From positions 992,001 through 1,056,000 of the forward strand of contig NC_072815.1 of NCBI RefSeq assembly GCF_003013715.1: a stretch of 64,000 nt of DNA, read 5' to 3'. The notes beneath the pieces were generated by a model. It made no database searches, was not told the DNA's origin, and saw only the letters and a program-made list of their open reading frames with translations. Of this stretch, positions 1 through 64,000 are shown in pieces. This DNA comes from Candidozyma auris. Its lineage: Eukaryota; Ascomycota; Pichiomycetes; Serinales; Metschnikowiaceae. The translations under genes were made by a program, and so were the position numbers. Numbering within the stretch: the stretch's first letter is position 1; each line of letters opens with the position of its first letter.

Positions 1-63
1 AACCTCGATTCAAAGGGCAACTACCTAATTCGTGAGGCCATGGAGATGCTTAAAGAAACGTAA
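1..63 (+). CDS. 3' end of an unidentified protein gene (partial)
   Basis: Reading frame 1 is open from the first base of the window and ends at a TAA at 61-63. It gives a 20-residue carboxyl terminus that starts NLDSKGNYLIREAM and ends LKET. The codons look like ordinary coding sequence, and a gene spacing of about 360 bp to the next start fits this genome. The tail is too short to assign a family. It could also be an intergenic frame open by chance, but frame 1 at the window edge followed by a normal-sized gap favours a real gene end. Confidence 0.55.
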   Translation, partial: NLDSKGNYLIREAMEMLKET

Positions 64-421
64 ACTTGTGTTTGGCTGCGAAAAACCCATATCCAGCCTG
101 CTAACACTAGTGACGTAACTATAATCCAACAATACACCCAACTGCGAGACATCAACCACGATTTCCTTCGGCAAACATTGTAACATACAAATGAAAATAC
201 ATCTTCACTACAACTCCACACTTCATCTCCATATCTTGATTAGTTGCGTTCTTGATTTATGTGCGGAGGCGTCTGCCCCAAACATAAACATGCATCGTGT
301 ACTTCATATAGTTCGCTCACCTTTCAGCCGTAAACTGAAGACGTTCGTTGTTTGTGGCGTTGTCTCCTATTGTCCAGAGGATCACTAGAATTAGGACTTC
401 TTCCGAGAGATCCCGAAAGCT
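64..421. promoter_or_regulatory. Intergenic region upstream of the EMP70-family gene
   Basis: No gene is seen here. The stretch contains one copy of the recurrent intergenic motif TTTGGCTGCGAAAAA at 71-85, immediately after the preceding stop codon. Short frames inside it have no recognisable content. It probably holds the terminator of the upstream gene and the promoter of the gene starting at 422. Confidence 0.5.
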
Positions 422-2386
422 ATGCTTTCTCATATACTATTTCTTTACCTACTAGCGGTGAGTACGGCGCTTGACCTCATTCACTCCAAACGGTACTACC
501 AGAAAGGTGAGAGCGTTGATCTCTTGCTAAATAAAATCGAGAGCGACCACACGCAATTGCCATATAGGTACCATGACTTGCCGTTTGTGTGTCATGATAA
601 GACGAAAAGAGCAAAGACGCCCTCTTTAGGCGAGGTGCTAAAAGGAGACCGTTTGTGGGAGTCTAACTACCAACTTCGGTTTGGTGAGGATATACCCTGC
701 GCTCGTCTATGTGACATGTCTGCAACACCCAAAGCTATCAGCTGGGCAGACTCCCTCATAAGAAAGGGGTATGTGGTGCACTGGGTGCTCGATGGGTTGC
801 CTGGGGCAACGACGTTTCAAAGCTCCAACTCAAGGTCCAAGTACTACGCCGCAGGGTTTCCTCTAGGTTTTGTTCAGAACGACGTATCGTACTACTACAA
901 CCATGTTCTTCTCGTGGTAAGGTACCATGTAGAGCAGAACGGGCTCTACTCAATAGTGGGGTTTGAAGTTTACCCCAAGAGTGTCATTGACGAGAGCTGT
1001 CCGGGTTCCTCAAAGAATTTCAAGAATTTTCCGCTTCATTTAAAGGACTCATCGGGGAATCCAAAACAAGATCGCACCCTTATACCCTACACCTATGCGG
1101 TTTACTGGAGAGAGGATAAGTCTGTCTCCCACGAAAATCGCTGGGACTTATACTACGAAAATGATAATTCAGCAACGTCGAGGAACATCCACTGGATTTC
1201 ATTGGTCAACTCGATCGTGCTTGTATGTCTCGTGTCACTTGTTGTGGCGGTGGTGCTTGTTCGCTTCCTCAGGACAGACCTAAAGGCAAGCCCCTTGATC
1301 CCAACCGCCGAGGTGAAAGGTGAGCCTGCCAGCTATAACCTGTGGCAAAGCTTGTCCAACGTGGCTATTCAAAAGCCTATGGGTGCCTTCTTGCTCAGTT
1401 GTTTATGTGCTGCTGGTTTTCAAACGATCATCGCCATGATGGGGGTTGTGGTGATTTTTGTATTAAATTCGAAGCTAAGCTTAGGATCAGGCACATCCTC
1501 AAGCATTTTCTTTGAAAACCACCAAAGCGCTGTGTTTTCAACCTCGTTATTATTTCTATTGGCTTCTGGATATGTCTCAGCATACATTGGTATCATCTTG
1601 CACAAGTTGTTGAGTAACGAACACCCAAACACGCAATTTCCTTTTTCAAAAATATGCCGTCTCGGTTGCTTTTTTGCTGGTGGGCTTCCATTGACATTGC
1701 TCACTGCAATCCTTTTTATAAACCTATTCGTATGGGCTAAAGAGTCGTCTAACGCATTGCCTTTTGGTACGATCGTGGTGCTTATATTGATGTTCACTCT
1801 TATCCAGATACCTCTCGGAATCCTTGGAAGCTTTCACGGAAACAAATTCACTTTCCTGAACAAATCTTGCTTCATTAATTCATACAGCCCACCAGACAAG
1901 GGATTTGTGAAACGGAACTCCAACAAAACATTATTTTTCAGGCCAGTTCTCAGCGTGATAGCTTTTGGCCTTATTCCCTTCGGGATCGTGTATGTGGATC
2001 TTTTGTTTATCTTCAACTCGGTTTGGCTCGAGAAGACTACGTTCTACTACATGTACGGATTCTTGTTACTTACAACTGTACTATTACTAATAGTGGTTGC
2101 AGAGTCTACCATTGTGGCTACATACATAACGTTGTCGGTGTTTAAAAACCCTGACTGGCAATGGCTATGCTTTCAGGTGGGCTCCAGCATTGGGTGGTAC
2201 ATCTACGCCTACACCACTTATTACTTCATTCGCTACCTACTGATGAGTGACATTGTGAGCGTTCTTATTTATTTCGCATACATGGCTTTGGTATCTGCCG
2301 CCGTTGGTGTAGCGGGTGGAGCTGTTGGCGTCATCACAGCTACAATTTTTATCAGAAAGATCTACGGCGCGATCAAGATGGACTAA
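422..2386 (+). CDS. EMP70: Transmembrane 9 superfamily (nonaspanin) protein, Emp70/Tmn2 type
   Basis: This 654-residue protein belongs to the TM9SF/nonaspanin family, endosome/Golgi membrane proteins implicated in sorting, adhesion and metal homeostasis. A signal peptide covers about residues 1-16. A large lumenal domain follows to about residue 255, and then nine hydrophobic helices, the first at roughly 257-281. The length is close to S. cerevisiae Emp70 and Tmn2 (about 670 residues) and shorter than Tmn3. The protein ends in KMD, matching the C-terminal KxD/E COPI-binding signal that keeps family members in the Golgi. The next gene (ATP3) is convergent, with a 132-bp gap. Family membership is certain; the choice between EMP70 and TMN2 is not, so the symbol is tentative. 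Confidence 0.85.
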   Translation: MLSHILFLYLLAVSTALDLIHSKRYYQKGESVDLLLNKIESDHTQLPYRYHDLPFVCHDKTKRAKTPSLGEVLKGDRLWESNYQLRFGEDIPCARLCDMSATPKAISWADSLIRKGYVVHWVLDGLPGATTFQSSNSRSKYYAAGFPLGFVQNDVSYYYNHVLLVVRYHVEQNGLYSIVGFEVYPKSVIDESCPGSSKNFKNFPLHLKDSSGNPKQDRTLIPYTYAVYWREDKSVSHENRWDLYYENDNSATSRNIHWISLVNSIVLVCLVSLVVAVVLVRFLRTDLKASPLIPTAEVKGEPASYNLWQSLSNVAIQKPMGAFLLSCLCAAGFQTIIAMMGVVVIFVLNSKLSLGSGTSSSIFFENHQSAVFSTSLLFLLASGYVSAYIGIILHKLLSNEHPNTQFPFSKICRLGCFFAGGLPLTLLTAILFINLFVWAKESSNALPFGTIVVLILMFTLIQIPLGILGSFHGNKFTFLNKSCFINSYSPPDKGFVKRNSNKTLFFRPVLSVIAFGLIPFGIVYVDLLFIFNSVWLEKTTFYYMYGFLLLTTVLLLIVVAESTIVATYITLSVFKNPDWQWLCFQVGSSIGWYIYAYTTYYFIRYLLMSDIVSVLIYFAYMALVSAAVGVAGGAVGVITATIFIRKIYGAIKMD

Positions 2387-2518
2387 TTATTTTATAGATT
2401 ACAGCACGTTCAATGCATCAACGTATATTCGTTCGTTTATCAGAAAATTTCTAGAATTTCATTTTGTTCTCGAAATGGGAGGGAAGTAGGAAAAATGAAT
2501 AGACTCTCACCAAGATGC

Positions 2519-3584
2519 TTAGTCCAAAGAAGAGGCACCGGTAATGATATCCACCAATTCGTTGGTAATAACAGCCTGTCTGGTTCTGTTGTACAAGATG
2601 GAGTAGGAGTTGATCATGTCACCAGCGTTCTTGGAAGCGTTATCCATAGCGTTTCTTCTGGCAGAGATCTCGGAAGCGTAACCCTCGGCCTGGGCAGTCA
2701 AAAGGGAGTTAGCCAAAGAAAACTCGGCAAAGTCCTCGGACACGTTTTCGGCCTCCAATTCGTACTTGCTCAAGCCAGGAGCTTTCTCGATAGCGTCGGC
2801 AGTGAAAACGGAGAACTTGGATGGTTCGAAAGAAACACCAGAAACAAACTTGTTGTACATGATCTCGGTGTTCTCGTACTTACCCAAGGTGGCGATTTCG
2901 TCAGCAATGGCAGAAACCTCGTGGAAGTTTGGCTCCTCTTTACCAACGTTGGAGAAAGCCATGGCAATCTTTTCAGCATGGGTTCTGCTCAACTGAGCCT
3001 TGACCTTGTCACCAATGGCCACAATGTCAACGTTGCCCTTGAGCTCTTCGATTCTTTTTCTGGCAGCCTTGGAGATCTGCGAATGGATGGATCCACACAA
3101 GCCCTTGTCGGAGGAGATGACAATCAACAAGGTCTTCTCGTCCTCCTTCACCTCAGGCTCGGTGTTCTGGAAGAACTCCTTGTCTGACTCGTGGAACACT
3201 CTGGAGGCCTGCATGGCTCTTTGGGCCTTGTTCAATCTGGTGGAAGCAACGATCTTCATGGTGTTGGTGATCTTTTCAATGTTCTTGATGGACTTGAGAC
3301 GCATCTCGATATCTCTCAATGTAGCATAGTTTCTGAATGTTAGTATGGATTTGGAAAATAAAGGGAACGGGTCATGGAGCCCACAACATAGTATCATATT
3401 GATGGAGGACTAAATAATATCAATTGAGCGCTTATGGCGACTTTGGTGGTTGAGTGGATTAATGCATGGAAGTAGCACAGATGGCCAATGAACATCACCA
3501 AAACCAGGTGAAAATCTCCCAATTGCAGAATCAAACATACCTCACCCCAGCACGGGCGACCTGAGAAGTACCTAAGCGAAACAT
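2519..3584 (-). CDS. ATP3: Mitochondrial F1-ATP synthase gamma subunit (two exons)
   Basis: Central rotor stalk of the F1 ATPase on the matrix side of the inner membrane. The CDS is complement(join(2519..3332, 3541..3584)), 285 residues. Exon 2 alone already gives the gamma family (conserved RDIEMRLKSIKNIEKITNTM near the N-terminus and a conserved C-terminal helix ending in GASSLD). Extending that frame upstream gives a poor leader and no sensible start. A 44-nt first exon encodes MFRLGTSQVARAGV, an Arg-rich amphipathic presequence. Splicing restores an arginine codon across the junction and runs directly into NYATLRDIEM. The intron has GTATGT, TACTAAC and CAG. Yeast Atp3 precursors are about 310 residues. 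Upstream lie a CACGTG (3743-3748) and a CCAAT box (minus strand, 3696-3701), both typical of respiratory-gene promoters. Confidence 0.93.
3333..3540 (-). other. ATP3: Intron of ATP3 (208 nt)
   Basis: On the minus strand the intron begins GTATGT at 3540 and ends TACTAACATTCAG at 3333, a perfect yeast branch site followed seven bases later by the 3' AG. Removing it joins AG from GTGAG to AAACTATGCT, keeping frame and completing an Arg codon. The intron interrupts the sequence encoding the mitochondrial presequence. Confidence 0.92.
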
Positions 3585-4365
3585 CTTTGTTGGAATGGGT
3601 ACGATTAGCACGAGACAAGTGGTTCGTTAGACTCTAGAGGTGGTTTTTTTTCCCAAGGTCGTTCGGCACCCGGACTGGTGCGAGAGAGGATATTTGATTG
3701 GCCGAGGCCAGGTAACGAGCGAGCGCGGTCTATAGTGGCGGTCACGTGGAAAGGGAAAGCGAGAGAACAGTGTAACTAGGATTCAGCATCGAATTTGGGA
3801 GAATTGATAGAGTTTTTTATTTGAATGAGGGCCATTTTGCCAGAGGTCAGCTTTCTTTAGTTTGCATGGATGAAAGATGGAATTTTATGGGAGTATAATC
3901 AGCCAGAATACTGGTGCGGAAATGGCTGCGAAATGGCTGCAAGAGAGGAAGCTTAGTAGTCAACGTATAGATATGATTACTTTACAGCTGAAAATTCAAA
4001 ATGTTAGAGTTGAAATAACTTTAGGTTTGAGATAAATCGCTTGCTAAAGATTTCTCACCTTTATAATGCCGACTATGTCGAGACTTGATCGGTGAGTGAA
4101 TAATCTACGGTATTCCAACTGAAGCGGTTGACATATGATCAAATGGTTGGTAAAATCATATGGTACTCTACCTCATCGGTGTTATACTTGAGCAGTATTC
4201 TCGCCAAGCTCCAGACAGTAGGATCCTAGAGAGCGACACTTCCCCTTCTGCCGACTTTTCATCTCTTTTTCTCACACCTCAATCCTCTACATCATCTAAC
4301 ATGTCTTAAATCATGCTATATTATGCTATAGGAAAATAACCTCCCCAAATCTAGTACACACTCGC
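3585..4365. promoter_or_regulatory. ATP3 promoter region and 3' flank of the complex I gene
   Basis: No gene is found in these 781 bases. Probable regulatory sites for ATP3 (transcribed leftward) are a CCAAT box in minus orientation at 3696-3701 (HAP-type) and a CACGTG at 3743-3748 (Cbf1-type E-box). Two overlapping copies of the recurrent motif occur at 3921-3943 (ATGGCTGCGAAATGGCTGC), the only tandem pair in the window. The right part probably contains the 3' UTR of the gene ending at 4366. Confidence 0.5.
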
Positions 4366-4702
4366 TTACTGCGATGGGTCGTTCTTCTGGTACCCCAAGT
4401 AACCCTGCAAGGGGTAAGTCTCGATCATCTTCATGTACTTCAAGATCAAAGGTCTGCAATTTCTCTGGGCATCGATTCCGTGGTAAATCTTGCATTGTCT
4501 CAAGGCCTCATGGGTGATCCTGAGCTCCTCGTTTCTGATCCACTGTTCTCTCATCATCGAGGTTCTCGCCTTTTGGACCTCGGCAAAGTTCTCGTAGTTG
4601 ATATCGTCAAACGACACCAACTGAGGTCTCGTGTGGTTTTCGTACAGGGCTGGAATATTAGTATACTATTGTCAAAGGGGTGGTGTGCTGTTACATACCC
4701 AT
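4366..4702 (-). CDS. Mitochondrial complex I accessory subunit, NDUFB10/PDSW type (12 kDa), two exons
   Basis: Small accessory subunit of the proton-pumping NADH:ubiquinone oxidoreductase membrane arm. CDS complement(join(4366..4649, 4699..4702)), 95 residues. It shows the fungal 12-kDa PDSW pattern: a REQW-type segment, then helix-rich sequence with two cysteines in the spacing C...GIDAQRNC, then LKYMKMI and a Gly/Tyr C-terminus. The first exon is only ATGG. Splicing onto exon 2 gives MALYENHTRPQLVSFDDI, whereas the unspliced frame has no ATG. The intron has GTATGT, TACTAAT and CAG. A palindromic CACGTG lies at 4928-4933, about 230 bp upstream. Its presence implies a complex I-containing yeast. 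The assignment rests on pattern similarity to fungal 12-kDa subunits; no alignment was run. Confidence 0.8.
4650..4698 (-). other. Intron of the NDUFB10-type gene (49 nt)
   Basis: Minus strand: 5' GTATGT at 4698, branch-like TACTAAT, and 3' CCAG ending at 4650. It lies after the fourth base of the coding sequence (ATGG), so the start codon is almost alone in exon 1. The intron contains an in-frame stop straight after ATG GGT ATG, so unspliced RNA cannot encode the protein. Confidence 0.88.
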
Positions 4703-5691
4703 GGTTGGAGATACTCAGTAGGTTTACGAAAAGATTGATTTTAACTGGCGGGTATGTCTGTGCGCGCGCACGACCACAATGTGTATTGAAGAACGCCTTG
4801 GACCACATATGGCAAACTGGAAAAGAGATTCGAGAAGAGTAAATTGCAATAAACATGCTGGCAAAGTGTTCTTTTGGTTTTAGGGTGTATCTTGAAGTAC
4901 TGTGGCTGCTTAAACAGGATAGCCTGTCACGTGACCATGCAAGATTTAGATGTGGTTCACTGGGGTTTAGGGGACCCTTATGGCACGTAAAGAGGAGTCA
5001 GAAGATGGTAAATCTACATGTTTTATTTGAAAAGCGACAATTTTGCCTTTATGGGTGCGTTGTAGTTGGTGTGTCAATGTCTAGTCAACTAATTCGGTTG
5101 ATCCTATACAAAGAGATAACATATCGAAATTGCAAACGGAACCTCAAATATCAAATCATTGCACACAACGAGTCAATGGACATTAAATGTCCACGTGTGT
5201 TATTATTTTGATGTTTGGTATCACTAGAGTACTTAAAATTCCCTACATAGAAAGCAGTGAAAATTTGGCTGCGAAAAGATCATAATTTCACGAGGAGTGC
5301 TATTATCAGTGCTAAAGGCAAAACTCTAGAAAGCCAAAGCCAATCAAAAAATCTTATGATAAAATGTATTCAACCACCCTTTTGTCACATTTGTTCAACT
5401 TTTCCGTCGTAAAGTGCCACCCATCATTTGAGACGCCTTAACTAGTATACATCTTTAACGCAGTGTACCAAACCACCTCAAGCAACAGGCTGAATAGAAC
5501 TCAAATGTCTTCCTATTCAAGATTGCCCCAATCATTTCTTGGTCCAAGTCATCTAGTTCTCTTCATCGTGGTTCTCTGTTTCTCCTTCCTTCCTCTGCCT
5601 TTCCTACCCTCGGCTGCAAACCTTCATTCGCGCTAGCGAACCCCAGAAATTCACCGACTACATCACCAGTTTCCCAGCACCTACGTGAAAA
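4703..5691. promoter_or_regulatory. Divergent promoter region between the complex I gene and CWH43
   Basis: About 990 bases without a supportable gene. Visible sites are CACGTG at 4928-4933 inside TCACGTGA, and CACGTG at 5192-5197. One copy of the recurrent motif (TTTGGCTGCGAAAAG) is at 5264-5278. Open frames here (up to 118 codons) have no recognisable domain and cross these regulatory sites, so I do not call them genes. Confidence 0.5.
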
Positions 5692-8583
5692 ATGGGAACT
5701 TTGGCTGCCAAAGAGCAGAAGGATTCCCCTCAAAATACAAGCGACCACTTCTACATTCGCATCAATGCTAAGTGGATTGCAGTGGCGCATGGGGTTTTTG
5801 CTTTGACTGCTTTTCTCGGTGCATTGGTGGTCGGCTGCTACCTTCACTACGAGAAAATCGTCGAAAACGCTAGCTATGGATACCCTGATGAGTGGTTTCC
5901 ATCTGTTAGTGCTACGATTGGCGATAGATATCCAGAGAGATCGGTGTTTCAAATTTTTATTGCAGTAACCTCCGGGCCTCGGTTTTTGCTAATTTTTACC
6001 AATTTCCTTGTTTTGTATCACGAGGGCCATAAGAAAGCATGGACGATGTTGATTTCTGGATTGTTGAGAACCTTCACATGTGGTGGTTGGGTATACATCA
6101 CTTCCACAGACGATCACGACGCCCACGATGTGTTTATGATCAGTTACATTGTGCTCACGATCCCTTGGACCATTTGTATGTCTTCATTGTCTAAAAAAGG
6201 CAGTTTGGCAAAGAAGGGCCGTGTTTTGACTGCCTTGTCTTTCTTCGGTCTGCTTGTGCCCTTGGTCTACTTTTTCATCCAGCACAAGGTCCACGTCATT
6301 GCTGGTGCCTACTCCTACTATGCCTACATTGAATGGTCTTTGATTTTCCTCGACGTTGCGTTCGACACCTGGTCATATTTAGACTTTTCAAGCATTGAGC
6401 TTAGAGTACTCGGCGCTTCGGTCGATCTAATTGCCGCAGAGACCCAAAAGGTTGAAAAGACCAAGAGAGCTTCAATCGATGAAGACTTTGACTTGGCTAC
6501 TTTCGTTGTCAATACCATCAATTCCTCCACATTGATGACAGGCATCACTGCTATGTTTGCATGTGTGTGGTATTTCCCCTTGTGGCACATGGGCGTATCG
6601 GGCTACGAGGCAGTTATTATCGTCATGTTCATTGCTCCAATTTTTGCGCTTCCATTGCGTCCAATTATTGCAGCGTACCCATTCATTCCAAGAGCTGCTG
6701 CAGTGATACTCACTGTAGGAGCTTGGAAAGTGCCTGACCCTGCAAATCGTCTTATGACTGTTAGTGCTGGTGTCGGGTTCTCAGTTCTCGGGTTGACGAA
6801 TGAGTTGATGAGCTTACAAAGCAACCCCAAGAGATTCACTTCGTACTTTGTTTCATTATTTTTGGGTGTTTTATCGTCATCTGCCGTCAAGTACCTTTGC
6901 TGCTCGAATAATCCAGCTTGGCCAATAATGCACAAGGAGAACGGTGGATACAACGAGCTTGCATTTTTTATTACGATGATAGCTGCCTTGTTCACTCGCC
7001 CTCCCAAAAAGTTGCCTGAGGATCTCTCCTTCAAACCACAAGGGGGCTCATTCTTGCTCGCTGCATTGGGTTTGGCTGGGTATCTCTTTTCCCTCACTGC
7101 TTTTTTCTCCGACTCGTCAATTTTTGTAATTTGGTCTTGGACTGGTTTCCCTATCAAGGGTCCAACACCCGTCATTGGCGGCTTGATACACTTCGCAGCA
7201 GCTTTTGCAGGAGTCATTACCTCCATTAGATTCCACCCCAATATTCTCGCTCAGCCAATTTTCACATTGGTGGGCGCATTGGCTTCCGGCTTCGTGTTCT
7301 ACGCTTTCCCTGACTGGTTGGGGTTTGCCGGCTCCACAGTGTTCACTTTCTTCATCGCATCCATTACTCCTACCGTTGCTCAGTCTGTCTTGGGGTACTG
7401 TCCAATCAAACTTCTTATCACGGCCTACTTCATTCACATAGGTCTTTGCTTCATGTCTGTTTGGATTGTTGCATATGCTTTCGTGCCTGGAGGACCAATG
7501 CTCAGAGAGAGGTCTGACATCATGGTGGGGATTACCGTGATCAGCGTGGCTCTTGCAGTTTTGAATTATCTTCTTCGTAAGTCTGCCTCCAAAATCACTC
7601 GTATCGAGGTGACGGGTGGGAAGCTTTTGAAGAATGCAATTCTTATAATAACGGTCTTGACGGCCATCATCAGCACTGGCTTCACTAGCAGGTATCAGTC
7701 ATCTGCTCCGCAACCATACAAAGCTGATACTAGATCCTTCACTGCCGGCATTTGGTGCGTTCACTTTGGTTTAGACAATGATCTTTGGGCAAGTGAAATC
7801 CGTATGAGCAACTTGCTTAGAGAAGCTGAGGTCGATATCATCGGGTTGCTAGAGACCGACACTGAGCGTCTTATCGGTGGGAATAGAGATTTCGTGCAGA
7901 GAATGGCAGAGGAGTTGGGAATGTATGCTGACTACGGCCCTGGCCCAAACAAACACACTTGGGGTGCTGCCTTGCTTTCCAAATTTCCAATTTTGGAATC
8001 AGAGCATCATCTCTTGCCCTCCCCTATGGGTGAATTGGCACCAGCAATCAAAGCAACTTTAGACATTTACGGTGAATTGATCGACGTGGTAGTGTTCCAC
8101 TCTGGTCAAGAAGAAGATCCTGAAGATCGTCGCTTGCAGAGCTTATACCTCGAAGAGTTGATGGGCAACTCGCAAAGACCCATGGTGCTTCTCAGTTATC
8201 TAGTCACCGAGCCATTACAGGGTAACTACTTCACCTACTCCAGCGAGAAATCTAGAATGCATGATATCGATTCCACCGACTGGGACAGATGGTGTGAGTA
8301 TATCATGTTCCGTGACCTCAAGAAGGTTGCCTACGCTAGAATCTCTAGATCCACTATCACCGACACGGAGCTTCAAATCGCCAAGTTCAAGTTCCTTACT
8401 GGCGAACAAACACAGTTAGGGGACGACTTCATATATGGCAACCACTTCATCAGCGAGGACGAAGTGAGCCCTGATCTCAGTATGCCCTCTCTTTTCAGAG
8501 GAGAAGGCGTGAGAGGACACAGGTACCACGTTTTTGACGAGCCCCGCTACTTTGCCGAAAGCGCCGATCAGGTTGCGCATTAG
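5692..8583 (+). CDS. CWH43: GPI-anchor lipid remodelling protein Cwh43
   Basis: Cwh43 replaces the lipid of GPI anchors with ceramide in the ER and affects cell-wall integrity. The 963-residue product matches the S. cerevisiae length (953). The N-terminal third is a multispanning Frag1/DRAM/Sfk1-like membrane domain, starting with a helix near residues 28-50. Many more hydrophobic helices continue to about residue 665. The C-terminal 280 residues form an endonuclease/exonuclease/phosphatase-like lumenal domain, with LLETD near residue 720 and a conserved histidine in VVFHSGQ. The classic GD-x-N motif of active EEP enzymes is replaced by a SYLV-type sequence. The start is the first ATG of the frame. 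It is transcribed divergently from the complex I gene and is followed by the bL35m gene 178 bp downstream. Confidence 0.93.
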   Translation: MGTLAAKEQKDSPQNTSDHFYIRINAKWIAVAHGVFALTAFLGALVVGCYLHYEKIVENASYGYPDEWFPSVSATIGDRYPERSVFQIFIAVTSGPRFLLIFTNFLVLYHEGHKKAWTMLISGLLRTFTCGGWVYITSTDDHDAHDVFMISYIVLTIPWTICMSSLSKKGSLAKKGRVLTALSFFGLLVPLVYFFIQHKVHVIAGAYSYYAYIEWSLIFLDVAFDTWSYLDFSSIELRVLGASVDLIAAETQKVEKTKRASIDEDFDLATFVVNTINSSTLMTGITAMFACVWYFPLWHMGVSGYEAVIIVMFIAPIFALPLRPIIAAYPFIPRAAAVILTVGAWKVPDPANRLMTVSAGVGFSVLGLTNELMSLQSNPKRFTSYFVSLFLGVLSSSAVKYLCCSNNPAWPIMHKENGGYNELAFFITMIAALFTRPPKKLPEDLSFKPQGGSFLLAALGLAGYLFSLTAFFSDSSIFVIWSWTGFPIKGPTPVIGGLIHFAAAFAGVITSIRFHPNILAQPIFTLVGALASGFVFYAFPDWLGFAGSTVFTFFIASITPTVAQSVLGYCPIKLLITAYFIHIGLCFMSVWIVAYAFVPGGPMLRERSDIMVGITVISVALAVLNYLLRKSASKITRIEVTGGKLLKNAILIITVLTAIISTGFTSRYQSSAPQPYKADTRSFTAGIWCVHFGLDNDLWASEIRMSNLLREAEVDIIGLLETDTERLIGGNRDFVQRMAEELGMYADYGPGPNKHTWGAALLSKFPILESEHHLLPSPMGELAPAIKATLDIYGELIDVVVFHSGQEEDPEDRRLQSLYLEELMGNSQRPMVLLSYLVTEPLQGNYFTYSSEKSRMHDIDSTDWDRWCEYIMFRDLKKVAYARISRSTITDTELQIAKFKFLTGEQTQLGDDFIYGNHFISEDEVSPDLSMPSLFRGEGVRGHRYHVFDEPRYFAESADQVAH

Positions 8584-8761
8584 AAACAATTATAATTCAA
8601 AAAAGAAGATAATATTATGATTCTATAGAAATCGTACAAACTAGAAGACATCTTGGTGCCTCTCTCGAGGGTAGTGCGAGGACCGCGCACACTAGGTGTT
8701 GCAAGATTTTCTCCATACTGGATTATCACCGACATTCTACCGGCAACAGTTTGAGCCCAAG

Positions 8762-9031
8762 ATGAACTTTTTGAATGCTGCTAGGGGCCTCATGATTGGC
8801 CAGAAGCCGGTGCTCAACACCCTTATACAAACAAGAACGAAAATGAAGAGTCACAAATCGGCGGCAAAGAGGTTCATCAAGACTGCTAGTGGGTACAAGA
8901 GAAAGTCTGGAGGCAGAAATCACGGCAACTCAGGCTTTACACCGCTGAGTTATAAGCATTTGGATGCATGGAAAGAAGTGCCAAAGAAGGGTGGACACTT
9001 GAAGAAACTACAAAAGTTCTTAGACGTTTGA
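8762..9031 (+). CDS. Mitochondrial large-subunit ribosomal protein bL35m
   Basis: An 89-residue protein of the bL35 family, part of the mitoribosomal large subunit. The signature segment TRTKMKSHKSAAKRF sits near residues 25-39, followed by a Lys/Arg/Gly-rich rRNA-binding stretch (SGYKRKSGGRNHGNSG) and a C-terminal helix. The first 20 or so residues look like a mitochondrial targeting sequence. I chose the ATG at 8762; the frame upstream contains no ATG, only a GTG. The S. cerevisiae counterpart is the bL35m protein encoded by YNL122C. It lies between CWH43 and the convergent NMA111 (114 bp). Confidence 0.9.
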   Translation: MNFLNAARGLMIGQKPVLNTLIQTRTKMKSHKSAAKRFIKTASGYKRKSGGRNHGNSGFTPLSYKHLDAWKEVPKKGGHLKKLQKFLDV

Positions 9032-9145
9032 ACCAGGGTACTCTGGCAAATCACTATATTGGGCATGTACATACAAAGACTTAGCTAATGCAACGGATTC
9101 TATTACTTCTATTTGCAAGTTTATTTGGATTGAGAAGGGGTTTTT

Positions 9146-12112
9146 TCACTCGCATTTGTGCTGGACTTCCTTCCACTCACCTGTGTCGAGGTCCTTTCTC
9201 AACTCTTGTGTAGGAAAGTAGTGGTAGTTGGTTTTGATGGAAACAGCTCCAGGAACATGGTCGAACGAGACAAGACGCAACTTCACGTAGGTGTTGTCTG
9301 CAATGGCCGTGACGATTCTTATGAATGACTCCAAGTCAACAGTTTCTTGGTCATTGACGTGGGTGATGAATACACTGGTCAGAATACCGTACTGTGCCAT
9401 TGGACCACCAGCGTGCTTCTTGGCAACGTAGATTTTGGACGGAATGGTCTCCATAAGCTGGCGAACAGCATGGTGGGGCTCTTGAATGACAGCACCACAC
9501 CAGAAGAAAATGCGAGATGTGATAAGGGCAGAGGTATCAACGGTAGGGACAGCGATGTCCTGAACTTTCTTCTGACGAACAACTTTGAAGTTAAGCACGT
9601 CGTTCGTATACATGTCACTGAGATCCCTGGCACTCTTAACAAGCTTGTCATTCACAGTGAGGATGATATCAGATGTCTGGAGAGGACATGGTCGGCTCTC
9701 ATCTGAAGGTGCACTGACTCTGTACACCGACAAAAACTTAACTTCGTCTTGACATTCCTCCTCGAAACGGGTGATCCATTCTTGTGGCACTCCTCTCGTA
9801 CGACCCAGGAAGACGGTGAGGGGAGTGAGCTCTGCGTCCAAGATACGCAAGTTTTTGGGAATCTCGTTGTTTTTCAAACCCTCAATTACGGGAAGCACAT
9901 CAGAGACGTCCAAGGCCATACGGTACATGACGTCAGAGATTCCCTCGGTTTGCTCACCCAAGTAGGTCAACCAGAATGCACGCAATGTACCGTTGTCATC
10001 TATAAGAGCTCCGGTGTCACATTCCTGAGCGATTTTGCTATCGAGCAATATACACTCAAGATTGGTACCTCTGTAACGTGGAGTTGTGGGGTTAGCGCAG
10101 ATGTTAAGCGATGAAATAGAGCTGACGGTGACATCATCAGTCACCATGCGGAAATGGTAATTGTATCCAACGAAGAAAGACTTGTCACCTCGTTTGAGAG
10201 GGGTTCTGGAAAATCTGGGAGTTCTGACATCAGCAAGCACTTTGGATGCATCGTACTTCACCAAGGCATAGTTGAGATTAGGATGCAAAAAGACAACTTT
10301 GCCAGGGATATCCACGGATTCTGCAAAGATAAGATATACATCGAGAACGTCGTTGGGGACAAATTTTCTCGACACCAAAACGTAGCCGTTTTCTGCATCA
10401 ACGACAACACCATACCCAGCATCTTTTCTTAAAGAGCTTCCATCAACCGAGATAGGTGATATCGTTCTCAATTGAACAAATGACCTGGTCATTTGAGCAC
10501 ACTCCTGTCTGCGGTTATCTGAGAATGGGATATCAACAAATCTGGCATTTTGTGGAGCGATCTCTTGAGGTGGTAAGGGATCTTTTTGTAACGATTGAAA
10601 GTCCCAAAGACCAGTTTTATCGTTCCTAGTGGCCAATCTGAAATCGGACTGCCAGTGCCTTTCGACGTAGACAACATGGACGTTCTTGGTATGCAAGTCA
10701 GACATGTGACGGTAAGCAATTGTCACTTTTTGACGGTCTGGTATCTCCTTCATGACTTCAATAAACGTATCGAGATCAGGAGTCGGTCTCTCATCGATTT
10801 TGTCCAAAATCCATCCAGTTTTTTCATTTGGAGAAACATCAAAAGTGCCCGACGCGTCACTGATGAATACGCCCTTCACTGGAATGCAGTAGCACCTGGC
10901 CATCTGGTAAGAAAGATCATTAAAAGATGCACCAGCAACTTCTACATATCTGCTGGGTGTAATCTTGTGCAAGTCGCCAATCTTGATGTTTTGCTTGAAC
11001 TCGTGTCCTCCTCTTTGGAAAACAAACTCAAGCTCTTTGTCGACATTGGCGTCCAAGATCTCGTCGACCTTGATGAAGCTGTCGATAAATTCACCGTTGA
11101 TCGAGATAAGGGTATCACCTTCTTTTATGATATTATCAGCAGGACCTTCTGGAAGAACAATTTCAGCAACAAGAAGGCCCAGTTTGTCAGGGAAACGTCT
11201 TCTTGCTTCTGCTTCTGCCTCTGGTGTTAAGCCTAATCTTCGGCACTCTTCAAATGGACGTAGCACCCACTCCACCTGTATGTCGCCTCTTGTGATTGGC
11301 TGGCTCTGCTGAATGCACTGTAAAGCACGCAATGGGCGGAAAACCGGGAGAAAGAAGTCAGTGGATGCTTCGGTGGAGCCTCCGGCTTGCAAGGCCACCG
11401 CCTGGCCAATTTCATTCACTACTGGCGACCCAGAAGATCCACCAGATGCAGATGCAGCGGCTTGAATGTATTCAGTGTTAAAGTCGTTATAAGTTAGGGC
11501 ACCGTAGTAAGGAGCGTTTCTATCCAACCGAGATATGAAGCCAGCTAAGATGGATAATTTTTCACCGGCATCGTTACCAACCACTCTAATCTCTGTACCG
11601 ACTTTTGCCAAGTCCGGCCTTAGTTCTAGCTCATGGATCTTCATATGCATCACAGTCTTGGGGTCAAACTGCAAAAACCCAAAATCATGAATTGGGTCTC
11701 TATAGATTGGTTTCACCACGGCTTCCTCGTGGTTATCAAAAACAGCGTACCCAGAGAAGGGGCCAGGCCCCACCACGTGCCTATTGGTCAAGATGATGCC
11801 CCTCTTTGAGTCAACAACGAAACCAGTGGCCTCACTGGTTAGACACACCTCAGTGTCGAAATTGGTGATATTTGTGAAATGGATAGAGACAACAGCCTTG
11901 ATCACTTCAGTGATTGTTCCTTGCCACTGGTTATTATTTACTGACCCCGAAACGGCTACGGCAGCTGCATGAGCAGCAAATGGGTCCTCCATGCTTTCGT
12001 CAGACAAGGATTCCGAATCCGAGCTCATTTCTTTCTCATTAAGGTCTCCTGCGAGCCTCTTGGGAGAGTGCTCAACGACACCGTTGGACGCCAGTCTTTT
12101 AATAGGGGCCAT
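9146..12112 (-). CDS. NMA111: Nuclear HtrA-like serine protease Nma111
   Basis: Nuclear serine protease of the HtrA/Omi family, implicated in apoptosis and lipid homeostasis in yeast. It has 988 residues from the ATG at 12112 (S. cerevisiae 997). An extra upstream stretch of this frame begins with GTG and is not conserved. The N-terminus carries basic clusters (IKRLAS, SPKRLAG) that suit a nuclear signal. The first trypsin-like domain has a complete triad: His in TNRHVVG (about residue 112), Asp in HDFGFL (about 143) and Ser in GGSSGSP (about 229). PDZ domains follow, then a second, degenerate protease/PDZ repeat typical of Nma111. The upstream region has CCAATC-N10-GATTGG at 12383-12404. ORC6 lies upstream in the same orientation. 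Confidence 0.95.
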   Translation of the reverse strand: MAPIKRLASNGVVEHSPKRLAGDLNEKEMSSDSESLSDESMEDPFAAHAAAVAVSGSVNNNQWQGTITEVIKAVVSIHFTNITNFDTEVCLTSEATGFVVDSKRGIILTNRHVVGPGPFSGYAVFDNHEEAVVKPIYRDPIHDFGFLQFDPKTVMHMKIHELELRPDLAKVGTEIRVVGNDAGEKLSILAGFISRLDRNAPYYGALTYNDFNTEYIQAAASASGGSSGSPVVNEIGQAVALQAGGSTEASTDFFLPVFRPLRALQCIQQSQPITRGDIQVEWVLRPFEECRRLGLTPEAEAEARRRFPDKLGLLVAEIVLPEGPADNIIKEGDTLISINGEFIDSFIKVDEILDANVDKELEFVFQRGGHEFKQNIKIGDLHKITPSRYVEVAGASFNDLSYQMARCYCIPVKGVFISDASGTFDVSPNEKTGWILDKIDERPTPDLDTFIEVMKEIPDRQKVTIAYRHMSDLHTKNVHVVYVERHWQSDFRLATRNDKTGLWDFQSLQKDPLPPQEIAPQNARFVDIPFSDNRRQECAQMTRSFVQLRTISPISVDGSSLRKDAGYGVVVDAENGYVLVSRKFVPNDVLDVYLIFAESVDIPGKVVFLHPNLNYALVKYDASKVLADVRTPRFSRTPLKRGDKSFFVGYNYHFRMVTDDVTVSSISSLNICANPTTPRYRGTNLECILLDSKIAQECDTGALIDDNGTLRAFWLTYLGEQTEGISDVMYRMALDVSDVLPVIEGLKNNEIPKNLRILDAELTPLTVFLGRTRGVPQEWITRFEEECQDEVKFLSVYRVSAPSDESRPCPLQTSDIILTVNDKLVKSARDLSDMYTNDVLNFKVVRQKKVQDIAVPTVDTSALITSRIFFWCGAVIQEPHHAVRQLMETIPSKIYVAKKHAGGPMAQYGILTSVFITHVNDQETVDLESFIRIVTAIADNTYVKLRLVSFDHVPGAVSIKTNYHYFPTQELRKDLDTGEWKEVQHKCE

Positions 12113-12553
12113 ATCCTTTAACAATATGACTTGAGATTCACGATGGAGCGATATTAGCGTCGAAAATAAGTCTTGTTGGTATTTGTAGGTACTGCAGGGA
12201 TTATGTGATGGAAGTAGCATCTCAACAGATGAGACTTTTTTCGAGTCCACACTGCATCATGTGCAGGTCAAACACATAATGTGCCTACAACGAGTTGCAA
12301 CCGTAGTGGTGATAGCGATAAATGCAAAATCGTGATCTTGTCCTGCGAGTATGTGGAGGCACCAATATTGCAGATGTATTAACCAATCGAAAGTATTTGA
12401 TTGGATGATTATGAAATCGACTGTAGAGTCAAAAACCTTGACTACCTTGACCTGTCCTCATTCTATCGACTTATGTGTACCTATGTGGACTGTGTGCTTT
12501 TGAGGTGCAGTTTCGATCCCGAATCAATACTCTCATGGTAACCACATGCATCA
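12113..12553. promoter_or_regulatory. NMA111 promoter / ORC6 3' flank
   Basis: 441 bases without a gene. The notable element is an inverted pair of CCAAT boxes, CCAATC at 12383-12388 and GATTGG at 12399-12404, separated by 10 bases; another CCAAT is at 12362-12366. The recurrent CTGCGAAAA motif is absent here. Confidence 0.4.
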
Positions 12554-13690
12554 TCACGTTCTGCTGAGCTCCTCTTTGACTCTACTGGTCCAATTGTTGT
12601 AATACTCGACCTGAGAAGGCTTGTTAAACATTACTGATGGGTTGATCATAGACCCAAAATGCTCAAGAAGCTCGTAACCCGCACCCAATTTTCCCTCAAT
12701 CTCTCGAGCTTCAGATGTATCTTCGATGGTCCAGTTATTGTGCTTATACTTCAATTCCAAATCAATGAGCCATGGCTCAGACTTGACAGACTCCTCTATA
12801 ATTTTGATCCACATCACCATATTGGCTTTCATAAGCCCGCCCTTCTGGTACTGAAAAAGCTGCTCTTGAAGCTCTGACTTTTTCCCAATTGTATTTTCCA
12901 AAAGCTTTGCATTGATTCTGATGTAGGCAGCATGAATGAGTCCACATGCCAATAGCCACTCATTCTTTTTTAAAAATTTATGTTTCTGGGCCATGAAGCT
13001 CTCCACGAGGTCAGGAGTCACTTGGGCTGGAATAAAGAAATTATTGGCAAATGATATAATGTCAGCTATTGTGAGCAGACGAACGTAGCGTGGTCCTGAA
13101 GGTGAGCCAGCAGCCGATTTTGGAGTTCTGGGCGAACCTGAAAAACTCTTCTCGGATCGCTTCTTTGTGGGTGTTTTGAATGGCGAATTGTCGTTGTGCG
13201 ACGGCTTGGTAGTGTTGAACGGCGACTCCATGTCGAATTTACTTGGGCTGTCCTGACTACCATCTGGACTAGCGTCATCTTTCAAAAACTGCAATTTTTT
13301 CAAAGGGCTTGACACTTTTGGGGCACTTTTCGACGGCAGCGGCAGCATGAGATTTAAAGTCCTCTTTTTGGTGGGCGTACTGTTTGGTGAAGAGCTCCCA
13401 CGCACAACTTTCTCTTCAATGTCGTCAAGTAGCCTATCCAACAACTTTGGCTGCACTGGAATCAGCTGAGACAGAGGTTCTGGAAGAGAAAATCTCTCCT
13501 GACAGCGTAACGCGCCAAGGTACGCACATAGATGATAACGTGCCACATCTGCTTTATGGGGAAGCACAGGGATCTTCTGAAAACTTAGACTGTAGAGTGA
13601 ATCCACATACGAAACCAATTGAGCCGGAAACGGGCCAGAGAACGTCGGTAGAACATCCTTAAGAGCCTGCGATGTTTGAAGATTGCTCAT
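12554..13690 (-). CDS. ORC6: Origin recognition complex subunit 6
   Basis: Orc6 is required for MCM loading and is inhibited by cyclin-CDK phosphorylation. 378 residues (S. cerevisiae 435). The N-terminal cyclin-like fold includes the conserved ADVARYHLCAYLGAL segment at about residues 47-61. A disordered linker follows, and then a second helical domain ending in a conserved YYNNWTSRVKEEL-type C-terminus. The linker is packed with CDK consensus sites (TPTKK, SPLKK, SPFKTPTKKR, SPRTPK). It also has an RTLNL motif, an RxL-type cyclin-docking sequence like the one known in budding yeast Orc6. Sequence divergence is high, as usual for Orc6, but both ends match. It is divergent from the NDUFS4 gene. 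Confidence 0.88.
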   Translation of the reverse strand: MSNLQTSQALKDVLPTFSGPFPAQLVSYVDSLYSLSFQKIPVLPHKADVARYHLCAYLGALRCQERFSLPEPLSQLIPVQPKLLDRLLDDIEEKVVRGSSSPNSTPTKKRTLNLMLPLPSKSAPKVSSPLKKLQFLKDDASPDGSQDSPSKFDMESPFNTTKPSHNDNSPFKTPTKKRSEKSFSGSPRTPKSAAGSPSGPRYVRLLTIADIISFANNFFIPAQVTPDLVESFMAQKHKFLKKNEWLLACGLIHAAYIRINAKLLENTIGKKSELQEQLFQYQKGGLMKANMVMWIKIIEESVKSEPWLIDLELKYKHNNWTIEDTSEAREIEGKLGAGYELLEHFGSMINPSVMFNKPSQVEYYNNWTSRVKEELSRT

Positions 13691-14072
13691 ACGAGAAAAT
13701 TGATCGAGTTTAGGGACTTGTGGGGATAGTCGACTGATTGAGGTAGCGAGGTATACTGGACCCAGGTGTCAACGTCCGGCAGATAAGACAAGACTTGCTA
13801 AGAAGATTGTGGTACTTTAACGACCAAAACTCCAAATGAAGATAGCCAAAAGTAGAGAATGAATGTTACGCATTAGCACCAACCATTTAAGAGATGTCAT
13901 ACTTTTGATGTCTTCACGTCCAGCCTCTTCGTTGTCCACTGTTCAATCCATCTACTTCCCTCCACATGAGCCTCGCACGACGCGCGCCAGCCAACCAGAG
14001 GAAAAGTAAAAGTAAAAGACCTCAGGTTTGGAGTGAACCAGCACCTTCTGATCACCACACCTTGCCCAGAAG
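13691..14072. promoter_or_regulatory. Divergent promoter between ORC6 and the NDUFS4 gene
   Basis: A 382-base intergenic region serving two divergent genes. I see no clear TATA box, CCAAT pair or copy of the recurrent motif. Nothing else is supportable. Confidence 0.35.
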
Positions 14073-14537
14073 ATGTTGTCTAGAAGCTTGTTCAGGACGC
14101 AAGTCCGCACATTTGTCCGCTCGCTGCCCATATTGCAAAAGCCAGTTCTCCTGGACGTGTCTACCGTCAAGCCCAAAGAGATCGTATCAGGAGCACCAGA
14201 AGAGTTATCCACCTCTAGAACGGTGAGAATCTACAAAGAAGCCAAGCCAGCCACGCAATCTGGTCGCCACAACGGTAAGTTCTGGAAGTTGGACTGGGAC
14301 GTTTTGGGCAAAGAGAACAGATGGGAGAACGACTTGATTGGGTACCAGTCTAGTGCTGACTACATGCAAGGTACGATCATGAAGTTTGACACAAAAGAGG
14401 CTGCCATCAGATTTGCCGAGGGCCAAGGGTGGTCATACTACGTGAAGGAGCCCAAGGAGAGACATTTCAGAAAGAAGGAGTACGCTATGAACTTCTTTCA
14501 CTCGCCAGGGCCCTTGAAGCACATTAGAACGAAGTAG
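14073..14537 (+). CDS. Mitochondrial complex I subunit NDUFS4 (18 kDa / AQDQ type)
   Basis: Matrix-arm accessory subunit of NADH:ubiquinone oxidoreductase. 154 residues. An Arg/Ser/Phe-rich presequence ([14 protein letters not shown]) is followed by the family core: [17 protein letters not shown], then KFWKLDW, then [19 protein letters not shown], then [17 protein letters not shown]. These segments are hallmarks of the NDUFS4 family (the Y. lipolytica equivalent is called NUYM). It is the second complex I gene in the window, about 10 kb from the NDUFB10-type gene, and strengthens the conclusion that the organism has complex I. Confidence 0.93.
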
Positions 14538-15530
14538 TCGCATCTGTACATTAATTGCATATAAGGAGATACAGTGATTTAAGTGACCAGGAAGATACTG
14601 TGATGTAGATGACCAGGAAGAGAAGCGAATGAGGGTGAGATGATTAAATAGTACCTTTGCTTATGCTGTAAGGCTATCAGCATCGACTGCTGATCAAAAT
14701 AAGGCAAGTAATAAGCATGAAGCAATGGAGAAAGTTGGCTTCAACATAAGAAGCTTTAATTAAGGGGGGGAGGGTGTCATCAATGTAGCAAGCGTACTCT
14801 TCTCGCTTCCAAAAATTCACTGCAGCAGGAGACATAATCTAACAAATGGAGGCAAAAGCTCAGGTTATTATAGTGGTGACAATATAGCGGGTTACCAAGC
14901 CAGATGATGACTTATGGCATCCTTTAGAAGAGCCTGACTCACCGGTAATCTCACTGTGCGTATTCTAAATTCTTTGGAGGGAGAAAAAATTACTGATAAA
15001 TTAGGCTTGAACTTTAGTTCAAAGGTCTTATACGCTTAAGTCGAGGGTGTATTTCAAAATCGCCATAGACGGACCTCTTCCAACGACTTCTTGTTGGTTA
15101 CTTGAAGTGGCTGCGAAAAACGTTATACTACTCATACAGGCAGAAGACAACACCATCAGAACCAGAAAGATCTAACCTAAAAAAAAGGTAGAAAAAAAAA
15201 GACTAAGAGCCAAATTTCTTCAGTATTTTCCTAAAAAAGAGCTCTCCAGACATAAGAACAATAACCTTCTCTTTAAGCGTCCTTCGCCTGTTTTCAGTTC
15301 ACGTCCCTACCCTGGGTAGACCCCAGGCGCTCTCTGTGCATGCCATATTTGTGAGCGATACTACGCGCAAGATGTGCATCCTTCTTCAAGTCAACTACTC
15401 CAACAGGTAAGAAGAAACAAGGGTATATAAGGCATCAAATTGCACGGTGTGGCAAGCACGATATCTAATTTCGTTATTTCGTGGACCAGATTACATAATC
15501 ACATAATCATCTAATCTTTCGTACCCTTGC
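14538..15530. promoter_or_regulatory. Intergenic region upstream of SET1
   Basis: Almost 1 kb without a recognisable gene. A short direct repeat, TGACCAGGAAGA, occurs at 14584-14595 and 14610-14621. One recurrent motif copy (GTGGCTGCGAAAAA) is at 15107-15120. Adenine tracts lie around 15179-15200. A TATA box (TATATAA, 15424-15430) is about 100 bp before the SET1 ATG. An ATGATGA...CTGA pair (14904-14996) was considered as a C/D snoRNA but lacks a terminal stem. Confidence 0.45.
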
Positions 15531-18500
15531 ATGTCCTTCAACCGCCAGAGACATAGAAAGCGGTACCCATCTGGCACTCTCTCGAGCCACAATGAGTTTC
15601 TGGGATCAAGGCCGTCACTGTATCGACTGCCTCATTATGAGTCCAAACGAAGTTCACGTGGGCTTGGGTATGGCGATGGGAATCACGACAGAAGAGCTTC
15701 CTCAGACTACAACCCTACGCCGGAGCTGTCAGTGCAGACATCCCCGACAGAGGCCAGGAAAAGACTCAACGGAAACGGGATTACGCTGAGCGGCAAGGGA
15801 ACAGGTGTAAATTCTGTTTCTACTCCTCCGTATAGCTCTTCCGAGCTGATTGGCGAGACGAAGCTCTCAGGCACCAACGCTGCAACTGGTGAAAACCCAG
15901 TCGATAACAGATTCGAGCAATGTTTCCATCACATATCCCACTTGAGCCTGCGACCTTTTCGTACCCCGGTGGATATTCTAAAGAACTACCGTGTTGTGTA
16001 TGATCCGGAGCTCGATGCGTCTCTCCCGAAAGCTGAAAAGAAACTGGCATCAAGAAAACTACGCTTTCAGACAGAACACCACGAGAGCCCGCCTTCAGAC
16101 CCTCGTGTGAAGATGGGCATCCATAATTACTTCTCCAAGCCTAATAAGGCCTCAAAAAAGCTACAGTTCAAACACCTACCCCAGCCTAGGTTCGTCTACG
16201 ACAAAAACTCCCTAGGGCTGCCGCCTTTGACAGAGTTGGTGGTTTGGGATCTCCCAAGTACAACGACAGAAGTCTATTTTTCAAACTTTTTTGAATCTTT
16301 CGGCTCCAAGGTTAAGGATGTGAAGTTTTTGAATGACTCCACCAATGCGGTTCCCCTTGGTGTGGCGACGTTCTCCTTCCAAGGTTCTCCAGAGAAGGCC
16401 TCGAGAATTGCAAAGTCTACGTTGAAACGTATACGACAAGAAGCTCCAAAGATTGACGGTGTGGAGTTGAAGATTGGCCTTAATGACGCAGATGGCCGCC
16501 TTCTTGACACCAGAATCAAGGTAGCAAAAGGACAACTCCAAGTGGAAAGACTCAAAAGAGAAAAAGCGGAGAAAAAGCTCCAAGAAATAAAGAGGAGAAT
16601 AGAGAAAAGGGAAGCAAAGCAGGAGAAAGCCAAAGAACAGGCACTGGGCAAATCTCCAGACACAGAAAAGTTCAGGTCCCCTCAAGATACCCTGCTTCCC
16701 AGCAATAATACTACTACTAAATCCAAGATCCACAGAAATCGTGTTGTGGAAGGTTGCGAAATCCCAGGAGAACTCGTGAAGTATGTGAAGAATAGACCAT
16801 TCTTATTTATTGCGGACGGGTTTGTTCCCGTCAACAAAATCTCTTCTCAGGACGTGAAGAAGACGTTAATGAAATACGACTGGACTCGAGTATTGGTTGA
16901 CAAAAAGGGATTTTATGTTGTCTTCAACTCGCTCAAGGAGTGTTGCCGTTGTTACAAGTACGAGGACGGCTTGAGATTCTTTGAGTACCGTATGTTCATG
17001 GAACTTTGTGTTCCCAAGGACTTCGACCCCGAGAAAACAGCATCCAGAGTCGATAGCAGCCATGAAACCGGTCATGATATTATTGATGAGGCTACGAATA
17101 TGCTTATCAAAGAATTCCAGACGTTCCTAGGCAAAGACATCAGAGAGAGAATCATTGCTCCCACCATACTTGAGTTACTTTCGCCTTCGAACTACCCTGA
17201 GCTAATGGCCGATCTAAAGAAGAAGCAAGAGGAAGAAGAGATTGCGAATAAGAGAAAAAAGGAGGAAGAACTCAAGAAGGCTGGAACTCTTTCGTTTCTC
17301 CAGCAGAAGCGAATCGACGATAAGAAAAGTGACCCTAATAATGACCGTGTATTGATGCTTCCAAGCTTTACCAAAAAGATAGGTGTCTCTTCAGCTAAGA
17401 AAGGCAAGAAGATCAAAAGTATGTTACCAATGCAACATGCATTGAACTTCGCTGATCAGGATTCTGACGCTTCGGATGAAGAGGAGTCAAGCCGGTCTGT
17501 GACTCCCGCTCCATCCTTGAAGAGGGAAATGTCGCTGGCAATCACGTCGCAAGAAGACGAGGCTCCATCAAAAAGACAAAAGAAGTCCAAACTTCGTGAA
17601 ACCTTTATGTATGAGGAATCATCAGAAGAAGAAGATGAAGAGGAGGAAGAGCAAGAAGTCAGCGCTGAAGCAATGGATGTTGAAGAGAGACTCGAGCCCG
17701 AAGTCGAGCAAAAGGTGGACGAAATTTATGCTTCAACAGAGACAAGTGGGCCCATTCCAGTACTTGAAGAAGTTGAGCAACAAGCAGGGAGCCTATTTGA
17801 CTTACACAGATTGGAGAATATTGTCCGGGATGACGAGGACATGGAATTGGCTCGCAAAGTTCTTGCGGATGTCAAACCAGCACAAATTAAACATCCTGAG
17901 TACTGGGCATGGAAACAGAAGGAGCTGTCGAAAGCAATCGTGTCTGAAGAAGAGTCCATTGGTGTACTTAGTGAGCATTTGGAGAGCTCTACTGGCTCAT
18001 TCAAGAGTGAAGGATTCAGGAAAATCGCAGATGCAGACAAGATTGAGTATCTTCCGTACCGCAGAAAGATTCACAAACCCCTCAAAACGGTGCAGCATGA
18101 CGAAGAGGATCATAACAATAATGGTACTGTCAATAGCGGAACACAGAGCTCTCGTGTGAACCGTGCTAATAACAGAAGATTTGCTGCCGACATTAGTGCA
18201 CAGAAGCAGATCCTCAGTACTGAGTCAGACATTCTCAATTTGAACGCGTTGAATAAACGAAAAAAGCCTGTGTCTTTTGCCAGATCAGCCATTCACAACT
18301 GGGGTCTCTTCGCGTTGGAGCCTATTGCAGCGAAAGAAATGATCATCGAATACGTGGGAGAGAGTATCAGACAGCAGGTCGCGGAGCACCGCGAGAAGAG
18401 TTACTTGAGAACAGGTATCGGGTCCTCTTACCTTTTTAGAATCGACGAGAATGTTGTCATTGATGCCACCAAAAAAGGAGGAATTGCAAGATTCATCAAC

Positions 18501-18695
18501 CACTGTTGCAATCCTAGCTGCACGGCAAAGATTATCAAGGTGGACGGCAAGAAAAGAATTGTCATCTATGCCTTGAGAGATATTGAAGCCAACGAGGAAC
18601 TCACTTACGACTACAAGTTTGAGCGTGAAACCAACGATGCAGAGAGAATTCGTTGCTTATGTGGGGCGCCCGGATGCAAGGGCTACTTGAACTAA
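15531..18695 (+). CDS. SET1: Histone H3-lysine-4 methyltransferase, COMPASS catalytic subunit
   Basis: Set1 mono-, di- and trimethylates H3K4 within COMPASS. 1054 residues (S. cerevisiae 1080). Domains in order: an RRM-like fold at about 230-310 (TELVVWDLPSTTTEVYFSNF); a second RNA-binding/SET-associated domain at about 420-500; a coiled, acidic and charged middle with a D/E-rich tract near 695-715; an N-SET region around 760-850 with an Arg-rich motif (RVNRANNRR); the SET domain from about 911; and a post-SET zinc motif (CLCGAPGC) at the end. Catalytic-fold elements are present: GSSYLFRID, RFINHCCNPSC and EELTYDYKF. A TATA box lies 100 bp upstream. MSH1 follows in tandem after 204 bp. Confidence 0.97.
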   Translation: MSFNRQRHRKRYPSGTLSSHNEFLGSRPSLYRLPHYESKRSSRGLGYGDGNHDRRASSDYNPTPELSVQTSPTEARKRLNGNGITLSGKGTGVNSVSTPPYSSSELIGETKLSGTNAATGENPVDNRFEQCFHHISHLSLRPFRTPVDILKNYRVVYDPELDASLPKAEKKLASRKLRFQTEHHESPPSDPRVKMGIHNYFSKPNKASKKLQFKHLPQPRFVYDKNSLGLPPLTELVVWDLPSTTTEVYFSNFFESFGSKVKDVKFLNDSTNAVPLGVATFSFQGSPEKASRIAKSTLKRIRQEAPKIDGVELKIGLNDADGRLLDTRIKVAKGQLQVERLKREKAEKKLQEIKRRIEKREAKQEKAKEQALGKSPDTEKFRSPQDTLLPSNNTTTKSKIHRNRVVEGCEIPGELVKYVKNRPFLFIADGFVPVNKISSQDVKKTLMKYDWTRVLVDKKGFYVVFNSLKECCRCYKYEDGLRFFEYRMFMELCVPKDFDPEKTASRVDSSHETGHDIIDEATNMLIKEFQTFLGKDIRERIIAPTILELLSPSNYPELMADLKKKQEEEEIANKRKKEEELKKAGTLSFLQQKRIDDKKSDPNNDRVLMLPSFTKKIGVSSAKKGKKIKSMLPMQHALNFADQDSDASDEEESSRSVTPAPSLKREMSLAITSQEDEAPSKRQKKSKLRETFMYEESSEEEDEEEEEQEVSAEAMDVEERLEPEVEQKVDEIYASTETSGPIPVLEEVEQQAGSLFDLHRLENIVRDDEDMELARKVLADVKPAQIKHPEYWAWKQKELSKAIVSEEESIGVLSEHLESSTGSFKSEGFRKIADADKIEYLPYRRKIHKPLKTVQHDEEDHNNNGTVNSGTQSSRVNRANNRRFAADISAQKQILSTESDILNLNALNKRKKPVSFARSAIHNWGLFALEPIAAKEMIIEYVGESIRQQVAEHREKSYLRTGIGSSYLFRIDENVVIDATKKGGIARFINHCCNPSCTAKIIKVDGKKRIVIYALRDIEANEELTYDYKFERETNDAERIRCLCGAPGCKGYLN

Positions 18696-18899
18696 AGAGG
18701 TGAGATCGTATTTTGCAACCAACCGTGTATACAACGCGTTGCGAGATGGTGGTGCAGATAAGAGACATCAGAGGGAGCGAGAAGTAAGCGAGATCAACGG
18801 TTGCCAAAAGCAAAGCCGGAGATCCCAAGCGTGTGTAATATCAATTATACATAAAGTAATATAGCCGCATTTCCACATAGATATCTAGTAAAGACACCA

Positions 18900-21698
18900 A
18901 TGCATTCGTGTCGTCTACGACTACCTAAGGCTTATACTTCTAGGCTCATCTCCTTTAAGGTTTCATTAAGGCTACACAATCGTTCTTTGGCCACCAAAGC
19001 TCTAAAAGAAGGCGAAATCCTTGAATCCGAACTCAATAAGCCTCAAGCGTGGGACAGAGGTGGCCAGACCAAAGAGGTTGCTCTCACGCCTCTTCTTTCG
19101 TCAATGAGACGTCTCATGGACGCCAACAAAGGATGTGTTTGTCTCATACAAGTGGGCAGCTTTTACGAGCTTTACTTCGAGCAAGCGACGCTTGTGGCGC
19201 CCAAATTAGGGATCAAAGTGGCAGTCAAGAGAACAAACAACCATAGCGTGCCCATGGCAGGGTTCCCAGTAGGTCACTTAAACAAATTCGTGAAAATGTT
19301 GGTGCATGATCTCCAAGTGAATGTGGCGGTCATTGACCAGTATGTGTCCAAAACGGAATCGATTATGCACAGAAAAGTGTCTCGGATAGTCTCTCCAGGG
19401 ACACTTGTGGATGAGAGTTTCCTCAACTTTTTCAAAAACAATTACCTTGTAGCGATATATCTTCCTCCGCAGGCCGCACAAGGACCTAACCCAGATTTGC
19501 CGGTGGGGATTCTGTGGATCGATATTTCTGTGGGGGAGTTCCACGTTCAGGAAACTACCATGGGCGAGTTGGCCTCCGATCTCAACCGAGTGGGCCCCAG
19601 CGAAGTCATTCTACAGAAGGACTGGCAGAACGAGAAAGGCGTGATGGAATGGGTTTCAGAAATGGGAAATCTACAGAAGTATTTTGTGCACTACCATAAA
19701 ACAACCTACGGGGACTATAAAGTGCAGTTGAAGTCGACTTTGCAGTCGATTCGAAAGAAACTTGAAAGCTTCACTGTTCGTGAGGAGGCCGCCATGAACA
19801 TGGTGCTATCTTACGTTAATGTGAATTTACCAGATCGTCCATTGCTGCTTGACGTGCCTCAGCAGTACTACAGCAGCAAGTATCTCCATATGGACTCAAG
19901 GACTCGTGATGCCTTGGAGCTCACGGAGCGCCTGAGCAGCGGGCTGAACTCTACAGTGGGTACTCTTCTTAACACCATTAAACAGACTGTCACCCCTTCT
20001 GGAACAAGACTTTTGACGCAGTGGATCAAGCTGCCGATTCTCGACGTGGAGGAGCTTCGATTCAGACAGGACTTCGTGCAGATATTTCATGATTATCTGT
20101 CCCTTACGATGCGGATAAGACATCAACTAACGAGAGTAGGTGATCCAGTGAGGTCTTTACAAAAATTAGCCTTGAAGGCTGGCCCTCCAGTGACCCATCT
20201 TCTTGCCATAGGTGAGGGTTTGGCGGAGCTTGAAAAGCTTAAAGAGATTCTTGTGGATCACTGTAAGCAAGATGAAGATGATAACCTTCTTAGATTTTTG
20301 AGCGACTTCGAAGTCCCTTGTGACATTGCCGAGAACATCTTGCACACGCTCTATACTGACCCTGTTCTTATTAACTCCCGAGAAATGGCCGAAAGGGAGG
20401 AGTCAGAGCTGTTAAGTGAGCTGTTGCTGTCGAATCAAACAGAGGTTGATGATTATATGAATCAAGCGTCAGAGAAAGGGGGCGACAATGAGCAATTTGT
20501 GTTCAACGTTAAGAGAGATCACGACCCACAGCTAAGCGAACTACACGACAAGTTAGATGCGCTACAGAAAAAGGAAAACGAACTTTTGGTTAGGATCAAA
20601 AAGACCGTGGCTGATGTGGACCCAAAGGCAACCGTCACCAAGAAAGATCAGGCTGGCCGATTTCTTGACGTGATACACATATCTTGCAGGCTGAGGATGT
20701 CCAACGACATTGCCAAGTATCTCGATAAGAATGGAGAGATTCGTGAGAAGAGGAAGACTAGCTTGATATACAAGCCACTTGAATGGTCAAACTTACAAGA
20801 GCTGCGCAACTTCGTCATACACAAAATTAACCAGATGGAGAATGCCATCATAGAAGAGCTCAAAAACAAAGTTCTTGAAAAAACTCTCACGATACGCAAA
20901 GTTAGCAAGTTAGCGGACTTTATTGACATCACTTCCTCGTTTGCCATTTTGAGCAAAGAAAATAACCTTGTTCGTCCAAAATTTGTTAAGTCAAATTCGT
21001 TGAACATAACAGAAGGTAGGCATCCTGTGGTTGAACTCGGGCTCAGATTAAATGGCGAAATGTTCACTCCAAATTCCACTACACTTGGATCAGACGGAAG
21101 TCTTTGGGTGATTACAGGGCCCAATATGGGCGGTAAGAGCACATTTCTTCGTCAAAATGCTTTGATTGTGATAATGGCTCAAATTGGTTGCTTTGTTCCA
21201 GCTACTAAAGCCAGCATCGGAATTGTTGATCGCATATTTACAAGAATTGGCGCCTCCGATGACATTTTCTCTGATCTAAGCACCTTCATGGTCGAAATGA
21301 TAGAGACAAGCAATTTGTTAAGCAATGCCACCTCAAGATCCCTCGCTATAGTGGATGAGATCGGTAGAGGTACGAGTGGCAAAGAAGGCCTTGCAATTTC
21401 ATACGCTGCTCTTCTCAGCTTACTACAAAAGAATAAGTGTCGTACACTTTTCGCAACACATTTTGGCCTAGAGCTCAAAAAACTCTTGGACGCCGACAAA
21501 ATTCCACAGTCAAGTTTGCGTTACTACCGCACAAAAGTTCGCAAAACAGGTGGTAGCGAAGTTATCAAAATTGACCACTCGCTCGAACCTGGTCTAAGTG
21601 AGAGATCCTACGCTTTGGAAGTTGCAAAGCTTGCTGGCTTTCCTGATCATTCATTAAAACATGCAGAAAGGGCTCTAAGATTATTGAGCGAGCCATGA
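18900..21698 (+). CDS. MSH1: Mitochondrial DNA mismatch-binding MutS homolog
   Basis: Msh1 maintains mitochondrial DNA. 932 residues (S. cerevisiae 959). The first ~35 residues are Arg/Ser/Leu-rich without acids, a matrix-targeting presequence. The MutS mismatch-recognition domain begins near residue 70 and includes the GSFYELYFEQA segment, the phenylalanine-bearing motif that contacts mismatches. The connector and lever/clamp regions follow. The ATPase has Walker A GPNMGGKS at 740-747, VDEIGRGTSGKE at about 818-829 and a TLFATHFGLEL motif. The stop lies only 11 bp from the stop of the convergent NAF1, so 3' UTRs must overlap. Confidence 0.95.
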   Translation: MHSCRLRLPKAYTSRLISFKVSLRLHNRSLATKALKEGEILESELNKPQAWDRGGQTKEVALTPLLSSMRRLMDANKGCVCLIQVGSFYELYFEQATLVAPKLGIKVAVKRTNNHSVPMAGFPVGHLNKFVKMLVHDLQVNVAVIDQYVSKTESIMHRKVSRIVSPGTLVDESFLNFFKNNYLVAIYLPPQAAQGPNPDLPVGILWIDISVGEFHVQETTMGELASDLNRVGPSEVILQKDWQNEKGVMEWVSEMGNLQKYFVHYHKTTYGDYKVQLKSTLQSIRKKLESFTVREEAAMNMVLSYVNVNLPDRPLLLDVPQQYYSSKYLHMDSRTRDALELTERLSSGLNSTVGTLLNTIKQTVTPSGTRLLTQWIKLPILDVEELRFRQDFVQIFHDYLSLTMRIRHQLTRVGDPVRSLQKLALKAGPPVTHLLAIGEGLAELEKLKEILVDHCKQDEDDNLLRFLSDFEVPCDIAENILHTLYTDPVLINSREMAEREESELLSELLLSNQTEVDDYMNQASEKGGDNEQFVFNVKRDHDPQLSELHDKLDALQKKENELLVRIKKTVADVDPKATVTKKDQAGRFLDVIHISCRLRMSNDIAKYLDKNGEIREKRKTSLIYKPLEWSNLQELRNFVIHKINQMENAIIEELKNKVLEKTLTIRKVSKLADFIDITSSFAILSKENNLVRPKFVKSNSLNITEGRHPVVELGLRLNGEMFTPNSTTLGSDGSLWVITGPNMGGKSTFLRQNALIVIMAQIGCFVPATKASIGIVDRIFTRIGASDDIFSDLSTFMVEMIETSNLLSNATSRSLAIVDEIGRGTSGKEGLAISYAALLSLLQKNKCRTLFATHFGLELKKLLDADKIPQSSLRYYRTKVRKTGGSEVIKIDHSLEPGLSERSYALEVAKLAGFPDHSLKHAERALRLLSEP

Positions 21699-21709
21699 TA
21701 TTGTACATA

Positions 21710-23539
21710 CTAAGAACTGGGGCCCTGAGGCTGATGCTGATTATGCTGATTTTGGTCTTGCTGGTTTAGCTGATTAGACACAAGTGCATGAAGCTGATAT
21801 AATGCACCATTTTGATGTGGTGGGGGCGCCCGTTGCACTTGTGGTTGCTGGACGGGATGTTGCATTTGGTACCCGGTCGACTGCTGTTGGTATGCTTGCT
21901 GATAAGCGTTTTGTGGTGGGGGATACGGCTGTGGTGACTGTGTGCTTTGGGGCACTTGTGGCCAATACGGCAGTCCATAGCCATACCCTGTTTGGATTTG
22001 TGTTTGTTGCACTTGAGCAGCCTGTGGCATCATTGGTGGCGGGTATGTACTCTGATAAGGGTTGAACTGTGCATTATTGGCAAATGACTGTTCAACACTG
22101 CTGAATGGAACACCATAAGGATTCTGGGAGTTGTACACATTTTGTTGTACTATTGGCTGCAGAGCGTACGAGGTCCAAGAAGTACTTGTTTCTTGTCTGG
22201 GGGGCGGGTTACCTTGTGGTACTTTAGGAAGGCCGACCCGATTAGTTTCATTGGGGGCGAATCCGTACGACGTGAAAGTCTTTTGTTCGGACTTTGGGTT
22301 TGTGTGAGGTTTCTTCAACTCTGGTCCCTCCTTTGACTCTTTAGACTTCTTCTTTTTCTTTTTACGCGCCTGTTTAGCAGCCAATTCCTGCTCATCATCA
22401 GAGAACTCTTGCTCTTCTTCTGGAAGTTCCTCGTCGTGACAGTTGCTAGCGTCAGTACCCTTGAGCTTTTTGATAGAGTCGGTGTATATAAATTGAGACT
22501 CGGGAACAACATAAAAAACCTTTTCTCCCTTTCTATCCTTGATTTTGGCGAAAGCCTCCTCCGAATCGAATTTGACTCTGTAGTAGGGCGCTTGCAATTT
22601 TCCGAATGTCTCAAAAAGAGGACCAAGAACTTCTTTATTCTCAAAACACAACACCGAGTTCTCTTTTAGGACACGGAACTCTCCAGAAACATTAGCTTTG
22701 ATTATAGCGTTGCGCTCAACCAACGAGCTGAGGTTCCCCACATACTCTAGCGGAGCGTTGTCTGGAACTTTGTAATCTTCAGGAAGCGCGTAGGCTTCTT
22801 CCTCCTGTTCATTTTTGGACACAATAGGACCACCAGACGACTCTTCTTCTTCAAGATCATCGTCAACATCAACCTTTTCTTCGGCGCTATCTGAAGAGCT
22901 GGTATCGGAATCAGAATCAGAATCAGAAGACGAGTCAGAGTCTGAATCAGAGCTTGAGTCAGAATCGCTGGAGGAACCCTGAATGCTTATCTCCTCATCT
23001 GAAAACTGCTTGACTTCTTCCTGATTCAGCATGAATTCCTGAACCCTTTTTTCGTGCTCTTTGTCAGCATCTTCGGCAGTTTGAACCTCAGACAATTGCT
23101 CTTGCTCCTTATCATCGGCATTTTGTGTTTCAGAAGAACAGTTCTTGTCTGTCAGACTCTCTTCGTCTCGAGGTGCCTCTTTGTGAAAGATCTCCTTTTC
23201 CTTGGAGTCATCTTCCTTTTTGGGGATCTCCTCATCTTTGAGACATTCCTCTTTAAAGTTCTCTTTTTTCATAGACTCATCCAGTATCTTTGCATCTATT
23301 GGCACAGTATCAATGCTGCTGACATTGTTGGGGCCCAAGGCCTTAGACTCCTCGACCTTAGAAGAAGCTTGAGCGCCTTCCTTACAGTCGTCCTTCTCAG
23401 TCTCGTCAGCTGATCCATTGTCTTTTGCAGTGTGATTTATCGATTCGTTTGTAGCTTCTTTAGAAGCGACCTGAGTCGGATCACTAACATCCACAGAATT
23501 GGTATCCTCTATAGGCTCCTCTATAGGCTCAGCATTCAT
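21710..23539 (-). CDS. NAF1: H/ACA snoRNP assembly factor Naf1
   Basis: Naf1 loads H/ACA core proteins on nascent snoRNAs and telomerase-type RNAs and is later replaced by Gar1. 609 residues. The N-terminal 250 residues are acidic, with runs of alternating Ser/Asp near 195-215. A Gar1-like beta-barrel follows (LEYVGNLSSLVERNAIIKA to VFYVVPESQFIYTDS, about 265-355). A Lys-rich nuclear-type cluster (ARKKKKKKSKES) comes next. The last ~200 residues are Pro/Gln/Tyr-rich and disordered, as in yeast Naf1. Two recurrent motif copies lie at 23931-23970, about 400 bp upstream. Confidence 0.93.
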   Translation of the reverse strand: MNAEPIEEPIEDTNSVDVSDPTQVASKEATNESINHTAKDNGSADETEKDDCKEGAQASSKVEESKALGPNNVSSIDTVPIDAKILDESMKKENFKEECLKDEEIPKKEDDSKEKEIFHKEAPRDEESLTDKNCSSETQNADDKEQEQLSEVQTAEDADKEHEKRVQEFMLNQEEVKQFSDEEISIQGSSSDSDSSSDSDSDSSSDSDSDSDTSSSDSAEEKVDVDDDLEEEESSGGPIVSKNEQEEEAYALPEDYKVPDNAPLEYVGNLSSLVERNAIIKANVSGEFRVLKENSVLCFENKEVLGPLFETFGKLQAPYYRVKFDSEEAFAKIKDRKGEKVFYVVPESQFIYTDSIKKLKGTDASNCHDEELPEEEQEFSDDEQELAAKQARKKKKKKSKESKEGPELKKPHTNPKSEQKTFTSYGFAPNETNRVGLPKVPQGNPPPRQETSTSWTSYALQPIVQQNVYNSQNPYGVPFSSVEQSFANNAQFNPYQSTYPPPMMPQAAQVQQTQIQTGYGYGLPYWPQVPQSTQSPQPYPPPQNAYQQAYQQQSTGYQMQHPVQQPQVQRAPPPHQNGALYQLHALVSNQLNQQDQNQHNQHQPQGPSS

Positions 23540-25135
23540 AGTAAAGCAGAAGCCAGAGGTGATAGACGTTATGCGATGAGGTTGATGAGCCCCGCTTAAC
23601 TAGTATGGCATAGATGCAGGCACTGGTCAAGACAACAACAACTACAACAAGGACTTGGTGACACTCGCCGTGAAATCTGTTCACTAAAGCTCAACTATAA
23701 AAACTCAGTGGATTCTACTTTGTCAAAAGTTTTCGCTTTTGATTGTCTCAACTATTTCTGATCGTCAGTTCTCACACTCTCCAGTAGACAGCTTTATCAC
23801 AGACAACAGCAAATGCCGAACTCATTCTTTTCTCACCCAGAAATTTAACCGTCCAAAAACAATCATCATGATATACGAAAATCTCTTCGTTTACCAGGGT
23901 GAGCAGTTGGATCTTAGTGGTTGCCAGAAATGACTGCGAAAAGAGACCTTGCTGGCAATGGCTGCGAAAAGTAACTGAGCCAGCACTAAAGCCTCGAAAC
24001 ACCTTCACTCACAGATAACGCAACTCGAGAGATCCACTGACGTCATTCGATAAAGTTGCTCTTGTCGTTGGCGAAGGCGAAAAATGTCGAAAATGTCGAA
24101 ATTTTTTGGGCATGGTCACTTGTAAATCTAAGTGTTCCAACCAATGCTGATGTAGTTCAGATTATACTATGCCACTCAATCAAAGATGACCAATACGGAC
24201 AAGCAAGAGACTAAAATCCATTGTTACAATTCTTCTCTCGTAGTAAGAACCGTTTTCTTCTGTACATGCGAGATAGAGCCCATGGAAGGCTGGCTGCGTA
24301 CAAAGAGACATCTCCATTCTCAAGCGCAAAAGCACCCTCTCAAGAACTGCTAATTGTTGCTTTAACAGGGGCATTTGTGACAGTGCCACATTCTCAATTG
24401 CTATGACGGCAGCGGCATTCCAGCAATAACCAGCAAGTGTGGATTGACGGAATGGTTTGCTGAATTCGTCAAGCACTGGGAAGAGCTGGGGCCACAGAAG
24501 TGAGGCGAGTGTTCAGCGTAGATCGCAGCAGAAGCCCAGCAGACTCATTTGAATGAGGAGTGATCTCTGGAGTCTACGTGAAGCTGCAAAACCCAAGAGG
24601 CCTGCGATCTTATACTTTTTCTTTGTTGCCTCTTTGCTCTGTTGCCTATCTTTAGTATAGATAGTGAGAAAGGTCAACAATCCATACAAACGGCTACAGA
24701 GAAGATCTGCGATCAGCACCTTCTACAGAAACAGTTCTTCGATCAGCACTTGTTAAACCGCTACATTCTCTACTCTGACTACCCTGAGTCTTGTCCTTTT
24801 CTGCCGCCTAGAGTCTCGCCCATCCATGCTTGGCAGAAACATGCCAGAATCCAGGGCCTGCCCTTTGCACCCATTCTTCACTCGCAGTCCCCCCAACCTA
24901 TCCTATTCCTGGAAAAACTACCAAGTGTAATTATCAACGAAAACCTCCTTTGCCTCTTCTGCCGCCTCAAACCTTCTACAAACCTGGAAACATCCAAATT
25001 TTCACACCCACATTTCCGTCCCACCTTCCTCCTACAGTCCTTTGTCTTTTTCGCTTGCAGTCTGCCGAGTGCCTGCGGGAGGCTTTCGCGGGTGCCATTG
25101 CATATGTCTGCCCAGCACTGGGTTGGCGCTCCCAG
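23540..25135. other. Long non-coding stretch: NAF1 promoter and distal SUN-gene promoter
   Basis: No supportable gene. It contains two recurrent motif copies close together: GACTGCGAAAA at 23932-23942 and GGCTGCGAAAA at 23960-23970. From about 24640 the plus strand becomes pyrimidine-rich. That creates long apparent open frames, one of 195 codons, which lack an upstream ATG and have no domain content, so I treat them as compositional artefacts of a long promoter or leader. Confidence 0.4.
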
Positions 25136-25146
25136 GACATATATAC
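25136..25146 (+). promoter_or_regulatory. Candidate TATA box for the SUN-family gene
   Basis: ACATATATACT lies about 135 bp before a GTATGT at 25271. It is the clearest TATA-like element in the 2.9 kb upstream of the SUN gene. If used, transcription would start near 25180-25230, implying a very long leader or a 5'-UTR intron. Confidence 0.35.
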
Positions 25147-25286
25147 TGGCCGCAGTCCCAGATCTTTTTTTTTCTGTTTCCCTCTCTTTATCGTTATCCC
25201 GGTTTAACCTGTCACTCCTTATTTCCTAGCGATCAATCCCTGCCCCCGGCAATTACGTTCCTTTCAATCGGTATGTACTAAGATTT

Positions 25287-25350
25287 TTGAGTTGGCCGTT
25301 GAGTTGGCCATTGAGTTGTGGCTATTGAGTGAGCCATTGAGTAGAATTGG
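25287..25350 (+). repeat. Short degenerate tandem repeat, 12-14 bp unit
   Basis: About five consecutive units beginning TTGAG: TTGAGTTGGCCG, TTGAGTTGGCCA, TTGAGTTGTGGCTA, TTGAGTGAGCCA, then a decayed copy. It lies just after the putative 5' splice site upstream of the SUN gene. No function is evident. Confidence 0.7.
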
Positions 25351-25738
25351 AAGAACCCTTACGGAGATATTAGGAGGACATTCGTCGCCATAGGCAAAAT
25401 ACAGCGTCGTTTCAGCAGTGCCAGAGAATTAGATGGGGTCATTCATCCAGAATCTGTTGGTCAGCTTCAATTCGTGTTTTGGGCTAGATAATGGTGAAAC
25501 GCTACAGACACTACACTGGTGCGTCCCCTCAGTTGGTTCAACAACGCACACCTTTCGAACGGGTGACCCGAGTGCTTCTTCCTGACGGATGACCGTAAGC
25601 AAACAACAACAACGACACTTTGCAAATCGTTTTGTGTTTTGTGTTGTGTGTGTGTTTCTGTTGCCTGTGTTATGAGAGGGTGCCTACGGCGCCAAGGACA
25701 AGGTTGTGTGGTCTCGCGGCTGCCTGCCCAGGCGCAAA

Positions 25739-25754
25739 GTGGCCTCGCGGCCAC
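25739..25754. repeat. GC-rich perfect hairpin/palindrome upstream of the SUN gene
   Basis: GTGGCCTCGCGGCCAC forms a 6-bp stem with a TCGC loop. A related CTCGCGGCTGC copy is 26 bp upstream, and the element CCTGCCCAGGCG is at 25723-25734. CCTGCCCAGGCA recurs upstream of the neighbouring permease at 29992-30003, which may indicate a shared regulator. Confidence 0.45.
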
Positions 25755-25887
25755 GGTGTAGTCTAAAAGCCAGGCCGGGTGCTTCTGTGGCAAATTGGCG
25801 TGTCGTACTGAGGTCTTACTCAGGCAATTGACATGGCTTTAGCTTACTTCAGCCACTAGACTCGAATACTTGGGGCTTCTTTCGGGA

Positions 25888-25936
25888 ACCAGCACTTTCG
25901 CACCCGCTCTCTTTGCAGTTGCAACCCAGCGGCTGG
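25888..25936. promoter_or_regulatory. Cluster of CCAGC elements (Ace2/Swi5-type) upstream of the SUN gene
   Basis: ACCAGC at 25888-25893 and a palindromic CCAGCGGCTGG at 25926-25936. CCAGC is the core recognised by the daughter-cell regulators Ace2/Swi5 in yeasts, which control cell-separation genes. A SUN-family gene fits such control, but the sites are short and would be inside the putative intron if that model is right. Confidence 0.3.
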
Positions 25937-26474
25937 CTCCTGCGACGGTTTGGAAACATCACCCCCTCTGGCGCGAAACACGCTTTTTTTCTGCCCACTG
26001 GACGCTTGTGCTCGCTTTTTTCTGGCTTTTTTTCCTGCCATCTGCTACCGCGCCCCGGTCTCTGCAGGCACTTTCTGCTGGACAACGTTCTTTTTCGGCA
26101 GACGCCTTGCCCTTCATGTCGGGTGCGCAGCGTTTGCGCATCTTTTGCTGCGTGTTTTGTTTACAGTCGCGGATTAGTTTGGGTGCAAAAAAAAACAGGC
26201 AACGGCTCCTTGCCGACTATGAGGGAACGAACCTTCAGACGGCAGCCGTATTGTCCCAGCTATAGCCTGCGACTTTTGTCTCATAACGCAAGGTTCATGT
26301 TGTCTGTGTCCCGCACCTTGCTATCTCGTGGCGTGGCCTCGTTTGCGCACCTTCTCGTGTTTTAAGCCTACACATCTTCCTTTGCATCAAGCCTATCTAT
26401 TTCTACCACTACTACAACTCAACCTTCAGCCAACTCACCCCAGTCTCTCCTTAACATCATACTAACAGCTAGCA

Positions 26475-27647
26475 ATGAAATTCGCTTCCGCTTCGATCGC
26501 CTCTTTGGCCCTCGCTTCTGCTGCCTTGGCCCTTCCGGCCTACAAGAGAGACGATGACTGCTCTACTACCCAGGTGCACGTCCATCACAAGCACAAGAGA
26601 GAAGTCGTCTACGAGTACGCCTACGTCACCGTGACTGTAAACGGCGCCGGCTCCATCCAGGGTGGTCCTTCCATCCAGACTAGCTCTCCCTCCACTTCGT
26701 CTTCGGACCAAGTGACTACCTCGTCTGTTTCCACTCAGACTCCTTCCTCGAGCCCTGCTGCTTCTTCAACAGGTGGTTCCTCCACTCTGTCGTCTTCCGG
26801 CTCCACTCCTTCCTCCGGTACCAACAACGGTATCTGGGGTGATCTTTCTGCCTACTCGGGCCCCTCCGGTGAGTTCCAGGACGGCACCATTTCCTGTGAC
26901 GACTTCCCCGTTGGTAACGGTGTGATTGCCCTTAATCACTTGGGCTTCGGTGGCTGGTCTGGTATTTACAACAGCGACACTTCCACCGGAGGCTCTTGTA
27001 AGGACGGTTCCTACTGCTCCTACGCTTGTCAGTCTGGTATGTCCAAGACCCAGTGGCCCTCCGACCAGCCATCCAACGGTGTTTCCGTCGGTGGTTTGTT
27101 GTGTAAGAACGGCAAGTTGTACAGAACCAACAAGAACACCAACCACTTGTGTGAGTGGGGTGAAGATAAGGCAATTGTCCAGAACAAATTGGGCAAGGAG
27201 GTGTCTATTTGCAGAACCGATTACCCTGGTACTGAGAACATGGTGATCCCAACTGTTGCTGAGGCTGGCAAGTCCATTGTGTTGACCACCGTTGACTCCG
27301 ACACTTACTACGAGTGGCAGGGTAAGTCCACTTCTGCTCAGTACTACGTCAACAACGCTGGCGTGAGCTACCAGGATGGCTGTTTGTGGGGTTCTGCCGG
27401 TTCTGGTGTTGGTAACTGGGCTCCTTTGAACATTGGCGCTGGCTACACCAACGGTATCGCATACCTTTCTTTGATTCCAAACCCCAACAACAGGGACTCT
27501 GCCAACTTCCGTGTCAAGATTGTTGCTGACGACAACTCCGTTGTCAACGGCAACTGTGTTTACGAGAACGGTAAGTACAATGGTGACGGCACTGATGGCT
27601 GTACTGTTGCAGTCACCTCTGGCCGTGCCAAGTTCGTGTTCTACTGA
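26475..27647 (+). CDS. SIM1/SUN41: SUN-family secreted cell-wall protein (beta-glucan associated, Sim1/Sun41 type)
   Basis: SUN proteins (GH132 family) act in cell-wall remodelling and daughter-cell separation. 390 residues. A signal peptide (about 1-20) is followed by Kex2-type KR sites at 24-25 and 41-42. Between and after them come a His/Lys-rich HVHHKHKR motif and the conserved [13 protein letters not shown] segment. A Ser/Thr-rich, probably heavily O-mannosylated spacer covers about 60-115. The C-terminal SUN domain contains the exact family cysteine signature C-X5-C-X3-C-X24-C (beginning CKDGSYC). Codon use is strongly biased towards preferred codons, indicating high expression. Which paralog (SIM1 or SUN41) cannot be decided by eye. 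The gene is isolated by ~2.9-kb non-coding flanks. Confidence 0.93.
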
Positions 27648-29100
27648 TTACCCATATTGTCTTATGTTGAATTGATAGTTTAAAATTAGTCGAGTCGTAG
27701 GTCCCAATTGTCTGAAGACAAGCTAAGTAGGCTTAAATATCACGATAATCTGTTTTAGATACAATACACTGAGCAAGGGCCCATTTGGTTTGAAGATAAG
27801 TAGAGCTTGTGAACCCAATGTCAGCGCCTACAATCGTGCTCTTGTGATGGATTATCTGGCCAATGTATTGCTACTGTTGTTCACGGAAGATGTTTCATAC
27901 AGTTAATGTTACCTTTCTCATCTAATTGATTTGTTCACCCAAAAGCAGTAGTATAATAGATTGCTATGATTGCACTAAACTATAAAAAAAAAAAAAAAAA
28001 AAAAAAAAGAGAACGATTAAAATAAAGAGGTACTTTATTCTTCAATTATGAAGAATGAGCGAAAGGATGCTCTGAAGTCCATTAATGGAGCGCCGGACCA
28101 TGTATCACAATTGCCATCAATCCGACCAAAATGATTCCTTTCCACTTACTATTTTTCATATATGAAAATTCCGGATCAAAAATCACAGTTGACTCGTTCT
28201 CGCTCATTTCCGGGAAGTACTACCTGCTCAACTCACCACAACTGAAAAACCTCCACATGCAACCAACGCCGAGTCTTTCAACAAAACCAGAAAAAGCAAC
28301 GAAAAAAAAATTCATCATTAACCTCGCTTAAGTGATTTTGCCATACTGCCTCGACCAAATCCCCACTACTCCCCTCGTCACAGCGAACTCGCTTTCTCTT
28401 CCCTTTAGCATTGGTGCGGAAGTGGAATTTGTAGGCGGTAGAAATGGCTGCAAAATTTCACGTCTCTCGGGACATCGAAAGGACGCAACGTTCAATATCA
28501 TTTATTACGACTGAGCAGGTCTCTTCGGCCTCGGCCTTCTCGGCCCCGAGTTCCATTAAAGTAACACGTCGAAAACAGTAATCATGACCAAACCAAAGGC
28601 AAGCCAGTGCGTTGGCAGGGAAAGAGCTCGACGTCGACGTCATCGCTGTAGAATCAGGAGGCTATTGTCAGCGAGAGGTCAATTGCGGGAACTCAAAGAG
28701 AACAGTTGTTTTCCCGGGAGACCGTGCCTCGAGAATCAGTTGTGATTAGCGGTCCGTGTCCAAATAGGCAAGTACCCAGATCAGTGTCAATGATAGTCGT
28801 AGATTAAATCATAGAGAAAGTCAGCTTAATCTAATCTATAAACACACACTTCTAGCCTAAGCCGCTGGCAATTTCATCCACTGAATCAAGGTTGTGGAAT
28901 CGATCATAATTGCGGCTACTACAAATGATCAACCTTTGTGTCACTACGGCCATCAAAAGCCATCTGAGACCTGTAGTCAACTAACACTAGAAATGCACCA
29001 CACTGGTTCCAAAAATACCCCTGCGATGCCCTCTCACCAAGACCACTACTCCTCCTTAATCGCTGCGGCTACGAGCGTTATGGCTTTAGGGGATGCCAAA
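27648..29100. other. SUN-gene 3' flank and distal permease upstream region
   Basis: No gene is supportable. It includes a 25-adenine run (27984-28008) and one recurrent motif copy, ATGGCTGCAAAAT, at 28445-28456. That copy is preceded by GGTGCGGAA, as is the tandem copy at 3921. A small TCGGCC-rich stretch lies near 28524-28545. Short frames here have no recognisable domains. Confidence 0.4.
27984..28008 (+). repeat. Poly(A) homopolymer run (25 nt)
   Basis: Uninterrupted adenines directly after TAT, about 340 bp past the SUN stop codon. The length is likely variable between isolates and error-prone in assemblies. Confidence 0.95.
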
Positions 29101-30542
29101 TCTCGACCACATTTCTCCCATCTTTCTCCCACATTTCTCCCACCTTTCTCCCCTCAATGCGATCTCAAGTGACTACAAACTCTGAGGGTCCCTACGGAGG
29201 GGAGGCCAAGAAGAGAGGCGGCCACTGCGAAAAACGCAAAATGACAATGAGAGGAGACAAAGAAGCGGAAGGGGGCGTGAGGGTGTCCAAGAGTATCGAC
29301 AAGAAACAAACCGCAGAAAAAAAAAACCAAGGACAAGAACTTTTAACCGCCCTGAGGAAGGCCAGAGATAGGCTAAGGAAAAAGTAAAGTGCGAGCGCAG
29401 CGATGAGCGAAGCCGAGCGCAAAGCTGGATAAGCCCGTGTGCGGCAAAAGAAATACCCAGGGGAAAGAAGGAGATGAACACACAAGATGGACGAGGGAGT
29501 AGATCTGATGGAATTGAAGTATACAACAGGAAACAAACAACTATGTATATAATGAAAGCCTCTAACCGTAAAATCTCCAACGGAGGTGATAGAGTAGTTA
29601 GCTACCAGGGTAGGTAGGCGAGTGTCATTTTTTTTTCGCAGCCATCATTTTCTGAGGCAGTCAAGCAGTGACTTCAGCGAGCACCAACGGCACTAAACGT
29701 TCTCACAAACCACACCTAAAACCAACACAACACCCACAATCAAAAAAACAATAAAAGCGTCACCTCCCCAGCAAAATGCCCAATCAGACGTCACCCTCAA
29801 GCACGCCCGCCTGCCTGGGCATCCTCGTCTGCATTATCACTTCTCGATGCCGCCGGAGCCCATTCGGAGCCCTCCTAGTGCGATGGCACCTGGTGCCCAT
29901 CGCCAGTGCCGTGGATTGAGCTCCTACCCTCTGCCTGAGGGCACCTCCCACCCACCGCATCCACCTCCACACTTTTACCTCTTTATCGACCCCTGCCCAG
30001 GCAAAACCTTGCGTTATCGACCCCAGATTCCGATAAGCTGTTTCGCTTTGCAATTGCTAATGGCAGCAGCAATCGACGCTGGCAAGAGGCAGCGAGCGGT
30101 GGTGGGTGCTGGGGCAGGTGAGTGCTGGAACGAGGCAGGCAGGAGAGGAGGATGGGGCCTCTGCGAAAGGCGTTTGGCGGCAGCGGCACGGCGAAAACGC
30201 AGTGCGCTGGGGAAAAAAAAAAGGAAATCGCCCTGGCAGCGGCGAATGCCTTTTTTTCCCTCGATAAGCAGCACCCGAAAGCACAGTGAGCAAATCTCTG
30301 CAGAGTCTGCCTGCGACCTCTGTCAGATAGATGCCTTCCTTGCCCAGTGCAGGGGAAGGGCTTCCTTCTCCTCCTCTACTATATAAATGCCCTGGATTCT
30401 CTCTGCTTTGTAGACGCATAGACTAATTTGATATTGGGAAAAAGGCAGGAGGTCTTTAATTCCACACTAATTCCCTCCCTTCACCCCTAATTGATATTTA
30501 TTTTTTCTTTTTCCCTTATATCTATTCATCCTACTGCTGGCC
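29101..30542 (+). promoter_or_regulatory. Long promoter region of the amino-acid permease
   Basis: About 1.4 kb with no supportable gene. It contains three GATAAG sites (29428-29433, 30032-30037, 30263-30268). It has recurrent motif copies at 29223-29233 (CACTGCGAAAA) and, in minus orientation, 29633-29643. GC-rich TGCCCAG elements lie around 29811-30003. A TATA box (TATAAA) is at 30382-30387, about 160 bp before the ATG. GATAAG clusters are classic targets of GATA activators in nitrogen catabolite control of permeases (known for Gln3/Gat1); their use here is inferred. Confidence 0.5.
29112..29152 (+). repeat. Four helically phased TTTCTCCC repeats (11-bp period)
   Basis: TTTCTCCC occurs at 29112, 29123, 29134 and 29145, exactly 11 bp apart, about one DNA turn, so all copies face the same side. 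On the minus strand the unit reads GGGAGAAA. It lies 1.4 kb upstream of the permease. It may be a clustered binding site or a simple mini-satellite. Confidence 0.8.
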
Positions 30543-32240
30543 ATGTCGTATGAAAGGAATCCTTCTTCGTTCGAAAAGAACGCCTCGTCATTCGAGAAGA
30601 ACCCTTCGTCGTTGGAGAAAAACGTCGGTGACGACAAGAACATCGACTACCTCAGAGACGACTCCCTGGAGCTTCAGGCGGAGGAGCACGAGGTCAAGCG
30701 TAACTTGAAGGCAAGACACATCTCCATGATTGCGCTTGGTGGAACCATTGGAACCGGTCTTTTCATCTCGTCGAAAAACGCTCTTCAGGCCGGTCCCGTA
30801 ATGGCGCTCATCTCGTATATCTTCATCACCACGTTGGCCTGGTCCGTGACCCAGAGTTTGGGTGAGATGGCCACTTACATCCCATGCTCGGGCTCCTTCA
30901 CTCAGTTCTGCGCCAGATTCTGCTCCCCTGCATTGGGTGTAGCCAATGGCTGGAACTACTGGTTTTCTTGGGCAATCACGTTTGCTTTGGAAGTGTCTGT
31001 TGTGGGTCAAATCATCCAGTTCTGGACCCACGCTGTGCCTTTGGCCGCTTGGATTACGATTTTCTGGGTCCTCATCACCATCTTCAACATGTTTCCTGTG
31101 AAATATTACGGGGAGTTTGAGTTTTGGATTGCCTCTCTCAAAATTATCGCCGTGGTTGGCTGGCTCATCTATGCTCTTTGCATGGTCTGCGGTGCTGGTG
31201 TCTCAGGGCCGGTGGGTTTCAGATACTGGCGCAATCCGGGACCATGGGGCGACGGCCAGGGCTTGGAGAGCAACAAAGACACCGATAGGTTTTTGGCGTG
31301 GTTGTCTTCGCTTATTTCCGCTCTTTTCACATTTCAGGGTGTTGAATTGGTGGGTATCTCGTGTGGTGAGTCTCACAACCCTAGAAAGGCAGTTCCTTCT
31401 GCCATCAGAAAGGTTATCTGGCGTATTATCATTTTTTACATTATGTCCATGTTCTTCATGGGCTTGTTGATTCCATTCAATGACCCAAAGTTGGACTCGG
31501 ACGAGTACTTTGCCGCTTCTTCTCCTTTCATCGTTGCTATGCACAACTCGGGTACAAAGATTTTGCCTAGTATCTTCAATGCTGTCATTTTGGTCGCCAT
31601 TATCTCTGCTGGTAACTCCAACGTCTACTGTGGCTCAAGAATCTTGTACGGTTTGGCCAACGTGGGCGCCGCTCCAAGGTGGTTCAAGCTCGTCACAAAA
31701 CAAGGTATTCCATATGTTGCTGTTCTTTTTACTGCTGCTTTTGGTGCCTTGGGCTACTTGGTTCTTTCCAATGGTGGTAACACTGTGTTCAACTGGTTGT
31801 TGAACATCACTGCTGTGGCTGGTCTCATCGCCTGGGTCAACATTTCCTTCTCCCACATGAGATTCATGTGGATCCTCAAGAAGAGAAACATTTCCAGAGA
31901 CCTGTTACCCTACAAGGCATGGGGCATGCCTTACGTCGCTTACTACGCCTTTGTGTTGGGTTTTATGCTTGTGTTCGTGCAAGGTTACGAGGCGTTCTAC
32001 GGTATCACCGCCAGCAGCTTCTTTACTGCCTACGTTTCCGTTATTCTTTTCTTCTTTGTGTGGATCGTAGCTCACTTCTACTACAACGGCTTCACCAGGT
32101 ACGCTTTCACCCTCAGATCGTGGCTTCTTCCGTTGGACGAGTGTGACATCGACAGCGGCGTCAGGGAAATTGAAGAGATGGTGTGGGACGATCAGCCGCC
32201 AAAGAACCTCTGGGAGAAGTTCTGGAACGTTATTTCTTAA
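30543..32240 (+). CDS. Plasma-membrane amino-acid permease, basic amino acid (Lyp1/Can1/Alp1) type
   Basis: 565-residue APC-superfamily (YAT family) proton-coupled permease with 12 predicted membrane helices. The signature [16 protein letters not shown] opens helix 1 (about residues 60-75), followed by [12 protein letters not shown] and [22 protein letters not shown]. The C-terminus ends [19 protein letters not shown], the pattern of Lyp1/Can1-type lysine/arginine permeases; substrate choice among basic amino acids is inferred. The cytosolic N-tail has three heptad copies, [21 protein letters not shown] (residues 7-27), before the family's first conserved stretch. Lysines in this tail could serve ubiquitin-mediated turnover. 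GATAAG sites upstream suggest nitrogen control. Confidence 0.9.
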
Positions 32241-32472
32241 ACGGGCCTCCTAATGCATGAATTACGACTTGTAGACTATAATAGGGATAATGGATACATC
32301 AAATGACAAAGTGTAGAAACTCCATCGGCGGAAAAAAATTTGCCTTATAAATGCTCTAGTTTAGCCTGTAGCTGTTTTGTGTTGCATGAACCTATCTATC
32401 TAATTCTTTGCACCCAATGGTGCACATTAGTACATCTGTGAGTGATCTCAAAACTTGCCTACTACAACGTCA

Positions 32473-32709
32473 ATGTCTTCCCAAAATGCCACCCAGACCG
32501 ACGTTGGGCAAAACACGCTAAGATTAAAGGCACAGCCAAATTCCACAACCCAGTCTTCACCAGCCCAAAAGGGAAAAATCGACTGGAAGCTTCTTGACCA
32601 GCAGAATGCCGAGCTTGACTGCGACCTGGACTATGACTCAGATTCAGACGAGCACAATGGTGGTTCGTGCTCCTGCTGCACTGGACGTGAGGTTGGCACC
32701 ATTCAATAG
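32473..32709 (+). CDS. Small acidic protein of unknown function
   Basis: A 78-residue frame from the ATG at 32473. It is polar and Gln/Thr/Ser-rich at first, then GKIDWKLLDQQNAELD. An acidic run follows (DLDYDSDSDE), then a cysteine cluster (GGSCSCCTGREVG) near the end. There is no signal peptide or membrane helix. The mixed but structured composition and its position between the permease and the convergent EAF7 (54-bp gap) suggest a genuine gene. I do not recognise the family. A chance frame is possible. Confidence 0.55.
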   Translation: MSSQNATQTDVGQNTLRLKAQPNSTTQSSPAQKGKIDWKLLDQQNAELDCDLDYDSDSDEHNGGSCSCCTGREVGTIQ

Positions 32710-32763
32710 ACTAATACGAAGCAGCTAGAGCCACAAAGGAGTCAAGATTGCATTTTTATAGCA

Positions 32764-33570
32764 TCACTTTCTCCTAGACGACCGACGAACTGCTGTTCTA
32801 GTTGCTCTCTTCTTGGGTGTTTCCTTTGGCGTCTCTTTAATATCTTCCTCTTTCACAACGTCTTTTTCTTTGTCTTTGTCGTCGTTTTTCTCAGATGCAT
32901 CCACCTTCTTCTCGTCCTTCTTCTCCTCGCTCTTCTCTTCTTGTCCCGTCTCTTCGTCGTCCTTACCTGACCTCATTCGCCTTTTCACTGGCGGCGTGCC
33001 TGCTCTTGACCTTCTTTTTGCTGGAGGAGCATCTTCACTTTTAGCATTTGATCTTGTGCGTTTTCGCAGCGGAGGCTCGTCCTCTTTCTTCGCTTCCTTA
33101 GGCTCTTCTTTCTTGGGTGTGCGTTTTCTCGTTGCCCTCGTCTTCGTCTTCACCTTAAGGATATCATCATCTTCGGGCACATCACCTTCCACATCACTAA
33201 GCTCAGACGAGTAGATCCCTGCATCGGGTGTTTCCTTGGGTTCTGGTTCCCTCGTTCGAGTTCGTGTACGTCTTTCTGGTTTGGTCTTGTCTTCTGTAGC
33301 TTCACTCTTGTCCTCGCCTCTATCCACATCACTCTCTTTTTCTACCTTGTCATCTTCATTTTCAATGGCCTCAACACGCTGTAGATTGTAAAAGTGTCCA
33401 AGCTTCTCCCACACTTCTTCTGCACTGTACTGCTTCTCTTGAGGAACATCTTGATTGATTTGGGCCACAATGGCGGCCATATGCTCATCTTTTTTTTCCC
33501 CAGCAGGCTTGAAGTCGCATACTAAGCTGAAGAGCCGAACTTCAATTTCCACTGGCCATTCTCTCGACAT
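32764..33570 (-). CDS. EAF7: NuA4 histone acetyltransferase subunit Eaf7
   Basis: Eaf7 is part of the Eaf5/7/3 module of NuA4 and resembles the metazoan MRGBP/CT20 proteins. 268 residues (S. cerevisiae 425). The conserved N-terminal domain is clear: WPVEIEVRLFSLVCDFKPAG, then HMAAIVAQINQ, then the YSAEEVWEKLGHFYNL segment (about residues 5-65). The remaining 200 residues are Lys/Glu-rich and low-complexity, with many Thr-Pro-Lys and Arg-Lys patches. The much shorter tail than in S. cerevisiae lies wholly in the disordered part. It is divergent from NAM9 with a 308-bp shared promoter. Confidence 0.88.
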   Translation of the reverse strand: MSREWPVEIEVRLFSLVCDFKPAGEKKDEHMAAIVAQINQDVPQEKQYSAEEVWEKLGHFYNLQRVEAIENEDDKVEKESDVDRGEDKSEATEDKTKPERRTRTRTREPEPKETPDAGIYSSELSDVEGDVPEDDDILKVKTKTRATRKRTPKKEEPKEAKKEDEPPLRKRTRSNAKSEDAPPAKRRSRAGTPPVKRRMRSGKDDEETGQEEKSEEKKDEKKVDASEKNDDKDKEKDVVKEEDIKETPKETPKKRATRTAVRRSSRRK

Positions 33571-33878
33571 CCTGTGGGGCTTGCTTGAGTAATAATTGGA
33601 AAAAGAATACCTTGAGTTAATAGTGCACTAAGCTTTCGCACCCAATCTGAAGAAGTGACAGAACGAGTTACACTTAACAACGAGATGAATAGAGTATATT
33701 AAAAGTTTACAAGTCTCTCTTCATGATACTAAAAGAGTGTAGTCTTTGTAAGCTTTTGATCTACGTTCCACTTTGTCCACTTGAAGTGACTACTGCTCTA
33801 GTAGCCTTATGAGCATCGCACGCCTTTTTCTATAACTTTTTCAGATCTTCAACTCTTAGATACATAGACATCCCACCC
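33571..33878. promoter_or_regulatory. Divergent promoter EAF7 / NAM9
   Basis: 308 bases. CCAATC at 33642-33647 is a HAP-type box that would suit the mitochondrial gene NAM9. I see no recurrent CTGCGAAAA motif. Nothing else is supportable. Confidence 0.4.
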
Positions 33879-35285
33879 ATGCCCAGAAGAGCGTACAACC
33901 TTCTCTCGGCAACGAGGGGCCGAGTGCGTGCTTCTATGAATAAGGCCAACTTATTCAATCTTTTTAAAAAGACAATACCTCGCTACAACTCGAAAACATT
34001 GTATCAGCAAAAATGGCTGGCCAAGCAGGACTCTAGAGCGTATCACGGAGAGCACTTGGGGGAGAAAAGATGGAAGGCCATTTTCAAGCCTAATCTCAAC
34101 TCGGTGGCCCAGTTGGATGCGTCGTTGCAAGGTAAAGAGGTGAGTCCAACGCCTATGGCTATTCAGACATACGCTACGTTGGAAAAGAGACTTGAAGTAG
34201 CTCTTTTCCGGGCCATGTTTGCATCATCCGTGAGACAGGCCCGTGAGTTCATCAAGAATGGGCACGTGAAAGTCAATGGTGTGGTAGTCAAGCATTCGTC
34301 GTTCCCCTTGAAAAGTGGGGATGTTTTCTGTGTCAACCCTGAAAAGGCTCTTTTAGCTATGGGCAGAGTCAAGCCTAGTGTTGAGCAGGCCATCAAAGTC
34401 GATAAGAGGCAGATAGGCGCATGGAACAACTATGTCAAGACCGCCAAGCAGCATCCCAGAGAAGTGTGGGAGATGAAGCAGAACAAGCCTGCTTCGTTGA
34501 ACACCTTGAACGAAGAAGCAACCCTGAAGAAAGTGACTGCCGAGCAGTATAACGAAAATTTGGAAAAGCAGATGCTTCAGGAGCAAAGAAACACCTCAAG
34601 AGAATCCATCTTGGCTAAAATCTTGGCGGCTGCTGCCAACAAGCCCGTGAAGGAGCTTTCGCCGGAGACATTCAGAAGCATTCTTCCTAACCGTGACGAT
34701 TCCGTCAAGGCTTTTAATGCATACAAAATCTTGAAGGAGGCCGATGTGTCAGTATTGAACGAACCTTCGCTCGAAAACTGCAAAAGATACATTTCCACAA
34801 AATCCACAGAGTTCGACAGCAAAGACGCTGCCAAGACCGCTTCTCATGTAAAGAAGATTTTGCTGGAAATCAATTCATCTCACTTGGAGTATCTTCGTGT
34901 GCAATGCGAGAGCTCCAAATTGCCTGAGGGCTCAGTTAGCATGCCATACTCTCCGGACTTTGCCAAAAAGCTAAAAACCCACCCCAAATTGGACAAGGAG
35001 GCTATTCTTGAAGACGAGTCGAACGCCAACATCAATTTGCCTTGGCAAAAGGGCCTCTTTGGCCGTCAAGACCCTTCGAAACCATACTTCTCCCCATGGA
35101 CACCCAGACAGTTTCTTGGAGCTTTTGCTGTTTTGCCCCACCACCTCGAAATCTCATTTGAGACGTGCCATGCGGTTTACTTAGCGGACCCTGTGGCTAG
35201 GCCGGGCCACTCTGAGGTGATTTCACCTTTCGGTCTTGCTACACACGAGAGAGCTTTCTTGTACTATGCCAGAAAGGGAATGTAA
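33879..35285 (+). CDS. NAM9: Mitochondrial small-subunit ribosomal protein uS4m
   Basis: Nam9 is the uS4 protein of the mitoribosome small subunit. 468 residues (S. cerevisiae 486). It opens with a basic segment (MPRRAYNLLSATRGRVRAS) and then KWLAKQDSRAYHGEHLGEKRW. The S4 RNA-binding fold is at about 110-165 (ALFRAMFASSVRQAREFIKNGHVKVNG, given in part). The C-terminus has LPHHLEISFETCHAVYL and VARPGHSEVISPF, fungal mitochondrial extensions that are very well conserved. Codon 47 is CTG where S. cerevisiae has Thr, consistent with CUG decoded as Ser. MTQ1, another mitochondrial translation gene, follows in tandem. Confidence 0.96.
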   Translation: MPRRAYNLLSATRGRVRASMNKANLFNLFKKTIPRYNSKTLYQQKWLAKQDSRAYHGEHLGEKRWKAIFKPNLNSVAQLDASLQGKEVSPTPMAIQTYATLEKRLEVALFRAMFASSVRQAREFIKNGHVKVNGVVVKHSSFPLKSGDVFCVNPEKALLAMGRVKPSVEQAIKVDKRQIGAWNNYVKTAKQHPREVWEMKQNKPASLNTLNEEATLKKVTAEQYNENLEKQMLQEQRNTSRESILAKILAAAANKPVKELSPETFRSILPNRDDSVKAFNAYKILKEADVSVLNEPSLENCKRYISTKSTEFDSKDAAKTASHVKKILLEINSSHLEYLRVQCESSKLPEGSVSMPYSPDFAKKLKTHPKLDKEAILEDESNANINLPWQKGLFGRQDPSKPYFSPWTPRQFLGAFAVLPHHLEISFETCHAVYLADPVARPGHSEVISPFGLATHERAFLYYARKGM

Positions 35286-35609
35286 CGCTCTCAAACATTG
35301 ATGTACTGGCAGGAAAGCCAGTGTTACTGGTTCAGGATACTTGTATATATAATGCTTACGTTTAGAGATACGATTGTAGCAATCAAGGCACGTCTATATT
35401 AGCAACCACCGTTTGGTCGGGAAATGGCAAATATCGGATTGGATGATAAATTTAAAAACCAAGAGCAACATTTTGCACCAATTTCACAAATCCTGCCAAT
35501 TGTCCTCGAAATAGCCTCTACATTTCTTCTTCAACCCCAGCTCTTTTCTTAAACCCTTTTAATGTAAGGTCGCACTCAATGAGATACATTTAGTACTTGA
35601 GATGCCTTG
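35286..35609. promoter_or_regulatory. NAM9 3' flank and MTQ1 promoter
   Basis: 324 bases. Two CCAAT-type boxes, in opposite orientations, are visible: GATTGG at 35437-35442 and CCAAT at 35478-35482, 130-175 bp before MTQ1. A short out-of-frame ATG-CCT-TGA mini-frame (35602-35610) overlaps the MTQ1 start codon and could act as a minimal upstream ORF. Confidence 0.4.
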
Positions 35610-36461
35610 ATGCCCAGAACCAGTTTTCGCCAGATACGAGCTACTTACAAAAGTCCCCTACTAGGGCCATTATTACATGCTACAAAGAGCTTAGAACAAG
35701 CACAGAATGAGCTTCGCTGGATCAAGCAGGAGTTACCAGCCCACAGGTGGAAAAACGCTGTGGCTCGAAGAAGCAGGCTAGAGCCCCTACAGTATATTTT
35801 GGGAACACAGCCCTTCGGCTCCTTAGATATACAATGTCGGCCCGGTGTGCTTATACCGAGATGGGAGACAGAAGAATGGACATTGAAATTGGTTGAAAGA
35901 ATGAAAAGCTGGGGTGCCTTGAAGATTTTGGATGTGTGTACTGGAAGTGGATGCATAGCACTTTTATTAAAAAAAGAGCTACTGAATGCTCATGTGGAGG
36001 CTGTTGATCTCTCGCAGGAGGCAATTGAGTTGGCCAAGAAGAATAGAGATACTTTTGACATCGATGTTGGCATACACAAGGGTGACTTACTTCAGGAAGG
36101 TTTCTACGCACAGGTATTTGGAGACAGTTCATTTGATGTAGTGGTTTCGAATCCGCCCTATATTCCTCTGGAAGACTTCACATTGCCGGTGGCGAATAAT
36201 GGAATAGAGAGATCTGTGCGGTTGTATGAGCCGAAGATGGCTTTAGTGGGGCACTTAGAGTTTTACAAAGCCCTAGTCAGGAACGTGGTGATCCCACTGC
36301 GATGCAATGCTTTTGTATTTGAGTTGGGCTATAAAGACCAAGCAGACTATACGAAGCTGCTCCTACCGTCTCAATGGGAAACAGCGACTTTAAAGGACTC
36401 CGCAGGAAACCTACGATGCATATATGGCTGGAAACAGCCATTGAGCCTCAAACAAATGTAA
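35610..36461 (+). CDS. MTQ1: Mitochondrial release-factor glutamine N5-methyltransferase (PrmC/HemK family)
   Basis: Mtq1 methylates the glutamine of the GGQ motif in mitochondrial release factor Mrf1. 283 residues from the ATG at 35610 (S. cerevisiae 314). The N-terminal helical substrate-binding domain includes QYILGTQPFGSLDIQ. The SAM-binding motif I is ILDVCTGSGCIALLL (about residues 109-123), and the catalytic NPPY motif occurs as VVSNPPYIPLED near residue 180. The N-terminus is basic (MPRTSFRQIRATYK), suiting mitochondrial import. The ATG at 35602 is followed at once by a stop and is not the start. It converges with TRM6, 66 bp apart. Confidence 0.93.
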   Translation: MPRTSFRQIRATYKSPLLGPLLHATKSLEQAQNELRWIKQELPAHRWKNAVARRSRLEPLQYILGTQPFGSLDIQCRPGVLIPRWETEEWTLKLVERMKSWGALKILDVCTGSGCIALLLKKELLNAHVEAVDLSQEAIELAKKNRDTFDIDVGIHKGDLLQEGFYAQVFGDSSFDVVVSNPPYIPLEDFTLPVANNGIERSVRLYEPKMALVGHLEFYKALVRNVVIPLRCNAFVFELGYKDQADYTKLLLPSQWETATLKDSAGNLRCIYGWKQPLSLKQM

Positions 36462-36527
36462 AGTAAACATAATCAAGAGGCTAGTCGTATTGATGCATGA
36501 TGAACACATAAATCTGTGGATGTGTCA

Positions 36528-37949
36528 TTAAGTTTGTTCCATGGGCACACCTTTGACATCTCTATCTGACGACTCGGTTGCAACAAAAAGTGGCGTTTCT
36601 TGTCTCTTCTCTTTCATTTCTTCATCGCTTTTAGGTGCTTCAGACTTAGCCTTCTTTCTTGAACCTTTTCCTACCGCCTGGATGTGTCCTCCAGCAGGGA
36701 TCACTCTGGTTGCCCAAAGAACGTACCCACCGTAACCTCTTGAAGTCATGAGTGGATGCAAACGGCCCTGGATGGTCTGGTATATTCTTGCACGTGTTTC
36801 AAAAATAGAAGGAGCCAACACACGCTTGTCCTTTGTGAGCTCGTGCTGTGCCTCAAGGAGGAGTTCTTTGAACGTGCTGTAGAATACTAAAGGCCTTGAC
36901 CCACCGACTCTTTCAATGACATGCGGCAAAAATGACGGTATACTTAATGTTGTACACGAGATTAATGCATCAAAGTTACCCCTGATAACCGAGTCAAGAG
37001 CATCGTTAATTTCCTTCGCCTTCTTCAGTCTCCTATGGTACTGCAATTTTTTGTTTGGTTTCAACTCGTCAATCTCCTGCTGCGAAAGTTCTTCCCAGAC
37101 GATTTTTTCGTCTTCGGGCTCGATGAACTGAAGCCAGCTTATTGGCGTGATCATCTGCTCTTGGAGCTCCTCAGGGTAATCCGAGTAACGCAATGCTGCC
37201 AAGTTGGGGTGTTCGTTTTCGTGCACAAGCATAATCTGACCTTTTCCTTGCATTCTTTCCATCATTGCGTAAATAATCACTCCCGAAGTATCATCAAGCA
37301 CCAAATAGCGGCCTCCAGGACGCACATTGGCGTAGCTGAGTAGAAGCCCCAAGGTCTCCTCGCTCATATCAAGCACTTTCTGCATATCTTTTTCGATAAA
37401 ATATTGAAGAAGTTGAGAGCTTCCCAAGTACTCTACTTGGAACCTTCTTAAGAACTTCATCTGCTTTCTTCTTAAGTACTTCTGCTGCGAGAAGACCGTC
37501 TTCTTATCGAATGCTGCGTGCCCGGCTATGATCTGCTCAATTATTTTCTGGCCGATCTCCGAAGATGCCCCCAGCTTCTTCAACTCATCAATCTGCTTAT
37601 TATCTAGTTTCTGTATCTTCAGCCCAACATTGATGATGTCCTGGTTACTTTCTGCACTCTTCTCGAAGTACTTGATCAAGGCCTCCTTCTCTGTTTCCTC
37701 GTCCTGCTCATTTTCAACTTCCACCTTGTCTTCTACACTTGTGAGCGACTTAATCGGAGAAGCAATCTGGTCCTCGTTGATTTCAAATGTCGTTCCCAAT
37801 GGGTGGCCCAAGATCGAACTTACTTTAAACGCACCAAATTTGCCCAAAGATACCGTCCCGTCCTCACGCAAAAGCACAATGCGGAGCCCTTCAGAAGGCA
37901 AGCGTATCAAAACATGCTGACCTGCCGAAATAGTCGTTCTGCTTTTCAT
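36528..37949 (-). CDS. TRM6: tRNA (adenine-58-N1)-methyltransferase non-catalytic subunit
   Basis: Trm6 (Gcd10) binds tRNA in the heterotetramer with catalytic Trm61 to form m1A58, needed for initiator tRNA stability; it is nuclear. 473 residues from the ATG at 37949 (S. cerevisiae 478). The N-terminus TTISAGQHVLIRLPSEGLRI, then LGKFGAF and FEINEDQI, match the family. So do the FLRRFQVEYL, VLDMSEETLGLLLSYANVRPG and LHPLMTSRGYGGYVLW segments. Longer upstream sequence in frame (including an ATG at 38072) is not conserved and lies in the shared promoter with NOP2. The Rossmann-like fold lacks the SAM motif, as expected. Confidence 0.95.
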   Translation of the reverse strand: MKSRTTISAGQHVLIRLPSEGLRIVLLREDGTVSLGKFGAFKVSSILGHPLGTTFEINEDQIASPIKSLTSVEDKVEVENEQDEETEKEALIKYFEKSAESNQDIINVGLKIQKLDNKQIDELKKLGASSEIGQKIIEQIIAGHAAFDKKTVFSQQKYLRRKQMKFLRRFQVEYLGSSQLLQYFIEKDMQKVLDMSEETLGLLLSYANVRPGGRYLVLDDTSGVIIYAMMERMQGKGQIMLVHENEHPNLAALRYSDYPEELQEQMITPISWLQFIEPEDEKIVWEELSQQEIDELKPNKKLQYHRRLKKAKEINDALDSVIRGNFDALISCTTLSIPSFLPHVIERVGGSRPLVFYSTFKELLLEAQHELTKDKRVLAPSIFETRARIYQTIQGRLHPLMTSRGYGGYVLWATRVIPAGGHIQAVGKGSRKKAKSEAPKSDEEMKEKRQETPLFVATESSDRDVKGVPMEQT

Positions 37950-38088
37950 CGTTCCAGGGACCTTTGATGTCAGAAGATGATTACCGTATGTCTCTTTTGT
38001 GGAGGAGCGATGCCAATTTTTCGCAGCGCATCGAGGCCATCTCAAAAAGAATAAGATCTGCAAGAACTCCATACTCTACATCAAAACC
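37950..38088. promoter_or_regulatory. Compact bidirectional promoter TRM6 / NOP2
   Basis: Only 139 bases separate the two start codons. The region holds one copy of the recurrent motif in minus orientation (TTTTTCGCAGCG, 38016-38027). Just before it is a GCGATG core that resembles part of the PAC element of ribosome-biogenesis genes. Two RNA methyltransferase genes sharing one promoter suggests co-expression. Confidence 0.5.
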
Positions 38089-39903
38089 ATGGGAAGAAGA
38101 GCGAAAAACAAGCAGGGCATGCCCCCTACGCTTGAGGAGTTTTTGGATGGCAAGGACGAAGGAAGAAAGGCCGGCCAGCAACAGAAAAGAAAGAGCAGCG
38201 ACAAGGAGGCACCCACAAAGAAGAAGCTGAAGAAGGAGTCTAAGAAGGAGTCTAAGAAGGAGTCTAAGAAGGTTGCGGAAGAGGAAAAGGAAGAAGACAT
38301 CGACCTTCCTGAGGTGGATTTGGAACAGCTTCATTCGGCGAAAAAGCTGCTTTTTGATGACGATGACGAAGACGACGAGCAACTTCCAGATGATGAGTTC
38401 GATATGGAAGACGAGTTTGTAGACTCCGATGAGGACGATAGAGAAAGACCACAGTTCTCGGACGATGAAGCAGATTTGGAGGACTTGAATGCGGCAAACA
38501 TGGAAGCGTTGTCAAGAAAGCTTGATGAAGAGGAGGAAGAGGAGGCAGAGGAGGCCCAGCTCGAATTGGTCCAGGGTGCTCCACAGCCTCGTGCTAAGGT
38601 TTTGCCTACGGCGGAGGAGGAGGAAGAGTTGGCCAAGCAGCCTACAGATGTCACCTCCGTAAGAACAAGAATGCTTGAAATCGTCAAAGTCCTTGAGAAC
38701 TTCAAGGAATTGGCCGAAGAAGGTAGGTCTAGAGCAGAGTACATCTCGCGCTTCATCAAGGACATCTGTGAGTACTTTGGCTACACGGAGTTTTTAGCTG
38801 AGAAGCTCTTTGATTTGTTCTCCCCAGCGGAGGCTCTTGAGTTCTTTGAGGCCAACGAGGTCGCCAGACCTGTCACCATCAGAACAAACACATTGAAGAC
38901 AAGAAGAAGAGACTTGGCCCAGACCTTGGTCAACAGAGGTGTCAATTTGCAGCCTATTGGTAAATGGACCAAGGTTGGTTTGCAAATTTTCGACTCGCAG
39001 GTGCCTATCGGTGCTACTCCAGAATACTTAGCTGGGCAGTACATTTTGCAGGCCGCCTCCTCTTTCTTGCCTGTGATGGCCTTGGACCCTCAAGAAAATG
39101 AGCGAATCCTTGATATGGCTGCCGCTCCAGGCGGTAAGACAACGTACATTTCTGCTTTGATGAAAAATACGGGATGTATCTTTGCCAACGACGCCAACAA
39201 AGCCAGAACCAAATCTTTGGTCGCCAATATTCAAAGATTGGGATGCAAGAACACCATTGTTTGTAACTACGATGCTCGTGAATTCCCTAAAGTCATTGGT
39301 GGTTTTGATAGAATCCTTTTGGATGCTCCTTGTTCCGGTACCGGTGTCATTGCCAAAGACGAGTCTGTCAAAGTCAACAGAAACGAAAAGGACTTCATTC
39401 AGATCCCTCACCTACAAAAACAGTTGTTGTTGAGTGCCATCGACTCTGTTGATGCCCACTCCAAGACTGGCGGTGTTATAGTGTACTCTACATGTTCGGT
39501 TGCTGTGGATGAAAACGAAGCTGTTGTGGACTACGCATTGAGAAAGAGACCAAACGTCAAGTTGGTAGAGACGGGGTTGGAAATTGGTAAGCATGGTTTC
39601 ACTTCTTTCAGAGGCAAACATTTCAATCAATCACTTTCCATGACTAGACGCTATTACCCTCACACATACAACGTTGACGGGTTCTTTGTTGCTAAATTCA
39701 AGAAGATTGCATCGTCTCCTCACGATGTCTCGAAGGCAGGCGCTAAAGAGAAGGAGTCGTTAGCTAGAGCCGAAGCTGAAGAAGAAGGTATCATCCATGA
39801 CGACTTCGCTGAGTTCAATGAAGATGAGGACAAGGAGCTTGTCGAGAAGTCCATCAAGAGACACATGAAGAGAAAGGGGTTAAATCCAAACACGAAAAAA
39901 TAG
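38089..39903 (+). CDS. NOP2: 25S rRNA cytosine-C5 methyltransferase, nucleolar (Nop2)
   Basis: Nop2 makes m5C in 25S rRNA and is essential for 60S assembly. 604 residues (S. cerevisiae 618). The start at 38089 gives MGRRAKNKQGMPPTLEEFL, aligned to the family N-terminus. A Lys-rich repeat (SKKESKKESKKE) and a long acidic domain follow. The methyltransferase core has motif I DMAAAPGGKT (about residue 342), DAPCSGTGV (about 411) and the catalytic-cysteine motif YSTCSV (about 466). Codon 87 is CTG where S. cerevisiae Nop2 has Ser, direct support for CUG=Ser. It converges with ARP5 (95-bp gap). Confidence 0.97.
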   Translation: MGRRAKNKQGMPPTLEEFLDGKDEGRKAGQQQKRKSSDKEAPTKKKLKKESKKESKKESKKVAEEEKEEDIDLPEVDLEQLHSAKKLLFDDDDEDDEQLPDDEFDMEDEFVDSDEDDRERPQFSDDEADLEDLNAANMEALSRKLDEEEEEEAEEAQLELVQGAPQPRAKVLPTAEEEEELAKQPTDVTSVRTRMLEIVKVLENFKELAEEGRSRAEYISRFIKDICEYFGYTEFLAEKLFDLFSPAEALEFFEANEVARPVTIRTNTLKTRRRDLAQTLVNRGVNLQPIGKWTKVGLQIFDSQVPIGATPEYLAGQYILQAASSFLPVMALDPQENERILDMAAAPGGKTTYISALMKNTGCIFANDANKARTKSLVANIQRLGCKNTIVCNYDAREFPKVIGGFDRILLDAPCSGTGVIAKDESVKVNRNEKDFIQIPHLQKQLLLSAIDSVDAHSKTGGVIVYSTCSVAVDENEAVVDYALRKRPNVKLVETGLEIGKHGFTSFRGKHFNQSLSMTRRYYPHTYNVDGFFVAKFKKIASSPHDVSKAGAKEKESLARAEAEEEGIIHDDFAEFNEDEDKELVEKSIKRHMKRKGLNPNTKK

Positions 39904-39998
39904 AATTATAAAGCAAGACTTCCACACGAAGTTATGTATCATAGTACCTCAATGAAATTTTAAATGCATCATAGATTTTGATTCTTTTAACTATGGAT

Positions 39999-42314
39999 TT
40001 AGAAGTTGCGAAGGCTGATATTGCCAAGACCATGCTCTTTGAGATATTCAGACCCGTATTCTTCGTACTCTTTTCTCGTGACATAGTCAGATTGTGATTC
40101 AGACGACGCTGCCCACTTTTGCATACCCCTCCAAGAATCATTAATAGGATCACTTGCGTGTGTAACATTAAATGATGTGCCGACAGGAAGAAAACTTTGA
40201 ATTTCAGCTCTCAATCTGTCTGTGAAGTTGGGGACTAAGGATCCACCTCCAGTAACGAAAATGTTTTCGACAAGACTTCTCAGTTGGCCTCCTGATCCAA
40301 AATTTCCGTCAAAATTTCTATAAACAAGATTTTGAATCACTTCAGGGATACCTGCCAGATCAAGACCGGCGATGTGTGGTTGGAAATATATCTCAGGCAC
40401 TCTGATACGCTCCACATTAATATGGAGCTGATGATTGCGCCTTATAATTTCAGGGTGGTTGGCTAATTCCTGTGGGTCATGGCCCTCTGCTTGCATAGCT
40501 AGCGTGAGACTCTGGCGTGGGCCGTGAATAAATTTGTGGAGTATCGAATTTCTCCAATCAAACGTCTCAGAGGCAGCCAAGGTATCTTCATAATGGAAGT
40601 TAGGGTCGTGTTCCATCAACTCCTGCTCGATACGAAGAATTGAAGTATTTGCTTCTTCTTGGTCCTCCTCAAGCGTAGCGTTACTTATGTCTCTGTAAGC
40701 GTTCCAGTCATCATCATTAGCACCGAAAGTATCATTAGGGTCGTTATCAATTGTAGCTGCCGCAGTATTTCTCTTACGCTTTTTGCCAGCAGAAGAGTCG
40801 TTTGCTAAATCGGCAATGTTTTTCATTCGCTGTTGCGCAGCCATAGATTTCCTGTCTCTCATTGCCTCCATAAGCTTTATGCGCTTCTTGTAGCCTGCTA
40901 TAAGCTGGGCCAACTCTAATCTTTTAGCAGTGCACCAGCCTTCCAAGTCACGCTCCCTCCATTCCTGTTGTTCCTTCTCGAGCTGTGCCTTCTCCTCTTC
41001 TTCCCTCTTCTTTTCCGCTTTTGCACGCATCCTGGCATCGTAGTTAGCTTTGAGAAGCTTTTGTCGTCTCTTCTCCTTGATCTGCTCTTCGCTTAATTCC
41101 TCGTCTGGTATCAGCACTAGTGGCCATGCAACCTCAGGATTGGGTTCCTCTTCTTCACCGCCATCGTCCACATCTTGAGACCTCGCCTTACGTAAAGCCT
41201 TTTCCAAATTGTCCACATACTTATTGAAGTCATTCAAATCTTTGAAATCTTCTGCCTGTGCTCTTCTGTCCGCCTCAGCTTTGGACAAGCGCGCAAACTG
41301 CTCACGAAGCTGGCCATAATATTCAAACTCCTGTTCCTTCTGAACAAGTTTCTCCAATCTTTTCTTTCTAGCTTGTTCTTGAAGCCTTCTTCCTTGTTCT
41401 CTTCTTCTCTCAGCCTGCTTGGCCAACTCTTCTTCTGACTTCTTTGTCTTATCCAAGGCTACCTCGACAGGTACCTGTATAACCACATCTCTGTTTTCCA
41501 AGACGTCCATGTCAAGGTAGGTAGATAACTCTGAGGGGTAGTCTTTCAGAACATAGGCATGGTCATGGAGGATGTGGTTAGTATGGTAATTGGAGAGCCT
41601 AGTGGGAAAGTATGGATATTTCAAAGCGAGTAGTTTTTGAAGAAACTGCAGAGCCAAGTTCCCGCCCCAGTCGATTCTTTTACATTGCAGTAGGACACCT
41701 TTCCCCTGCAAGACAGGAATGATGTGGGTCAGTTCACTTCCCAAACTGACTACGAGCCCATCGGGCTTTGTAGAGTTTGCATGAAATGAAAAAAGCGAAT
41801 CAATGCCAAAAGCAACCTTTGGAGCACAGTATGTCTCAAAGAGAAGTTCGTACATGCTCTTTCTTTGGCTTGAAGGGCACGCCACAGGCTCAGTCATCAC
41901 CACGGGATTCTCCAACGACCCAGTCAGCGATTGAACACCTAGGTGCTCCAATGAGTAATCCAAGATGTTTTCAACAATGTCCCAGTTGGTTATAAGTGGC
42001 CCGTCAAAGGGCGATTTAGCATTCGATCTGATTCCGCTGTGACTGGTGGACTCTCGGAAAATATCATTCCCTACTAGCGTCAAATTAAGTCCCAGTTTCT
42101 TATCTTTGTACCGAGAAAGCAAATTGGGGAACACGTTATGCGGATCTGGCTTATCAACAAGCCCGACTCTGACGTTGGAGGCGCCCATGTCGATCGCTAT
42201 GGGAACATCTGGTTTGTATTCTTCGTAAAAGGCCTCGTATGCACTTGGAGCCTGAGGCTCACGAAGATAGTGTAGTTTTTGTGGCGGGAGCTCCTCCTCG
42301 GGCGTTACAGTCAT
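39999..42314 (-). CDS. ARP5: Actin-related protein 5, INO80 chromatin remodeller
   Basis: Arp5 with Ies6 forms a nucleosome-contacting module of INO80. 771 residues (S. cerevisiae 755). Actin-fold pieces are visible: VPIAIDMGASNVRVG (nucleotide loop, about 34-48), SPFDGPLITNWDIVENILDY, VAFGIDSLFSFHAN, and a C-terminal ENIFVTGGGSLVPNFTDRL. A ~250-residue Arg/Lys/Glu coiled-coil insertion (about 265-560) interrupts subdomain structure, as is typical of Arp5. The ATG at 42314 is the natural start. It is divergent from SRV2 with an 800-bp spacer. Confidence 0.95.
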   Translation of the reverse strand: MTVTPEEELPPQKLHYLREPQAPSAYEAFYEEYKPDVPIAIDMGASNVRVGLVDKPDPHNVFPNLLSRYKDKKLGLNLTLVGNDIFRESTSHSGIRSNAKSPFDGPLITNWDIVENILDYSLEHLGVQSLTGSLENPVVMTEPVACPSSQRKSMYELLFETYCAPKVAFGIDSLFSFHANSTKPDGLVVSLGSELTHIIPVLQGKGVLLQCKRIDWGGNLALQFLQKLLALKYPYFPTRLSNYHTNHILHDHAYVLKDYPSELSTYLDMDVLENRDVVIQVPVEVALDKTKKSEEELAKQAERRREQGRRLQEQARKKRLEKLVQKEQEFEYYGQLREQFARLSKAEADRRAQAEDFKDLNDFNKYVDNLEKALRKARSQDVDDGGEEEEPNPEVAWPLVLIPDEELSEEQIKEKRRQKLLKANYDARMRAKAEKKREEEEKAQLEKEQQEWRERDLEGWCTAKRLELAQLIAGYKKRIKLMEAMRDRKSMAAQQRMKNIADLANDSSAGKKRKRNTAAATIDNDPNDTFGANDDDWNAYRDISNATLEEDQEEANTSILRIEQELMEHDPNFHYEDTLAASETFDWRNSILHKFIHGPRQSLTLAMQAEGHDPQELANHPEIIRRNHQLHINVERIRVPEIYFQPHIAGLDLAGIPEVIQNLVYRNFDGNFGSGGQLRSLVENIFVTGGGSLVPNFTDRLRAEIQSFLPVGTSFNVTHASDPINDSWRGMQKWAASSESQSDYVTRKEYEEYGSEYLKEHGLGNISLRNF

Positions 42315-43115
42315 GGTTAAAGGGAACTGGTGATACCTGCAAAATTGAGCTTCGATTACTTAGACATTAATGGTTTGTACAGGACGCCAATAGAGTTTGG
42401 TGGGGTGCTAAATAGGGTCTAAAGAAGCAGAAGTACGGAGGATATGCCCCTTGAAATAGATGAATTTGATAATTAATGATTAGTTTATTGTGAATCTGTT
42501 GAAAATGTAAGTTTCGTTAGTGATATGAGGTTTTGTTGAGTGGCTGCAAAGTGCTGTAAATGATGTGAGAGTTGAACGACGTGATCAAGAAAAAAAGCCG
42601 AAATAATCTGATAGTTGAGGCGCCTAAGACAATGGCGTATATCATATTGTCAGGTTTGTGGTATTCCTCGGAAGCGGACCGCCCACCACAAATTACATTG
42701 AGAGTCTTTACGCAGCGTAATTGTAGCAAGTGATATGGAAGTTATAATAAGCTCAACTGCAAGATGAGATAATCCAGGTATTTCTCTTGCCTAAATCTAT
42801 GTAAATCTATCTTCAAAGATGAAGTCCCGTGTATCAATACTGATGTTGTTCGAAGCTACTCCTCCAAGTTTTGCAGCCAGTCAATATACATAAGAAGACA
42901 AAGGCAAAACCATAGGGTTTCCCAACGTCGATAATTTTGATTTGAACAGTGCAAACATAAAGACGCCATTATACCAAAAATTGACTTGTTTAAATCATTC
43001 AATCATTCCTTGAGTACCACAATCCAACTCTTGGTAGATGCCCTGCATCTGCTCGTACTTGCCAGATATCAGAAATTCGCAACCACTACAACATCAACAC
43101 TTTCAAACTCCAACC
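42315..43115. promoter_or_regulatory. Divergent promoter ARP5 / SRV2
   Basis: 801 bases without a gene. One recurrent motif copy, TGGCTGCAAAG, is at 42541-42551. An in-frame ATG for SRV2 exists at 43038 but lies upstream of the conserved N-terminus. The rest is AT-rich with nothing else recognisable. Confidence 0.4.
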
Positions 43116-44741
43116 ATGCCTCCACAAGGACCCGCAGAGGAAAACCAGCTCAATGTGCAGGGCTACAACATTGTCACCATCTTAAAACGTTTGGAGGCAG
43201 CTACTTGCCGCTTGGAAGATATCACTATCTTCCAGGAGGAGGCCAACAAAGCGAAGCCATTGACCCGTGATGCTGTCTCTGACGCGTTGTCCGCTCCGTC
43301 GCTGACCAACATTTCCGAAAGCACTAGCGCTATTACTGATCCACCTGCTGCGAAGGCTCTCTCTGAGGCTTCTGCGCCGGCAAAGTTTGTTACAGTTTTT
43401 GACGAATTCATCAAGTCCAACATTGTGCCATTTGTGGACCTTTCCAATGCCATTGATGCCATTGTGGGCTCTGCAGCACAAGAGTTGCATGATGCATTTG
43501 TCGAACAGGCAAAGTTTTTGGGGATCGTTGCCCACACTAGAAAGCCAGCGTTAGGGGACCAGAACTTGAACAATGCTGTGGCTCCTATCAATGCTCGTAT
43601 TGAGGCTATCACCACATTGAAGGACCAGAACCGTCGTTCCAATTTCTTCAATCACTTAAACACCATTAGTGAAGGTGCTCCTGTGTTGGGGTGGATCGTT
43701 TCTGACACGCCTCTCTCGTATATTCCCGAATTCAAAGACAGTGCTCAATTTTGGTCAAACCGTGTGATGAAGGAGTACAAGGACAAAGACAACAAACATG
43801 TCGACTGGGTCAAGGCATTTTTGTCTATTTTTGACGGTTTGCGTGCATATGTAAAAGAGTACCACTCTACTGGCCTCGCATGGAACCCTCGAGGAGCCAC
43901 TTTGGGTGAATCTTTGGCAGCTGCACTTGCTGGCGCAACCGACACCAAGAAGGCTGCCTCTTCTAGCGGTGGTGCTGCACCACCTCCACCACCACCTGCT
44001 CCACCGGCCAACCTTTTCGACGATGTGGAAAAGCCAAAGGAGGCGACTTCCTCTTCTAGTGGCGGCTTGAAAGCTGTTTTCAACGACTTGAACAAGGGTG
44101 AGAACATTACCGCTGGCCTCAAGAAAGTTGACAAGTCCCAAATGACACATAAAAACCCGTCTTTGAGACAACAGGGAGTCATCAAGAAACCCACGCCTCC
44201 AAAGAAGCCAACCAGCTTGTCATCTCCAAGCGGTACAGTCAAAAAGACGGTCAAGCCTCCACGTGTGGAGCTTGTTGACGGTGCCAAGTGGATCGTAGAA
44301 AACTTGACCGCGGAGAATACTAAAGAGCCTGTGGTGATTGACGCTGAGATGCAACACTCAGTTTTCATTGGCAACACCGACAGTGTCACTATTCAAATCA
44401 ACGGTAAGGGCAATGCTGTTTCTTTGTCTGAGACCAAGAATACTGGTGTGGTGGTACACTCGTTGATCTCTGGAATTGACGTCATCAAGTCCGTGAAGTT
44501 CGGCTTGCAGGTCACGGGTGTTGTGCCTCTTATCACCATCGACAAGTCCGATGAAGGCAACATTTATCTATCGCAAGAGTCTATCGACAATGACAGTTCG
44601 GTGGTAACAAGCAACACTACGGCGGTCAACATCAACGTGCCTACCGAAGAGGACTACAACGAGTTACCAGTTCCCGAACAATTACAGCACTTCTTCAGAA
44701 ACGGCAAGCTTGTAAGTGAGGTTGTTGAGCACGCTGGTTAA
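43116..44741 (+). CDS. SRV2: Adenylyl cyclase-associated protein (CAP)
   Basis: Srv2/CAP recycles cofilin-bound actin and links adenylyl cyclase to Ras. 541 residues (S. cerevisiae 526). The cyclase-binding coiled coil is at about 20-40 (VTILKRLEAATCRLEDITIF). The helical folded domain has SEGAPVLGWIVSDTPLSYIPEFKD in part. A polyproline tract (PPPPPPAPP) lies near residue 290, followed by the WH2-like region NKGENITAGLKKVDKSQMTHK. The C-terminal beta-helix CARP domain ends in VEHAG. I chose the ATG at 43116 because conservation begins just after it; the ATG at 43038 would add 26 residues of unconserved sequence. Confidence 0.95.
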   Translation: MPPQGPAEENQLNVQGYNIVTILKRLEAATCRLEDITIFQEEANKAKPLTRDAVSDALSAPSLTNISESTSAITDPPAAKALSEASAPAKFVTVFDEFIKSNIVPFVDLSNAIDAIVGSAAQELHDAFVEQAKFLGIVAHTRKPALGDQNLNNAVAPINARIEAITTLKDQNRRSNFFNHLNTISEGAPVLGWIVSDTPLSYIPEFKDSAQFWSNRVMKEYKDKDNKHVDWVKAFLSIFDGLRAYVKEYHSTGLAWNPRGATLGESLAAALAGATDTKKAASSSGGAAPPPPPPAPPANLFDDVEKPKEATSSSSGGLKAVFNDLNKGENITAGLKKVDKSQMTHKNPSLRQQGVIKKPTPPKKPTSLSSPSGTVKKTVKPPRVELVDGAKWIVENLTAENTKEPVVIDAEMQHSVFIGNTDSVTIQINGKGNAVSLSETKNTGVVVHSLISGIDVIKSVKFGLQVTGVVPLITIDKSDEGNIYLSQESIDNDSSVVTSNTTAVNINVPTEEDYNELPVPEQLQHFFRNGKLVSEVVEHAG

Positions 44742-45270
44742 GTGCTCCTTATAATCAAGTCAATAGGAAGAAATAGAGACAACGCAGTCAGGGGTCCCGA
44801 ATGGGTGCAAAAAAAAAAAAGAAAAGAAATCCTCCCGCACTGGACCAATTGTTAGAGCACGTGAAGAAGGGAGGAAGGCAACCCGTCACCCAGAATAAAC
44901 GATATTTAGGAAAGCGATATTCGAGACATCATGGAAGATTCTAGACACCAACCTCACTGAAATACTTAGCTGTTTTAACCTGGATTAGTGGTGTTTTAAC
45001 GAGTATCACGTGCTCGAACACTATAGAAGGGTTTAGAAACTATGTGTAGAGAACGGTGAGGCAGAAGCGAGAGAAAGAGGGAAAAAAAAAAAAAAAAATC
45101 ACCGAGCATATCTCATCGATAAAAGCCGAGAGTAAATATATTTAAGGCACACACACACACACACACACACTTTTTCCCAGAAAAAGACACCCGAGTCTAG
45201 CTCTTATAGAGATCAACTTAGTCTCCACAGCGTCATATTTATTTGATCCACAACGTCACCACATCAGAAT
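44742..45270 (+). promoter_or_regulatory. YDJ1 promoter region
   Basis: 529 bases. Two heat-shock-element candidates are visible. One is GAA-nn-TTC-nn-GAC at 44934-44946. The other is a step-type array of three GAA units spaced exactly 10 bp (45016, 45026, 45036). CACGTG occurs at 44858-44863 and 45007-45012. A TATATTTAA stretch (45138-45145) is a probable TATA region. No recurrent CTGCGAAAA copy is seen. Confidence 0.55.
45082..45170 (+). repeat. Poly(A) run and (CA)n microsatellite in the YDJ1 promoter
   Basis: Seventeen adenines at 45082-45098 and a (CA)11-12 dinucleotide array at 45148-45170, which falls in the expected 5' UTR region of YDJ1. Both are likely polymorphic. Confidence 0.9.
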
Positions 45271-46503
45271 ATGGTCAAGGACACAAAATTCTACGACCTC
45301 TTGGGGGTCTCTCCCAGCGCCAGCGACAACGAATTGAAAAAAGCATACAGAAAAGCGGCCTTGAAATACCACCCAGATAAAAACCCTTCCCCTGAAGCGG
45401 CTGAAAAGTTCAAGGAGCTCTCGAGAGCGTACGAAGTGCTCTCAGACGACCAAAAGAGAGAAATCTACGACTCGTACGGTGAAGAAGGCTTGAACGGCGG
45501 CGGCCCTGGTGGTATGGGCGGTATGGGCGCCGACGACATCTTCAGCCAGTTCTTTGGCGGTGGTTTTGGTGGCATGGGCGGCATGGGCGGTGCCTCCCGT
45601 GGGCCCAGCAGAGGCAAGGACATCAAACACTCCATCTCGTGCACGTTGGAGGAGTTGTACAAGGGCAGACTGGCCAAGTTGGCTTTGAACAAGACGGTCT
45701 TGTGTAAGTCCTGTGAGGGTCGTGGCGGTAAAGAAGGCAAGGTCAAGCAGTGTAGCACCTGTCACGGTGTGGGTATGAAGTTTGTCACCAGACAGATGGG
45801 TCCTATGATCCAGAGATTCCAGACAGTGTGTGACGCCTGTCAAGGTACTGGTGACATCTGCGACCCCAAGGACAGATGTACCGCCTGTAAGGGTAAGAAG
45901 ACCGCCTCTGAGCGTAAGATCTTGCAGGTGCACATTGACCCTGGTATGAAGGATGGTCAGAGAATTGTGTTTGCCGGTGAAGGAGACCAGGAGCCAGGCA
46001 TCACACCTGGTGATGTTATCTTCGTGGTGGACGAGCAGCCTCACGCCAAATTCCAGAGAAAGGACGCCGACTTGTACTACGAGTGCGAGGTGGACTTGTT
46101 GACTGCCTTGGCTGGTGGTGATGTCTCGTTCAAGCACGTTTCGGGTGACTACATCAAGTTTTCCATCATTCCAGGAGAGGTGATCTCCCCAGGATGCTCT
46201 CGTGTCATTGAGAAACAAGGTATGCCTATCTACAGATCTAGCGACAGAGGTAACTTGTTCATCAAATTCTCTGTGAAATTCCCCGAGGCCCACTTTGCTT
46301 CTGAAGACAAGTTGAAGCAGTTGGAGTCTATCTTGCCTCCAAGAACTACTTACGCCATTCCTAAGGGCGCCGAGGTGGACGAGTGTGACTTGTCCCACGT
46401 CGACCCATACAAGCACAGCAGCAGCGGCAGAAGAGATGCATATGACTCTGACGAGGAGGAGGGCGCCGGTGCCGGTCCTGGTGTCCAGTGTGCCTCTCAG
46501 TAA
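45271..46503 (+). CDS. YDJ1: Type I Hsp40/DnaJ co-chaperone, farnesylated
   Basis: Ydj1 stimulates Hsp70 ATPase and delivers clients in the cytosol and at the ER and mitochondrial surface. 410 residues (S. cerevisiae 409). The J domain is at 1-70 with HPD at 34-36. A Gly/Met-rich linker follows ([10 protein letters not shown]). The four CxxCxGxG-type zinc-binding repeats ([32 protein letters not shown]) lie between about 145 and 212. Two beta-rich substrate domains come next. The terminal CASQ is a CaaX box for farnesylation, identical to yeast Ydj1. Strong codon bias suggests high expression. CTG codon 134 aligns with Thr in S. cerevisiae. Heat-shock elements lie upstream. Confidence 0.97.
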
Positions 46504-46698
46504 GGTAGGTGATGATCTCATCAATGGTATCAAAAGTACTGGAAACTTAAAAGAAAGCACATCACATTAGAGTCTCCCAATTCGACTCTCTGCCTTTACG
46601 TCCAGGAGATATCATAGCGTACACATATACATATAGCTACTATCGAGGTATTAGTTCATTGAAATTCTCATGAAGGTCTCGTGTAAATCACCTAGTCA

Positions 46699-47628
46699 TC
46701 AACGTACTTTCTGAAATGCCATGAAGTAGTTCCCCACGCCTGGCTGGTCAGTCAAACTCCATCCGCAAGCTGGCAAGTAGATGCTGCCTTTGCTTTTGAT
46801 ATGCTTGAAGTAGTTGGCGTGCTCGCTCTGTGCTAGCCAGTCTCTGATCTCGGACTCATTGATGTACTTTTCAAGGACGTGGGTACCCTTGGGCACAACT
46901 TTTATGACTTTTTCTGCCACGAAGATGGTGGTGAACCAGCTGACAAAATCTCTGTTTATTGTGGATAGAAAAATCCATCCTCCTGTCTCAACTCTCTTGA
47001 AGAGTTCATTGAGTACTTCTGCTGGGTAAGGAACGTGCTCGAGCATCTCAAACGCAGTTACGACGTCATATTTCTCTTCTGGTGCAAGGTCCCCTACTGC
47101 CTGGAGCTCGTACGTTAGTTTCTCTTGCAATGCAGGGTCCAGCTTCTTATGCCACTCAGCGGCTGCAAGGACATCTGGAGACAAGTCGATGCCCTTCACC
47201 AGTTCCACGTACGGGAGCCTGGCCAAGGACTCAGCGAAAATCCCGCCTCCACATCCAACGTCAAGAGCACGCAATCTCCTAGCATTGAGGATCTCATCTC
47301 TTCTGGCCTCTTGTTCTTGGAGAATACGGGTTCTCACGAGCTTTGGGAGGATATTCACATTGAATGGCGGTAAGTAGACTTGTTCTTCGGGATCGTCTAT
47401 TCCCTGGTTGAGTTTGAGGTGCAGCCGAATCATGTCGGTGAAGAAATCCATCCTGACCAAGTTCATCTTGTGAAGAATTCGCTGTGGGCCGTCCACATCC
47501 CACCATGACGAAGCCAACGCGTTGAAGTGGGACACTTCATCCTCTGAAGCATGTGTATGACTCTTAGTTGAGTGGAGACGTCGGTAAAGTATCGACATAC
47601 TTTGGCGTGGTCTAAACGATCTGAACAT
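46699..47628 (-). CDS. COQ3: Mitochondrial ubiquinone-biosynthesis O-methyltransferase
   Basis: Coq3 performs both O-methylations in coenzyme Q synthesis on the matrix face of the inner membrane. 309 residues (S. cerevisiae 312). The first ~25 residues are Arg/Ser-rich (MFRSFRPRQSMSILYRRLHS), a presequence. HFNALASSWWDVDGPQRILHKMN matches the UbiG/Coq3 family start (given in part). SAM motif I is ALDVGCGGGIFAES at 121-134, and VVTAFEMLEHVPYP lies further on. It converges with YDJ1 (195-bp gap) and is divergent from VPS72. Confidence 0.95.
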   Translation of the reverse strand: MFRSFRPRQSMSILYRRLHSTKSHTHASEDEVSHFNALASSWWDVDGPQRILHKMNLVRMDFFTDMIRLHLKLNQGIDDPEEQVYLPPFNVNILPKLVRTRILQEQEARRDEILNARRLRALDVGCGGGIFAESLARLPYVELVKGIDLSPDVLAAAEWHKKLDPALQEKLTYELQAVGDLAPEEKYDVVTAFEMLEHVPYPAEVLNELFKRVETGGWIFLSTINRDFVSWFTTIFVAEKVIKVVPKGTHVLEKYINESEIRDWLAQSEHANYFKHIKSKGSIYLPACGWSLTDQPGVGNYFMAFQKVR

Positions 47629-48263
47629 CGATCAATGCAAGTGAGTGAATGAAAAAGAGAGGCAGGACAAGATTGGTTGTGCAATCAGAAAAGAGCCAGA
47701 TTAGGGATTTGCGTATTTAAAGTCAATTCTGGAATTGTTTTGGGTTTCTCTGCTGCTTTCTTCCCCCCAGAGTAGCTTCTGCGCAACTTTTACATAATAT
47801 GCGAGGATGTGTCGCTTAACCAAGGAAATAAGATGCTACAGAGAGCCCTGAGCTACCGGACATAAGACTTGCAATCGAAAAATAAAATCATAAAACGCTG
47901 AGAATGTGAATGTGTAGAGAATTATAAAGTGAGGCTATCATTAACATTATTCGGAGCGTGGTACAAAGGAATTGGATGAGTATGTCTGCTTGCTTGTGTT
48001 ACTGGTTCTTGATCTCCTCTTGTGAGCCTTTCGCAGCCAACAGTAGAGACCTAACCATGAGATAGTGATTTGGAGAACAAAAAAGAGATGCCCTAACTCC
48101 ACATTGCATAGGATAGTGGACACAAATTTCTCATCAAAGCACCATTACCTTTTTCACGGTCGCTTAATCTGGATCTCATCTACCACCTCTACCACCTCTA
48201 CCTACTTTGCTACTGCACCCTGCGACTATCACTTAAGATAAACTATCTAGTGCCTTTTCCAAC
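47629..48263. promoter_or_regulatory. Divergent promoter COQ3 / VPS72
   Basis: 635 bases without a gene. The recurrent motif is present in minus orientation at 48028-48039 (CTTTCGCAGCCA). An ATTGG at 47971-47975 is a possible CCAAT box for COQ3. A short CTACCACCT repeat lies near 48180-48205. Confidence 0.45.
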
Positions 48264-50855
48264 ATGGATTCCAACGACGGCCTTGTTGCCACGAGGCAAC
48301 GAAGAGCCAATGCTGGCTCTCGCTTAAAACAACTCATTGAACTTGAAGAGGCCTCCTCGGGTGTTCAGCAGACTTTCCTCACTGAGGAGGACGAGGATGT
48401 TCATCTACTATTTCAAGAGGACGAAAACGACGCTGAGTTCGAGGAGGAGGAGGAGGAAGAAGAAGAAGAAGAAGAAGGGGAGGACGAGGGAGAAGGAGGT
48501 GAGGAGGGCAAGGAAAACGATGATGCTGCCACTGATGATCCACGAAAGGAAGCTGCGATGCTCTTGGACAATGAGCAGTCTGATGCTGAAGCCAATCCTG
48601 ATGAAATGCTCTCAGATTCGGATCTATCTGTGTCTGAAGACGACGATAGCGAAGGTGAAAGAGAGCTTCAAAGGGAAGAGCGGGCAAAGAAGAGAAAGAA
48701 GAAGCAAACAATTATACCTGCCATCAAGAAGCGTACCACAACAACAACACCACAACCCAAGCAGCCTTCTAAACCACTATCCAGCATGCTACAGTATGGT
48801 GAGCGCCGGTCATCATCGAGAAAATCTGCTGTTAAAAATAAAGAAGACTTGCTACAGAAGCTCAAGGCTGATGAGACGAGAAGGGCAGGACTTACACCGA
48901 TCAAGCGGGTCAAGGAAAGGGAACCAACGCAGGAAGAGAGATTAGCTCAGGCACAGGAAACCGAAAAAGAAAATACTTTGTCTTTGAATGCGTTCTTGGA
49001 ACAAGAAGTCAAGAAGAAGGAGCGCCAGAAACTAATGTTCCAGCAGAAAAGACCAAAGCTTCGCAACGTCATTCGTCTAGTGTCCAAGGCAACATTTGTC
49101 ACTCCACTTGAGGAAATAGAGGATGCAAGACACGTTCAAGATATGTTTGAAAAGAAGCGTCGTGGGCGCAGGAGAAAAAACGTACAAGAAGAGCCCGATG
49201 TCAAACGTCCTGGCGACGTAGACACTGAGCTTCCGTATTACAAGCAAGAGATGGCAGAAAAGGAGAGGCTCGAAGCCATTCGCTTGGAAGAGAAGCGTAA
49301 GCTAGAAGAGGCGCGAGCAGAACGAAGGAGACGTCTCGAACATGAGCGTGAGGAGAGGAAACGAAAGCTTGAAGAGGAAAGAGAGGCTCGCCGTATTCTC
49401 AAGGAGAAACGTCTTAAGGAGTTTGAAAACATTGATGCTACGGACCCCAATTTCTCGGCCGAATCTTTGCGCCTTAAAGGTGAGATAAGTTCGTTAGAGG
49501 AGCAAGATAGAGAAGCCGAGGAAATGCACAGGGCCGAATACGGGGATGCAGAGCACGACAATGATCACAATATCGAAGATGACAACGGTATTAAAAAAGA
49601 CAGTACCGCTGATACCTCTTTGAAACCTCATGGGATGGTAAATTCAATTGATGAAGTAAGAATTTCGAGGACGCAAGACAACACTAAGCGCGTTGATGAA
49701 TCAAAAGAGGAGGTTGATGAGAAAGGCATGAGTGCCGAACAAAGCTCTGACAAACAAGACGATTCTATGGATGTGGATGAAAGCCTTGGAGAATTAAATT
49801 CAGCAAAGGAGAGCGCTGAAATAATCTCAGACGACAAAGCTACGGAAGCAAGCAGTGAAAATCCTGACGATATACAGATGAAGCTGGATAAAGACGCTGA
49901 TGAAAAAACCAAAGGCCAAGGGAAAGAGACCTCTCCAAACAGCGCGATTGAAAGGGACGAAGCGAAGGACGATGATGGGAAGGATGAGGTAAAGGATTCG
50001 TCTCAGGACATTGAGGTTGGCGAGAAGATTAAGATTGAGAAAAAAGTAACGTTCTCCGAAGACGTGGGGGAAAAAGATTCTAATGTGCCCGAACAGTCAG
50101 TGAAGGAAGAGCCCAGTACAGGGGTGAGGAGTCCAACAGAGGAGAAGCCTTTGCCGGAGACCAACCCTCCCACTGAGATCCTTCATAAGCCTCGCAGTGA
50201 CGGCGAAGTTTTTGAGGGCCCGGTTCAGTACGTTTCAAGGAATTATATCATTCTATTGGATTTTGACGATGAAGATAGGTACTGGAAACTTCCGGAGACA
50301 AAGATGAAGATTGCACTTTTCGGAGAGGAAAGTCTCCTCAGCGCCTCAAGGAGGTTCAGAGATGTGAAAACGATTCTTCGAAGCACCACGAGGAACGAGA
50401 ATCCTTATGCCACAACGAAGGACGAGAAGGAAGACGAGCTTTTCAAGCCAGTGTCTGAGATCACAGAGGAAAGTCCTATGTTTGACGACCTAAAGAGGCT
50501 TCGCAGGCTTGGAGTTCGGGTGGAAGACGAAGAAGAGGAAGAGGAAGAAACAAAGGAAGAGGAGAATGTGGTGCATATCAACACCGAAGCGCCTACAGGT
50601 CTCTATCTTCCAAATGGCAACAAAAAGATCTGTCTCATATCCGGCAAAGAGGTGCGCTACTTCGATCCCGGCACAGGTGTTCCATACGACAGTGTGGATG
50701 ACTACAAGGTGATCAAGAGTATTGAGGCCGGTAATATTCCGTGGTACAGCATTCCAAGAGATCAGAACACGTATGGGGCTGTTGAGATCTACTTAAATAA
50801 CCGTGAGGGAACCCGGCATGCCAAGGGCGTGCCCGAAGGGTTCGACGGGTGCTGA
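48264..50855 (+). CDS. VPS72: SWR1 complex subunit, H2A.Z-binding YL1 protein
   Basis: Vps72/Swc2 binds H2A.Z-H2B and targets SWR1 to nucleosome-free DNA. 863 residues (S. cerevisiae 795). The N-terminal YL1 motif ATRQRRANAGSRLKQLIE (9-26) precedes a very acidic H2A.Z-binding stretch with a run of Glu (about 59-75). A basic DNA-binding middle and long Arg/Glu coiled coils follow. After a disordered acidic linker, the YL1-C domain begins near residue 785 (KKICLISGKEVRYFDPGTG) and the protein ends in GVPEGFDGC. It converges with HCH1, with only 32 bp between stop codons. Confidence 0.93.
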   Translation: MDSNDGLVATRQRRANAGSRLKQLIELEEASSGVQQTFLTEEDEDVHLLFQEDENDAEFEEEEEEEEEEEEGEDEGEGGEEGKENDDAATDDPRKEAAMLLDNEQSDAEANPDEMLSDSDLSVSEDDDSEGERELQREERAKKRKKKQTIIPAIKKRTTTTTPQPKQPSKPLSSMLQYGERRSSSRKSAVKNKEDLLQKLKADETRRAGLTPIKRVKEREPTQEERLAQAQETEKENTLSLNAFLEQEVKKKERQKLMFQQKRPKLRNVIRLVSKATFVTPLEEIEDARHVQDMFEKKRRGRRRKNVQEEPDVKRPGDVDTELPYYKQEMAEKERLEAIRLEEKRKLEEARAERRRRLEHEREERKRKLEEEREARRILKEKRLKEFENIDATDPNFSAESLRLKGEISSLEEQDREAEEMHRAEYGDAEHDNDHNIEDDNGIKKDSTADTSLKPHGMVNSIDEVRISRTQDNTKRVDESKEEVDEKGMSAEQSSDKQDDSMDVDESLGELNSAKESAEIISDDKATEASSENPDDIQMKLDKDADEKTKGQGKETSPNSAIERDEAKDDDGKDEVKDSSQDIEVGEKIKIEKKVTFSEDVGEKDSNVPEQSVKEEPSTGVRSPTEEKPLPETNPPTEILHKPRSDGEVFEGPVQYVSRNYIILLDFDDEDRYWKLPETKMKIALFGEESLLSASRRFRDVKTILRSTTRNENPYATTKDEKEDELFKPVSEITEESPMFDDLKRLRRLGVRVEDEEEEEEETKEEENVVHINTEAPTGLYLPNGNKKICLISGKEVRYFDPGTGVPYDSVDDYKVIKSIEAGNIPWYSIPRDQNTYGAVEIYLNNREGTRHAKGVPEGFDGC

Positions 50856-50887
50856 AAGAAGTCTCTGTGTATAATGTAATGCAAAAT

Positions 50888-51381
50888 CTAATGACCTGTG
50901 GAGTGTTGTACGTCCTTTTCATGGGCGTCGATCAAATCAGCCTGGAACTTCACGAGCTTGGCCTTGATCAAAGGTACCAAGTGCTTTTTGATATGGGAGG
51001 CATTGTCACCTTCCACGCCAAAAACGTACTCATCGTCGTCTTGGTCATGGAAGAACTCATCCAAAGCGACAGAGCCAGTGAAGGAGCTCTCTTCTTCGTC
51101 CTTCTTGGTACCTTCGACGGCAAATCGGAGCTTCATGTCGTAAATACACAAAACCTTGCCCTTCCTCTGGGTGACATCACAGTCACCCGACACCGTGGTC
51201 ACTTCAGTGACCTTAAGCAAGTATGCATCGTCTTCAAAAGTGGTGTTCACCACCTTTTCACTGAGATAGTCCTTTGTCCAAGGAAGACAGTTTTTGTCGA
51301 CCCAATGCCTGGAGTTAGCGAGAGCTTCCGGAGATATCAGATAAATTCGACATACCAGTTGTTAGGGTTGTGGACAACCAT
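50888..51381 (-). CDS. HCH1: Hsp90 co-chaperone Hch1 (Aha1 N-domain homolog), two exons
   Basis: Hch1 binds the Hsp90 middle domain and modulates its ATPase. CDS complement(join(50888..51308, 51356..51381)), 148 residues (S. cerevisiae 153). Exon 1 encodes MVVHNPNN plus two bases of a Trp codon. Splicing yields NPNNWHWVDKNCLPWTKDYL, the diagnostic Aha1/Hch1 start. Exon 2 then has VTTVSGDCDVTQRKGKVLCI. Only the N-terminal Aha1-type domain is present: the frame ends about 20 residues after the domain, and no Aha1 C-domain follows before VPS72. A recurrent motif copy lies about 40 bp upstream (51422-51432). Confidence 0.92.
51309..51355 (-). other. HCH1: Intron of HCH1 (47 nt)
   Basis: Minus strand: GTATGT at 51355, branch-like GCTAAC, 3' TCCAG ending at 51309. 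The branch adenosine is only six bases from the final G. Removing the intron restores the codon for Trp9 in the family-invariant NPNNWHWVDKN segment. Confidence 0.92.
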
Positions 51382-52743
51382 TTCAAGACAACAGAGAGTG
51401 AGATTTGATGGAACCTGATTATTTTCGCAGCATTATAGCACACTAGTCGCGGACCTGGGGAAAGAATCTTCTAGAGTCGAGAGAAGCAGGACAACGAGAA
51501 CTGGTCCGTGAGGAGAGGAATAGATAGGTGATTTTTTTGAATTTGAGCAGGAAGGGAACACTTATAGAAAAAGATAGGAGCAGGAGGTGGAAGTGAGGTA
51601 TACAGAGCCTTGTACTCATTCTTTTATGTCTGATATGGGTTTTAATGGACATCTTCAAATACCCCGTTAAGAGGCTCAAACTAAACCTTTTTTAAGCCAT
51701 ATTTTCCTAGATTTGGTCGAAGAGTCTCAAATCATCTAACAAGTCAATTGAAAGAGCCTGTTTCCTTTAGAGTGTCATGAGAGCGAGCCTGAGACATTTT
51801 GCAGCCATGATACAGTAGTGATGCCTGAATAGCACAAGAACGGAGAGGGAAGATTTGTTTCCTCAATAATGAGAATTTAAAAATGAGAGAATTGAAGATT
51901 TGGAAGAAATATCAGGTGAAAGATTGCAGTGGTCGTCTACTTGTCGAGTCCTTAGGAGTTTGCGAGGTCCTCAGTGTGCTGTTCCAGAAGAATGAAGAGG
52001 AGAAAGAACCAGGTAGTGGTGTAGTGATAGCGTTGAAGTACAAGAAATCACTCTCATTTATTTCGCCTTACACGTGAACTCTAAAGACCAGACCAAACAA
52101 CGAGATGAATCATCTAAATATCTGGACTACTCATAAAGCGCTAAGTAAATTGTCTGGGTCAAGATGATCAGTGGCTATGTCATAGCGAAATATGATAGAA
52201 TGGAACAATCTAGCTTGTGAATGGATATCTGTGACTGGTAGCTACAACATTCAAGTCGATGGACTTGAGGCTAGGATCATCACCAAATGAAACTTTTGCA
52301 GCCATTCATGCACACTAGGTAGGGGCTGCAACATACGATAAATCAATAGATAAGAAAAAAATGAGTAATTGTCTATTAAAAAAAGGATAGAATAAGTGAA
52401 ATATGAAGCATCCTGCCCTGTTAGCTATTTCTGGAGCTCAAGCTGTATCTCATTTTTGCTTCTTTGGATACTTCGCCCAAGCCACGCTCGTGCTCTTCAA
52501 TGAGGACAAAAGGAATAAGATTTTCCTTTCATTCAGCAAAACCTGTGGAGCTCTGATTAGCTCTGATCAGCCCCTTTTTTAAAAAACACCCAAGAGATAC
52601 CAATAGATTTAAAGGTTTATTTTTATCTCTGGAGGCTCTACCCACTGCAATTGACAGGGCGATACAGGCGCGGATTTGTTGACATATTTTTTTTTCTTCG
52701 CTTCTACTGCTTCCTCCAGTCTGTCTCTATCGTCCAGTGGTTC
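51382..52743. other. Long divergent intergenic region HCH1 / Mpv17-family gene
   Basis: 1362 bases, the longest gap outside the SUN/permease area. It carries three minus-oriented recurrent motif copies: TTTTCGCAGCA at 51422, TTTTGCAGCCAT at 51797 and TTTTGCAGCCAT at 52294. Related sequence GGGGCTGCAACA is at 52322. A 64-codon frame (51883-52077) has no recognisable domain. I could not identify a structured RNA here. Confidence 0.4.
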
Positions 52744-53367
52744 ATGCCCGACAGTATAGAGCTTGCAGACTTGAAGCATAAACCATTTTTCGACTATGAT
52801 AAGCCCGAAGGCCTGGCTCGCTTGACTCCTGCGGCCAGACGCAAGATATGGCTCCATATCTTTGTGGAGACGCTCGCTTCAGTGATAATATATTCGACCT
52901 ACACTCGCCTTGTGCTGTACTACCTGTTTTTGGCTCCTACGCTCCTTGGAGCCTCTACTGCGGCGTTGGCCCAGTCTATGAACCAGCTCTACAAGGGCAG
53001 GCTTTCGAATTCTAGATTACTAAAGTTCGTTCTTTGGGGGTGCATCAATGGGTGCTTTACCGCGCTATGGATCGACACTCTTGTTGCTAGAGTTGAATCG
53101 GTTTTTTACAGAATCTTGATAGACCAGTTGGTGGGGGCACCTTCGTTTCAATTGATCTTCCATTTGCTTGGCAAAGTATGGGACGTCGCTGAGCCTGGAC
53201 AGCCATCGCCTAGCATCTCCACATTTTTGATGGCTTTAAGCTATTCATACTGCTACTGGCCCTTCGTGTCAATAGCAATGTTTGTGTTTATTCCTCCTCC
53301 GTTGATGTTCATCAGCAATTGCATTGCTAACTTGATATGGAATGTGATCCTCAGCAGGATCTCTTGA
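52744..53367 (+). CDS. Mpv17/PMP22-family membrane protein
   Basis: 207 residues from the first ATG of the frame. Hydrophobic segments alternate with charged loops. The C-terminal half has the family pattern: a LIDQLVGAPSFQLIF-type motif, then YWPFVSIAMFVFIPPPLMF, then NLIWNVILSRIS, corresponding to the WPxxQxxNFxxVP...WNxxLS signature. Members sit in mitochondrial inner or peroxisomal membranes. The best S. cerevisiae analogs are Sym1 and YOR292C; I cannot tell which. The sequence upstream of the ATG stays open with a TTG and a polypyrimidine-AG, so an additional spliced first exon is possible but unsupported. It converges with DBP9 (36 bp). Confidence 0.75.
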   Translation: MPDSIELADLKHKPFFDYDKPEGLARLTPAARRKIWLHIFVETLASVIIYSTYTRLVLYYLFLAPTLLGASTAALAQSMNQLYKGRLSNSRLLKFVLWGCINGCFTALWIDTLVARVESVFYRILIDQLVGAPSFQLIFHLLGKVWDVAEPGQPSPSISTFLMALSYSYCYWPFVSIAMFVFIPPPLMFISNCIANLIWNVILSRIS

Positions 53368-53403
53368 ATTCAATGTAATGACTCCTACGCCATCCGTATA
53401 AAT

Positions 53404-55116
53404 TTATCTGATTCTCTTCAATGGGTCCGACTTGCGCCCACCTTTCCTCTTCTTTCCTCCTTTCCTCACTCTATTTTTTGTGAATGGGATAAACCCAAGA
53501 TCTTTCTTGGATCCTGCTCTGGCGCTGGCCGGAAGTAAGTATTCAGGCACTCTCTTCAACTGCGACTGGACCCTGCTCGGGTGCAACTCCTTATCGTGTC
53601 TCAAGCTGGCCAAATCCTGAGGGTTCTCTTCAAAGAATCTCTTTAATTTGTCGGAATTTAGCAACTCATTCTTCAACTCTGCAATACGTGCTTCTCTTAT
53701 GGCGACGCCGGTAACCGCTCTAAATGCGTCCTCTGATCTATACCTGAACCCTTCCACTTGTTTCATGTCAAATTGGTAGGGATTGATCTCAAGTCCGTTT
53801 TTCTGTTGTTGCTTAATGATTTTCTTGAGAACTTTTTCGTCCTTCTTGGCCGAAGGCAAGGTTGCAACTCTATGCTTGCCAACCTCAGACTCAGGGATGA
53901 CAAATGACAATGCCATACCAGCCTTGCCCGCTCTAGCTGTTCTTCCTATACGGTGCACATATGCCCTGGAAGTTGTAGGCAAATCGAAATTGAGTACACA
54001 AGCAACGTTTCTAAAATCAACGCCTCGAGAAACACCGTACTCTTTATCTTTCTTCGATTTCGATTTCTTGGATGAGCCTTCTTTCACGTTATGAGAATCC
54101 TCAACCTGCTCATCTCCTTCATCTTCCTCCACAGCGAAATCACTAGTCTCATCTGTAGCTATCAACAAGGAGTACACGTTCTTGTTGAATTCTTCCACGA
54201 TATGCAAACGAGAGTTCACGGGTAACTCACTATTCAAAATGCAACAACGGATACCAAACTGCTCCAAAAACAATTTCAATCTGTACCCACGCTCTATGGA
54301 GTTGACAAATATGAGAGATTTTCCCTTGATCAAATTCAACTTGTATATGACGTATGTTAGAAGAAACTTATCAAACTCAGTTGTTCGTGCGTAATATTGG
54401 ACCAATTTTTGTCCAGCAGATTCGTCTTCATTGAGTTTGAGTACCGCCGGCTTGGAGCAAAAACGGCTCTTGAGTTCGTTGAGGTCATCGTTGATCGTGG
54501 CAGACATCATAAATGTCTGCAAGTTCGTCTTGACGGGCAAAAATGTCTCGAGCTGTTCCAAATCTTCCATATACCCGTAGGAAAGAATCAAGTCGACCTC
54601 GTCAATTACCAAATGTCTTGTCTTGGAGAGGTCGATCAACTTGGAGTTGACATTCTCCTGGAGAACTTGGATGAGCTTACCTGGAGTGGCCACCAAAATG
54701 TCTGGCTTATTTGTAAGCAACGACCGAAGTACTTGGTCGGAAACGTTGTTTGAAAGGTTGACGACGGTCACTTTCTGGTTACTATACACCAAGAGCTTTT
54801 CTGTGAACTGGGCTACCTGGTCGGCAAGCTCTCTCGTGGGAACCAACACGATGCTTTTGACACACTTTTCCTGTTCTGCAGCTAAAAGATTTTGCAAGAT
54901 GGGAATCATATAGGCAGCGGTTTTACCCGAACCAGTGCTGGCTTTGGCAATAATGTCTCTGCGCTCTTCAAGTGCTAGGGGGATGGCACTGGATTGGATG
55001 AGAGTCGGGTTCTTGAAACCCAAGTGGTCCACGGCCTGGATGATTCGAGGATCAAGATTGAGGGAGTCCCACTGACAATCTTCGTCCACGTAGGCGGCTT
55101 CGGCAGCTTTGTTCAT
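53404..55116 (-). CDS. DBP9: Nucleolar DEAD-box ATP-dependent RNA helicase Dbp9
   Basis: Dbp9 acts in 60S pre-ribosome assembly. 570 residues from the ATG at 55116 (S. cerevisiae 594). The Q-motif region is followed by Walker A ASTGSGKT at 59-66, PTRELADQV (93-), DEVD instead of DEAD at 172-175 (characteristic of Dbp9), SAT, and motif [12 protein letters not shown]. An acidic/Lys-rich insert ([10 protein letters not shown] through KSKSKKDKE) sits before motif V, another Dbp9 trait. The C-terminus is Lys/Arg/Gly-rich. AAAATTTT at 55229-55236, about 115 bp upstream, resembles the RRPE element of ribosome-biogenesis promoters. The frame upstream of 55116 has no ATG. Confidence 0.94.
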
Positions 55117-55374
55117 TGGCTTGAGATGGATCAAAGGGAAGAGACTAAAATTCAGGCGATGCTCATCTTGACAAAATGAGAAGTGCGGCACGAAAGAGAG
55201 CAAATACAGAACGTCTCTGATCGGGCTCAAAATTTTGGGGCATGTTTTTCTTCCTAAAATATTTGCAAAACTTCTATATTTGTTGCTTTTAACAATAGTT
55301 CATGGTTCATAGTCAGATTTGGCATTAAAAAATACTTCCTATATACTATAGTATACCAATTTCAATTCATATCG

Positions 55375-55447
55375 GGGCGTGTGGCGTAGTTGGTAGCGCG
55401 TCTGCCTTGCAAGCAGAAGGTCACCGGTTCGACTCCGGTCTCGTCCA
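55375..55447 (+). tRNA. tA(UGC): tRNA-Ala (anticodon TGC)
   Basis: 73-base cloverleaf without intron. The acceptor GGGCGTG pairs with CTCGTCC, including the G3-U70 wobble that specifies alanine, and the discriminator is A. The D-arm is GCGT/CGCG. The anticodon stem is TCTGC/GCAGA with loop CTTGCAA, anticodon at 55408-55410. The T-arm is ACCGG/CCGGT around TTCGACT. Internal A box (TGGCGTAGTTGG) and B box (GGTTCGACTCC) are intact. A short T5 run at 55451 and a longer T run near 55487 could terminate Pol III. Confidence 0.98.
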
Positions 55448-55557
55448 TACTTTTTGCAACCGTTTCCCTACTCTTAAGTTTTAAGATTTTTTTTTATTAT
55501 TTTTGTAAGATGTTTCAGGGCTCTACTACTGATGTTCGATGCTATTGCATTACTATG

Positions 55558-57231
55558 CTATGAATTATGCTTTGGCTCGCTTTCTACTCTCGAGCGCCCA
55601 GATGGGTCCCACTGTTGAACTGTTACGGTGGAGGCAGGTGTGCTTGCACGTCCCTCGTCTGACGTCGAGGTGGGTCCCACGGTTGACTGTGAGCGGGCCA
55701 TCATCATGGGTTGAGCACGGTCACGTCCAATAAAGTCGGAAGTACCCGCTGCTTCATTTGCCGCATTGGCGGCCTTCTCTGTGATACCGGCCTTGGTGAA
55801 CTTGGAATTGAGTTCGTCAAGATCATCTCTGTGACCCCTCCGATTACTTGCAAACGAAAATCGTGTGAGCTGTCTTGGAAGGTTGATGGTCGAAATAGAC
55901 TGTCTTCTCACAGTTGGCAGCGTCTGTGATTCGAGGTCTCTTTCTCTTTCCTTTGATCGTTTCGTTGGCTGTCGAGACAACGTCCTGCGAAGATGCTCAG
56001 CAAGAAACTCAGCTCCACTCTCATCTTCATCTTCATCATGGTTCGATGTATCGTAGTAATCCTCGCTGCTATATTTCCCTGATGCAATGGATCTTTCTCG
56101 GTCACGAGGACTCTCCATGCCATAAACGGGAAAAACGTTTGCTGGAGACTTGTGGGACTTCTTCCTGCGAAGTGACCGCTGAGAGCGAGTCGTGGGTTGT
56201 CTATATAATGCATGGACAGGCTCCTTTGGCTCAACCCCGAGTTTGGAGCTATTAAGTGAATCAGAATCACCTTTTTCCTCGCGCGAAGCCCTTCTCATTT
56301 CTTCGAGTTCGTTTTCCTCCTCAGCTTCTTCTTCGTCGTGAGGCATTACCCGCACCACTCTGGAGTCCTGGTTCAACTCAGGCTGCTCGTCTCTCATCTC
56401 GTACAGTGGCAAGTGAAGCTTACGCTGGTCTCTTTCCACGACATACAAGTGAAGATACCACGGGATCACCAAACCAAAGAAGGCACCACCAATGATATTG
56501 CCTAGGGTAGCCGGTAGCAAAACTTTCCACGCCACAGTACCCACAGAAACATGGCCGTGGTTTATTAGGCCGATAATCACAACAAACATATCGGCAACAG
56601 TGTGACTGAAACCAAGAGACACAAATGTGAAGATTGGAAGTAGCATCATCAAGAACTTGACATGCAAAGGCTTAGCCATAAGCTGAAGGTATATGGCCAA
56701 GCAAACGAAGAAATTACCTGCCATTCCCTTGATGAGTGTTTCATGGAAGGCAGGAGCTGCCTTTTGATCGAGGATCAAACGGGACCCTTCGATCATCGCA
56801 GGTGTGGCTGACACCTTCGAGTAATGCGAGATGATGTAGCAAACGAATATATTACCCACTAAATTAAACCACCAGCTCACGAACCATGATATTAGAAGAT
56901 CTAGCACTGTAACGGCTCTGCGAGCTAAACCCACCAGGAAAAATAAGATGTTGGAGTTGAATAGATCAACACCCATGATGACGACGTAAAAAAGACCAAT
57001 AGGATACATGAGACCTTGTAGTAGTAGAACAAAACCTGGATTTGTTTTCCACGTTTCTGGACACTCAGATACTATCATCACATGAAGCATTCCTCCCGAA
57101 GTAAAGAGCAAGCCACCCATAAATGAGTTTATTATGAGTGTATCGAGAGAAAGTCTTGCTTTTTTCATCGCTGTGGCCACCACCGCCAAAGCGGTCTCGT
57201 GGGTGGTCAAATACAGCGTCTCATCGATCAT
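55558..57231 (-). CDS. Formate/nitrite transporter (FNT) family membrane protein
   Basis: 557 residues. The first ~275 form a six-helix FNT-type channel domain: MKKARLSLDTLIINSFMGGLLF, then a conserved LFNSNILFF segment of the half-helix break, NLVGNIFVCY, KGMAGNFFVCLAIYL, and NIIGGAFFG (segments given in part). S. cerevisiae has a single homolog (YHL008C, 627 residues) with the same layout. The C-terminal ~280 residues are cytosolic, disordered and Arg/Ser/Glu-rich. They include RRAS, RRQS and RSQRS sites that match basophilic (PKA-like) kinase consensus. The transported anion is unknown. The gene is separated from tRNA-Ala by 110 bp. Confidence 0.88.
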   Translation of the reverse strand: MIDETLYLTTHETALAVVATAMKKARLSLDTLIINSFMGGLLFTSGGMLHVMIVSECPETWKTNPGFVLLLQGLMYPIGLFYVVIMGVDLFNSNILFFLVGLARRAVTVLDLLISWFVSWWFNLVGNIFVCYIISHYSKVSATPAMIEGSRLILDQKAAPAFHETLIKGMAGNFFVCLAIYLQLMAKPLHVKFLMMLLPIFTFVSLGFSHTVADMFVVIIGLINHGHVSVGTVAWKVLLPATLGNIIGGAFFGLVIPWYLHLYVVERDQRKLHLPLYEMRDEQPELNQDSRVVRVMPHDEEEAEEENELEEMRRASREEKGDSDSLNSSKLGVEPKEPVHALYRQPTTRSQRSLRRKKSHKSPANVFPVYGMESPRDRERSIASGKYSSEDYYDTSNHDEDEDESGAEFLAEHLRRTLSRQPTKRSKERERDLESQTLPTVRRQSISTINLPRQLTRFSFASNRRGHRDDLDELNSKFTKAGITEKAANAANEAAGTSDFIGRDRAQPMMMARSQSTVGPTSTSDEGRASTPASTVTVQQWDPSGRSRVESEPKHNS

Positions 57232-57657
57232 CTCTCAAATGAGGTGATGAGTGAGATTTCAGTCTATAAATATCCGGCCAACTGAGGTCACAAAATGTCG
57301 ATGCTGATAAAGGTGGGGAGTGAAGGGGGACCTTCTAAAGTGTATGCAAAACAACAATAGGCGAATCGAGAGAAAAAAGCTCGGATACGTTATCTTTCGA
57401 TCCATAGTGAGGTGATGATGAGATTCGCGCATTCACCAAGTATGGCTGCAAAAGCAGTGATTGCGAATTGGAAGCAAGCTAGTGAAGCTGGTGAAATTAG
57501 CAGAGCCAGCGTCAACATGCAAAACGGCCGCCATTTGTCTAGTGAGTTTATAACGCCATGAAACGGCTGATACTAAGCCTTGAGGGGAGCGCAAGCTTCC
57601 AAACGTTAAGAAAAGAGGTCGCTAGATCAGCGTCATACGATACAGGTTCGCTTGCTC
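57232..57657. promoter_or_regulatory. FNT-gene promoter / RAD18 3' flank
   Basis: 426 bases without a gene. One recurrent motif copy, ATGGCTGCAAAAG, is at 57442-57454. A repeated GAGGTGATGATGAGAT-like phrase occurs near 57239-57254 and 57409-57424. Confidence 0.45.
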
Positions 57658-58863
57658 TTATTGGGGAATGAAGAGAGTACTCTGAGAGAAATCAAACTCA
57701 GCATTCTCCTCCTTGACTCCAACTTGCTCTGCTTCCTCCTTCTTCTTTTCATCGATTTTTTCATTTGTAGTTTGCTCAACAAACTCCTTGGTATTGTGAC
57801 TCCCATCGCCACTCTCGGTGCCCACATCCATCTCTATACCCTCTTTGTCGGCCTTTTTCTTGTTAGTCGCCCTTGCCGCGCGGATCAACCGCTTATACGT
57901 ATTTCTATTCTTCTCAAGCCAAAGTCCCACGGGGAAGTCTTTATCTGTTATGGACTTGTGACTCAAGGAGTCAGCAAACAAGCCACCAGAAGTAGCAGCC
58001 GATGAAAAGGCCGCGTGTGACTTTTCCCACTGCATAAGTTTCTGTCTAAGTGCCAAGTCGCTTTCTGGGTGTGAACTGTCCAGGTTCGAGTTGTGCAACA
58101 CGTAGTAATGGTTGTACCTGAGCTCGAGCTGAGACCGGGTTCCTGACGTCGGGAGCTTCAACTGACTTAATTTTTCTTTCAACTTGGGCGTCGCAAGGGA
58201 GCCAAAGTCTATTTTGGGGATTTTCTTGATTTCATGGTGGTGCTTCTCGGGTTGCGAAAAGTAGAACGACGAGTGGTTCACATCCTGGCGCTTGCGGGGC
58301 TGGAAGAACGACGAGATCCCTTTCAGTCTTTTTGGTGCCGTTGACACTCTTGGAGGAGGCACTTTGGTGCTTTTACCGTTAAGGCAATCGTCCAAATGGC
58401 TTCTTTGGAGAAAGTCAGCACTCATGCTCTGGCTACACACGGGACACTGCACTAACTCTGGATTTCCATTGGTGGGATTTACTTGTGGACTTTCTTCGTC
58501 TGGAACCTCGATAATCTCCAAATCTGCCTCCTTGGTTTCTTCCACATGTGGTGTTTGCTCTTCACTCTTTAGTTGCTCAAGAAGATCTGGTCGTAGCCTT
58601 TCATAGCATAGCACAATCTCCTCCAAGAGTATATTCCTCTTTAAATTGCTCTCGAATTGCTCTGTTTTACAAAGAGGACACAGACTTTCGGCCATTAGAT
58701 GCTGGCGAATGCAGTGGGAGCAGAATGTGTGGTTGCACGAGGTGATCACTGGCGCCTTGAGAAAGTCCTTACAAATGAGACACCGCTGGAGAGAGTCCAA
58801 CTGGGCAAGCTTCGGTAGCTTTGTCGCTTTCCAGTCTGACGGGTCCGAGTGCTTGTGGCTCAT
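57658..58863 (-). CDS. RAD18: RING E3 ubiquitin ligase for PCNA, post-replication repair
   Basis: Rad18 with Rad6 monoubiquitinates PCNA at stalled forks. 401 residues (S. cerevisiae 487). The RING finger is at about 28-66 (CLICKDFLKAPVITSCNHTF to CPLC), followed by a conserved helix. A UBZ4-type zinc finger is at about 138-160 (VQCPVCSQSMSADFLQRSHLDDC, given in part). The SAP domain is near 225-260 (LKEKLSQLKLPTSGTRSQLEL), with a NSNLDSSHP segment and then the Rad6-binding region. The C-tail is acidic and ends FIPQ. SEC12 lies on the same strand just to the left. Confidence 0.94.
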   Translation of the reverse strand: MSHKHSDPSDWKATKLPKLAQLDSLQRCLICKDFLKAPVITSCNHTFCSHCIRQHLMAESLCPLCKTEQFESNLKRNILLEEIVLCYERLRPDLLEQLKSEEQTPHVEETKEADLEIIEVPDEESPQVNPTNGNPELVQCPVCSQSMSADFLQRSHLDDCLNGKSTKVPPPRVSTAPKRLKGISSFFQPRKRQDVNHSSFYFSQPEKHHHEIKKIPKIDFGSLATPKLKEKLSQLKLPTSGTRSQLELRYNHYYVLHNSNLDSSHPESDLALRQKLMQWEKSHAAFSSAATSGGLFADSLSHKSITDKDFPVGLWLEKNRNTYKRLIRAARATNKKKADKEGIEMDVGTESGDGSHNTKEFVEQTTNEKIDEKKKEEAEQVGVKEENAEFDFSQSTLFIPQ

Positions 58864-59075
58864 GACAAAGTCGGATCTATATATATATTTTTGAAGGAGG
58901 TCTGACTCGTCTTTCCTTGGTGACCGAAGGCGTTTTTCACATCGCGTATCGCGAACCGATCTTTACTAAGTCAGATCCACCGGTGGCCAATGCAGGAGAT
59001 AACCACACTAAGTGGATTCCATCCCGTTGGCTATTCTATTTATGACATTATGCAAAGGGCGATGTGCCTCTTGGA

Positions 59076-61955
59076 TTAAAGTTCGTCATGTGCTGTTGTA
59101 GCGCTGGGTAATGAGGTAGTTGCAGATGTTGTGGAGGACAGTTTGGTGACTTCTGAGGACTCTACAGAGTTGGTCACTGCAGATGAAGAAGTTGTAGGAG
59201 CTGAAGAAGTCGAGGGAGCTGAGGAAGTTGCAGTTGCAGGAGATTCAGAAGCAGTCTCCGAAGATGCACTCGACGAGGCACTTTCTGGGGACACTGAGGT
59301 ATCAGAATTCCTAGAGGTTGTAGAATCCGATTTAGCCTCAGATTTGGCAGGGGAGTCTGATGCTCTAGATGAAGCTTCTAAAGTGGCAGAAGACAGAGTC
59401 TCAAGGCTTGGCACTTGCGATTCACTGGACCCTTCAGTCACAGAAATTTTGGTATCTGATTTCTCCACTTCGACAGTCTCGGTGAAGTCTACTGTGTCTG
59501 TTGTCTCAGCAGCTGGCTCGGCGACTGACGCCTCTTCCTCAGATGAAAGGTCAAATTCTTGAGAAGTCAGTGCACTTTTTTCGTCGATCAAAGATGACGT
59601 GTCATTCTCCAAGAATGGAGTCGAATCATCCACCCAACGCTCATCAACAATTTCAGGCACCGACTCAGATGACGTGCTTGGACCTTCGACAAAAGTTGAA
59701 GACGATGTATGTTCTTTCGTCAAGCTAGTCGCACTGATGTCGGATTCTTCGTGAGTCGTTTCCGAAAAAAGCTCGGCAATAATACTCACAGACTCCACCG
59801 AGCTTAGCTGCTCTGATTTTGTTGACTCTGCTTGAGTCACCTCGGTACTGGGCTGCTCAACTGAACCGTTTGCAGCTGCTTCGAAAGCCGTGGTCTCCTC
59901 TGGTTCTACCGAAGAATAAGATGCAGAATTCTCATTTACCATCTCAGGCTCGACCTCAACAAAGACGTCACTCGAGGTTCGGATATCTTCGTTTGAAGTC
60001 GTCTCTTGCACTGACTGTGTAGACACATCAGAATCAGCGACATTCTGCTCTTCCGTAGTGAGAGATGAATTATCATCATCCTCAATGGAAGCAGAACTTT
60101 CCGAAAAGTTGTCAAGGTCCTTATCTGGAAAAACAGAGGATGCAGTCTGAGTAGCGAAGGAGGAGGCACCTTCACTTATAGTATCTATGATTTCACTGAT
60201 TTCAGATCCACCAACACTCTCAGTTGAATGACTCTCTTGAGCGTCCTCCAAAGTCACAGTCTCTGCAGACACCTTGAAACTTACATCTGTGTCAAGCTGC
60301 ACAGCCTCTTCAATAATGGAGCTTCTGTCAATTTCACCATCAACATTAGTGAGGTGGTCAACATCCTTGGTGACCTCCGACACAATATCATTGAGTGTGT
60401 CATTGGGGATGTTTGCAGTTGTTGCGGTCTCTGTTTCCACTAAATTCTCTGGGTTGTCTTCCCATGCACTCATTGTGAAGTACGGCTTGGTGTTCTCTTG
60501 GTCATCTGGCTTATCCTTGTTCATCTTCTCCTTGATTAAATCAATTCCATATGCTGACTTCTCCTTAAGAACTTCGTACCCAATTTTCCCGTAGATTTGC
60601 GCTTTATCAAGATACTCACTACCGTACTTCTGCGACAACTCAGCTGCCACTACACCGTATTCTTGAGCCTTGATCATGAAATTGCCTCCATGTTTTTTAG
60701 TGAGTTCGACGTAATGATCAATAGGGCCTATGTGCTGTTCGATCATGTCGATGTAAGGATCAAGCTGGCCGGCCTGAAGTCCTTGCTGCAAAATAACACC
60801 AGCAAAAATGACAAAAATAAACATTAGGAATTTGAAAAATGACCACATTAATGAGGAACCGGCTGCATAGTTAGGCGGGATGGGCATGACGTTCAAAGTT
60901 TGAGAAGCACTGCCGGTAGCTAATTTGGTGCCACTGGGTGAAAAACTCAAGCTTGTAATAGCAAACTGATGCAATTTGGGTATCGTCGAAAGGATTTTAA
61001 AGTCAGACAATCTAATTAATGTCACAGTAATATCATTATGGGCCACTGCAACAAGATTCTGCGCCAAAGAAATGTCCAATGCAACAACAATGGCATTCTT
61101 CTTCAAAATGCGGGCCTCGCTTATTACTTTGTGATTGGTGATGTCGTAGCGTAGGATCGCTGAACCTTTGCCTGATCTCAAAGAAGCAGTGATGACAACG
61201 GTATCGTTCTTGAAAAAGCGAACTTTGGACAAACTATACTTGGCCAAGATTTTTTGCGATTTTTTATCGGCTTTTTGTGAGGAAACTGACACCACGCTGC
61301 CGTCCCCATTGTTGATCACCTCCACTGAGGAAGAAGTAACTAAGCACAGAAACCTCCCTCCATCATGAGGGCTCACCTGAAGGTCTCTGATTTCGCCCGC
61401 ACTGGATGAACGAACCTTGGCCACCAACTCAAGAGAGTCTGGCCTATAAATATACACATCGGAAGGGTCCAGCGATGTCATGAAGGCACCAACCTCACTT
61501 TCAGGGGACAAGCTGATCAACTTTGGATAAGTGCCAATCGACTCAGCCAGAACAGTGTGGTCAAACTGCACTGCGTCCAAAAACTTCAAGTGCTCTTCTT
61601 CGGTGAAACCGTATTTTCTCAAGTTGTTGTTCACATTCATGTTTTTGATCAATGCAGATGATTGGTTGCAGCCAACAAAAATGGAGTGAGTGAACCCGTC
61701 GTCTCCCGAGGATCTCGTTGTCTCCACGCACATGGGAGAGTCTTCATTCTGAGGCAAAGTGATTTCTCTGTACTTCTGTAATCTTCTATTCTTGTCTGCA
61801 ACTTTTAGGCTGCACTTGACAGCGGTGATTTTGTTTGGAATGCCGTTTTTGCCCTCACCTCCGCCACCGACGGCCAAAACGGTCTTATTGTCGAGAAACT
61901 TGATGCCAAATATCGGGTATCCCGTATTCAATTCGGCGGCTCTTTTGGCGGACAT
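59076..61955 (-). CDS. SEC12: Sar1 guanine-nucleotide exchange factor Sec12, with long lumenal domain and HDEL
   Basis: Sec12 activates Sar1 to start COPII coat assembly at the ER. 959 residues. The cytosolic beta-propeller covers about 1-350. It contains the K-loop signature AVGGGGEGKNGIPNKI (30-45) known to bind potassium and Sar1, and typical WD-like repeats to LATGSASQTLNVMP. A single membrane helix is at about 367-388. The remaining ~570 residues are lumenal, extremely Ser/Thr/Glu-rich and probably O-mannosylated. The protein ends in HDEL, the ER retrieval signal. S. cerevisiae Sec12 is only 471 residues and Sed4 is about 1065. A TATA-type sequence lies at 62024-62031. Confidence 0.92.
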   Translation of the reverse strand: MSAKRAAELNTGYPIFGIKFLDNKTVLAVGGGGEGKNGIPNKITAVKCSLKVADKNRRLQKYREITLPQNEDSPMCVETTRSSGDDGFTHSIFVGCNQSSALIKNMNVNNNLRKYGFTEEEHLKFLDAVQFDHTVLAESIGTYPKLISLSPESEVGAFMTSLDPSDVYIYRPDSLELVAKVRSSSAGEIRDLQVSPHDGGRFLCLVTSSSVEVINNGDGSVVSVSSQKADKKSQKILAKYSLSKVRFFKNDTVVITASLRSGKGSAILRYDITNHKVISEARILKKNAIVVALDISLAQNLVAVAHNDITVTLIRLSDFKILSTIPKLHQFAITSLSFSPSGTKLATGSASQTLNVMPIPPNYAAGSSLMWSFFKFLMFIFVIFAGVILQQGLQAGQLDPYIDMIEQHIGPIDHYVELTKKHGGNFMIKAQEYGVVAAELSQKYGSEYLDKAQIYGKIGYEVLKEKSAYGIDLIKEKMNKDKPDDQENTKPYFTMSAWEDNPENLVETETATTANIPNDTLNDIVSEVTKDVDHLTNVDGEIDRSSIIEEAVQLDTDVSFKVSAETVTLEDAQESHSTESVGGSEISEIIDTISEGASSFATQTASSVFPDKDLDNFSESSASIEDDDNSSLTTEEQNVADSDVSTQSVQETTSNEDIRTSSDVFVEVEPEMVNENSASYSSVEPEETTAFEAAANGSVEQPSTEVTQAESTKSEQLSSVESVSIIAELFSETTHEESDISATSLTKEHTSSSTFVEGPSTSSESVPEIVDERWVDDSTPFLENDTSSLIDEKSALTSQEFDLSSEEEASVAEPAAETTDTVDFTETVEVEKSDTKISVTEGSSESQVPSLETLSSATLEASSRASDSPAKSEAKSDSTTSRNSDTSVSPESASSSASSETASESPATATSSAPSTSSAPTTSSSAVTNSVESSEVTKLSSTTSATTSLPSATTAHDEL

Positions 61956-62429
61956 TTGCTACTCGAAAGGTGTTGTTCGTTTGGTGATGTCGTATTCGAA
62001 AAGCTAGTCTGCGACGTTTCACTGTTTATATACAAGAGCACAACGCGGGCCCTTCGAAAGGGAAAGACCACTTACACCTTGAAAGGAAGAAGAAGGATTG
62101 GACTGTAATGTCTCCAACTTTTTTATTTTTTATTCTTGTCGTTTCATAATCTGCAACACATTGATATGGTTACCACTTCTCGATTACCATTTCTGTAATT
62201 GAAGACACTGATAAAAGTAGGTGAGCATCGTAATGAACAATTGACTTACCAGAATGGTCCAATCAATGATTAAAGAACGCCTTTTAAAAGTTGGTTAGTG
62301 CAAAAGAGGAAAGAAAAAAAAATCCCAGAACACGAAGTCTCCAAAAACCATAAAGTATCCTGAGGTCAGTCCCCAATACAAGGCGCGCTTTCAACTATAC
62401 ATCGACTCCCCAACTCCAGCCCAAGAGCT
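61956..62429. promoter_or_regulatory. Divergent promoter SEC12 / pyridoxal kinase
   Basis: 474 bases. A minus-strand TATATAAA (62024-62031) is about 70 bp before SEC12. A CTGCGACG near 62009 resembles but does not match the recurrent motif. An adenine tract lies at 62314-62322. No gene is present. Confidence 0.45.
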
Positions 62430-63818
62430 ATGGAGGACATTGAAACAAAGCCGCTACTATCAGTATCATCTTCTGTGGTCCATGGATATGTGGGAAACAG
62501 AAGCATTGTGTTCCCTCTTCAGACGCTTGGATGGGATGTGGATGCTATCAACACCACTGACTTCCTGAATCATCCCGGCTACGGCAAATTCAAGGGACGC
62601 AAAGTTGAGCCTGAGAGACTAGAAGAGCTTTTTGACGGACTCAAGGACATTCAGGCGGACCAGTACAAGATGATGTTGGTGGGCTACTGCCCTACGTCCG
62701 ATCTGTTGGAAGTCATCTACAATCACATTGAGCAATTGAAGTCGGCTAACCCTGAGTCGGTGGTGGTGGTGGACCCTGTTCTTGGAGACAACGGTAAGCT
62801 CTACGTTTCAGCAGAATGCGTGCCCGTACATAAGAGGTTTTGGAGGAAAGGGCTTGTTGATTTGGCCACACCCAATCAGTTCGAGTTGGAGCTTCTCACT
62901 GGCATGAAGGTCGATAGTTGGCAAGCCGCTGCCCAAGCTCTTCGCATGGTTGATGCTTTATACGACGTTCCCAACGTTGTACTCCTGTCGGTGGTAATCA
63001 ATGGCGTCATGGCCGCTGTGGGGTACTCTCGTGAGTCGTATTTCTCCACTGAGGAACCTCTCAAGGAAAATAATCGCCCTAACACGAAGGATAGCCCGTC
63101 TTCCAAGGAATATACTCCACCCAAGAAGAATGCTTCACCTCTTCCTGAGGAGGATGGAACCTCCTTACCCAAGGAAAAGGAAGCCTCCTTACCCAAAGAG
63201 GACATGGGTAAGAAGGACCCAGGGTGTCTTAAAAAACCCATGAATGCGTACATTTTCTTTTGTATGGATCGGAGAAGGGCAAACCCCGATGTGAGATACA
63301 GTGCAAACATGTTAGGTGAAATGTGGAAAGCTGCCAGCCATGAAGAAATGAAGCCATTTGAGAAATTGGCCGCTGCTGACAGACATAGGTATTATAAGGC
63401 AAAAACTGAATGCCTGGGTGTATCTATAGTGGAGATTGACGAGATTGGCTGTTCCTTCAACGGGTGTGGAGATGTCTTCTCCGCCTTGTTGGCTCACGAG
63501 TTCTACGAGAACGACAAGAAGCTCACTGGAGAAGTGATTTCTTCTGTGATGGCCAAAATGAGCAAAATTCTTCGCATCAGCTACGAGTTGGAGAAGAGGA
63601 AGACAGGTAAGGAGCCTACCCACGTAAGGGACATTGCCCTTGTTGCCCTGCGCCATGTATTTACTGAGAGAGACGTCGGTGCCGAAAATGCACAACCCGA
63701 CATACACTCTTTCAAAATCAAATTGGAATCTGGCTTGGATGAAGAGCTAGCCGATGCTGTGAAAAGCGAAGAGATTTTGAAGGGCGTTGCTGGGATCAAA
63801 TTAGAACCCTCCGCCTGA
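62430..63818 (+). CDS. BUD16: Pyridoxal kinase (Bud16 type) with an inserted HMG-box domain
   Basis: Vitamin B6 kinase of the PfkB/ribokinase superfamily, 462 residues; S. cerevisiae Bud16 has 312. Kinase landmarks: SSSVVHGYVGNRSIVFPLQ (13-31), NHPGYGKFKG, VVVDPVLGDNGKLYVS (112-127), LATPNQFELELLTG (145-158) and the ATP-site/catalytic NGCGDVFSALL with Asp348. Between residues 204 and 328, inside the fold just before the GCGD motif, lies ~125 extra residues. They comprise a Pro/Lys/Glu-rich linker with SLPKE repeats, then a complete HMG box at about 266-327 (KKPMNAYIFFCMDRRRANP to DRHRYYKAK). The frame is continuous, with no splice signals. The C-terminal tail has IKLE, VKSE and IKLE, each fitting the SUMO consensus. 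Kinase identity is certain; the role of the insert is unknown. Confidence 0.92.
   Translation: MEDIETKPLLSVSSSVVHGYVGNRSIVFPLQTLGWDVDAINTTDFLNHPGYGKFKGRKVEPERLEELFDGLKDIQADQYKMMLVGYCPTSDLLEVIYNHIEQLKSANPESVVVVDPVLGDNGKLYVSAECVPVHKRFWRKGLVDLATPNQFELELLTGMKVDSWQAAAQALRMVDALYDVPNVVLLSVVINGVMAAVGYSRESYFSTEEPLKENNRPNTKDSPSSKEYTPPKKNASPLPEEDGTSLPKEKEASLPKEDMGKKDPGCLKKPMNAYIFFCMDRRRANPDVRYSANMLGEMWKAASHEEMKPFEKLAAADRHRYYKAKTECLGVSIVEIDEIGCSFNGCGDVFSALLAHEFYENDKKLTGEVISSVMAKMSKILRISYELEKRKTGKEPTHVRDIALVALRHVFTERDVGAENAQPDIHSFKIKLESGLDEELADAVKSEEILKGVAGIKLEPSA
63039..63413 (+). other. HMG-box insertion within the pyridoxal kinase coding sequence
   Basis: Residues 204-328 of the kinase. Near 63162-63206 the DNA has short in-frame repeats of the CCTTACCCAAAG type, coding SLPKE. 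The HMG box keeps the family's core residues: Pro270, Tyr274, Phe277, Arg281-283, Pro286, Gly296, Trp299, Lys300, Pro309, Phe310, Asp317 and Tyr321. It looks intact and under constraint. Confidence 0.88.
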
Positions 63819-64000
63819 AGGGATTCGCAGCCAGGTTCCATTCAAATACTGACATTGTGAGAATTTTAAAGGGTTCTAGATTAAATAAACATTTCAACGG
63901 TGGAAATCGATCGTGAATCGATCTGAAAAAATATCTTCACTTTACTCTGGTATGTCCATTTCTCCGAATTTTCTCTCTCTGCAACTCTTAAGTTACTATC
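63819..64000. other. Downstream flank of the pyridoxal kinase gene
   Basis: 182 bases to the window edge. A minus-oriented copy of the recurrent motif core (ATTCGCAGCC, 63823-63832) begins only a few bases after the stop codon. The sequence AATCGATCGTGAATCGATC near 63905-63922 contains a small direct repeat of ATCGATC. No gene is visible. Confidence 0.45.

Follow-up and report, generated by a model that had tools for sequence, protein, structure and literature searches.

A pyridoxal kinase gene of Candidozyma auris with an HMG box nested in its hairpin loop

Saccharomyces cerevisiae has a second pyridoxal kinase paralog, BUD17, beside BUD16. Yeast bud16 mutants show a thymidylate synthesis defect and chromosome rearrangements, and B6-kinase mutants of both yeast and flies suffer chromosome damage (PMC3961173). 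Deletion of bud16 also leads to a build-up of pyridoxine (PMC9513677). Here we describe a pyridoxal kinase gene of Candidozyma auris that carries an HMG box inside the kinase, within a window of 64,000 nucleotides (the whole stretch of DNA analysed). This nested HMG-box pyridoxal kinase is real and unusual, and no fusion of pyridoxal kinase and HMG box was found described in the open-licence literature, which was surveyed in part.

A pyridoxal kinase in two parts

The gene is a stop-free frame from the ATG at 62430 to the stop at 63816-63818, and the GC content of the DNA is 46%. Five CTG codons are read as Ser under table 12. Genetic code 12 suits the kinase gene because Ser at residue 46 restores the family motif FSNHPGYG in the alignment. 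The features are as follows.

62430..63818, strand +: whole open reading frame, uninterrupted under genetic code 12, 462 aa
62430..63041, strand +: first part of the pyridoxal kinase (residues 1-204), which includes DPVLGD and TPNQFELELLTG; defined by the TIGR00687 stretch 7-203, alignment and structure model
63042..63209, strand +: low-complexity linker of Pro, Lys and Glu (residues 205-260), containing two SLPKE units and one PLPEE; no Pfam match, pLDDT mostly below 50
63210..63413, strand +: HMG box preceded by an NHP6-like KKDP lead-in (together residues 261-328), matched by Pfam over residues 268-326, or 63231-63407; six residues short in helices I and II
63414..63683, strand +: pyridoxal kinase, second part (residues 329-418), restarting at the second hairpin strand; defined by alignment and structure model
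63462..63473, strand +: anion-hole motif GCGD (residues 345-348), which holds the catalytic Asp; its G, G and D are identical in 63/63 bacterial rows
63681..63815, strand +: C-terminal tail (residues 418-462), in which psi-K-x-E occurs three times (IKLE 430, VKSE 444, IKLE 456)

By the features tested here, the predicted product is a pyridoxal kinase. The NCBIfam pyridoxal kinase equivalog TIGR00687 matches residues 7-203 with 169 bits (cut-off 144.5, E = 1.4e-49). PF08543 reaches 26.4 against a cut-off of 27 in hmmscan, and 27 in a profile search of the genome with neighbouring stretches counted. Among solved structures, the kinase part matches sheep PDXK (E = 5.6e-43) and human PDXK (E = 5e-41), and a ribokinase-like fold spans both halves. 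For comparison we used 63 bacterial pyridoxal kinases picked from the best 80 of 418 prokaryote loci; these came from a second scan of the prokaryote contigs, the first having returned zero relatives. The catalytic Asp of GxGD and the conserved ATP/Mg residues are all kept: S14, Y86, D115, D120, N149, E152, G345, G347 and D348 are identical in all 63 bacterial rows. Neither the kinase pair nor the box pair nor the NHP6-like protein had relatives in the viral contigs; a 54-residue probe gave two kinase loci there, which entered none of the alignments.

The genome assembly searched (12.25 Mb, 7 contigs) encodes another pyridoxal kinase (G000:C1:624250), of 321 aa and free of the HMG box. Its identity to the nested kinase is 49% in the first part (155 residues aligned) and 34% in the second (61 residues), and it matches the pyridoxal kinase models more strongly (215.9 bits).

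These results bear out the first-pass annotation in its claims of a single uninterrupted frame (462 aa without a stop, 62430-63818) and of kinase segments that are intact on both sides of the insert; family models, alignment and structure model also support the nested architecture that it described. Its name for the enzyme, a Bud16-type pyridoxal kinase, holds for pyridoxal kinase (TIGR00687 and PDXK matches); the enzyme may be of BUD16 or BUD17 type, the genome having two such kinases. The profile searches that it had proposed for both families gave PF00505 and TIGR00687 matches, with PF08543 just short of its cut-off by hmmscan.

The ORFs adjoining the gene (window 48264-61955) encode a YL1 nuclear protein, a DEAD-box helicase, a formate/nitrite transporter, a RING+SAP protein that we take to be Rad18-like, and a WD40-like ER protein with an HDEL end, presumably of Sec12 type. 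The two nuclear proteins near the kinase gene are taken as chance. Downstream of the kinase lies a class 3 lipase ORF (locus L001, 2984-4384), which extends past the locus end.

The insertion site and the integrity of the insert

Alignment places the insert at the turn that joins two hairpin strands. From S187 to G345 there are 157 residues, compared to 31-43 (median 35) in the 63 bacterial rows and 41 in the paralog, which confirms the extra length reported earlier at this hairpin. In the human enzyme the insertion point presumably falls near residues 208-213, as counted back from the catalytic Asp on the human sequence. Residues 208-213 have no model in a human crystal structure (PMC3412620), so the loop that carries the box is probably loose. 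In our whole-protein structure model residues 209-337 are at pLDDT below 50; the box is therefore not placed, and the model speaks neither for nor against the crosstalk between box and ATP site suggested in the first-pass annotation.

The linker contains two SLPKE units (window 63135-63206), 24 bases apart and nearly identical in DNA, preceded by a looser SPLPEE. Repeat searches did not list the SLPKE unit, which has perhaps been duplicated by slippage.

The mature protein would be free of the insert if this were an intron, an alternative exon or an assembly fault, which we regard as highly improbable. An in-frame splice can be drawn on paper, from GTGAGT at 63031 to a TCTATAG ending at 63429, and it is the only in-frame insert-removing splice found in a scan limited to GT[AG]NG[TAG] donors and [CT]AG acceptors. 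Its donor and branch are poor, however: of the branch-like sites listed, TGCTGAC comes closest to the acceptor end, at a distance of 56 bases. The two candidate introns (window 3540-3333 and one that was read by eye at the start codon of NHP6) have GTATGT, and their TACTAAC is 13 bases away from that end. The spliced product would be missing part of the second hairpin strand. Furthermore, the insert scores as coding and encodes the box at E = 3.9e-9; with a codon-usage model trained on the 15 other ORFs of the window, frame 1 has the top score in 4/4 segments, linker and box included. The insert DNA occurs once in the assembly, in a search that skipped simple repeats and used the window's own assembly, so that it is not an independent check. 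Judged from these signals, splicing of the insert is unlikely.

Other combinations were discarded: joining GTGAGT 63031 to AG at 63094, 63382 or 63388 breaks the frame by arithmetic. The same patterns also match elsewhere in the window, at 25271-26472 (+) and from 36090 or 35648 to 34924 (-). A search for a mobile-element origin of the insert turned up no mark of a transposon: no second DNA copy and, within 63030-63430, zero direct or inverted repeats of at least 12.

An NHP6-like box with deletions

PF00505 (HMG_box) scores 37.3 bits over residues 268-326, above its cut-off of 25.4 (E = 3.9e-9), and PF09011 falls just below its cut-off (21.2 versus 22.4 bits). Against solved structures the box matches NHP6A (E = 5.9e-10). 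Among the HMG boxes of the genome its nearest relative by sequence is NHP6-like (E = 4e-14), and the two other boxes found give 7e-5 and 0.003. The NHP6-like gene itself (locus L003, 1480-2020, strand -) has an apparent intron that splits the start codon, read by eye as ...AACAAA, GTATGT ... TACTAACAAACAG, TGTCTACAGAG.

Compared to NHP6A, the HMGB1 B box and SRY, the box is missing four residues in helix I and two in helix II, so the three-helix core has internal losses. The box had been called complete; that it is an HMG box stands, and "complete" does not. Structure prediction, also proposed in the first-pass annotation, returned the kinase fold over both halves and, for the three-helix L-shaped fold of the box, a less certain result: modelled alone, the box has a mean pLDDT of only 64, three of five models are at 40-47, and the best Foldseek E is 3.1e-3.

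Is such a box at work? Our leading reading, held tentatively, is that of a working pyridoxal kinase with a gained NHP6-type box that anchors some of the enzyme to chromatin. The hairpin loop of one of the two pyridoxal kinases would have acquired the box on a flexible linker, and the frame would be translated as one protein. Most likely the box would bind DNA with little sequence preference, like NHP6, and once DNA-bound would keep part of the kinase at chromatin. Pyridoxal phosphate would then be made in the nucleus, and the insert-free paralog would supply the rest of the cell. The benefit would be a cofactor made on site, which could for instance serve enzymes that feed thymidylate synthesis. 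Nuclear use of pyridoxal phosphate is conceivable because of the thymidylate defect, chromosome rearrangements and pyridoxine build-up of bud16 mutants. Tethering itself is plausible on sequence grounds because the nearest relative is NHP6-like and because of the net charge, which is +6 for the box and -13 for the protein.

The main rival is that the box is a passenger: an NHP6-like piece in a length-tolerant loop, kept in frame only by the need of the kinase, and either not binding DNA or binding it without consequence. We consider this a real possibility. Two of 19 conserved columns are deleted in the box (2-3 under the same rule as for the other boxes) and none in any of seven other boxes. 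Conserved columns are kept in 13/17 cases and variable ones in 27/45, a bias that is not significant (p = 0.18). These losses, the four changed conserved columns and the pLDDT of 64 count against a working box. Third-position GC is lower in the box (0.456) than in the two parts of the kinase (0.578, 0.575), and a pyridoxal kinase can carry a large insert, for example that of Plasmodium (618 bp; PMC1890295). Nonetheless, the number of changed conserved columns (4/19; 4-8 of 20-30 under the shared rule) is inside the range of the seven others (1-10 of 20-27), the PF00505 score is still well above cut-off and the net charge of the box is retained. The open frame does not prove that the box is under selection, since the kinase half downstream requires the frame regardless.

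It is also conceivable, if quite unlikely, that the protein is a DNA-binding B6 sensor, with a weak or non-catalytic kinase part that senses pyridoxal or ATP while the paralog makes the cofactor. Mapped by alignment, three ring contacts differ from the human ones (PMC3412620), with S13 for Gln11, P49 for Thr47 and N344 for Val231, and the pyridoxal kinase model matches less well than in the paralog (169 versus 215.9 bits). Yet S13, P49 and N344 occur in 5, 23 and 37 of the 63 bacterial homologs, respectively, and the catalytic Asp and the anion-hole glycines are retained.

A bolder version of chromatin tethering draws on the tail. Its motifs IKLE, VKSE and IKLE fit the SUMO consensus and span window 63717-63806. 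The background of [VIL]KxE is 9 in 10,201 residues of 15 other window ORFs, or 0.04 expected per 45 residues; this count was made after the tail had been seen and is a lead, not a test. No psi-K-x-E motif was seen in the paralog's tail, read by eye. SUMO-type motifs would suit a nuclear protein, again as a lead from sequence. The enzyme may be a chromatin-bound, SUMO-controlled B6 kinase that produces pyridoxal phosphate at sites of DNA copying or transcription, with its active site coupled to DNA contact; this is unlikely as a whole. The coupling is proposed on the ground that the loop bearing the box leads into the anion-hole segment.

Comparison with known systems

If the box works, a cofactor-making enzyme has been wired to DNA through one domain insertion, and nuclear compartmentation of pyridoxal phosphate supply becomes testable. 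The question of a nuclear supply is raised by the chromosome damage in B6-kinase mutants of yeast and flies (PMC3961173).

The Plasmodium falciparum pyridoxal kinase (PDB 6su9) resembles the nested kinase in its large insert (618 bp; PMC1890295). Its additional residues precede the DPV motif and are not in the hairpin, as placed by the alignment of paralog residues 104-265 to 313-467 of the 6su9 chain. We know of no HMG box in it.

The nested kinase shares with the pyridoxal kinases (PDXK, PdxY and yeast Bud16 type; TIGR00687) the fold, the catalytic Asp, the anion hole and motifs over the whole kinase. It differs by an acidic tail with SUMO-type motifs and by its length between S187 and G345, which is about 114-126 residues greater than in any of the 63 bacterial rows and 116 greater than in its own paralog. 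Like the NHP6 and HMGB chromatin proteins, it has an HMG box with a KKDP lead-in, 41% identical to the species' own NHP6-like protein. Unlike in those proteins, the box is six residues short in helices I and II, falls below the PF09011 cut-off and is nested in an enzyme. If it works, it would be a DNA-binding domain nested within a metabolic enzyme, rather than fused at its end.
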